DNA of 37,942 nucleotides from Gemmatimonadota bacterium (lineage in GTDB: Bacteria > Gemmatimonadota > Gemmatimonadetes > Longimicrobiales > Gaopeijiaceae): the NCBI GenBank assembly GCA_028873845.1, contig JAPPNO010000111.1, positions 1-37,942 on the forward strand. The letters are read 5' to 3'. The notes under the pieces are model-generated. The model did no database searches. It saw nothing but the letters and a program-made list of their open reading frames with translations, and was not told the origin of the DNA. The position numbers and the translations under genes are program-made. Below are positions 1-37,942 of this stretch, one piece after another; position 1 is the first letter of the stretch, and each line of letters opens with the position of its first letter.

Positions 1-2805
1 CCCACCCACCACCTCGATCCGCACCACCCCGCCACCCCGCACCACCCCCACCTCCTCCTCGCCCAGCTCCCGGATCCGGGCCGCCGCCTCGGGGGTCAGC
101 TTCCCGAATCGCCGCCCCAGCGCCCGGAACACCGGCCGCGCGGCCAGCGTCACCAGGCCTTCCGACGTGGCCGCGAACTCCACCTTCTTCACATTGATCT
201 CGTCGATCAGGAGCGCGAGCACGTCGTCGGCCGGAGCAGCGCCCGGGACCACCGCCAGCATGCGCCCGAGCGGCTGCCGCACCCGGATCCTGACCTCCTC
301 GCGCGCAGCCCGGGCCAGCGTGCTCAGGCTCCGCACATCGGCCATGTGCCCTTCCAGCTCCCCGTCGATTCGCGCCGGATCGGCCTCCGGGAACGGTTCG
401 GTGTGGCTCGAGCGCCCGGTGAGCGCCCGGTGCAGCCAGTCCGAGATGAACGGCGTGACCGGTGCGATCAGCAGCGCGACGGTGCTGAGCGCCTCGTGCA
501 GGGTCGAGAAGGCGGCGTCGGCATCGCGCGGGTCCGTGTTGCCCCAGAAGCGGGGACGCGCGCGCCGCACGTACCAGTTCGAGAGCTCCCCGTCGACGAA
601 CGCGGCAACCGCGCGGTAGGCGCGTGTCGGGTTGTAGCCGTCCAGTTCTTCACGCACCCGCCCCACGAGGGTGTGCAGCCGCGACAGCAGCCAGCGGTCC
701 AGCGGAGTACGGGCATCCGCGCCGGCCTCCGGCTCATCCGCGCCATCCGGCCCTCCGGCGGCCGCGGACCTTCCCCCGTCGGCTCCGGCCGCCCGTCCAT
801 CCTCCCCCACCCCCCACTCCTCCACATTCGCATACAGCGCAAAGAACCGGTAAATGTTCTGCAGCGTGTCGAAAAACCGCGCCGCGCTCTCCTTCACCCC
901 GTCGGAATCGAAGCGCGTGGGCAGCCAGGGGTTGCTGACCGTGATCATGTACCAGCGCACGCCGTCGGCGCCGTGGTCGGCGACCGCGTCCCAGGGGTCC
1001 ACCACGTTGCCCCGCGACTTGGACATCTTGCGGCCCGCCGCGTCCAGGATCATGTCGTTGACGATCACGTTGAGGAAGACGGGACCCAGGCCGAGCATCG
1101 TCGAGATGGCGTGCAGCGAGTAGAACCAGCCGCGCGTCTGGTCCACCGCCTCGCAGATGAAGTCCGCGGGGAAGTGGCGCCCGTACATCTCCCGGTTCTC
1201 GAACGGGTAGTGCCACTGCGCCCACGGCATGGCCCCCGAGTCGAACCACACGTCGATCACCTCCGGGGCGCGGCGCATCACCGAGCCTGTCTCCGGGCAC
1301 CTCCAGGTCACCTCGTCGATGAAGGGGCGGTGCGGGTCGAAGTCGTCGCCCAGGTCGCCCGCCCGTTCGGCCAGTTCCGCGAAGCTCCCGATCCACTCCA
1401 CGTTGTCCGGGTCGTCCTCGGACACCCACACGGGAAGCGGTGTGCCCCAGTAGCGGTCGCGCGACAGCGCCCAGTCCACGTTGCCCTTCAGCCACTCGCC
1501 GAACCGCCCCGCGCCGACCTCGGGAGGATGCCAGGTCACCTGCGCGTTGTTGTCCAGCAGCTCCCGCCTCAGCGAGGAGGTGCGCGCGAACCAGCTGTGC
1601 CGTGCCATGTACACGAGCGGCGTGTCGCAGCGCCAGCAGTGGGGATAGGAGTGGACCTCGCGGGTCGCGCGGAAGACGAGGCCGCGCGCCTCCAGGTCCT
1701 CGACGAGCGGCCCGTCGGCGTCCTTGAAGAAGATCCCGCCCACCAGCGGCAGGTGCGCGGCGAAGGTGCCGTCGGTCCGGACCGGTTCCAGCACGGCCAG
1801 ACCGAAATCCTTCCCCGCCTGATAGTCGTCGGCGCCGTACGCGGGGGCCATGTGCACGATCCCCGACCCCTCCTCGTCCGAGACGAAATCGCCCGGAACG
1901 ATCTCCCACGCGCGGCCGCGCGCCTCGGACGCGGGGATCAGCTCGAAGGGACGGCGGTACCTCGCGCCCACCAGCTCGTCCACCTCCACCCGTCCCCCGA
2001 TCCGCTCCTCGCCGAATAGCGCCTCCGCCCGGCCGCGCGCCACGATCAGCACCCTGCCCTCGTGCTCCACCTCCACGTACTCGATCCCCGGATGCACGGC
2101 CAGCGCCACATTCGACACCAGCGTCCAGGGCGTGGTGGTCCACACGAGCAAATGCCGCCCCGATCCGTCCAGGAGTTCCAGCGTCACCCACAGCGACGGG
2201 TCCTCCACATCCCGGTACCCCAGCGACAGCTCGTGCGACGACAGCACCGTCTGGTCCCGCGGGCACCACGGCACCACCTTGTGGCCCCGGTAGAGGAGCC
2301 CCCGGTCCGCCATCTGCTTGAGCAGCCACCACACCGACTCCACGTACTCGGCGTGGAAGGTCACATACGGGCGCGAATAGTCCAGCCAGTAGCCGATCCG
2401 CTCGGAGAAGCGCTCCCACTCGTCCTTGTAGGTGAAGACGGACTCCCTGCACCGCTCATTGAACCAGGCGATGCCCCGCTTCTCGATCTCCTTCTTGTCC
2501 TCGATGCCGAGCCGCTTCTGCGCCTCGATCTCGACCGGGAGGCCGTGCGTGTCCCAACCGGCGATGCGGGTGACGTGCTTGCCCAGCATGGTCTGGTAGC
2601 GGCACACCAGGTCCTTGATGGCGCGGCTGATGATGTGGTGGAGTCCGGGGCGGCCGTTCGCGGTGGGCGGGCCCTCGTAGAAGACGAACTGCTCGCCGTC
2701 GCGGGTGGCCTCGAGGGTGCGGCGGAAGGTGTCCTCCTCGCGCCAGGTGTCGAGGACCTGCTCCTCCAGCGCAACGCGCGAGGCGGGGAGGGGGGGGTAG
2801 CGCAC
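1..2805 (-). CDS. ileS: Isoleucyl-tRNA synthetase, clade 2 (IleS2), C-terminus cut by window edge
   Basis: Charges tRNA-Ile with isoleucine in the cytoplasm. The frame is open from a GTG at 2805 to the left edge (935 residues seen; the family is about 1050), so roughly the last 100 residues of the anticodon-binding region are missing. The GTG follows a GGAG at 9 nt spacing, and the frame begins VRYPPLP. Visible parts: the class I signature at residues 49-57 (ANGRPGLHH), the GWDTHGLPVE motif, the CP1 editing-domain stretch TTPWTLVSN, the editing-site region GIVHMAPAYGADD, and KMSKS at residues 593-597 (1015-1029). The catalytic HIGH position reads GLHH (residues 54-57), the altered signature known from some clade-2 enzymes. 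It lies 20 nt downstream of the PNP gene and is probably the last gene of a yggS-PNP-ileS operon. The call is secure; the exact start is less so because the frame stays open further upstream. Confidence 0.95.
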   Translation of the reverse strand, partial: MRYPPLPASRVALEEQVLDTWREEDTFRRTLEATRDGEQFVFYEGPPTANGRPGLHHIISRAIKDLVCRYQTMLGKHVTRIAGWDTHGLPVEIEAQKRLGIEDKKEIEKRGIAWFNERCRESVFTYKDEWERFSERIGYWLDYSRPYVTFHAEYVESVWWLLKQMADRGLLYRGHKVVPWCPRDQTVLSSHELSLGYRDVEDPSLWVTLELLDGSGRHLLVWTTTPWTLVSNVALAVHPGIEYVEVEHEGRVLIVARGRAEALFGEERIGGRVEVDELVGARYRRPFELIPASEARGRAWEIVPGDFVSDEEGSGIVHMAPAYGADDYQAGKDFGLAVLEPVRTDGTFAAHLPLVGGIFFKDADGPLVEDLEARGLVFRATREVHSYPHCWRCDTPLVYMARHSWFARTSSLRRELLDNNAQVTWHPPEVGAGRFGEWLKGNVDWALSRDRYWGTPLPVWVSEDDPDNVEWIGSFAELAERAGDLGDDFDPHRPFIDEVTWRCPETGSVMRRAPEVIDVWFDSGAMPWAQWHYPFENREMYGRHFPADFICEAVDQTRGWFYSLHAISTMLGLGPVFLNVIVNDMILDAAGRKMSKSRGNVVDPWDAVADHGADGVRWYMITVSNPWLPTRFDSDGVKESAARFFDTLQNIYRFFALYANVEEWGVGEDGRAAGADGGRSAAAGGPDGADEPEAGADARTPLDRWLLSRLHTLVGRVREELDGYNPTRAYRAVAAFVDGELSNWYVRRARPRFWGNTDPRDADAAFSTLHEALSTVALLIAPVTPFISDWLHRALTGRSSHTEPFPEADPARIDGELEGHMADVRSLSTLARAAREEVRIRVRQPLGRMLAVVPGAAPADDVLALLIDEINVKKVEFAATSEGLVTLAARPVFRALGRRFGKLTPEAAARIRELGEEEVGVVRGGGVVRIEVVGG

Positions 2806-2825
2806 GGGCGGATTCTCCGGGGGGC

Positions 2826-3668
2826 CTACGCGGGATCGGGGGGCAACCCGCGGAGCACCCCCCTCACCACCTTCGCCAGCTTCGGCTCGGCCGCCCGCGC
2901 CGTGGCGATGATCGTGGGCACGTCCGCCTCCTCGAGCGCGTCGGGAAGGCACTGGTCCGTGATGATCGCGACCGCCATCGCCCGCATCCCCATGTGCCGC
3001 GCCGCGATCACCTCGGGCACGGTGGACATCCCCACCACGTCGGCGCCCATGGCCCGCAGCATGCGGTACTCCGCGCGGGTCTCGAGTTGCGGCCCCACCA
3101 CGGCCACGTACACCCCTCGCCGCAGCGGAACCCCCTCCTCCATGGCGACCGCGGCCGCCCTCTCCTGCAGCCGGACGTCATACGGCGCCGACATGTCCGG
3201 AAAGCGCGGCCCCAGCTCGTCCAGGTTGGGTCCGGTCAGCGGGCTGTCGCCCAGGAAGTTGATGTGGTCGTCGAGGAGGACCAGGTCGCCCGGTCCCCAG
3301 AGCGGGTTCATGCCGCCGCACGCCGCCGACACGATCAGCGTTTCCGCCCCCAGGAGCTTCATCACGCGGACCGGGAAGGCGATCTGCCGCGGGGTGTAGC
3401 CCTCGTAGCAGTGGAAACGCCCCTGCATGGCCACCACCGGCACACCTTCGAGCGCACCGAGCAGCAGCTTGCCACGGTGGCTCTCGACCGTGGAGACCGG
3501 GAAGTGCGGCAGGTCCTCGTAGGCCAGCGCGGCCTCCACCTCGATCGCGTCGGCCAGGCCACCCAGCCCCGTCCCCAGCACGATCCCGACCCGGGGACGT
3601 GCCGCCCCCGCCTTCCGCACCGCCGCCACCGCCTCGCGCAGGCGCTCCAGCTCGCCCTGCGCGGTCAC
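2826..3668 (-). CDS. punA: Purine nucleoside phosphorylase (trimeric PNP/MTAP family)
   Basis: Phosphorolysis of purine nucleosides to base plus (deoxy)ribose-1-phosphate, in purine salvage. The product has 280 residues, normal for trimeric PNPs. The frame extends further upstream, but I chose the GTG at 3668 because it overlaps the yggS stop (GTGA) and removes an unconserved leader. Family motifs: GTGLGG at 32-37, HRG at 64-66 and GRFHCYEGY at 83-91 (phosphate site), AACGGMN, and VGPQLETRAEYRML with the purine-binding Glu196, followed by VGMSTVPEVIAARH. At the position of Asn243 of the human enzyme this protein has Asp238 (IITDQC). That residue contacts the base N7/O6, so preference between 6-oxo and 6-amino purines, or methylthioadenosine, cannot be read from family membership alone. 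Confidence 0.9.
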   Translation of the reverse strand: MTAQGELERLREAVAAVRKAGAARPRVGIVLGTGLGGLADAIEVEAALAYEDLPHFPVSTVESHRGKLLLGALEGVPVVAMQGRFHCYEGYTPRQIAFPVRVMKLLGAETLIVSAACGGMNPLWGPGDLVLLDDHINFLGDSPLTGPNLDELGPRFPDMSAPYDVRLQERAAAVAMEEGVPLRRGVYVAVVGPQLETRAEYRMLRAMGADVVGMSTVPEVIAARHMGMRAMAVAIITDQCLPDALEEADVPTIIATARAAEPKLAKVVRGVLRGLPPDPA

Positions 3669-4420
3669 GGCCGCGGTCCCAGCAGCGTTGTGCCCAGCCG
3701 CACCATGGTGCTTCCCTCCTCGACGGCAATCCCGTAGTCGTTGGACATTCCCATCGAAAGTTCGCACCCTTCGACCCCTGGCAGAACGGCCGCGGCCTCC
3801 ATGACCGCCCGCACCCTGGCGAAGGTCGACCTCAGCACGGCCTCGTCACCGGTGAAGGGGGCCATGGTCATGAGTCCCCGTACGCGCAGTCCCGGCAGCT
3901 CGGCGACCTTGCCGACGGCGTCCACCGCCCCCTCCACCGGAAAGCCCCCCTTCGTCGCCTCGCCCGACGCGTTGATCTGGACGAGGACGGACACGCGGCG
4001 ACTCTCCGCCTCACCGAACCGCGACAGCTTCCCGGCGAGACGGAACGAATCCACGCTGTGAATCAGCGACGCGAGCCGGGCCGCCAGGACCGCCTTGCGG
4101 CGCTGCACGTGGCCGATCATGTGCCATCTCGTATCGCGGGGATACGCCCAATCCCGGTCCTCCACCACGATATCGCCCAGGAGGCCCATCTTGTTGTCCA
4201 GCTCCTCGACCCGGTTCTCGCCGAGGTCGCGGAGTCCGGCTTCCGTAACCGCCGGGACCGCATTCACAGGGTGGCCCTTGGTCACCGCAACGATGCGCAC
4301 CGCCGACGCATCCCGCCCGCTCCGAGCCGCCGCGGCCGCGATCACCTCCCGCACGCGGGGCAGCCGGTCACGCAGGGTGCGCGCGTAGCGCTCCTTGACC
4401 TCACGATCCTGGTCGTTCAT
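3665..4420 (-). CDS. yggS: YggS/PROSC-type PLP-binding homeostasis protein
   Basis: A small single-domain PLP carrier (251 residues, alanine-racemase N-terminal-like barrel) that keeps free pyridoxal phosphate low; no enzymatic activity is known for the family. Lys48 in AVTKGHP is the expected Schiff-base lysine. Other family landmarks are GENRVEELDNK, WHMIGHVQRRK (99-109, usually HxIGxLQxNK), GLMTM at 182-186, and the C-terminal phosphate-binding stretch SMGMSNDYG followed by VRLGTTLLG. The ATG has a GGAG 6 nt upstream. Its stop overlaps the start of the PNP gene, so the two are translationally coupled. In many bacteria yggS sits with cell-division or sepF/proC genes; here it leads a salvage/translation operon. 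Confidence 0.93.
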   Translation of the reverse strand: MNDQDREVKERYARTLRDRLPRVREVIAAAAARSGRDASAVRIVAVTKGHPVNAVPAVTEAGLRDLGENRVEELDNKMGLLGDIVVEDRDWAYPRDTRWHMIGHVQRRKAVLAARLASLIHSVDSFRLAGKLSRFGEAESRRVSVLVQINASGEATKGGFPVEGAVDAVGKVAELPGLRVRGLMTMAPFTGDEAVLRSTFARVRAVMEAAAVLPGVEGCELSMGMSNDYGIAVEEGSTMVRLGTTLLGPRP

Positions 4421-4504
4421 TTCGCTCCGTATGCTGGCAGTCCATGAATCACCCGCGCGCGAGCACCGACCGTGGAGCGTGCGGGAACCGGGCCGGACAC
4501 GCGA

Positions 4505-4539
4505 ACGCCCCGCCGGCCGCGTGGCCGGCGGGGCGTTTT
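4505..4539. terminator. Strong GC hairpin between tonB and yggS
   Basis: A perfect 14-bp inverted repeat (4505-4518 with 4523-4536) closes a 4-nt GCGT loop. On the plus strand it runs directly into TTTT. The neighbouring genes are on the minus strand, where the hairpin is preceded by AAAA and followed only by TT. It lies about 70 nt past the tonB stop and 85 nt before the yggS start, so it most likely ends the exbB-tonB transcript, and it may work in both directions. Confidence 0.7.
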
Positions 4540-4607
4540 GCTGTTCCGGGGCGGCCGGGTGGCGGAACGCAGGCGTCCTCCCCCCGAACCGCAGCCGCCG
4601 GAAAGTT

Positions 4608-5291
4608 CTACCGGGTCTCGAAGGCGATACCCAGAGAAACCCAGACCGGAACCGGCTTGTCGCGGTTGATGGCGGGCGAGAACTCGTACAGGTGCGAAAT
4701 CTTGATGGCGGCGTCGTCGAGGGCCTTGTGGCCGGACGAGGTGTGCACCTGGGTCTTGACCACCTTGCCGGTCTCGTCTATGAAGAACCAGACGACGGTG
4801 GTGCCTCCGATGCCCGCATCCCGCAGCAGGGGCGGATACTCGCGCGTCAATGCACGCTGCACCTCGTCCGTGTTCTTGAGAGCGGGCAGGATGTCGACGT
4901 CGGTCCACACCGGCGCGGCGGAAATGTCGGTCTCCACCTCGTCGGGGGGCGGCGGCAGATTCTCGACGGGGTTGGCGTCGAAGGTGACGTCCGCGATCGT
5001 GATGTCCTCTTCGATCGGCGCATCGGTGATCACCGGCATGGCCGGCCGCGCGATGGCCTCCGGCGGAGGCGGAATGTCGATCTCCTCCGGCGGCTGGACC
5101 ATCTCGATGGCCGCCTGGTTGATCGCGACATCGTCGGCCTGCATCGCCGGCATCAGCGCGAACACCAGGAAGTGGACCGCGGTGGCCGCGCTGATCGAGC
5201 CCCAGAACCAGGTTGAGAAGGAACGCTTGAAGTCGTCGTTGGCGGTCGCGTTGATCTCCGCCGACGCATCGTGTTGGGTCTGGTCGTTCAT
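4608..5291 (-). CDS. tonB: TonB-family energy transducer
   Basis: Periplasm-spanning protein that passes inner-membrane proton-motive energy from ExbB/ExbD to outer-membrane TonB-dependent receptors. It has 227 residues in the classic layout: a short cytoplasmic tail rich in polar residues (1-26), one membrane anchor at about 27-49 that includes His40, a Pro/Glu-rich spacer (about 65-120, including IPPPPEA and LPPPPDE), and a C-terminal TonB domain (about 140-227) with YPPLLRDAGIGGTTVVWFFI, a family pattern. The start overlaps the upstream exbD stop (ATGA). Last gene of the exbB-exbD-exbD-tonB operon. Its presence implies an outer membrane. Confidence 0.93.
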   Translation of the reverse strand: MNDQTQHDASAEINATANDDFKRSFSTWFWGSISAATAVHFLVFALMPAMQADDVAINQAAIEMVQPPEEIDIPPPPEAIARPAMPVITDAPIEEDITIADVTFDANPVENLPPPPDEVETDISAAPVWTDVDILPALKNTDEVQRALTREYPPLLRDAGIGGTTVVWFFIDETGKVVKTQVHTSSGHKALDDAAIKISHLYEFSPAINRDKPVPVWVSLGIAFETR

Positions 5292-5734
5292 CGTCTCTCC
5301 ATGATGAGGTCTTGTTCAAGGTCGGCCGCGAACACGACCCGCAGCGCTCCCGCCGCCTGCAGCTCCTTCTGCAGCAGGTCGACATGGCGGTACGGGACAT
5401 TCTGGTCGGAACGGATGGAGACCACCAGCTGCTGGGTTGCGACATACAGCGGCCTGACCACGGATCTGACTTCTTCCATTTCCCATTGCAGGTCGTTGAT
5501 GTACACGTCCCCGTTCGGCTCCACCCAGATATTCAGGATTTCCTTCTGTTTGGCGTCGATCTTCTCGCTTGCCTCGGCCTCGGGCCAGAGGATGTCCCGC
5601 TTCTTGTCCTTCTGGAAGACCGTGGAGACCATGAAGAAGATGAGAAGCAGGAAGGCGATGTCCGCCATCGAAGACGACGGAATCTCCTGCGAGGCCTTGG
5701 ACTTTCTCTGCAGCCCACCGGACTTGAGACCCAT
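5288..5734 (-). CDS. exbD: ExbD/TolR-family biopolymer transport protein (second copy)
   Basis: Inner-membrane subunit of the TonB motor, with one N-terminal membrane helix and a periplasmic domain. 148 residues. The helix (about 23-40) carries the proton-conducting Asp25 in SSMADIAFLLLIFF. The segment before it (QEIPSSSMADI) is almost identical in the neighbouring exbD, while the periplasmic halves have diverged, so the pair looks like an old tandem duplication that now forms a two-ExbD motor. The gene starts 5 nt after the other exbD stops and overlaps tonB by 4 nt. Confidence 0.92.
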   Translation of the reverse strand: MGLKSGGLQRKSKASQEIPSSSMADIAFLLLIFFMVSTVFQKDKKRDILWPEAEASEKIDAKQKEILNIWVEPNGDVYINDLQWEMEEVRSVVRPLYVATQQLVVSIRSDQNVPYRHVDLLQKELQAAGALRVVFAADLEQDLIMERR

Positions 5735-5739
5735 GTGCG

Positions 5740-6165
5740 CTACTCCTCCAGCAGTTGCAGTGAGATCTTCTTGGCGCCCGCCGTCTGGAGGGCGTCAAGG
5801 ACATCGACCATGAAACGGTAGGGCGTGTCGGGATGGGTCTTGACCGCCGCGAGGAGATTCTCGTTCTCCGCGAAACCCTGCCGCCAGATGGCCTCCACAT
5901 CGTTGGGGCGGACCTGCTGCTCCTGCTGCTGCTCGCCGCGCTTGATGGTCACCGTCCCGGTCGGGTTGATGATGACGTGGAGCACGTTCTTCTGGCTGAC
6001 GTCCTGCTCCACGGACTGTTCCGGCAACACGATCGCCAGCCCCTTGTCCTTGGGGAAGGTCGTGGTGACCAGGAAGAAGATGAGCAGCAGGAACGCGATG
6101 TCGGCCATGGACGACGAGGGGATCTCGTCGGAGACCTTGGACTTTTTGCTACCGAGAACCGCCAT
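5740..6165 (-). CDS. exbD: ExbD/TolR-family biopolymer transport protein (first copy)
   Basis: Second ExbD-type stator subunit of the same operon (141 residues). Membrane helix at about 20-37 with Asp22 in SSSMADIAFLLL. The periplasmic domain contains a Gln/Glu-rich stretch (GEQQQEQQ) and ends in LDALQTAGAKKISLQLLEE, the usual ExbD tail pattern. The ATG has a GGGAG about 8 nt upstream. The 92 nt between this gene and exbB hold no clear terminator. Confidence 0.92.
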   Translation of the reverse strand: MAVLGSKKSKVSDEIPSSSMADIAFLLLIFFLVTTTFPKDKGLAIVLPEQSVEQDVSQKNVLHVIINPTGTVTIKRGEQQQEQQVRPNDVEAIWRQGFAENENLLAAVKTHPDTPYRFMVDVLDALQTAGAKKISLQLLEE

Positions 6166-6257
6166 TGATGGATCTCCCGGGTTCGGGGGCTTCTCCTACG
6201 TTTCTAATACCGTAACCGGCTGCCGGATGTTCCTCCAGGCGAACCGTGCGACACACT

Positions 6258-6920
6258 CTATCCGGACATGACCCGGAGCTTGCCCTCGCGCTCCAGGTCC
6301 CACGCGATGTTCAGTATCTTCTGGGTGCTGGACTCCATATCCACGATGAGCTTGTCGATCCGGCTCACGAAGAAATTGTAGCCGATGTTGATGGGGATCG
6401 CGATGGTGAGCCCCGCCGCCGTGGTCAGGAGCGCCACCTTGATGCCCCCGGCCACCGTGGTGGGATCCACGTCCCCGGCGGTCGCGATCGAGTCGAAGGC
6501 GAGGATCATCCCCGCCACCGTGCCCAGGAAGCCCATCAGCGGCGCCACGTTCGCGATCGTGGCCAGGATCACCAGCCCGCGCTCCAGGAAGCTGAGCTCG
6601 ATCGTCCCGGTGGTGGACACGACCTGCTCCAGCTCCCCCTCCTGAATCCGGAGGTTCCGCATCCTCCGAAGTCCGGCCACCAGGATGGCGGCCGCGGGTC
6701 CGGGGGTCGACGCCGCGATCGCCGCGGCCTCGTCGAGACGGCCGGCGGCCGCGGCTTCCTCCACCTGTTCGATCAACGAAGCGGTCTGCCGGCCCGCCAC
6801 CCACAGGGCCCAGAACTTCGCGAGGATGACGCCGAGGCCGATCAGCGAGCAGATGACGAGCGGGTACATCATGAGGCCGCCGTCGGCGAAGAGCGTCAGA
6901 AGTTCGTAGTTTCTGTTCAA
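6258..6920 (-). CDS. exbB: ExbB/TolQ/MotA-family proton channel
   Basis: Inner-membrane channel subunit of the TonB motor (220 residues with the chosen start). Three membrane segments: about 18-40, then the pair GLVILATIANVAPLMGFLG and VALLTTAAGLTIAIPINIGY, the second of which carries the TxxG(L)xxAIP pattern typical of MotA/TolQ/ExbB. I chose the TTG at 6920 (GGAG 6 nt upstream, product beginning MNRNYELLTLF) over the ATG at 6992, because the latter lies in the -35 element of the promoter at 6970-6999. First gene of the exbB-exbD-exbD-tonB operon. Confidence 0.9.
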   Translation of the reverse strand: MNRNYELLTLFADGGLMMYPLVICSLIGLGVILAKFWALWVAGRQTASLIEQVEEAAAAGRLDEAAAIAASTPGPAAAILVAGLRRMRNLRIQEGELEQVVSTTGTIELSFLERGLVILATIANVAPLMGFLGTVAGMILAFDSIATAGDVDPTTVAGGIKVALLTTAAGLTIAIPINIGYNFFVSRIDKLIVDMESSTQKILNIAWDLEREGKLRVMSG

Positions 6921-6969
6921 CGGTTGCTCCGTGAATGAACTGCGGTGTGTGGAAGCGGTACCCGGCCGC

Positions 6970-6999
6970 AATGTAGTGAACCCGGGCCACAAGCGTCAA
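6970..6999 (-). promoter_or_regulatory. Sigma70-like promoter of the exbB operon
   Basis: Reading the minus strand: TTGACG (6999-6994), an 18-nt spacer, then TACATT (6975-6970). Transcription would start near 6963, leaving a leader of about 43 nt before the TTG start of exbB. This placement also argues against the longer ATG start. Confidence 0.6.
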
Positions 7000-7072
7000 C
7001 GACAATATGTGGCTCCCGCCGGGCAGGCGCCACCGGCGCGCGATCCGCGCGGTGCATTCTTCCCGCTCCTGT

Positions 7073-7078
7073 TATCGT
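7073..7078 (+). promoter_or_regulatory. Possible -10 element of cdaA
   Basis: TATCGT lies 9 nt before the cdaA ATG; no convincing -35 is seen. If used, the transcript would begin about 3 nt before the start codon. The alternative is that the AGGAG at 7081-7085 is a ribosome binding site, but it sits only 2 nt from the ATG, which is unusually close. Confidence 0.25.
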
Positions 7079-7087
7079 ACAGGAGTC

Positions 7088-7897
7088 ATGAACGGCTTCC
7101 TGCAGCAGCTCCAGTTTCTGAGGCCGGGGTGGAACGACCTCATCGAGATCGTCATCGTCTTCCTCCTGGTGTACCGGCTTCTGTTGCTCATTCGGGAGAC
7201 GCGGGCCATGCAGATGCTGCTGGGCGTTCTCCTGCTGGCGGGGCTCTACCTCCTTTCGGTCATTCTGGACCTCTCCCTGATCCGGCGCCTGATCGAGGCG
7301 CTGTTCCAGTACGGGGCGATCGCGGCGCTGGTGGTCTTCCAGCCCGAGATGCGTGCGGCGCTCGCCCGGCTGGGACAGAGCAGGCTGGTGAGCATGCTGG
7401 GTTCGACGCGCGAAGCCCGGATCGTGGACCGGCTGGTGGAGGGTGCGGAGCAGCTCTCCAGATCGGGCGTGGGCGCGATCCTGGCGGTGCAGCGGGAGAC
7501 GGGACTGCGTGAATACGCCCGGACCGGGCGGAGTGTCGAAGCGGTGCTCTCGCCCGAGATGCTCGGCACGATTTTCGCCCGCAACTCCCCCCTGCACGAC
7601 GGAGCCGTGATCATCGTGGGGGACAGCATTCAGGCCGCCGGCGCGATCCTGCCGCTGACCCAGAACCCGGTCGGCGACCGCGCGCTGGGCACCCGCCACC
7701 GTGCGGCCATCGGCCTGAGCGAGGAGACCGACGCCATCGTGATCGTGGTCAGCGAGGAGACGTCGCGGATCTCCGTGGCCTACCGCGGGAGGATCGAGTC
7801 CGGCGTCACCGGCGAGCGGCTGCGCGAGATGCTCGAGGCATCGCTGCCCCGCTCCGCGGCCGGAGGACTCGCGACGCCCCCGCTGGAGCCGGCGTAG
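7088..7897 (+). CDS. cdaA: Diadenylate cyclase CdaA (c-di-AMP synthase)
   Basis: Membrane-bound enzyme that joins two ATP into cyclic di-AMP, a second messenger for potassium/osmotic and envelope homeostasis. 269 residues: three hydrophobic segments in the first 85 residues, then the DAC domain (about 95-240) with both catalytic motifs, DGA at 171-173 (in LHDGAVIIV) and RHR at 203-205 (in GTRHRAA). The start MNGFLQQL is chosen over an upstream in-frame ATG at 7007 because the family begins near this point. The usual Firmicutes neighbours (ybbR/cdaR, glmM) are absent. The gene stands alone on the plus strand, between the divergent exbB operon and the convergent ftsH. Confidence 0.95.
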   Translation: MNGFLQQLQFLRPGWNDLIEIVIVFLLVYRLLLLIRETRAMQMLLGVLLLAGLYLLSVILDLSLIRRLIEALFQYGAIAALVVFQPEMRAALARLGQSRLVSMLGSTREARIVDRLVEGAEQLSRSGVGAILAVQRETGLREYARTGRSVEAVLSPEMLGTIFARNSPLHDGAVIIVGDSIQAAGAILPLTQNPVGDRALGTRHRAAIGLSEETDAIVIVVSEETSRISVAYRGRIESGVTGERLREMLEASLPRSAAGGLATPPLEPA

Positions 7898-7917
7898 CCG
7901 TTCCCGGACGCCCCGGG

Positions 7918-9909
7918 TCAGCCGGGTGACGGAAGCGGGTCGGGACTCCCCAGTCCCGGTTTCGGCTTCGGCGCCACCGCGGTCTCGGCTCCCGGCAGGG
8001 GAAGCTGCGGCTGCTCGGATTCGAACTCGTCCGCCATGGGCGGCAGCGACTTGCCTTCCAGCAGCAGTCCGATCTCGTCGCCATCGAGCGTCTCCCGCTC
8101 CAGCAGCGCCTCGGCAAGGTCGTCGAGGAGGCCGCGGTTCTCTTCCAGAATCTCCCTGGCGCGCGCGTGCGCTTCGTCCAGGAGCTGCTTCACCTCTTCA
8201 TCCACCTGCTGCGCCGTGAACTCGGAAACCTCGCGGCGCTGAACGAGTTCGCGGCCCAGGAAGACCTCCTGGTCGGAGTCGCCCACGGCCATCAGCCCGA
8301 TGCGGTCCGACATGCCGAAGCGCGTGACCATGCGCCGGGCCATGGACGTGGCGCGCTCGATGTCGTTGCCCGCCCCGGTCGTGACCTTCTCGGCGCCGAA
8401 GACCAGCTCCTCGGCCACGCGTCCCCCGAAGAGCATGGCCAGCTGCCCCGTCATCCAGTCGCGCGTGTACGAGTGGCGGTCCTCCTCCGGCAGCGAAGCG
8501 GTCAGCCCCATGGCCCGGCCGCGCGGCACGATCGTGACCTTGTGGACGGGATCGAGGCCGGGGATCTTCACCCCGATCACCACGTGCCCGGCCTCGTGGT
8601 ACGCGGTCAGCTTCCGCTCGGCGTCGGTGAGCACCATGCTCCGCCGCTCGGTGCCGAGCATGACCTTGTCCTTGGCCTGCTCGAAGTCCTCCATCGCCAC
8701 CTGGTCCACCCCGCGGCGCGCGGCGAAGAGCGCGGCCTCGTTGCAGATGTTGGACAGGTCGGCGCCACTCAGCCCCGGGGTGCCGCGCGCGATGAGCGAC
8801 AGCTCGACGTCCTCCTCCAGCGGCAGCTTCCTGGCGTGAACCCTCAGGATCCCCTCCCTGCCCTTCACGTCGGGCAGATCCACCACGACCTGGCGGTCGA
8901 AGCGGCCGGGGCGCAGCAGCGCGGGATCGAGCACGTCGGGCCGGTTGGTCGCGGCGAGCAGGATGACCCCCTCGTTGGCCTCGAAGCCGTCCATCTCCAC
9001 GAGCAGGGCGTTCAGCGTCTGTTCGCGCTCGTCGTGGCCGCCGCCGAGCCCCGCTCCCCGGTGTCTGCCGACGGCGTCGATCTCGTCCACGAAGATGATG
9101 CACGGGGCGTGCGCCTTCCCCTGCTCGAAAAGGTCGCGCACCCGCGACGCGCCGACCCCCACGAACATCTCGACGAAGTCGGAGCCGGACATCTGGAAGA
9201 AGGGACGCGCCGCCTCGCCGGCCACCGCGCGGGCGAGCAGCGTCTTGCCGGTGCCGGGCGGGCCGACCAGGAGGACCCCCTTGGGAAGGCGGCCGCCCAG
9301 CCGCGAGAACCGGGGCGGATCCTTGAGGAACTCGATGATCTCCTCGAGCTCGACCTTGGCCTCCTCGGCGCCGGCCACGTCGGCGAAGGTGACCTGCGGC
9401 GTATCGGGGCTGATCAGTCTCGCCTTCGAGCGGCCGAACTGGAAGGCCCGGTTACCTCCCGCCTGCATGGAGCGCAGGATCCAGATCCAGAAGACGATGA
9501 TGAGGAGCCAGGGCAGGAAGGTCCCGACCATGGGCAGCCAGCCCGGCGGTTTGGGCCGCGCGTCCACCTCGACCTGTTTCGCGCGGAGCTGATCCGCCAG
9601 ATCCGGCGCCGCTCCGGGCACGATGTTGGTGACGAACTCGTTCACGTTCGCCTCCTCCACCTCGATCGTGCTCTTGAACTCCCCCCGGACCTCCGACTCG
9701 CCGAAGAAGGTGACCTCGAGGATGTTGTCGTTCTCGAGCTGCCGGTACAGCTCCGACGGGCTGATCCGGCCCACCGACCGATCGCCGCCCCGCATGAACT
9801 GGAAGGCGATCATCGACGTCAGCGCCAGCAGCAGCCAGAAGGACGCCGTGCGGGACACCCGCTTCAGCTTCTTCGGCGGTTCGCCGGATGTTGGTTTCTC
9901 GTCGGACAT
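7918..9909 (-). CDS. ftsH: ATP-dependent zinc metalloprotease FtsH
   Basis: Membrane-anchored AAA+ protease that degrades misfolded membrane proteins and regulatory proteins. 663 residues from MSDEKPTS; I prefer this ATG to one 28 codons upstream, which would reach into the hpt gap. Order: N-terminal membrane helix (about 22-39), periplasmic domain (about 45-125), second helix (about 128-146), AAA module with Walker A GPPGTGKT (216-223), Walker B and DEID (275-278), the second region of homology [20 protein letters not shown], and the zinc site HEAGH (438-442). A Pro-rich tail ends the protein. It lies 40 nt downstream of hpt in the widely conserved order tilS-hpt-ftsH. Confidence 0.97.
7941..7958. 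terminator. Hairpin between the convergent cdaA and ftsH genes (weak terminator candidate)
   Basis: CGGGACT / AGTCCCG with a CCCC loop, 43 nt past the cdaA stop and inside the last codons of ftsH. It is followed on the plus strand only by GGTTTC, not a proper T-run. It could end cdaA transcription, but its place inside the ftsH reading frame makes this uncertain. Confidence 0.3.
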
Positions 9910-9949
9910 TCCTGCCTGCCTTGCGTTTCGGGCGGTGCCTGAGGCCGGA

Positions 9950-10495
9950 TCACATCGCCCCGATATAAGGAAGGTGCCGAAAATCCTCGCCAAAATCCAA
10001 CCCGTACCCGACCAGGAACTCCTCCGGCGCCTCGAATCCGACCCAGCGGGCGTCCTTCGGGAGCCGGGTGAGCCGCTTGTGGAGGAGCGTACAGATCTCC
10101 AGGCTCGCGGGGTTCCCCTGAAGCAGCACGGGGAGGACGCGCAGCAGGGTGTTGCCGCTGTCGATGATGTCCTCGACCAGGATGACGTTGCGTCCGGCGA
10201 TCGTGGTCCGGGGGTTGTAGAAGAGGCGGACCTCGCCGCTGCTCGTCATCCGGTTGCCGTAGCTGCCGGCGACGAGGAAGTCCACGTGAATGGGGATGGG
10301 GATCTCGCGAACGAGATCCGCGATGAAGATGAACGATCCCTTGAGCATGCCGAGGACCAGCACGTCGTCCTCGGCGCCGTAGGCCTCTCCGATCTCGCGT
10401 CCCAGCTCGGCGACGCGGTGGCGGATGTCGTCGGCCGAGTAGACGATGCGCCGCAGGCGGCCGTTCTCCGCCAGGGGGCGGTGCGTGTCTTTCAT
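9950..10495 (-). CDS. hpt: Hypoxanthine phosphoribosyltransferase
   Basis: Converts hypoxanthine (and usually guanine) plus PRPP to IMP/GMP. 181 residues, normal for the family. The PRPP-binding loop VEDIIDSGNT is at 107-116, the pyrophosphate loop LKGS at 51-54, and the C-terminal FEAPEEFLVGYGLDFGEDFR matches the purine-ring and Mg contacts of HPRTs. The ATG overlaps the tilS stop (ATGA), so translation is coupled to tilS. PNP elsewhere in the window would supply its substrate bases. Confidence 0.96.
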   Translation of the reverse strand: MKDTHRPLAENGRLRRIVYSADDIRHRVAELGREIGEAYGAEDDVLVLGMLKGSFIFIADLVREIPIPIHVDFLVAGSYGNRMTSSGEVRLFYNPRTTIAGRNVILVEDIIDSGNTLLRVLPVLLQGNPASLEICTLLHKRLTRLPKDARWVGFEAPEEFLVGYGLDFGEDFRHLPYIGAM

Positions 10496-11925
10496 GATCG
10501 AATCGTGACCTCCAGGCGAAGCCATTCGCGTTGCGGCGCCGTACCCGGGCCGGCGGACGGCCGCGCGGACCCCGGTACCCACACGATGGACCCGCCGGCG
10601 TCGGCGACCACCGGCCAGCCTTCGCGGCGGTCCGCCGGAACCCGCGCCTCCAGAAGGATCTTCTTCACCTTTTTCTTCCCGTACGGCAATGTCATCCGGT
10701 CTCCCGGCGCCCAGGGGCGCACGTCGAGCGGAAACCGTACGCTGCCGGGGGCGAAGTGCGCAACGAATCGGGACCCCGGCGCTCCGTCCGCCCTCCAGTC
10801 CACCGCGACGCGGCACGCGCCGTGGGCGAAGGCGCCCCTCCCGCTCGGCGGGTCGACGCGGACTCGGGGGGAAGGGCGGGTCACCGCAGGGGGCCGGGCG
10901 GGCGGGGCCTCCGATTCCGGAGGGGGCGGCCGGGAGGTGCCGGCGGGACCGCCGAAACGGAGCACGCCGAGGTGGTGCTCGACGGTGACGCCGCCCGCCA
11001 GCCCGAGCTTCCGCCCGCTGGGGGCCTCGCGCACGAAGCGCAGCAGCGACGCCGTTGCACCCCGCCCCGGAGAGCCTCCGAGCCGGGTGGCGACGCGGCG
11101 GAGCAGCACGGTGAGGACGGGGTCCGGGAGGGCGGCCAGCGCTTCACGATCGAAGGACGGTTCCAGGGGCGACCGGGACCGCGCGGACGCCGCCGCCGCG
11201 ATGCGGTCGTCGAGGAGCCGGTCCAGGGCGGCCGACTCCAGACGGCTCGCGGCGGCCAGCGCGACGAGCGCGGACGCCGTACCGGGGACCGCGGCCTCGA
11301 GCGCGGGGAGGACCTCGTGGCGGAGCCTGTTGCGCGTCCAGCGAAGGTCCCGGTTCGAGGGGTCCTCGCGGTGGGGGACACCGTGTGCGGCCGCGTACGC
11401 CCCGACCTCCGCGCGCCAGAAGGGAAGCAGCGGGCGCACCGGCGACGGAGACCGGCCCGGGCGAATCGCGCCCAGACCGCGCGGGCCGCTCCCCCGCGCG
11501 ATCCGGAAGAGCACGGTCTCGGCCTGGTCGTCGGCGGTGTGGCCCGTGAGGATTGCCGTGTCCGGTCCGATTCCCGCCGCCACCTCGGCGAGGAAGCCGT
11601 AGCGCAGCTCCCTTCCCTCCGCCTCGGTGCGGACCGGAGCGGGCGCCGCGCGAAGGTGGTACGCAACCCCCCACGCCGCGCACGTCTCGCCGAGCCAGGC
11701 GGCGTCGGCGGCGCTCTCCGGGCGCATCCCGTGGTCGAGGTGGGCGGCGTGGAGCGTGAGCGACGGGGCCGCGCCGCCGAAGCGCAGCAGGTGAAGGAGC
11801 GTCATCGAGTCGATCCCGCCCGAAACGGCCACGACGGCATCCCCGGCGCCGTCCAGGCGACCGGAAGCCCGGAGGTGATCGCGAAAGCGGGCCGCGAGGC
11901 CGGTCTCGCGTCGCGAGCCGCTCAT
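10492..11925 (-). CDS. tilS: tRNA(Ile)-lysidine synthetase
   Basis: Modifies C34 of tRNA-Ile(CAU) to lysidine so that it reads AUA and is charged by IleRS. 477 residues: N-terminal PP-loop ATPase with AVSGGIDSMTLLHLL (SGGIDS at 35-40), the DHGMRPES and LTGHTADDQAETVLFRIARGSG motifs, the middle substrate-binding region, and a C-terminal domain with PWAPGDRMTLPYGKKKVKKILLEARVP (GKKK and a VP ending, as in TilS). The ATG overlaps the stop of the phosphodiesterase gene upstream, and the TGA overlaps the hpt start. Confidence 0.95.
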   Translation of the reverse strand: MSGSRRETGLAARFRDHLRASGRLDGAGDAVVAVSGGIDSMTLLHLLRFGGAAPSLTLHAAHLDHGMRPESAADAAWLGETCAAWGVAYHLRAAPAPVRTEAEGRELRYGFLAEVAAGIGPDTAILTGHTADDQAETVLFRIARGSGPRGLGAIRPGRSPSPVRPLLPFWRAEVGAYAAAHGVPHREDPSNRDLRWTRNRLRHEVLPALEAAVPGTASALVALAAASRLESAALDRLLDDRIAAAASARSRSPLEPSFDREALAALPDPVLTVLLRRVATRLGGSPGRGATASLLRFVREAPSGRKLGLAGGVTVEHHLGVLRFGGPAGTSRPPPPESEAPPARPPAVTRPSPRVRVDPPSGRGAFAHGACRVAVDWRADGAPGSRFVAHFAPGSVRFPLDVRPWAPGDRMTLPYGKKKVKKILLEARVPADRREGWPVVADAGGSIVWVPGSARPSAGPGTAPQREWLRLEVTIRS

Positions 11926-12767
11926 CGTCCCCTGCGTCCTGTCCGGGCCGGAGCCGGAGCGCGTCCCGCCACCTCCTCCAACACGCCGGCCAGCAGATCC
12001 GGCCGGTCGGTCTGGATGCCGTCGACACCCCACTCCAGCAGCCGGCGCATGTCCGCCGGGTCGTCCACCGTCCACACGTGCACGGGGATGTTGGCCCGGT
12101 GCGCGGCCCGCACGAACGCCGGTGTGACGACCCGGTGGCGCCCCGATGTCTCCGGAACCTGGAAGGCGTCCACCGCGGGGACGTACCAGCGCCCGATCAC
12201 GGGCACGCGGTGCAGCAGCCAGAAGGGCAGCACCTGCCGGCGTGACGCCCCCCGGGGACCCCCGTAGCGGCGGGCACCGTCGCGGGTGCGCTCGAACTCG
12301 GCCCCGATCAGGACCCGGTGCTCCGCGTCCCGTGCCCGAATCACCTCCACGAGCGGCCCGGCGGCCTCCGCCGCCTTGGGTTCCACCATGACGCGCATGG
12401 TCGGCAGCTCCTCCAGCACCTCGTCGAAGAGCGGAATCCGCGCGTTCCGGCCGCGGTACGGGAACCCGCCCGCCGAATCGCGGAAGCGGTAGCCGGCATC
12501 GAGCCGCCGGACCTCGTCCCAGGTCATGTCGCGCACGCGCCCGGTGCCGTCGGTGGTGCGGTCGACCGTCTCGTCGTGCAGCACCACGACCCGCCCGTCC
12601 GCGGTCAGCCGCACGTCCATCTCGAGCATGTCGGCATCCCAGTGGTCGACGGCCTGCCGGAACGCGATCATCGTGTTCTCCGGAGCGAGGCCCGCGCCGC
12701 CCCGGTGGGCCGCCAGCACCGGCGCGCCCGCCAGAAACGGATGGCCCGGACGGGGTCGGCCAGGCAT
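11922..12767 (-). CDS. Glycerophosphodiester phosphodiesterase
   Basis: Hydrolyses glycerophosphodiesters to glycerol-3-phosphate and an alcohol (UgpQ/GlpQ family). 281 residues with no signal peptide, so probably cytoplasmic and UgpQ-like. TIM-barrel GDPD motifs: AHRGGAGLAPENT (His21, Arg22, Glu30), EMDVRLTADG (Glu49, Asp51), VLHDETVDRTTDGTG (His64), and the C-terminal HVWTVDDPADMRRLLEWGVDGIQTDRP. The frame is open further upstream, but the ATG at 12767 has a strong GGGAGGA 3 nt before it and directly precedes the conserved domain. Its own upstream region carries the 12-bp tandem repeats at 12893-12936. Such enzymes are often in phosphate-starvation regulons. Confidence 0.92.
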   Translation of the reverse strand: MPGRPRPGHPFLAGAPVLAAHRGGAGLAPENTMIAFRQAVDHWDADMLEMDVRLTADGRVVVLHDETVDRTTDGTGRVRDMTWDEVRRLDAGYRFRDSAGGFPYRGRNARIPLFDEVLEELPTMRVMVEPKAAEAAGPLVEVIRARDAEHRVLIGAEFERTRDGARRYGGPRGASRRQVLPFWLLHRVPVIGRWYVPAVDAFQVPETSGRHRVVTPAFVRAAHRANIPVHVWTVDDPADMRRLLEWGVDGIQTDRPDLLAGVLEEVAGRAPAPARTGRRGR

Positions 12768-12892
12768 GGGTCCTCCCTGGGGTCGGCGCCGACGGTGTCG
12801 CGGTGTCACCGCGTGGAATCGTGGATGGGAAAGGTCGAACCGGGCGTGGGGGCGGGCAAGGGACGAGAGGGTGGAGCGAGCATGGAGGGAGT

Positions 12893-12936
12893 TGTACAGA
12901 TTGATGTACAGAATCTTGTACAGACAGATGTACGGA
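12893..12936. repeat. Four tandem 12-bp repeats with a TGTACAGA core (operator-like)
   Basis: TGTACAGA occurs at 12893, 12905 and 12917 and TGTACGGA at 12929, exactly 12 bp apart, with unrelated 4-nt spacers. On the minus strand the unit reads TCTGTACA. The array lies in the 277-bp divergent region, 126 nt from the phosphodiesterase start and 109 nt from the nfo start. Strict spacing with variable spacers is the pattern of a regulator binding head to tail. The rest of 12768-13044 shows no gene or clear promoter. Confidence 0.75.
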
Positions 12937-13044
12937 AGACGGCGGCGGAGGCCGCACGGCGGCTCGCATTCAGCCGCGGGGATCGTCAGTGGGGAGACGC
13001 GGGCGCTTGCCGGGGCGCGGCGCGGCGGCCGAAGTTGGGGCGTC

Positions 13045-13905
13045 ATGTCGACCGTTGACGAACTGGGCGCCCACGTGTCGGTGGCCGGCGGCGTCGACCG
13101 CGCGCCGGGCCGCGCGGCCGAAATCGGGGCGGTCGTCCTTCAGATCTTCACCCGGCAGCCGAACCGCTGGGCCGATCCGGTGTTGCGCGAGGACGCGGTC
13201 GCGGGATATCGCGGGGAGGCGGCGCGGCGCGGCGTGACCTGGGCGGCCGCTCACGATTCCTATCTCATCAACCTTTCCAGCCCCGACCCCATCCTCTGGC
13301 GCCGCTCGGCGGACTCCTTTCGCCGCGAGCTGGAACGCGCAGCGCTACTGGATCTGGACGCGGTGGTCACCCACCCCGGCAACGCCACGGACGGTGACCG
13401 CGCGAGCGGGATCGAACGAAACGCCGCGGGAGTCGCGGAGGCGCTGGAGGCGGTGCCGGGCGGCCCGCGGGTCCTGCTGGAGCTGACCGCCGGGGCCGGA
13501 ACCTCGGTCGGAGGGACCTTCGAGGAGCTGGCGCGGATCATTCGGCTGGTCCCCGCCCCGCACCGGGACCGGGTCGGCGTCTGCTTCGACACCTGCCACG
13601 CCTGGGTAGCCGGCCTGGACCTGCGAGGCGACTTCGACGGGGTGTGGATGCGCGCGGACGACACCTTCGGCACGCACCGCATCGAGCTCTTCCACCTCAA
13701 CGACGCCAGGACCCCGTTCGGCTCCCGGCTCGACCGGCACGAGAACATCGGGAAGGGGACGATGGGGATCGAGCCGTTTCGCCTGCTCATGAACTCGGGC
13801 CGGTTCCGCGCGGTGCCCAAGGTGCTGGAGACGCCGAAGGGGGGCGACGGGGTGAGCGCGGACCGCGAGAACCTGACGCTGCTGCGGGGGTTGAGACGGC
13901 CCTGA
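13045..13905 (+). CDS. nfo: Endonuclease IV (AP endonuclease)
   Basis: Cuts 5' of abasic sites in base excision repair. 286 residues, xylose-isomerase-like TIM barrel. All nine zinc ligands of the family can be assigned: His70, His110 (THPGN), Glu146, Asp182 and His185 (FDTCHA), His217 (FHLND), Asp230 and His232 (LDRHENIGKG), Glu262 (LETPK). The usual LLENTAG reads LLELTAG, which keeps the ligand. I chose ATG 13045 because the protein then starts at ELGAHVSVAGG, the usual beginning; the longer frame crosses the repeat array. No good ribosome binding site is visible. Confidence 0.95.
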   Translation: MSTVDELGAHVSVAGGVDRAPGRAAEIGAVVLQIFTRQPNRWADPVLREDAVAGYRGEAARRGVTWAAAHDSYLINLSSPDPILWRRSADSFRRELERAALLDLDAVVTHPGNATDGDRASGIERNAAGVAEALEAVPGGPRVLLELTAGAGTSVGGTFEELARIIRLVPAPHRDRVGVCFDTCHAWVAGLDLRGDFDGVWMRADDTFGTHRIELFHLNDARTPFGSRLDRHENIGKGTMGIEPFRLLMNSGRFRAVPKVLETPKGGDGVSADRENLTLLRGLRRP

Positions 13906-14004
13906 CGACCCGGCCGCGGGGCGAACGGCCAACGAGGCCCGGAGCCCGGTGGAATGCGCGGTCACGGCCAACGGGCAATCTGGCGCAGCGTCGCCGCCAT
14001 CCGC

Positions 14005-14010
14005 TAGCTT
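14005..14010 (+). promoter_or_regulatory. -10-like TAGCTT directly upstream of the 14017 gene
   Basis: CTAGCTT ends 6 nt before the ATG at 14017, so transcription would begin at or next to the start codon. The same hexamer is placed the same way before rex (35170-35175), and GAGCTT stands at the -10 position of the tRNA promoter. No clear -35 is seen, and there is no Shine-Dalgarno sequence before this ATG. The 111 nt between nfo and this gene hold nothing else I can support. Confidence 0.4.
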
Positions 14011-14016
14011 CCCGGC

Positions 14017-14910
14017 ATGTCGACCATCCCTCTCCGACCCCTCGGCTTCGGTGAAATCGTGGACGGGGCGCTGCAGCTCTACCGGCGCGATTTCGGCCTG
14101 TACTACCTGATCGCGCTCCTGGCGGCCGTCCCGGGCTACATCCTGATGCTGGTCACGGGGGCGGACGCCACCATGCTGGCCGCCGACCCCGTGGCCGACG
14201 CCGCGCTGCTCGCGGAGGCGGGCCTCGTGCTGATGTTCACCGCCGTGATCGCCTGGGTGGGCACGTTGGCGGTGGCGGTGGCCATGGCGGAACGGATCGA
14301 GGAACGGTCCGTGTCGGTGGGACGGTCGTACCGGGAAACGCTCCGCCATCTTCCGAGTGCGGCCGGAGCGACCCTGCTGGCCTTCGTGCTGTTCGGATTC
14401 GTTGCGGCGATGTTCGCGTTCGGGGGCGTGGCCGTCATGTTCTCTCTCGCCGCGTCGGGAAACATCGCGCTCACCCTGTTCGGCACATTGGGCGTGTTTG
14501 CGGTGGGTGCGGCCATCACGCTTTTCTGGCTTGCCGCCACCTTCGCCATACTCCCGGCGGTGGTCATCGAACGACGGGGGGTGATCGGCGCGCTGCAGCG
14601 TTCGCTCAGCCTGTGCAGGGGCGGATGGCTCCGGGTGATCGGGATCATGATCGTGGCGTCGATCATCAACGTGGCGCCGACGGTGGCGATTACGGTCCTC
14701 TTCGGCATGCAGGACCTGTTCACGTCGCCGGAAGCCCTGGGAACCGTCGACGCGGAAAGCCAGTGGCTGATGAATACGGCCAACCTGCTGATCGCACCCC
14801 TGACCGCACCCTTCATGGTCGGAAGCATCATGATGCTCTTCCACGACCGCAGGGTGCGCAGCGAAGCCTATGATCTGGAGACGCTCGCGGGCACGATGGA
14901 CGCCCGGTGA
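14017..14910 (+). CDS. Multi-pass membrane protein of the MoxR cluster (GDPD membrane-domain-like)
   Basis: 297 residues, about six hydrophobic segments (near 28-50, 67-92, 110-135, 140-175, 207-235, 250-275) separated by short charged loops. The opening IPLRPLGFGEIVDGALQLYRRDF and the central RSLSLCRGGWLRVIGIMI resemble the membrane domains annotated next to glycerophosphodiester phosphodiesterases and related YciC-like proteins, where the pattern of an N-terminal amphipathic segment and several helices recurs. No catalytic motif is visible. First gene of the five-gene MoxR cluster; its stop overlaps the next start (GTGATGA region). Function unknown, probably part of an envelope complex with the other cluster members. 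Confidence 0.8.
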   Translation: MSTIPLRPLGFGEIVDGALQLYRRDFGLYYLIALLAAVPGYILMLVTGADATMLAADPVADAALLAEAGLVLMFTAVIAWVGTLAVAVAMAERIEERSVSVGRSYRETLRHLPSAAGATLLAFVLFGFVAAMFAFGGVAVMFSLAASGNIALTLFGTLGVFAVGAAITLFWLAATFAILPAVVIERRGVIGALQRSLSLCRGGWLRVIGIMIVASIINVAPTVAITVLFGMQDLFTSPEALGTVDAESQWLMNTANLLIAPLTAPFMVGSIMMLFHDRRVRSEAYDLETLAGTMDAR

Positions 14911-15686
14911 TGCAGGAGCCGGGGGCCCGGCGGCTTCCTGAGGCGGACGAGGTGTCCGAGGTCCTGCGCGAGATTCTCGCCGGGCCCGAATTCGCCACCT
15001 TCCAGCAGGATCCCCTGGCGAGGTTGCTGGAGTGGATCTGGGAAAAGGTGGAGCAGCTGTGGCGGTGGCTGCGCGAAACCCTGGGGGACGTGGGGCCCGC
15101 CGCCGAGATCGTGACGGCGCTGGTCGTGGTGGTGGTGGTGGTGGCCCTGGTGCTTCTGACGCGCCGGTACGCGCCCGAATGGCTGCGGAGCGAGAACGGT
15201 GAACGGAGCGAAAGGGCGGCAGCGGCGCCGGTGACCGCGCGGGAGTGGTTGAAGCTGGCGAGCGACCGGGCGGGCCGGGGCGAGCTTCGTCCGGCGGCGA
15301 CGGCGCTCTACCAGGGGTTCCTCCTGACGCTCGACCGGCAGGGGGCCCTCTCCTTCCACGGTTCGAAGACACCGGGTGACTATGCGCTGGAAATGGCCCG
15401 GGGAGGCGGGGGCGGGGTGGCCGCCGGGTCGCGGTTCCTCGATTCCTTCCAGGACTACTCCTTCGGGCAGGAGAGGCCGACGGCGGCGGGGTACGACGGG
15501 CTGGCCAGGCTGGCGCGGGAAGCGGGTTGTTCGACGGAGGGGACCGCGCCGGAGGGTGAGGCGGGTGATGGTGGGGGGGTGGGTGGGGCCGGGGGCCGGG
15601 AGGCGTCGGTGGAGAGGGAACCGGAGGTGAGTGCCGGGGCGGCGGCCGGGAACGCGGCGGGCGGGTCGGAGACCGGGTCACAGTGA
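14907..15686 (+). CDS. DUF4129-type membrane protein
   Basis: 259 residues. N-terminal amphipathic segment with paired tryptophans (LLEWIWEKVEQLWRWLRE, about 41-58), one membrane helix (about 66-84, a run of valines), then a soluble domain with WLKLASDRAGRGELRPAATALYQGFL and TPGDYALEMA, the pattern of DUF4129 C-terminal domains. The tail from about 210 is Gly/Ala/Glu-rich and low in complexity. Either GTG 14907 or ATG 14910 can start it; both overlap the previous gene. Function unknown; DUF4129 proteins often accompany MoxR and DUF58. Confidence 0.78.
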   Translation: MMQEPGARRLPEADEVSEVLREILAGPEFATFQQDPLARLLEWIWEKVEQLWRWLRETLGDVGPAAEIVTALVVVVVVVALVLLTRRYAPEWLRSENGERSERAAAAPVTAREWLKLASDRAGRGELRPAATALYQGFLLTLDRQGALSFHGSKTPGDYALEMARGGGGGVAAGSRFLDSFQDYSFGQERPTAAGYDGLARLAREAGCSTEGTAPEGEAGDGGGVGGAGGREASVEREPEVSAGAAAGNAAGGSETGSQ

Positions 15687-16930
15687 GTGGAACGACGGGG
15701 GCCGGGGGATGGGCGCGGCGGCCGCTCTTCTGGATCGTCGTGCTCGTGGTCTTCGCGCTTGGCGTGGGGTATCTGTATCGCCCGCAGGGACAGGCGAGCG
15801 AGGACGTTCGCCGCAGCTACTTCCGTACGACGCCGGACGGGGTGGCGGCGCTGGCCCGCGGGATCGATCGCCTGGGACGCGCGACCGCGCCCCGCACGAC
15901 GCCGCTCGCGGACGCGGATCCGGTGCGCGGCACCATCGTGCTGCTGCAGCCTCGGGCGTTCCCCAGCCCGCGCGAGGTCCGGGGGCTTCTGGACAGGCTC
16001 CGGGACGGTGGGACGCTTGTGTACATCCCCCCCTATCTCACCACGGGAGGCGGCGGGACCGCCAAGTCGCCGCTCATGGACTCGCTGGGGATCCGGTTCC
16101 GCCTTTTTTCGCTGGCGGACCAGATCCGGGAGCAGACCCTGGAGGAGCCCAGGTGGCACGAGCACGCCCTCACGGCGGGACTCGACCCACCCGGCTCCTT
16201 CGTCCACGGACTCCGCATCGACGGGGAGGACTATCCCGATTCGACCGGCGTCCACGACGTCAGGCGTCTGCTCACCGCCGAGGACCCCGGAAGCAGCGGC
16301 TGGGAGTGGATCGTCGCGGCCGAGTTCGGTTTCGGTGAGGGGCGCGTGGTGATCTTCTCCGAGGGAGGCCCCGTCTCCAACGAGCAGGCCGGCGGCCATC
16401 CGCTGGCCGTGCTCGCGGTCCGGGCCGCGCTGGCCTACACGAACGAGGCCGATACGGTTTTCTTCGACGAGTTCCACCAGGGGATCCGCGGCGACAGGAC
16501 CCGGGCCGAGGTGCTGCGGGACTTCTTCCTGGGCAGCCCGGGCGGGCGAACCCTCCTGCACCTGGTCGCCGTCGGCTTCCTCGTCCTCGCCTGTCTCGGG
16601 CTGCGTTTCGGAGCGCCCTTCCCGGCCGTGGCCCCACCGGACCTGGAGCGCCGGTCGCCGCTGGAACACGTCTCGGCGCTGGGAGACCTGTACCGGAAGG
16701 CGGGGGCCGGCAACACGGCCGCGCTTCTCCTCGTGGCGCGGCTGGCGAGGACCACGCGCAACCCCCCGCCCCGCACCACCGCCGATGCCGATGCCCTGCT
16801 GCGCAGGCTGGACGTGGGCGTGGGCGCAAACACTCCGCTGGCCCGGGCCCGCCGCGGCCTCGTCGTCAGCCCACCCGATCTCGCCGCAGTCGCCGCCGGC
16901 ATCGACGAATACCTCGCGGCCCGCGGATGA
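15683..16930 (+). CDS. DUF4350-type membrane protein
   Basis: 415 residues, starting at a GTG that overlaps the previous stop (GTGA). A membrane helix at about 14-32 is followed by an extracytoplasmic domain (about 40-285) whose core [23 protein letters not shown] and GTLVYIPPY resembles the GATase-like fold of DUF4350 proteins. [23 protein letters not shown] and [12 protein letters not shown] follow, then a second helix (about 290-310) and a cytoplasmic helical tail. No enzymatic residues can be assigned. Coupled with the DUF4129 gene upstream and 22 nt before moxR. Confidence 0.8.
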
Positions 16931-16952
16931 ATCCCCAAAAGGAGAACCTCCC

Positions 16953-17894
16953 ATGACACCACCCGACGCCGCGCTGCGCCTCCTCGGCGACCTCGACAAC
17001 GTCGTCCTCGGCCAGCAGCCCGTCCTGCGCCAGCTCATGATCACCCTGCTCGCCCGCGGGCACGCCCTGGTCGAGGGCGTTCCGGGGACCGCCAAGACGC
17101 TCGCGGTGCGGGCGCTGGCCAAGGGGCTGGGGCTCGACTTCGGCAGGGTCCAGTTCACCCCCGACCTGATGCCGACGGACCTGGTCGGCGTCAACATCCT
17201 CGGCGACGGCGGGTTCACCTACCGGGCCGGGCCCGTCTTCGCCGACCTGCTGCTGGCCGACGAGATCAACCGCGCGCCGCCCAAGACGCAGGCCGCGCTC
17301 CTGGAGGCGATGGAGGAGCGGCAGGTCACCGTGGACGGCACGACGAGGCCGCTGCCGCCCCCGTTCACCGTCTTCGCCACCCAGAACCCGGTCGAGTACG
17401 AGGGCACCTACCCCCTGCCCGAGGCGCAGGTCGACCGCTTCCTGATGAAGATCGTGGTGGACTATCCCCCGGAGGAGGCCGAGCGGGAGATCCTCGACCG
17501 GCACGAAGGCGGCTTCAGGGCCGACGACGAGGTGACCTATCCGATGGGCGATCCCACTTCGCGCGAGGAGCTGCTGGAGATGCGGGCCGCGGTGAACGGG
17601 GTGCACATGGACGAGCGGGTGCGGCGCTACGTGACGGACATCGTGAGGGCCACCCGCGACGACGCCGCCTTCGTGCTGGGGGCGAGTCCGCGGGCCGGGG
17701 TCGCGCTCTTCCAGGCGGCACGGACCGAAGCGTACCTGAGCGGACGCGATTTCGTGACTCCCGACGACGTCAAGTCGCTGTCCTTCCCGGTCCTGAGGCA
17801 CCGGGTGGTGCTGACCGCCGAGGCGGAGGTCGAGGGGCGCTCGTCCGACGAGGAGCTGCAGTCGCTGCTGGAGACGCTGGAGGCGCCGCGGTAG
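16953..17894 (+). CDS. moxR: MoxR-family AAA+ ATPase
   Basis: Cytoplasmic AAA+ chaperone (313 residues). Walker A GVPGTAKT (42-49), Walker B LLLADEIN (99-106), sensor-1 region [23 protein letters not shown] with the arginine finger, and the C-terminal lid with [30 protein letters not shown]. The ATG has AGGAG about 7 nt upstream; the longer open frame overlaps the previous gene. MoxR proteins act with von Willebrand-type or DUF58 partners to mature or insert metal-dependent or membrane complexes. Here the next gene, overlapping by one base (TAGTG), encodes the DUF58 partner. The client is unknown. Confidence 0.95.
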
Positions 17895-19216
17895 TGTTGT
17901 TTTCGCGGATCCCGAGCGCGCGCACGCTCTGGCTGTTGCTGGCGGCGTCCTTCCTGCTGCTGGTGGACACCGGGCTGGCTCTGGCGGCCGACGCCCTGAT
18001 CCTGGCGCTGGCTTTCGTCGACGGCAGGCGCACCCGGGCGCCTTCGGCCGAGCGCGAGGTGCCGAGGATCTCGGCGCTGGCGGCCGTGACCGAGGTGGCG
18101 CTGACGGTCACGAACCCCGCCGGGCGCGCCGTGACCGTGCGCGTGACCGACGACCTCGACCCCTGCCTTCGGCGCGTCGGCGGCGCCGATGGCGCGGACC
18201 CGTGGGAGGACGGGGTCGAGGTCGGGATTCCGGCGCGTTCGTCGGTGGCGTGCCCCTATCGCGTGACGCCAAGGACGCGGGGCTTCCTCGCACTCGGCGC
18301 CGTTCACCTGCGGGCGCTTTCCCCGTGGGGACTGGCGTGGCGCCGCTCGAGCGTGGAGATCTCCCATACGTTGCAGGTGCAGCCGGGCGTGCGGGACCTG
18401 CTTCGCAGCCGCAGCGGCCACGCGATCCAGCGCCCGCTCCGCACCCCCGGGCAGCGGCGCAACCGCCAGTGGGGCGAGGGGCGCGAGTTCGAGAGCCTGC
18501 GCGACTACGCCCAGGGGGACGATCCCCGCGCCATCGACTGGAAGGCGTCGGCGAAGCGGCGCAAGTACGTGGTGCGCAACTACGAGGCGGAGCGGAGCCA
18601 GAACATCGTGCTGGCGATCGACGCGGGGCGGCACATGCGGGAGCGGCTGTCGCCGCTGCGCGAACGGATCGACTACGCGCTCGGGGCGTGCATGATGCTC
18701 GCCAGCCGGGCGCAGAACTTCGGCGACCGGATCGGGGTGGTTGTCTTCGACGACCGGGTCCGTCATGTGTCGCCGCCGCGCCGGGCCGATCCGTCCGGCC
18801 TGGCCAGGGTGCTCGCGGGCGTGGAGACGCAGCTGGTCGAACCCAACTATCCCCTGGCGCTCGCCACGCTGGGGCGGACCTTCCGCAAGCGTTCGCTGGT
18901 GATCCTCTTCTGCGACATCATCGACGGGTCGGTGTCGCGGGCGCTGGTGAGTTCGCTGAGCCGGATCGGGCGCGCGCACCTTCCGCTGGCGATCGCCATC
19001 CGGAATCCGGCGCTGGAGGGGGCGGCCACGCAGGCGGTGGCGAAGCCGGAGGACGGCTACTACCGCGCCGCCGCCGAAGAGCTGGTTCAGGCTCGCGCGA
19101 CGACGCTCCAGGTCATGCGCCAGTCCGGGATCCTGGTGGTGGACACCCCCCCGGGGGACACCCTGGTCCGCACGCTGGACAAGTACGTCGAGATCAAGGA
19201 GCGGGGGCTGCTGTAG
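17894..19216 (+). CDS. DUF58-domain protein (MoxR partner)
   Basis: 440 residues, GTG start sharing one base with the moxR stop. Two N-terminal membrane helices (about 10-43), an extracytoplasmic or loop region (60-160) with the fold typical of these proteins, then the DUF58 signature GREFESLRDYAQGDDPRAIDWKASAK (197-222; key residues Arg203, Asp215, Trp216) and a vWA-like half with NIVLAIDAGRHM (237-248) in place of a full MIDAS. The last 23 bases overlap the end of the convergent RDD-SpoIIM gene. Expected to bind MoxR and recruit it to the membrane; inferred from the family. Confidence 0.92.
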   Translation: MLFSRIPSARTLWLLLAASFLLLVDTGLALAADALILALAFVDGRRTRAPSAEREVPRISALAAVTEVALTVTNPAGRAVTVRVTDDLDPCLRRVGGADGADPWEDGVEVGIPARSSVACPYRVTPRTRGFLALGAVHLRALSPWGLAWRRSSVEISHTLQVQPGVRDLLRSRSGHAIQRPLRTPGQRRNRQWGEGREFESLRDYAQGDDPRAIDWKASAKRRKYVVRNYEAERSQNIVLAIDAGRHMRERLSPLRERIDYALGACMMLASRAQNFGDRIGVVVFDDRVRHVSPPRRADPSGLARVLAGVETQLVEPNYPLALATLGRTFRKRSLVILFCDIIDGSVSRALVSSLSRIGRAHLPLAIAIRNPALEGAATQAVAKPEDGYYRAAAEELVQARATTLQVMRQSGILVVDTPPGDTLVRTLDKYVEIKERGLL

Positions 19217-20978
19217 CTGACGCGGGGGTCCGCGTCTTCCTGCCGGCGAAACCGAAGTACAGCAGCATGAGCAGGGCGGTCGCCGAGCCGAAGGTGAACT
19301 TCGCCACCGCGGGCAGCGTGGAGGGCGAGTAGAAGCCTTCGATCAGTCCCGCGATCACCAGCATGAGCGACGTGCCCGCGAGGAGGGAGACGAAGGTGCG
19401 GCCGCGTTCCCTGAGCGCCTCCGCCCGGGTGCGCCGTCCCGGCATGAGCAGCGCAGACCCAAGCCCGAACCCCGCCCCCCCCGCGATGCAGATCGCGCCG
19501 AGCTCGATGAAGCCGTGCGAGAAGACGAAGGCGAGGATCACCCCCAGCACTTCCTCGTTGGCATACGCTCCCAGGGCCGCGCCGATCACGATGCCGTTGA
19601 GGACGAGGATGAACAGGGTCCCGGCGCCCGCCAGGAAACCCCCGGCGAAGGTGAGGAACGTGACCCCGATGTTGTTGGTGATCACGTTGGAGGAAAGGAG
19701 GGGCATTGCCGCGGCGCCGATCTCACCGATGTACGGTGCATCGATGTCGTCCTTGACGGTGTTCTCCGCCCTGGTGAGCATTCCGGGTCCCATGAGCGAG
19801 CGCCCCAGTTGCGGTTCGCCGCCGACCGCGGCGTAGGTGGCCACCATGGGACCGAAGAAGAGGAGCGCGGCCAGCAGGATCGGGCGGTGGAAGCGGCGCA
19901 CCGAACGCGGGAACCCGGCCCACATCCACTGCCCCAGCGAAACCGTGGCCCGCCCCCGCGCGCGGTAGAGCAGGTTGTGCCCGGCCCCGGCCCAGCGCTG
20001 TACGGTTCCCAGCAGCCCCGGCGACGCTCCATAGGTGCGGGCACGCTCCAGATCGGCAGCCATGCCGCGGTAGAGCTGTCCGAACCGGCGTGTCTCTCCT
20101 TCCGTAAAGCTCTTCAGACCCCGCTTTCGCCCTTTTTCCACCAGTTCCGAGTACGCCGCCCATTCCTCACGCTGTTCGCGGGCCATGGTCGCGGCCTGAA
20201 GGCTGGCGCCGCCGCGCCGGGCGGCGTGCCTGGGCGCCTCCTCCTCGTGGAGCCGGGAGAGTACCCGCTCCGAGGCGGTCCGGGTGTCCACCGGCGACAG
20301 GTCGACCGCGGAGCCGAGGGCGGTCAGGACCGAATCGGCCACGCGGCGCCTGACCAGCGGGTCCAGTGCCTCCCGCCGGGCCATGTAGCCCGCCAGAAGC
20401 TCGAACTGCTCGACCGAGAGGAGGGGGCGCCCCACCCGTCCCGACGGCAGCGCATCGGTGGCCAGAAGCTCTCCGCCGCCCGCGTCGCGCACCACCATGG
20501 TTCCCGCAACCATGTCGCCCAGCCGCTGGGCCCGCTTGTTGGCCAGGATGCAGACCGCGCCCGCCACCCCGGTTATGCCCGGCTGCAGGTCCACGATCCG
20601 GATCAGATTGCGGAGCACGGAGCCCTGGAAGGACAGGGGTTCGCCGCCCACATGCACCACCCGCAGCCCGATCGCCCGCTTGCCCGGCGTGCGCCCGCCT
20701 CCGAGCGCCTCGAAGAGGAGGAAGTATCCCCACTGGACGAAGAAAGTGGCGAAGAACAGCAGGGTGCCGCTCACGGACCCGAAGAAGCTGCCCAGGCGGC
20801 CGATGTAGAAGAACGCCAGACCGAGCAACAGCAGCCCGACCATGAGCACGGCCAGGTCGATGGCCAGGGCGGCGGCCCGCGATCCGACGTCGGCGAGCAC
20901 ATAGTCGAGCCGGACGTGCTCGGGGGTGTCCACGGCGACGCGGCGGTGGAACGACGTCTTCGCAGGCGTTGGGTCCAT
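19194..20978 (-). CDS. RDD-SpoIIM fusion membrane protein
   Basis: 594 residues from MDPTPAKTS; an in-frame ATG 20 codons upstream (21038) is also possible. Residues about 25-165 form an RDD domain: RAAALAIDLAV with the Arg and Asp, three helices, GGGRTPGKRAIGLRVV, and the helix ending KRAQRLGDMVAGTMVV. A linker leads to a SpoIIM domain from about residue 265: WAAYSELVEKGRKRGLKSFTEGETRRFGQLYR, then five to six helices with LLSSNVITNNIGVTFLTFAGG, VFSHGFIELGAICIAGGAG and a final helix pair. RDD and SpoIIM are usually separate genes beside moxR; here they are fused, on the strand opposite the rest of the cluster, and the 3' ends overlap by 23 bp (19194-19216). Sporulation is not implied. Confidence 0.9.
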   Translation of the reverse strand: MDPTPAKTSFHRRVAVDTPEHVRLDYVLADVGSRAAALAIDLAVLMVGLLLLGLAFFYIGRLGSFFGSVSGTLLFFATFFVQWGYFLLFEALGGGRTPGKRAIGLRVVHVGGEPLSFQGSVLRNLIRIVDLQPGITGVAGAVCILANKRAQRLGDMVAGTMVVRDAGGGELLATDALPSGRVGRPLLSVEQFELLAGYMARREALDPLVRRRVADSVLTALGSAVDLSPVDTRTASERVLSRLHEEEAPRHAARRGGASLQAATMAREQREEWAAYSELVEKGRKRGLKSFTEGETRRFGQLYRGMAADLERARTYGASPGLLGTVQRWAGAGHNLLYRARGRATVSLGQWMWAGFPRSVRRFHRPILLAALLFFGPMVATYAAVGGEPQLGRSLMGPGMLTRAENTVKDDIDAPYIGEIGAAAMPLLSSNVITNNIGVTFLTFAGGFLAGAGTLFILVLNGIVIGAALGAYANEEVLGVILAFVFSHGFIELGAICIAGGAGFGLGSALLMPGRRTRAEALRERGRTFVSLLAGTSLMLVIAGLIEGFYSPSTLPAVAKFTFGSATALLMLLYFGFAGRKTRTPASATAAPAP

Positions 20979-21075
20979 GTGGTTCGGCCGGCAGCCGGTG
21001 GTTGCCTCGCCGGTCGAGGGGTTCGGCGGGTTCGCCACGGGCTGCCGGGTCCGTGGCGAACCCCCGCGTCGCCAA

Positions 21076-21149
21076 TGCCGGAGGAGGGACTTGAACCCCC
21101 GACACGCGGATTATGATTCCGCTGCTCTGACCAACTGAGCTACTCCGGC
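21076..21149 (-). tRNA. tRNA-Met (anticodon CAT), elongator type
   Basis: 74 nt. Acceptor stem GCCGGAG/CTCCGGC with discriminator A73, D-arm GTAGCTCAGTTGGTCAGAGC, anticodon stem GCGGA/TCCGC closing the loop ATCATAA (anticodon CAT), T-arm with GGTTCAAGT. The initiator marks are absent: there is a normal G1:C72 pair and no run of three G:C pairs in the anticodon stem. The sequence is very like bacterial elongator Met tRNAs; lysidine-type Ile2 is less likely. CCA is not encoded. Confidence 0.93.
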
Positions 21150-21160
21150 GAAGAGCAGGA

Positions 21161-21189
21161 AAGCTCCAAGGCCTCGGGGTTCCTGTCAA
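21161..21189 (-). promoter_or_regulatory. Promoter of tRNA-Met
   Basis: Minus strand: perfect TTGACA at 21189-21184, 17-nt spacer, GAGCTT at 21166-21161. Transcription would begin near 21154, about 5 nt before the mature tRNA. The RDD-SpoIIM gene lies downstream on the same strand and could be read through. Confidence 0.65.
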
Positions 21190-21291
21190 TGCTTGCCGGC
21201 GCACCCGGCCCGGGCGCCCCGGCCTTGTCAACCACGCCCGGCAACCACCTATTCCGGGGCACTGCATCAAACGACCAAGGAGGGACTTCCC

Positions 21292-22281
21292 ATGGATTTC
21301 GGCTTTTTCCTGATCCCCGGCATCACGGCCTTCGGCGTCATCGGCCTGCTCAGTTCGCTTCGCATTCTGTGGGAGTACGAGCGGGGCGTGGTCTTTCGAC
21401 TCGGCAAGCTGACGCGCGCCAAGGGGCCGGGGATCGTGTTCCTGGTGCCGTACGGCATCGAGCGGATGCGGAAGATGGATCTGCGCATCATCGCCCTCGA
21501 CATCGCGCCCCAGGACACGATCACCAAGGACAACGTGAGCTGCACGGTGAACGCCGTCGTCTACTTCCGGGTCGTGGACCCGGCCAAGGCGGTGGTCGAG
21601 GTGGAAGATTACTATTTCGCTACAAGTCAGATCGCACAAACCACGCTGCGGAGCGTGGTTGGACAGTCCGAGCTCGACGAACTGCTGGCTCAGCGGGAGC
21701 GGATCAACGAGATCGTGCGGCGGATCATCGACCTGGAGACCGATCCGTGGGGGATCGAGGTGACGTCCGTCGAGGTCAAGGACATCGACCTGCCGAAGGA
21801 GATGAAGCGCGCGATGGCGAAGCAGGCGGAGGCCGAGCGCGAACGGCGGGGCAAGATCATCGCCGCCGAGGGCGAGTTCCAGGCGTCGCGCAAGCTGTCC
21901 GCTGCCGCGCAGGTGATCTCGCAGCATCCGGTTGCGCTTCAGCTACGTTTCCTGCAGACCGTGGTCGAGGTGGCGGCCGAGAACAATTCCACGACGCTCT
22001 TCCCTATCCCGGTGGACCTCTTCGCGCCCTTTGTGGAGAAGGCGACGGGGGTGCAGGGAGGCGGGTTCCCCAGCCGGCTCGGCAAGGATGAGGCGCTCGC
22101 GCTTGCCGAGGCCGCCGTGGAAAGCCTGGGGGCCGGATCCGATGAGGTCGCGGCGGCGCTCGAGGCGGGCGACGTGGAGCAGGTTCTGGAGGGCGCGAAG
22201 AAGGCGCTGGGGCTGGCGGTCGGGACCGGCGGGGAGGAGGAGACCGTAGCCGATGCCTCCGCGGAGGAGGCCGAGGACTGA
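21292..22281 (+). CDS. Slipin (stomatin/SPFH-family membrane protein)
   Basis: 329 residues, ATG preceded by AAGGAGGG at 7 nt. One N-terminal membrane helix (about 2-22), then the SPFH/band-7 domain: [75 protein letters not shown], and [38 protein letters not shown] (family patterns in order). The C-terminal 80 residues are acidic and Ala-rich. Slipins form oligomeric membrane scaffolds; the usual NfeD partner is not next door. It stands alone on the plus strand between tRNA-Met and ftsB. Confidence 0.92.
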
Positions 22282-22334
22282 ATCTCCGGGGAATCCCGCT
22301 GTGCGTTGAAGGCGGACCGGCAGGGTTCTCGCGC

Positions 22335-22365
22335 GCCAGGCGGGTGACCCGGTGTTGCGCCTGGC
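22335..22365. terminator. Hairpin between convergent slipin and ftsB genes
   Basis: GCCAGGCG (22335-22342) pairs with CGCCTGGC (22358-22365) around a 15-nt loop, directly after the ftsB stop and about 55 nt after the slipin stop. There is no T-run on either strand, so it is a weak candidate for a shared terminator. Confidence 0.35.
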
Positions 22366-22671
22366 CTACGGCACGTCCGGCTTCTCCTCCGCCGATTCCT
22401 CCGAGATGCGGTAGAGGTATTCGCCGTCGCGGATGAAGCCGTACCGCTCGCGCGCCAGGCGTTCCAGGGCGTCGTCGTGGTGTCGCAGCGAATCGGCCCA
22501 TGCGCGCAGGGAATCGATCTCGTTCCTGGCGGTCCGGAGTTCGGCGCGCCTGTCCGCCAGTTCCACTGCGGCCCGCCGGGCATCCATGAGCGAGTGCTGC
22601 CCTCCCGCGATCGCGACGTAGCCGGCGACCACCGCCAGACAGGGGAAGACCAGCCGCTTCCACCGGCTCAT
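22366..22671 (-). CDS. ftsB: FtsB/DivIC-type septum formation initiator
   Basis: Small bitopic division protein that bridges early and late divisome proteins. 101 residues from ATG 22671, which overlaps the eno stop (ATGA); a GTG 3 codons upstream is possible. Short cytoplasmic start, membrane helix (about 8-24), coiled coil (about 30-72, [19 protein letters not shown] and following heptads), then [20 protein letters not shown], the hallmark of this family. The eno-ftsB adjacency is also common in proteobacteria. Confidence 0.85.
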
Positions 22672-23945
22672 CGGCGCCACCCTGCCGAGGCGTAGCCGGC
22701 CCGCGCGCCGATCTGCTCCTCGATCCGCAGCAGCTGGTTGTACTTGGCGACCCGGTCGGTGCGGCTGGGCGCGCCCGTCTTGATCTGGCCCGCGCCGGTG
22801 GCCACCGCGAGGTCGGCGATGAAGGTGTCCTCGGTCTCGCCCGAGCGGTGGGAGATGACCGTACCGAACCCGGCCTGCTGCGCGGCGCGCACCGCGTCGA
22901 TCGACTCGGTCAGGGTGCCGATCTGGTTGACCTTCACGAGGATGGCGTTGGCGGTGCGCTCGCGCATGCCGCGTTCGAGGCGGGTCAGGTTGGTGGCGAA
23001 GAGGTCATCGCCCACGATCTGGCAACGATCGCCCACACGGGAGGTAAGCGTCGCCCAGCCGGACCAGTCGTCCTCGTCCAGGGGGTCCTCGAGGCTGACG
23101 AGGGGGAAGCGCGCGATCATCTCCTCCCAGAAGGAGATCATCCGGTCCGTGTCCAGCGAAGCGCCCGAGGACTTGCGGAAGGCGTATGCACCATCGGCAT
23201 GCAGTTCGGACGCGGCGGCGTCGACGGAGAGCAGGATGTCCTCGCCGGGACGATAGCCGGCCGCCTCGATCGCCCGCATCACCACCTCGGCAGCTTCGAT
23301 GTCGGATCCCAGGTCGGGAGCGAACCCCCCTTCATCACCCACCGCGGTGCTCTTGCCCGCCCCCGTCAGCACCGCCTTCAGGGCGTGGAAGACCTCCACC
23401 CCCATCCGCAGCCCCTCCGAGAAGGAGCCGGCGCCCACCGGCATGATCATGAACTCCTGGATGTCCACGTTGTTCGACGCGTGCGCGCCGCCGTTCACGA
23501 TGTTCATCATGGGAACGGGCAGCGTGCGCGCTTCGTCCCCGCCAAGGTAGCGATAGAGCGGAAGGCCCTGCTCGGCCGCCGCCGCCCGCGCCACCGCCAG
23601 CGAGACGGCCAGCACCGCGTTGGCCCCCAGCCGACCCTTCCCCCGGGTCCCGTCGGCGGCGATCATCGTGCGATCGATGTCGCGCTGGTCGCCCGCGTCG
23701 CGTTCGAGAACCGCACTCCGTATCTCCGTGCCGATGTTGCGCACCGCGTTGAGGACACCCCTGCCGAGATAGCGCCCGGGATCGCCGTCGCGCAGTTCCA
23801 CCGCCTCGTACTCGCCGGTGGAAGCCCCGCTCGGCACCGCCGCGCGCCCCCGGTGGCCGCCCGCGAGGACCACCTCCGCCTCCACGGTCGGGTTGCCGCG
23901 CGAGTCCAGGATTTCCCGCCCGCGGACGTCCACGATCGCCGACAT
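22668..23945 (-). CDS. eno: Enolase
   Basis: Interconverts 2-phosphoglycerate and phosphoenolpyruvate. 425 residues from [22 protein letters not shown]; the longer frame adds 19 unconserved residues. Landmarks: [49 protein letters not shown] (general-acid Glu), the metal ligands in [20 protein letters not shown] and [10 protein letters not shown], the catalytic lysine in [13 protein letters not shown], and the signature [17 protein letters not shown] followed by [25 protein letters not shown]. Nothing unusual. Confidence 0.98.
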
Positions 23946-24032
23946 CAGACTGCCCCCGGCCCCGAAGGGAGTTTCCCGATCACCGACATCAGGGTTCTCC
24001 ATGCCCCGCGGGGAGCCTCACGAGCACCGGCA

Positions 24033-24752
24033 TCACCCCTCCCCTGCTCCGTTCATGAGTCCCTCGATCGCGTCGCGGCACTCCCGGGAAAGGCGGTTTC
24101 GGTCCCTCAGGGTGAGACCCGTCGTGTCGATGGGATCGCCCACGATAACGGTGGCCGTTCCGGGGAACATCCTCCAGCTGCCCTTCTTCATGATCCGGCG
24201 CGTGCCGACGACCGCCACGGGAAGCACGGGCACCTGCGACTTGATCGCCATGACGAAGGCCCCCTTCTTGAAGCGCCCCATCTCGCCGGACGGGGAACGG
24301 GTGCCTTCGGGGAACATGATGATCGTCCTCCCTTCCCTCATCAGGTCGTCCGCTCGCCTCAGGGAGTCGACGGCAGCCTGCTGGTCGGACCGGTCGATGG
24401 CGATGTTCCCGACTTTTTCCCAGGCGGCGCCCACCACCGGAATGCGGGAGAGTTCCTTCTTTCCGACGAAGCTGAACCTGTCCCGGAGCGCGGTGCCGAG
24501 CGCGAAGATGTCGAACCAGCTCTGGTGGTTGGAAACCAGGATCTGGCCCCGGCCGCGTCCCAGCCGGTCGGCATTCCTGACAACCAGCCTGATGCCCGCG
24601 CCCCACAGGATGATCGAGCTCCATTCGCCGGTCAGCCTGTCCGCGCGCCGCTGGAAGTGCCGTGGCCACAGGAAGTAGTAGATCAGCGCGCGTCCGCCCG
24701 AATAGAGCGTCGCGCCGATGATGACGGCGTAGCCCCAGATGGACCGGATCAC
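24033..24752 (-). CDS. plsC: 1-acyl-sn-glycerol-3-phosphate acyltransferase
   Basis: Acylates lysophosphatidic acid to phosphatidic acid at the inner membrane. 239 residues: N-terminal hydrophobic helix (about 5-28), acyltransferase block I NHQSWFD (75-81, the HX4D catalytic pair His76/Asp81), block II with VGKKELSRIPVVGAAW, block III FPEGTRS (147-153), block IV VPVLPVAVVGT. The start overlaps the thiL stop (ATGA), and the gene ends 87 nt before the eno start. Confidence 0.93.
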   Translation of the reverse strand: MIRSIWGYAVIIGATLYSGGRALIYYFLWPRHFQRRADRLTGEWSSIILWGAGIRLVVRNADRLGRGRGQILVSNHQSWFDIFALGTALRDRFSFVGKKELSRIPVVGAAWEKVGNIAIDRSDQQAAVDSLRRADDLMREGRTIIMFPEGTRSPSGEMGRFKKGAFVMAIKSQVPVLPVAVVGTRRIMKKGSWRMFPGTATVIVGDPIDTTGLTLRDRNRLSRECRDAIEGLMNGAGEG

Positions 24753-25696
24753 GAGGCGCCACCGGGGTCCGGGGTCGCGAAGTGGTCATAGCCTCCTCGT
24801 CCGGGTGCGCGGACTCGGCCCAGGGAGTCCTCGAGGACGACCCCCTCCCCTTCGTCAACCCTGCCGATGCGAGTCAGCGCCACCGCCATCTCCTGTCCGA
24901 GGGCCCTGATGCGGGATCCGGCCCCGGCCGGGGCGGTAAACATCAGTTCATAATCTTCGCCCCCTTCGAGGGCGAGGTTCAAGTCCCCCGCGCCGTCGTC
25001 CACCGGGATGGCGCCGGCATCGAGGCGGATCATGACCCTGGAAGCGTCCGCCACCCGCCTCGCGTCGGCTACGAGCCCGTCCGAGATGTCGATCATGGCG
25101 CGGGCCACCCCGGCATCGGCCAGCGCCACCCCCAGCGTCACCCGGTCGGGAGGTGCGACAAACCTCTCACGGGCACGGGGATCCGGCTCGGTCCCCGCTT
25201 CCCAGGCTCGCACCGCGGCCGCGGCCCCACCCAGAGCTCCGGAGACCCAAACCCCCTGCCCCACCTCCGCCCCACCCCGCACAGTCACGGTGCGCGCCCG
25301 TCCCACGGCCACGACATCCAACACGGCCGGGCCCGGGGACCGGCTCACGTCGCCCCCGACGATCGCCACCCCGACCCGGTCTCCCGCAGCGCGGACACCC
25401 CGTTGCAATTCCAGGGCCAGCGACGGTTCCCCGCGGACGGCCAGCGACACGAGAAGCGCCTCGGGCGCCGCGCCCATGGCCGCCAGATCGCTCAGGGCGG
25501 CCGCTCCGGCCCTGAATCCCGCCTCCTCGGGAGAGATCCAGTCGAGACGGAAATGCACCCCTTCGACCGCCAGGTCGGTGGAGATCACCATGCCCCCGCG
25601 CAGGAAGGCCGCGTCGTCGCCCGGACCCAGCCGTACGGCCCGGCTTCCCCTCCAGCCGATCGAGACAAGGCGGCGAACCAGCTCGTTTTCGTTCAC
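24749..25696 (-). CDS. thiL: Thiamine-monophosphate kinase
   Basis: Phosphorylates thiamine monophosphate to the active cofactor TPP. 315 residues of the AIRS/PurM fold: GPGDDAAFL (24-32), STDLAVEGVHFRLDW (39-53, Asp41 and His48), AAALSDLAAMGA, GGDVSRSPG, AMIDISDGLVADARRVADAS and GGEDYELMF in the usual order. No other thiamine genes and no TPP riboswitch are visible. It is translationally coupled with plsC. Confidence 0.95.
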   Translation of the reverse strand: MNENELVRRLVSIGWRGSRAVRLGPGDDAAFLRGGMVISTDLAVEGVHFRLDWISPEEAGFRAGAAALSDLAAMGAAPEALLVSLAVRGEPSLALELQRGVRAAGDRVGVAIVGGDVSRSPGPAVLDVVAVGRARTVTVRGGAEVGQGVWVSGALGGAAAAVRAWEAGTEPDPRARERFVAPPDRVTLGVALADAGVARAMIDISDGLVADARRVADASRVMIRLDAGAIPVDDGAGDLNLALEGGEDYELMFTAPAGAGSRIRALGQEMAVALTRIGRVDEGEGVVLEDSLGRVRAPGRGGYDHFATPDPGGAS

Positions 25697-25783
25697 GGCA
25701 AGCCGTCGGCGTCCCGTCCCGGCGGTTTCCCGGTTCTGCGGCCACCGGGCGCGGCGAGGTGGAGAAGGGTCTGCAACGCGCTG

Positions 25784-27364
25784 CTATCCGTGGCGCCGCT
25801 GATCGAATGTGACAAAGGGAAACGGCAGGTCGGTGTCGCCGCAGCCCTCCTCGCTCAGGGCCTCGGGGATCGCCTCCACGACATCCGAGGGAACCAGCGC
25901 GGCCCCCAGTCCGTCACGTGCGGCCGCGCGTCCCGTCACGTGAAGGGCGAGGCCCGCCGCGGCGACCGGCTCGACTCCCTGGGCCAGAAAAGAGCCGATC
26001 GCGCCGGTCAGCACGTCACCCATCCCCGCCACCGCCAGGTCGGACCCGCCTTCCTGCGTGCTGACCAGCAGTCCCCCCTCCGGATCGGCCACCAGTGTCG
26101 GAGTACCCTTGAGGAGCGTCACCACACCGTGCGCGGCGGCGAAGTCCCGGGCCGTGGCCACGCGGTCGCGCTGGATCGCCGCGACGGTACGCGCGGTCAG
26201 GCCGGCCATCTCGCCGGGGTGCGGCGTGACGACGGTGTTCGCCCCGAGACGTTGTCCGGGGCCCCCGCCAGGGCGCCCCGCCAGGAGGGTCAGCGCATCG
26301 GCATCGATGACGGCGGGCCGGGATTCGCGCGCTTGAAGGGCCAGTTGCAGCTGCCGACCCGCCCTCGCCCCCGTGCCCATGCCCGGACCGATGGCGAGCG
26401 CGTCGCTTCGCAGCACCGCGTCGCGCAGCGCTTCCTCGTCGGCGGTGTCCACGAAGAGCGCTTCCGGAACTTCTCCGAGCACCGCCGCAGCCGGACCGGT
26501 GGCGCAGACCCGCACGAGCCCCACCCCGCAACGGAATGCGGCCCGGGTGGACAGGATCGCCGCCCCCGGCATGGCTGAACCGGCCACCACGGCCAAAGCG
26601 CCCACGTCGTACTTGTGGGTCACGGAAGGCCGGCGGGGGAAGGCCTCGCGCGCCCAACCCGGTGTCGCCAGTCGTGCCCAGCCCTCCGTTTCGGGTGGGG
26701 GGAACCCGATTTCGACGGCCACGACCCTGCCGCACAGGTCCCGCCCCGGGTAGAGAAGCGTCCCGAGTTTCGGCCACCCGAAGCACACGGTCACGTCGGC
26801 ACGGACGGCCTCCCCGCGCACCTCGCCGGTGTTGCCGTCCACGCCGGAGGGCGCGTCCAGCGCGACCACCGGGCGCCCGGCCTCGTTCACCAGTCCGATG
26901 GCCGCCGCGTGCGGTGCGCGCGGCGCGCCCCGGATCCCGGTGCCCAGCAGTCCGTCGACCACCACGCCCGCGCCCGCCAGGACCCCCGCCAGCTCTTCGG
27001 CCGCACCGGGCCGCCCGGGATCGAATCGCCTGCAGGGAATGTCCCAGCCGTGCAGGACCGGATCGGATCGGTTCCGCCCGCCCACGGCAACCGCGAGGAC
27101 ATCACGCCCCCACGCCGCGAGCGCCCTCAGGCAAACGAGCGCGTCACCCCCGTTGTTCCCGGCACCGACCGTTGCCACGACTCGTCCCGACGGGAGGAGG
27201 TGCTCGACGATCAGCGCTGCCCGTTGGCCGGCGTTCTCCATGAGTGCCGCCTCGGGGACTCCGCGCTCGACGATTGCGGTGTGATCGAATGCCGCCGCCT
27301 GATCGGCGGTCGGCGCTCGTACCTCTGTCTTCCCGAACGGCCCTGTCAGGCGGCCCGGGTTCAC
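25784..27364 (-). CDS. nnrD: Bifunctional NAD(P)HX epimerase / ADP-dependent NAD(P)HX dehydratase
   Basis: Repairs hydrated NADH/NADPH. 526 residues. The N-terminal half (about 15-225) is the YjeF-N epimerase with TVGAGNNGGDALVCLRAL (GAGNNGG 67-73), GLLGTGIRG and ALDAPSGVDGNTGEV. The C-terminal half (about 240-515) is the ribokinase-like dehydratase with HKYDVGALAVVAGS, IGPGMGTG, VVTPHPGEMAGLT, TLLKGTPTLVA and the catalytic Asp in AVAGMGDVLTGAIGSFLAQG. The GTG at 27364 starts 3 nt after the zinc-ribbon gene stops; a GTG about 15 codons further in is an alternative. It ends 87 nt before thiL. Confidence 0.93.
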   Translation of the reverse strand: MNPGRLTGPFGKTEVRAPTADQAAAFDHTAIVERGVPEAALMENAGQRAALIVEHLLPSGRVVATVGAGNNGGDALVCLRALAAWGRDVLAVAVGGRNRSDPVLHGWDIPCRRFDPGRPGAAEELAGVLAGAGVVVDGLLGTGIRGAPRAPHAAAIGLVNEAGRPVVALDAPSGVDGNTGEVRGEAVRADVTVCFGWPKLGTLLYPGRDLCGRVVAVEIGFPPPETEGWARLATPGWAREAFPRRPSVTHKYDVGALAVVAGSAMPGAAILSTRAAFRCGVGLVRVCATGPAAAVLGEVPEALFVDTADEEALRDAVLRSDALAIGPGMGTGARAGRQLQLALQARESRPAVIDADALTLLAGRPGGGPGQRLGANTVVTPHPGEMAGLTARTVAAIQRDRVATARDFAAAHGVVTLLKGTPTLVADPEGGLLVSTQEGGSDLAVAGMGDVLTGAIGSFLAQGVEPVAAAGLALHVTGRAAARDGLGAALVPSDVVEAIPEALSEEGCGDTDLPFPFVTFDQRRHG

Positions 27365-27367
27365 GGC

Positions 27368-27571
27368 CTACTTGTAGCTCTGCCCGATCGACCGCCCGAA
27401 GGTGATCTCGCCGTTATCGATGCGGATATTGAATCCGCAGTCCGGGTTCGAACATACCCAGGCCTTGTAACGGATCGGAGCTCCATCGCGTCCATAGTCG
27501 GACATGGGAAGCAAGACTCCGTCATTGCACTTCCTGCAGCTGGCAAAACTGTTGTCATCCAACGTGTTCAT
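27368..27571 (-). CDS. Small zinc-ribbon-like protein, function unknown
   Basis: 67 residues with two cysteine pairs, CRKC (12-15) and CSNPDC (40-45), spaced like a zinc ribbon. It ends in basic and aromatic residues (GRSIGQSYK). GAGGG lies 5-6 nt before the ATG. It has its own upstream promoter and a possibly folded leader of about 109 nt, and sits 3 nt before nnrD, so the two are probably cotranscribed. I do not recognise a named family; nucleic-acid or protein binding is possible but not shown. Confidence 0.7.
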   Translation of the reverse strand: MNTLDDNSFASCRKCNDGVLLPMSDYGRDGAPIRYKAWVCSNPDCGFNIRIDNGEITFGRSIGQSYK

Positions 27572-27686
27572 CGAACCCTCGTCATTAGCCTATCCCGACG
27601 ACCCGCGTAAGGTCGCCTCCAGGGGTGATTTGCGGTTCCGCGACCCTGTCTCGCGCCATCGGTCCCCGCAAGTTGCTCCGGGGCGG

Positions 27687-27716
27687 AAGCTATCAGAAAA
27701 CCGGTCCGTTTGCCAG
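27687..27716 (-). promoter_or_regulatory. Putative promoter of the zinc-ribbon/nnrD operon
   Basis: Minus strand: CTGGCA (27716-27711), 18-nt spacer, TAGCTT (27692-27687), the same -10 variant as before rex and the 14017 gene. Transcription would start near 27680, giving a leader of about 109 nt that contains two inverted repeats (CCCCG/CGGGG and GGTCGC/GCGACC). Confidence 0.4.
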
Positions 27717-27757
27717 ACATGGCCGCCATTTTCCCCGGAAAACCGCCTCTCGGCCCC

Positions 27758-28183
27758 TCATTCGACCGTTGTGGCCACCGTCCAGGGACATAAGGTCGCC
27801 ACCTTCCACGGATAGACGGTCCACGGGTAGTCGTGGTCGAAGACCTCCTCGAAGTCGAAGACATTCGCGAAATCCTCGGGGCGGTCGCTGTGGTCCTTGA
27901 CCAGAATCCCCAGCTCGACCAGGTCGAAGACCATCTCGCCCAAATCGCCCGTCGAGCGTATCCCCCAGTACTCCAGGACGGTGCGTGCCATGGGCCCGAA
28001 GCGTTCCATCGCGAGCGTCCGCACCGCGTCCGCCAACTCCTCTCCGGAGATGTGGCGCCGTTCACTCAGCCTCGAAATCACCCCGTGGAGCGCGTCGAGG
28101 AGAAAATTGTAGGCATCGCGGTGGAAACGCAGGTCCGCCGACTGAACGGTGGCCGGGGTTTCGAAGTGGTCGCAGGCGCTCAT
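27758..28183 (-). CDS. Minf_1886-family protein
   Basis: 141 residues, soluble, acidic. It matches the conserved family pattern in order: RFHRDAYNFLLDALH, RHISGEELADAVRTLAMERFGPMARTVLEYWGI, STGDLGEMVFDLVELGIL and EDFANVFDFEEVFD. No function is known for the family. The C-terminal tail is odd: PWTV, PWKVAT and PWTVAT follow each other within about 20 residues, a small internal repeat not typical of the family. It starts 17 nt after glyA ends, so it is probably the last gene of the glyA operon. No strong ribosome binding site is seen. Confidence 0.8.
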   Translation of the reverse strand: MSACDHFETPATVQSADLRFHRDAYNFLLDALHGVISRLSERRHISGEELADAVRTLAMERFGPMARTVLEYWGIRSTGDLGEMVFDLVELGILVKDHSDRPEDFANVFDFEEVFDHDYPWTVYPWKVATLCPWTVATTVE

Positions 28184-28200
28184 GACGCAATCTCACATGG

Positions 28201-29475
28201 TCAGGTGGGGGGCGCCAGTTCGCCGTACAGCGGGTAGGCGGCGCACAATTCGCCCACCATCGCGCGGATCCGCCGGATGCCGTCCTCGTCGCGGGGACGC
28301 TCGAGGATGTCGGCGATCCAGCCACCGATCGAGCGGATCTCCCGGGGACCCATGCCGCGCGTGGTGATTGCGGGTGTGCCGATGCGAAGCCCGGAAGTCA
28401 CGAACGGAGATCGGGTCTCACCGGGGACGGTATTCTTGTTGACGGTGATTCCGGCACGCTCCAGCGCCTGCTCGGCGTCCTTTCCCGTGAGGTCGCGGTC
28501 TCGGAGATCCACCAGGATGAGGTGATTGTCGGTTCCCCCGGACACGAGACGCAAACCCCGCTCCATGATCGTGTCCGCCAGCACGCGGGCATTCTCCACA
28601 ACCCTCCGCCCATACTCCCTGAAGCCCGGCAGAAGCGCCTCCCCCAGGGCGACCGCCTTCGAGGCGATCACGTGCACGAGAGGACCGCCCTGAATGAACG
28701 GAAAAACCATCCGGTCGATCGCGCCGGCATGCTCCTCGCGGCACATGACGAGGCCCCCGCGCGGACCGCGCAGGGTTTTGTGGGTTGTCGTGGTCACCAC
28801 GTCGGCGTGGGCCACGGGGCTGGGGTGGTGCCCGCCCGCCACCAGACCCGCAATGTGCGCCAGGTCGCACATGTGGACGGCGCCGACTTCCCTGGCGATC
28901 GCGCCGAAGGCCTCGAAGTCGATGGTGCGGGGGTAGGCGGAGGCCCCGGTGACGATCATCTTCGGGCGGGTTCGCAGAGCGGTCTCGCGCACCGCGTCGT
29001 AGTCGATCCGAGCGTCCGACTCGCGCACGCCGTAGGCGGCAACTTCGAAGAAACGTCCGCTGAAATTGACGGGCGAGCCGTGTGTGAGGTGGCCTCCGTG
29101 ACTCAGGTTCATGCCCAGGATCCGGTCGCCGGGATCGAGGAAAGCGAAGTACCCGGCCATGTTGGCCTGCGCCCCCGAGTGCGGCTGGACGTTCGCGTGG
29201 CCGGCACCGAAGAGCGCCGTGGCCCTGGTGCGGGCCAGCTCCTCCACCCGGTCGGCGAACTCGCAACCTCCGTAGTAGCGCCTGCCCGGCAATCCCTCCG
29301 CGTACTTGTGGGTGAAGACCGTGCCGAGAGCCTCCCGCACCGCCGGGGAAACGAAGTTCTCGCTCGCGATCATCTCGAGCTGGCCCCGCTGCCGGGACGC
29401 TTCGCCCAGTACGGCGCGATAGACCCGCTCGTCCGTCTTTTCGAGGTACCGCATCGGGCGTTCGCTTTCCTTCAT
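28201..29475 (-). CDS. glyA: Serine hydroxymethyltransferase
   Basis: PLP enzyme converting serine and tetrahydrofolate to glycine and methylene-THF. 424 residues from ATG 29475 (GGGAG 5 nt upstream); ATG 29454 is also possible. Signature parts: [50 protein letters not shown], and the PLP lysine Lys233 in [16 protein letters not shown], then [12 protein letters not shown] and [14 protein letters not shown]. It follows the acyl-CoA dehydrogenase gene by 50 nt. Confidence 0.97.
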
Positions 29476-29525
29476 CCTGTCTCCCGCTGCTGTTCGGCCG
29501 GCCGCTTCGAACGCCCTCCGATGGC

Positions 29526-30683
29526 TCACGACGGGCGCGTGACCGCGCGGCCGATCACCAGCCTGAGGACTTCGCTGGTCCCTTCGTATATCTCGGTGCC
29601 TTTGGCGTCCCGCATGAGCCTTTCCACCGGGAATTCCCGCATGAAACCATAACCGCCGAAGATGCGAACCGCCTCTTCGGTCACCCACATGGCCGTTTCG
29701 CTGGCCAGCAGCTTGGCCATCGCCGAGCGCGCGGTGACCGGGAGGTCTTCGCCGTCACTCCCACGCCGCGCCTGCCAGGCGGCCGCCCCCTCCATGACCA
29801 GTGCCCGCGAGGCGGCGACCTTCGTGGCCATGAGCGCGAGGTTGCTCCGGATGGCCCCGAATTCCGCGATGGGACGGTCGAACTGGCGCCGTTCGCGCGC
29901 GTATCCCGTGGCGTGTTCCAGTGCAGCCTGCGCGATTCCCACCGCCTGGGCCCCGATCCCCAGCCGTCCCAGGTCCAGGGCTCCCAGCGCATAGCCGAGT
30001 CCCCTGCCCGGATCTCCCACCAGCCGCCCGGTGCCGACCCGAACCCCGTCGAGCTCCACCGAGACGGTCTCCGATGCGCGCAGGCCCATGGTCTTCTCTC
30101 GCCTTCCCACCCGGTATCCCTCGGCGTCGGTGTCGACCAGAAAGGCGCCGATCGGTGGCCGCGGCCCGGACGGCCCGGTCCGCGCGAAGGCGATGACCAC
30201 ATCGGCCCGGGAACCGTTGGTGACCCACTTCTTCGACCCCGACAAGGTCCACACCCCGTCCTCCACGCACGCCCGCGTGCTCATGGCGGACGGGTCGCTT
30301 CCCGCCTCCGCCTCGGAGAGGGCGAACCCCGCAATCTTCTCGCCCGAGGCGAGCGCGGGAAGCCATCGGGACTTCTGCGCCTCGGTGCCGTGCACCAGGA
30401 GGATGTGGGGAACGGGCCCGTTCTGGATGGCTACGGTGAGGGACAGTGCGGCGTCCCCGCGGGCAATCTCCTCCAGCGCGACCAGGTAGGTGGGAACATC
30501 GAAACCCAGTCCGCCGTACTCCTGGGGCGTGAGCATGCCCAGAAAGCCCAGCTCGCCGAGCTTGTCCAGCACCTCCCGTTCGAAGCCCCGGTCGCGGTCC
30601 CACGCGGCCGCGCGGGGTACGATCTCGCCCTCGACGAACTCGCGCGCCAGGTCGCGGATCTCGCGCTGTTCGGCGGTGAGCAC
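29526..30683 (-). CDS. Acyl-CoA dehydrogenase (short/medium-chain type)
   Basis: FAD enzyme that introduces the 2,3-double bond into acyl-CoA. 385 residues, GTG start 2 nt after the previous stop; the longer open frame runs inside the upstream gene. Family motifs: [96 protein letters not shown], and the catalytic Glu367 in IYEGTSE. The site matches butyryl- and short-chain enzymes. It works naturally with the hydroxyacyl-CoA dehydrogenase and thiolase of the same gene run; no etfAB is in the window. Confidence 0.95.
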
Positions 30684-30685
30684 GA

Positions 30686-31546
30686 TCAGCGGCCTCCGCC
30701 GTAGATGTGGAACCCGCGCCCCGTCTTGCGTCCCAGCCACCCCGCCGCCACGTACTGGCGCAGCAGCGGACAGGGGCGGTAGCGGTCGTCGCCCAGCTCC
30801 CTGTGGAGCACCTCCAGGATGTTCAGGCAGGTATCGAGCCCGATCAGGTCGGCGAGGGCCAGCGGCCCCATCGGGTGGTTCATGCCCAGCTTCATGACCG
30901 TGTCGATGGCCTCCGCCTCCGCCACCCCCTCCATGAGCGCGAACACGGCCTCGTTGATCATCGGGGCCAGGATCCGGTTGGAGACGAAGCCGGGGAAGTC
31001 GCGCACCTCGACGGGGACCTTGCCCAGGGCCCGGGAGAGGTTCATCACCGTCGCCGTGGTGGCGTCGTCCGTGCGCAGCCCGCGGATGACCTCCACCAGC
31101 TTCATGACCGGGACCGGATTCATGAAGTGCATCCCGATGACCTGCCCGGGGCGCGTCGTGCCGGCGGCGATCGCCGTGATCGAGATCGACGAGGTGTTCG
31201 AGGCCAGGATCGCATCGCGTGGTGCGAGACGGTCGAGTTGTTCGAAGATCCCGTACTTGAGCTCCGCGATCTCGGGCACGGCCTCCACCACCAGCCCCGC
31301 CCGGCTCACGCGCTCCAGCGCGGTTGCAGGTTCGATGCGGCCCAGTGCCGCGTGCCGCTCCGCCTCGCCGATCTTCCCCTTCGACCGCTGCCGTTCGAGG
31401 TTGCGCCCGATCGTGGCGAGGCCGCGCTCGTGCGCGCCGGGGTCCGAGTCCACCAGGACGACCTCCAGCCCGGCCAGTGCGCAAACGTGGGCGATGCCGT
31501 TCCCCATCGTGCCGGCGCCCACGACAGCCACTCGTTCGATCGTCAT
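30686..31546 (-). CDS. 3-hydroxybutyryl-CoA / 3-hydroxyacyl-CoA dehydrogenase
   Basis: NAD(P)-dependent oxidation of 3-hydroxyacyl-CoA or the reverse reduction of acetoacetyl-CoA. 286 residues. Rossmann motif VGAGTMGNGIAH (9-20), SNTSSISI with Ser119, catalytic His140 and Glu152 in MHFMNPVPVMKLVEVI, and the C-terminal domain with DFPGFVSNRILAPMINEAVFAL and MNHPMGPLALADLIGLD. Length and sequence fit the single-function Hbd type. GAGGAG lies 6 nt before the ATG. It is 90 nt downstream of bioY. Confidence 0.95.
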   Translation of the reverse strand: MTIERVAVVGAGTMGNGIAHVCALAGLEVVLVDSDPGAHERGLATIGRNLERQRSKGKIGEAERHAALGRIEPATALERVSRAGLVVEAVPEIAELKYGIFEQLDRLAPRDAILASNTSSISITAIAAGTTRPGQVIGMHFMNPVPVMKLVEVIRGLRTDDATTATVMNLSRALGKVPVEVRDFPGFVSNRILAPMINEAVFALMEGVAEAEAIDTVMKLGMNHPMGPLALADLIGLDTCLNILEVLHRELGDDRYRPCPLLRQYVAAGWLGRKTGRGFHIYGGGR

Positions 31547-31636
31547 TCAATCTCCTCTGCGGGTTCTTGCCACCGCCGCCGCGCCGACAACGGAAATCCG
31601 GATTGTGGTGCGGACCCGGATCGTGGGGCGTGGCTG

Positions 31637-32263
31637 CTAGCCTTGCCCGCTCTCCCGGGACCGCCGCCAGAACCCGCCCCGAGCTATCAGGTAGACGATG
31701 GCGGCCTTGATTGCCGCGCCCGGCAGGAACGGCTGCACACCCGAGGCGAAAACCTCGCGCGCATTCAGCCCGGTCACGACCGACAGCCAGCTGGCACCCG
31801 AGGCAAAGATCAGCGCGGTAGCCACGACGAGCGCGACCGCCGTCCGGACCCGACGCCTATCGCGACCGGCAATCCAGCCCGCGAGCGCCGCCGCCGCCGG
31901 GAAAGCCAGCAGGTAGCCGCCGGTCGGGCTCAACAGCCAGGGCAGTCCGGCTCCGCCCATCGCGAAGACGGGGACCCCGGCCAGGCCCAGCCCCAGGTAG
32001 AGCAGCTGCGAGGCCGCGCCCGCGACCGGCCCGAGCAGCACGCCCGCAAGGAGCACGAAGAGCGTCTGGAGCGTCATGGGGACCGGTGTGAAGCCGAGGG
32101 GTACGGCAACATGGGCGCCCACCGCGGTCAGGGCCGCGAACAGGACGACCGCCACCGGAAGGGTAACCGGGCGGTGCGCCGCCAACAGGCGTGAGAAGCG
32201 CGCCGCCACCGGATTCTCCGGTTCGGCCAGGGCAACGTCTGTGGTCGTTCGAGAGTGGATCAT
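31637..32263 (-). CDS. bioY: BioY-type biotin transporter (ECF S component)
   Basis: Membrane biotin-binding subunit, 208 residues, about six helices from residue 33 on. Family motifs: GFTPVPMTLQTLFVLLAGVLLGP, LYLGLGLAGVPVFA, LLSPTGGYLLAFP, and GVQPFLPGAAIKAAIVYLIA near the end. No BioM/BioN energising subunits are nearby; BioY can use a shared ECF module. It lies between thiolase and the dehydrogenase genes, 15 nt after the thiolase stop. GGACGGCGGA precedes the ATG. Confidence 0.93.
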   Translation of the reverse strand: MIHSRTTTDVALAEPENPVAARFSRLLAAHRPVTLPVAVVLFAALTAVGAHVAVPLGFTPVPMTLQTLFVLLAGVLLGPVAGAASQLLYLGLGLAGVPVFAMGGAGLPWLLSPTGGYLLAFPAAAALAGWIAGRDRRRVRTAVALVVATALIFASGASWLSVVTGLNAREVFASGVQPFLPGAAIKAAIVYLIARGGFWRRSRESGQG

Positions 32264-32278
32264 TCCGCCGTCCTCGGT

Positions 32279-33490
32279 TCAGTTCGTGCGTACGGCCAGG
32301 GCGACCGCGTTGCCGCCGCCAAGACACAGGGTCGCCATCCCGGTCTCCACATCCCGCGCGGCCATCGCGCCCAGCAGGGTAACCAGGATCCGCGCACCCG
32401 ACGCCCCGATGGGATGCCCCAGTGCCACCGCACCACCCCGCACGTTCACGCGGTCGGGGTCCATGCGCAACTCCCGCATGTCCGCGATGGCCTGCACCGC
32501 GAACGCTTCGTTCATCTCCACAAGTCCGTAGTCCGCGATTTCGGTTCCTTCGAGCCGCATCAGGTTGCGAACGGCCCTGACGGGCGCGAAGAAGAGGTCG
32601 CGGGGCTCGGTGCCGCCCGCGGCGTACCCCGTAATGACGGCCCGGAAGGGCAATCCGTGGGCCACGGCGTACTCCTGGCTGGCCACGACCAGCGCCGAAG
32701 CCCCGTCGTTCAGTCCCGGCGCGTTCCCGGCGGTCACGACCAGTTCGTCGAGCCCCCGGGGGGCGTCGCGCGGGAAGGCCGGGCGCAGGCGGCCGAGCGC
32801 CTCCAGGGAGGTGTTCCGGCGCGGCCCCTCGTCGGTGTCCACCGTCGTTGCGCCGCGGCGCGTCCTGACCGTGACCGGGACGATCTCCGGCCCGAACCCT
32901 CCCTCGTCCATCGCGGCAACGGCCTTGCGGTGGGACCCGAGCGCGAACGAGTCCGCCTCTTCCCGCGTCACGCCGGCCTTCGCGGCCGTGTACTCGGCGT
33001 GTCCGCCCATGTGGCAGTCCCCGAAGGAGCACCAGAGACCATCGTGGACGAGCCCGTCCTGCACGGTCCGATCCCCGAACTTCACCCCGCCCCTCATTCC
33101 CCGCAGGTAGTACGGCACATTGGACATCGACTCGAAGCCCCCGGCCACCACCAGGCGCGCGTCGCCCGCCCTGACCGCCTGGGCGGCCAGCATGACCGCC
33201 TTCAGCCCGGAACCGCACACCTTGTTGACGGTGACCGCGGGAACGCTCGCCGGCACCCCCCCGTTCACCGCGGCCTGGCGGGCGGGGGCCTGTCCCGCGC
33301 CGGCGCTCACCACGTTGCCCATGATCACCTCGTCGACTTCCGTGACGTCGATGTCGGCGCGCGACACGGCTTCGCGCACCACGGCCGCGCCCAGGTCGGG
33401 GCCGGATAGGGGGCCGAGACCCCCCAGGAAGCGTCCGATCGGAGTGCGGACCCCGTCCAGGATTACGGGTGTGCGCGCTGGGTCGGGCAC
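32279..33490 (-). CDS. Thiolase (acetyl-CoA C-acetyltransferase type)
   Basis: Condenses or cleaves acyl-CoA thioesters; probably acetyl-CoA acetyltransferase. 403 residues. Nucleophile Cys92 in VNKVCGSGLKAVM, VAGGFESMSNVPY, MGGHAEYTAAKAGVTREEAD, NEAFAVQ, RGGAVALGHPIGASGARILVT (catalytic His) and the final CLGGGNAVAL (acid/base Cys). The frame is open up to about 33637, but GTG 33490 places the start at PDPARTPVILDGVRTPIG as in relatives. No Shine-Dalgarno sequence is seen before it. A 142-nt leader with a palindrome and a dispersed repeat precedes it. Confidence 0.93.
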   Translation of the reverse strand: MPDPARTPVILDGVRTPIGRFLGGLGPLSGPDLGAAVVREAVSRADIDVTEVDEVIMGNVVSAGAGQAPARQAAVNGGVPASVPAVTVNKVCGSGLKAVMLAAQAVRAGDARLVVAGGFESMSNVPYYLRGMRGGVKFGDRTVQDGLVHDGLWCSFGDCHMGGHAEYTAAKAGVTREEADSFALGSHRKAVAAMDEGGFGPEIVPVTVRTRRGATTVDTDEGPRRNTSLEALGRLRPAFPRDAPRGLDELVVTAGNAPGLNDGASALVVASQEYAVAHGLPFRAVITGYAAGGTEPRDLFFAPVRAVRNLMRLEGTEIADYGLVEMNEAFAVQAIADMRELRMDPDRVNVRGGAVALGHPIGASGARILVTLLGAMAARDVETGMATLCLGGGNAVALAVRTN

Positions 33491-33513
33491 GGCGGTGTCG
33501 CGTCCGCGGGCCG

Positions 33514-33567
33514 CCTGTCCGTGGACAGGGCCGCGCGGGCATCGGGATGGGTGAGGCGCCGGGCCGG
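33514..33567 (-). repeat. Dispersed intergenic repeat, copy A, with an adjoining palindrome
   Basis: Positions 33517-33567 match 36058-36111 in the same orientation at 44 of 51 aligned bases with one 3-nt gap. The shared parts include GTCCGTGGACAG and GGTGAGGCGC. In this copy the start also forms a 7-bp palindrome (CCTGTCC-GT-GGACAGG, 33514-33529). It ends 23 nt upstream of the thiolase GTG, inside its leader. Confidence 0.7.
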
Positions 33568-33638
33568 CGGGCCCCACGCGAGGGGGAGGCCGGCCAGGGG
33601 CCGGGGAGTGGGCGCATTCGCAACAATCGGCATCCAAC

Positions 33639-33647
33639 AGTATACCA
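33639..33647 (-). promoter_or_regulatory. Extended -10 promoter of the thiolase operon
   Basis: Minus strand TGGTATACT: a TATACT hexamer (33644-33639) with the extended TGn in front. No strong -35 is visible. The start would be near 33632, leaving a leader of about 142 nt. This is the most AT-rich short stretch between the exonuclease and thiolase genes. Confidence 0.5.
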
Positions 33648-33679
33648 AGAGGCCCCGCTTCACGGCACCTGCCGGAGTC

Positions 33680-34528
33680 TCACCCACGGCGCCCCAACCC
33701 GCCGTGCGCGAAAAGATCCCGCTGATACCGGGCCCCCCGCGGCGGCCGGTACCGCTTCAGCGAACGCAGATCCCCGATCCCCAGCGACTCCGCCCGGTCC
33801 AGCAGGCGCAGCAGGACGCGAGCGGTGGCGAGCGCGTCGCCGCGGGCGCGGTGGCGGCCGTGAATCGGGATGTCGAAGAACTCCGACAGCGCGTCCAGGT
33901 TGCGATGGCGCAGCTCGGGCGCGAGGCGCCGGGCCAGGCTGATCGTGCAGAGCCGCTCCACCTCGGGAACGTCGCCGAGCGCGTCCCCGAGCTGTGCCCT
34001 CACCCATCCCCAGTCGAAGCTCACGTTGTGGGCGACGAAGACCCGGCCGGCGATGCGCCGAAACACCTCCTCCGCGATCTCGTCGAAGGTGGGCGCCCCG
34101 GCGAGCATGTGGTCGTCGATCCCGGTGAGTTCGACGGTCCGGCGCGGAACCCGGCGCCCCGGGTGCACCAGCGTCTCGAAAACGTCCTGCACCGCACCCC
34201 CCCGCACCTCCACCACGGCCACCTCGGTCATGCGGTGTCCGCCCTCGTAACGGCCACCCGTCGTCTCCACGTCCACGACCGCATACGAAAGCCTCGACAG
34301 CAGCGCTCCGGGGCGGCGGGCGCCCCCGCTCAGACTCCACACGCCTTCGCCGTCCACCTCGAAGCGGTCGTCGCCGCCCAGCAGCGCGAAGACAGCAGCG
34401 GAAGCCGCGCCCGGATGCCCGTTCAGACCAAGCACGCGCCGGGCCACTTCGGTGGTGGGGAGCGGCCCGCGTCGCAACACCTCCCAGGCGCCCTGCAGGA
34501 GGGAGCGCCGGCCCGGCTGCGAGGTCAC
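33680..34528 (-). CDS. DnaQ-like DEDDh 3'-5' exonuclease with N-terminal winged-helix-like domain
   Basis: 282 residues; the GTG overlaps the rex stop (GTGA). The exonuclease domain (about 80-245) has all five DEDDh residues: Asp86 and Glu88 (VVDVETTGG), Asp172 (AHNVSFDWGWV), His226 and Asp231 (HRARGDALATARVL). It resembles the epsilon subunit of DNA polymerase III, but no separate polymerase-binding motif is visible. The first 70 residues (GAWEVLRRGPLPTTEVARRVLGL, then DRFEVDGEGVWSL) look like a small winged helix of the HARE-HTH kind; this is a pattern judgement. The last 20 residues are basic. Possible roles are proofreading, repair or RNA/DNA trimming. Confidence 0.88.
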   Translation of the reverse strand: MTSQPGRRSLLQGAWEVLRRGPLPTTEVARRVLGLNGHPGAASAAVFALLGGDDRFEVDGEGVWSLSGGARRPGALLSRLSYAVVDVETTGGRYEGGHRMTEVAVVEVRGGAVQDVFETLVHPGRRVPRRTVELTGIDDHMLAGAPTFDEIAEEVFRRIAGRVFVAHNVSFDWGWVRAQLGDALGDVPEVERLCTISLARRLAPELRHRNLDALSEFFDIPIHGRHRARGDALATARVLLRLLDRAESLGIGDLRSLKRYRPPRGARYQRDLFAHGGLGRRG

Positions 34529-35163
34529 GTCCGGTGGCGTGCCAGCGCGTACGACAGACTTTCCAGCTCCACCAGCATGCTCACGTTGCGCAGTGCGACA
34601 TCGGCGGGAAGGCGCAGCTGCACCGGCGCGTAGTTGAGCACCGCCTTGACCCCTGCCGCCACCACCCGGTCCACCAGTCCCTGCGCCACGGGCGCGGGGA
34701 CCGCCACGATCACGAGATCGATCCGGTCCTCGCACAGCGCGTCTTCAAGCTCGTGCTGACCCCGGATGCGGATCGAGCCGAGTCCGGTGCCGACCTTGCA
34801 GGGGTCGTTGTCGATGACGGTCGTGATGTGGAAGCCACGCCGGCGGAAGGGCTCGTATTCGAAGAGGGCGGTGCCGATCCGGCCCGCGCCCAGCAACGCC
34901 ACGCGCCAGACGCAGTCGAGTCCCAGCACGCCCCTGAGGACGCCGGTGAGCTCGGCAACCGAGTACCCCAGGCCGCGTTTGCCGTACGAGCCCAGGTGGG
35001 ACAGATCCTTGCGTACCTGCGCGGCCGTGGTTCCGCCCCGCTCGGCGAGCGCGACGCTGGCCACGCTTGTCACGCCCAGCCGCTCGAAGTCCTCCAAAAA
35101 CCGGAGGTAGAGCGAAAGGCGACGGACCGTCGCGTCCGGGATTCGGCTTGTGAATTCGTTCAC
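34525..35163 (-). CDS. rex: Redox-sensing transcriptional repressor Rex
   Basis: Dimeric repressor that releases DNA when NADH/NAD+ rises. 212 residues: winged-helix domain (1-80) with VRKDLSHLGSYGKRGLGY (DNA-recognition region) and a Rossmann domain with LLGAGRIGTALFEYEPF (GAGRIG 92-97), then VIDNDPCKVGT, LVIVAVPAPVAQGLVD and AVLNYAPVQLRLPADVALRNVSM, which closes the domain-swapped end. The GTG start lies inside a perfect Rex operator (35147-35166), so the gene represses itself. Its stop overlaps the exonuclease gene. Thiolase, hydroxyacyl-CoA and acyl-CoA dehydrogenase genes, typical Rex targets in clostridia, lie downstream on the same strand. Confidence 0.96.
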   Translation of the reverse strand: MNEFTSRIPDATVRRLSLYLRFLEDFERLGVTSVASVALAERGGTTAAQVRKDLSHLGSYGKRGLGYSVAELTGVLRGVLGLDCVWRVALLGAGRIGTALFEYEPFRRRGFHITTVIDNDPCKVGTGLGSIRIRGQHELEDALCEDRIDLVIVAVPAPVAQGLVDRVVAAGVKAVLNYAPVQLRLPADVALRNVSMLVELESLSYALARHRT

Positions 35164-35166
35164 AAG
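35147..35166. promoter_or_regulatory. Rex operator over the rex start codon
   Basis: CTTGTGAA-TTCG-TTCACAAG, a perfect 8-bp dyad around 4 bases, equal to the known Rex consensus TTGTGAAnnnnTTCACAA. It covers the GTG start codon (35163-35161) and the first five codons, and lies 3 nt downstream of the -10 element. Rex bound here would block transcription of rex and the exonuclease gene. Confidence 0.9.
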
Positions 35167-35169
35167 CTG

Positions 35170-35175
35170 AAGCTA
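35170..35175 (-). promoter_or_regulatory. -10 element of rex
   Basis: Minus strand TAGCTT ends 6 nt before the GTG of rex, so the transcript would begin at or next to the start codon. No ribosome binding site is found in between and no clear -35 is seen. Confidence 0.45.
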
Positions 35176-35218
35176 GCGAAAAGGGCCGCCGGGGGGCCAT
35201 GCTCGGCGTCGCCCCCGG

Positions 35219-36049
35219 TCAGAGTCGGGGATCCGCGCCGTCCTCCGGCAGCAACGCCTCCGCGAGGGCCATGAAGTCCTCCGGCGACAGCCGTTCGGGC
35301 CGCACCGTGGACGACAACCCGAGGTCGGCGAGTACGGCTTCGCTCCGATCGCGCGGGCAGCGGAGGTCGGGGTGCCGTGCCAGGATGGTACCCAGCTGCT
35401 TGCGGCGCCACGAGAAGGCGGCGCGCGTCAGGGAGCGAACGCGCGCGGCGGCGGAGCGGGTCAGCCGCGGGGGCGAGTGCGGCGTGATTCGCATGGCCTC
35501 CGAGTCCACCCTCGGAACCGGCCGAAAGGCGGTGCGCGGCACCTTGCAGATGCGGGATGCGCGTGCGTGGAGCCCCACACCCACCGACAGGGCGCCGTAT
35601 GTCCGTGTTCCCGGCCCCGCAAGGATCCGCGCGGCCACCTCCGCCTGCACGGTCAGCACGATGTCGCGCGGGTACGGCAGGCGCAGAAGACGGAAGATGA
35701 TGGGTGTGGTGATGTTGTACGGGATGTTGCCCACCACGGTGGTGCGGGCCCATTCACCGCCGAGAGCGGCCGGATCCAGGGACAGGATGTCGCCGTGCAC
35801 CACCCTGACCCGGGGATCCTCCCGGTAGCGGGCCGCCAGTTCCGCGGCAAGGTGGTCGTCCAGCTCGACGAGGTTCAGGCGGACACCCCGCTCGGCCAGG
35901 TGCGCGGTCAGCGCGCCGCGCCCCGGTCCGATTTCCAGGACGGGGTCGTCCCTCCCGGCGCGCACCGCCCCCACGATCTTGCGCTGGAGATTCGGGTCCA
36001 CCAGAAAGTTCTGTCCCAGCGAGCGCTTGGCACGGCGGCGCTGCTGCAT
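35219..36049 (-). CDS. rsmA: 16S rRNA dimethyladenosine transferase
   Basis: Methylates A1518 and A1519 in 16S rRNA during ribosome maturation. 276 residues from ATG 36049: KRSLGQNFLVDPNLQRKI (8-25), SAM motif I LEIGPGRGALT (38-48), VELDDHLA, VHGDILSLD, catalytic NIPYN (108-112), VPRTAFRPVPRVDSEAMRI and the C-terminal helical domain with AFSWRRKQLGTIL. The longer frame runs into the phosphatase gene. A copy of the intergenic repeat ends 8 nt before the start; no Shine-Dalgarno sequence is evident there. Confidence 0.96.
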   Translation of the reverse strand: MQQRRRAKRSLGQNFLVDPNLQRKIVGAVRAGRDDPVLEIGPGRGALTAHLAERGVRLNLVELDDHLAAELAARYREDPRVRVVHGDILSLDPAALGGEWARTTVVGNIPYNITTPIIFRLLRLPYPRDIVLTVQAEVAARILAGPGTRTYGALSVGVGLHARASRICKVPRTAFRPVPRVDSEAMRITPHSPPRLTRSAAARVRSLTRAAFSWRRKQLGTILARHPDLRCPRDRSEAVLADLGLSSTVRPERLSPEDFMALAEALLPEDGADPRL

Positions 36050-36057
36050 GCCTACCG

Positions 36058-36111
36058 GTCCGTGGACAGAGCCGTCGCCCGGGCACCGCGAGTGGTGAGG
36101 CGCCCGGCCGG
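36058..36111 (-). repeat. Dispersed intergenic repeat, copy B
   Basis: 54 bp matching copy A (33517-33567) in the same orientation, 44 of 51 aligned bases identical with a 3-nt insertion. It fills most of the 80-nt gap between the phosphatase stop and rsmA. On the minus strand it begins CCGGCCGGGCGCCTCACC and ends CTGTCCACGGAC. Confidence 0.7.
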
Positions 36112-36129
36112 TGAAGCGTCCACCGCCTG

Positions 36130-37449
36130 CTACTCCGCGCGCACCACGACCGCGGTACGATCGTCCGCCGGGATGAGCGGCACCGACCGGGCGGACATCT
36201 CGAACAGGCGGTCCAGGATCTCGACCGCCGGCGCCCGGTGATTGTCGAGAACCGTCTTCAGCACCAGGTCCTCGCCACTCTTGCGCCCGCGCCGGGCCAC
36301 CGTGTCGGAGAGTCCATCGGTAAAGAGGAGCAGAAGGTCCTCTCCGGGCGTCCACTTCGCGCGTGCTTCGCGGAAGGGCGCCCCCCCGATCCCCATCGGC
36401 GGGTCGGTGGCCAGGAGCCGCCGCGCGGTCCCCCCGGGTTCCACGACGAAGGCATGGGGGTGTCCGGCGTTCGCATACACCACCTCCGGTGCCCCGGGCG
36501 ACAGCACGCAGTAGCACAGCGAGAGGTACATCTCGGTGGACTCCAGCTCGTCTCCGATCGCCTGGTCCAGGTATTCCAGCACGGTCGCGGGGGCCCCGCC
36601 CTGCTGTGCGGAGATCGCCGCCGCGCTCATGACCAGCGCCATGATCAGGGCGGCCGGGAAGCCGTGACCGGAGACATCGCCGATCATGACACCGGTCCGG
36701 GCCCCCGACAGCGGCAGAACCTGGTAGAAGTCACCGCCCACCGATTCGGCGGGAACGACGCGCGCGGCCGCCTCCACGCCCCGGACGCGCGGGATCGGCG
36801 GGAGCAGCTTCATCTGCAGGTCGTGGGCGAGCTTCATCTCGTGCGACAGGCTGTCGAGCGCCTGTCCCTCGCGGGTTCGCCGCCCGGCGCCGGGCGTTGC
36901 CGGGCCCGGCCTCCCGCCGTCCGCCTCGTCCGCGGCCGGCGAGGGACCGGGGGCCTCCTCGCCGGGAGCGTCCCGCAATACGAGGGTGACCGCGTTGCCC
37001 GCGTCGCTGAAGCGCACTTCGTCCATGAGCGCCCGCATCAGGAAGATGCCCCGCCCGGTGTCCTTGCCGATGTTCTCCGGCCGTCGCGGATCGGGGACCT
37101 CATCGGGGTCGAAGCCGCGACCCACGTCGCTCACGCGCACCCACACCTCGCCGGGCCGCGTCCGCAATTCGACCCTTACGTGCCTCTCGGCGTCTTCCAC
37201 GTTGCCGAAGAGAATCGCGTTGGAGATGGCCTCGGTGAGACCGACCCGGAAGTGGAAGAGGAGGCGGTCCCTGTCGAGACCGGCGGGAGCGCAACATGCG
37301 ACCGCATGGTCCACCACATCCTCGATCGCACCGATGTCGCTGGGGAGGAAGAAGACCACGGTGCCCGGGGCGTCGGGCGAGCGATCGCGGGCAGGGCCCG
37401 TCGCCGGGGTGCCCGGCGGCGAGGGCGGGGCGCCCGGGCTTCCGGTCAC
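36130..37449 (-). CDS. RsbW-like kinase domain fused to SpoIIE/RsbU-type PP2C phosphatase
   Basis: 439 residues, GTG start 5 nt after the STAS gene. Residues about 30-160 form a GHKL ATPase of the anti-sigma kinase kind: N box LTEAISNAILFGN (Glu73, Asn77), DVGRGFD (108-114) and GRGIFLM (132-138). A Pro/Ala/Gly-rich linker (about 162-195) and a helix SLSHEMKLAHDLQMKLLPP lead to the SpoIIE phosphatase (about 222-438) with metal-site motifs VGGDFYQV (Asp240), IGDVSGHGFPAALI (Asp258), NAGHPHAF, LFTDGLSD and DDRTAVVV. Both halves look intact. The natural substrate is the STAS protein encoded just upstream, so one chain would phosphorylate and dephosphorylate the same serine. No sigma factor is in the window. 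Confidence 0.9.
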   Translation of the reverse strand: MTGSPGAPPSPPGTPATGPARDRSPDAPGTVVFFLPSDIGAIEDVVDHAVACCAPAGLDRDRLLFHFRVGLTEAISNAILFGNVEDAERHVRVELRTRPGEVWVRVSDVGRGFDPDEVPDPRRPENIGKDTGRGIFLMRALMDEVRFSDAGNAVTLVLRDAPGEEAPGPSPAADEADGGRPGPATPGAGRRTREGQALDSLSHEMKLAHDLQMKLLPPIPRVRGVEAAARVVPAESVGGDFYQVLPLSGARTGVMIGDVSGHGFPAALIMALVMSAAAISAQQGGAPATVLEYLDQAIGDELESTEMYLSLCYCVLSPGAPEVVYANAGHPHAFVVEPGGTARRLLATDPPMGIGGAPFREARAKWTPGEDLLLLFTDGLSDTVARRGRKSGEDLVLKTVLDNHRAPAVEILDRLFEMSARSVPLIPADDRTAVVVRAE

Positions 37450-37454
37450 GCCTG

Positions 37455-37784
37455 CTACTCCGCCAGCGCTTCCCCCAGGTCTTCGCAGATCCGGAAGAAG
37501 GTGTCGAGCCTGGTCAACTCGAAGAGCCGTTGGAGGTCGGGGCTGAGCGAGGCCAGCCTCATGTCCCCGTCCCGCGCCCGAATCTCCTTCGACAGGGTGA
37601 TCAGCACCCCCAGCCCGGACGAGTCGATGTAGCCGGTGCGCGAGAAGTCGATGACGAAGCGGCGCGCGCCCCCTTCGAGGGCGTCGAGCACCATGCGTTT
37701 CAGTTCGTGGCGGTTCCCGACGATCAGCTGTCCGTCGACATCGTAGACGGTGACGCGCCCGATGGTTCGTTCTCTGAAAGACAT
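37455..37784 (-). CDS. STAS-domain anti-sigma factor antagonist (RsbV/SpoIIAA-like)
   Basis: 109 residues, a single STAS domain. YIDSSGLGVLITL (52-64) carries the phosphorylation site; Ser56 aligns with Ser58 of SpoIIAA. When unphosphorylated, such proteins bind the anti-sigma kinase and free its sigma factor or other partner. First gene of a probable three-gene unit with the kinase/phosphatase and rsmA. Only a poor GAGAG precedes the ATG. Confidence 0.93.
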   Translation of the reverse strand: MSFRERTIGRVTVYDVDGQLIVGNRHELKRMVLDALEGGARRFVIDFSRTGYIDSSGLGVLITLSKEIRARDGDMRLASLSPDLQRLFELTRLDTFFRICEDLGEALAE

Positions 37785-37942
37785 GGAGGCTCTCTCGGCC
37801 GTGGTGGGTGTCGGTTGACTTCGGGTCAGGGATGGGCGAACCGAAAGGTACGGAAGCGGGCGGCTCCGTGCAGGGCTGGCGTCGCCGGCTAGCAGGCCGT
37901 GGATAAAGTCCGTTCCGCGGAGCCTTTGTGAATGAGTTAAAT
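37785..37942. other. Upstream region of the STAS gene
   Basis: 158 nt to the window edge, with no gene seen. The last 20 bases are AT-rich, and TTGTGAA at 37927-37933 resembles half of a Rex site, but the other half is not matched. No promoter can be assigned with confidence. Confidence 0.3.

Follow-up and report, generated by a model that had tools for sequence, protein, structure and literature searches.

A conserved array of four TGTACA boxes upstream of nfo in a Gemmatimonadota genus, possibly an orphan Phd/YefM-type operator

Four palindromic TGTACA boxes, spaced at exactly 12 bp, lie upstream of the DNA-repair gene nfo in three species of one genus of Longimicrobiales (Gemmatimonadota). 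Because no antitoxin gene was found at the locus, we read the array as a possible orphan operator of the Phd/YefM type, which would be bound in trans and would regulate nfo and/or the divergent gene; we give this reading a probability of about 0.5. With the layout of a toxin-antitoxin switch and no adjoining toxin-antitoxin pair, the array suggests that an antitoxin may have taken over the control of a repair gene. Nothing on antitoxin control of nfo was found in the literature searched.

The array, its conservation and its neighbours

The window is the whole stretch of DNA that was analysed (37,942 nucleotides). Three copies of TGTACAGA (boxes 1 to 3) and one of TGTACGGA (box 4) stand in it in exact 12-bp register at the positions given in Table 1. 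Allowing up to 3 mismatches, a two-box pattern matched 3 times in the window, compared to 0.01 expected from shuffled windows, and TGTAC-N7-TGTAC-N7-TGTAC occurs in the whole 4.05-Mb genome only at the nfo array and at one more site, inside the pstS coding sequence. The four-box array is not a product of chance, and the box positions confirm the exact spacing reported in the first-pass annotation. The array ends about 110 bp before nfo (ATG at 13045), and its start is about 125 bp from the ATG (about 12767) of a GDPD-type phosphodiesterase gene, upstream of which it lies. No match to the sigma-70 consensus was found at the array, although the promoters of this organism may differ from that consensus.

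Table 1. Features of the locus, with positions and strand in the window and the basis for each assignment.
Feature	Position	Strand	Basis
Box 1, TGTACA	12893..12898		box sequence and three-species alignment
Box 2, TGTACA	12905..12910		box sequence and three-species alignment
Box 3, TGTACA	12917..12922		box sequence and three-species alignment
Box 4, TGTACG (TGTACA in both orthologues)	12929..12934		three-species alignment
nfo, endonuclease IV-like AP endonuclease	13045..13905	+	translation, PF01261, orthologues
GDPD-family glycerophosphodiester phosphodiesterase	11922..12767	-	PF03009
Conserved flank, CGTCCCTTGCCC...GGTTCGACCTTTCCC on the reverse strand	12827..12865	-	alignment

The window's genome (G000) was compared with 22 other genomes of the same genus. 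Four boxes stand at the corresponding place before nfo in two of these, G007 and G021; in the nfo sense the arrays read TGTACAGATTGATGTACAGAATCTTGTACAGACAGATGTACG (G000), TGTACAGAAATGTGTACATAATTATGTACAACATCATGTACA (G007) and TGTACAGGAAGATGTACAGATTTATGTACAATATCATGTACA (G021). The closest relative by nfo (G013, 92%) was left out of the count, as its contig has just 141 bp before the gene. The array was not found in the 19 less related members, G003 and G015 among them, where the DNA upstream of nfo was read in all but G011. Across the three species only 1 of 24 box columns varies, vs. 14 of 18 spacer columns (Fisher p = 8e-7; p from 2e-5 to 4e-3 for genome pairs). These counts agree with the earlier proposal that selection acts on the boxes, and the conservation at orthologous genes on which that proposal had been staked is seen at two nfo orthologues. 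Since the bases that follow each box vary among the orthologous arrays, the conserved unit is, judging from the alignment, the palindrome TGTACA repeated every 12 bp, not the 8-mer TGTACAGA that had been put forward; the trailing GA is local to the window's genome, and an array of such palindromes has no strand. In G003 and G015, which keep part of the flank, about 2.5 kb separate GDPD from nfo and the array is missing; the clade of G000, G007 and G021 has therefore probably acquired it.

The only neighbour of the array common to all three species is nfo. Facing it on the other side in G007 and G021 is a divergent gene for an S46 peptidase (PF10459 match for G021), and in G021 and G013 GDPD comes after S46. 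GDPD adjoins the array in G000 only because the S46 peptidase gene was lost there, which leaves the tie between array and phosphodiesterase suggested in the first-pass annotation unsupported. G007 and G021 share the conserved flank in Table 1 on their S46 side, and G015 and G003 share part of it; the flank has no match to the sigma-70 consensus and is possibly the promoter of the divergent gene. As a separate observation, a long AT-rich inverted repeat (AATGTTAGCATGACATTATGTCGTGTCAACATT) lies directly upstream of nfo in G016 and G002, two genomes without the array (L050, L051).

Phd/YefM operators in other genomes and in the genus

The operators of yefM-yoeB and axe-txe contain palindromic TGTACA cores 12 bp apart, centre to centre (PMC7730913; PMC4803016). 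The array is alike in its cores, in a spacing of exactly 12 bp and in its intergenic position upstream of a gene, but it differs in having four cores where those operators have two, in standing apart from any antitoxin or toxin gene, and in its neighbour, a DNA-repair gene. Its four cores can be read, on sequence, as two adjacent YefM-like pairs. Among the features of a Phd/YefM operator, the array lacks the place directly upstream of an antitoxin gene of its own.

We scanned one genome per species (about 85,000 species genomes) for TGTACA-N6-TGTACA-N6-TGTACA, which gave at least 116 loci. Among the matches listed, a profile search found a Phd/YefM gene at 36 of 116, from many phyla; all 36 genes adjoin the array and read away from it, 35 of them within 76 bp. 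The seed of the profile consisted of antitoxins located beside these arrays, whereas a Pfam tally of the ORFs flanking the matches listed is independent of it: PF02604 was assigned to 32 of 142, the next family to 3, and the MerR and OmpR families were not among the frequent neighbours. Three boxes placed directly in front of an antitoxin gene are a frequent arrangement among the matches listed; coding repeats or simple tandem repeats account for many of the remaining loci. In a Roseibium genome (L172:2030-2080) TGTACA repeats at 12 bp stand just upstream of an integrase-like gene, with similar cases in L187 and L131, and such repeats are perhaps arm sites for a recombination protein.

Upstream of 64 Phd/YefM genes of the genus, the spacing of palindromic, near-identical hexamer pairs peaks at 12 bp (14 loci vs. 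0.7 expected) and again at 13 bp (10 loci vs. 1.1 expected). The operator cores differ by subfamily: ACTAGT, TAGCTA or TGTACA. An arginine at a position in the first helix is found in all 14 antitoxins with two GTAC cores upstream, in contrast to 5 of the 50 others, most of which have lysine; the p-value of 2e-10 is uncorrected for kinship and overstates independence, because the 14 genes fall in only three subfamilies. Arginine with TGTACA cores, vs. lysine with CTAG or AGCT cores (L208-L294), is a possible Phd/YefM specificity code.

The genus's own YefM operators have two boxes at 13-bp spacing. An intact yefM-yoeB pair on contig C17 of G000 has the operator CGTACAACATATGTGTACC, of the form GTACA-N8-TGTAC with cores 13 bp apart, and in G007 too YefM is intact and its GTAC cores are spaced at 13 bp. 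G000 also encodes a Phd on C93, whose GTAC cores have a spacing of 24 bp, beside a PIN-type-looking toxin, and another on C58 with a RelE/ParE-like partner (both partners named by eye). In G021, a YefM without its N-terminal DNA-binding half is followed by an intact YoeB (L277, G021:C1:1474402-1476530), and the TGTACA boxes of the sole other GTAC-type antitoxin, a C58-type Phd at 3152166, are spaced at 9 bp. Reading the upstream DNA of almost every Phd gene in G000, G007 and G021 turned up no 12-bp TGTACA array. Boxes of TGTACA/TGTATA in 9-bp register lie upstream of Phd in L240:1380-1600 (G021) and L243 (G000), unlike the 12-13 bp norm.

Possible control in trans and competing explanations

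A hidden antitoxin gene at the locus was rejected: the Phd profile matched neither the window nor the flanks of the G007 and G021 loci at E up to 10, and PF02604 had no match on the contig. Read as an orphan operator of the Phd/YefM type, the array would be bound by an antitoxin from elsewhere in the genome, one with arginine at the first helix and TGTACA cores, either alone or together with its toxin; the candidates in G000 are the yefM-yoeB pair on C17 and the Phd genes on C93 or C58. The bound antitoxin would repress nfo and/or the divergently transcribed S46/GDPD unit, and degradation of the antitoxin by stress proteases would release the repression. The fuller version, in which an antitoxin represses both nfo and the divergent gene through the four cores, its breakdown under stress frees toxin and repair enzyme together, and the run in pstS is perhaps a second, intragenic target, is tentative and somewhat doubtful.

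An antitoxin with targets beyond its own operon has a precedent in MqsA, which acts at rpoS and csgD (PMC4803016). There too an antitoxin-type operator palindrome stands before genes outside the toxin-antitoxin operon, in that case in E. coli, but MqsA belongs to another antitoxin family and has another site, and control in trans is something we infer for the nfo array. The main weakness of the trans model is the lack of a 12-bp TGTACA array at any of the candidate antitoxin genes. Speaking against it as well are G021, with four perfect boxes but only the truncated YefM, the two-box, 13-bp layout of the genus's own YefM operators, the missing sigma-70 match at the array, and the lack of an array in G003, G015 and the more distant genus members. 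If the large Phd/YefM antitoxin family does control housekeeping repair genes through operators away from its own operons, toxin-antitoxin modules would belong to the wider regulatory network and would not be isolated units. Pairs of palindromic hexamers at 12-13 bp, with a first-helix arginine where the core is TGTACA, also form a signature by which genomes can be searched simply for such outside targets.

Toxin-antitoxin modules are mobile, and the main rival explanation is that nfo and S46 once had a yefM-yoeB-like module between them, whose loss left a functionless operator behind. This would accord with G003 and G015, where GDPD lies at a similar distance from nfo and the array is missing, so that it probably arrived as an insertion, and with the failure to find an antitoxin with a matching 12-bp operator in G000, G007 or G021. 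The profile search, however, recovered no antitoxin remnant at the locus, and 23 unchanged columns out of 24 in the boxes, next to spacers that have largely changed, would be unexpected for a dead site. We regard a relic as unlikely, as it leaves the conserved boxes unexplained.

It is also rather unlikely that another regulator, such as a MerR/CarH-like or OmpR/PhoB-like protein, reads the repeats. PHO boxes, the sites of PhoB, are 11-bp direct repeats of the CTGTCAT type; they share the direct-repeat layout with the array but not its 12-bp period or its TGTACA core, for which they were rejected, and the phosphodiesterase link is accidental. The CarH operator has three or four 11-bp direct repeats of nnnnTnnACAn (PMC9304148), a pattern whose TnnACA is satisfied by TGTACA, so that number and motif both favour this reading, as do the second TGTACA run of the clade, inside the phosphate gene pstS, and the lack of an exactly fitting antitoxin in G021. 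CarH/LitR sites are nevertheless not defined by a palindrome, as the full TGTACA is here, are tied to carotenoid and light genes, and were rejected on their period of 11 bp. Similar arrays among the matches listed, moreover, are often flanked by PF02604 and not by MerR or OmpR families. The first-pass interpretation is supported in part: as it held, a 12-bp period suits neither PHO boxes nor CarH sites. The YefM-YoeB operator, absent from that annotation, matches core and spacing better.

That the array is no DNA site at all is very improbable: the nfo frame is open through it in G000 and G021, as an LYRx coding repeat in an N-terminal extension would require, and any two boxes could pair as RNA hairpins, but in G007 the array is out of that frame (the ground on which the coding repeat was rejected), the stretch between array and nfo ATG is unconserved, and related three-box arrays often sit before antitoxin genes in the manner of DNA operators.

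In a set of 395 Gemmatimonadota genomes, runs of TGTACA at 12 bp are confined to the clade of G000, G007, G021 and G013, at nfo (the first three) and in pstS, where the run is exact in G007, G021 and G013 and has one changed box in G000. The pstS run encodes a variable PstS loop with YxxxYxxxY in these four genomes, which sister species are without (L005:4985-5050, on C121 of G000; L036, L023, L021). It may be a coding coincidence or a second site; as a second array, the C121 run was rejected because it is pstS coding sequence with YxxxYxxxY. G019 and G021 also contain 12-bp arrays of TGTGTAG, which were set aside because they overlap reading frames with a four-residue repeat; the overlapping ORF in G021 is AlbA/Schlafen-like, judged by eye.
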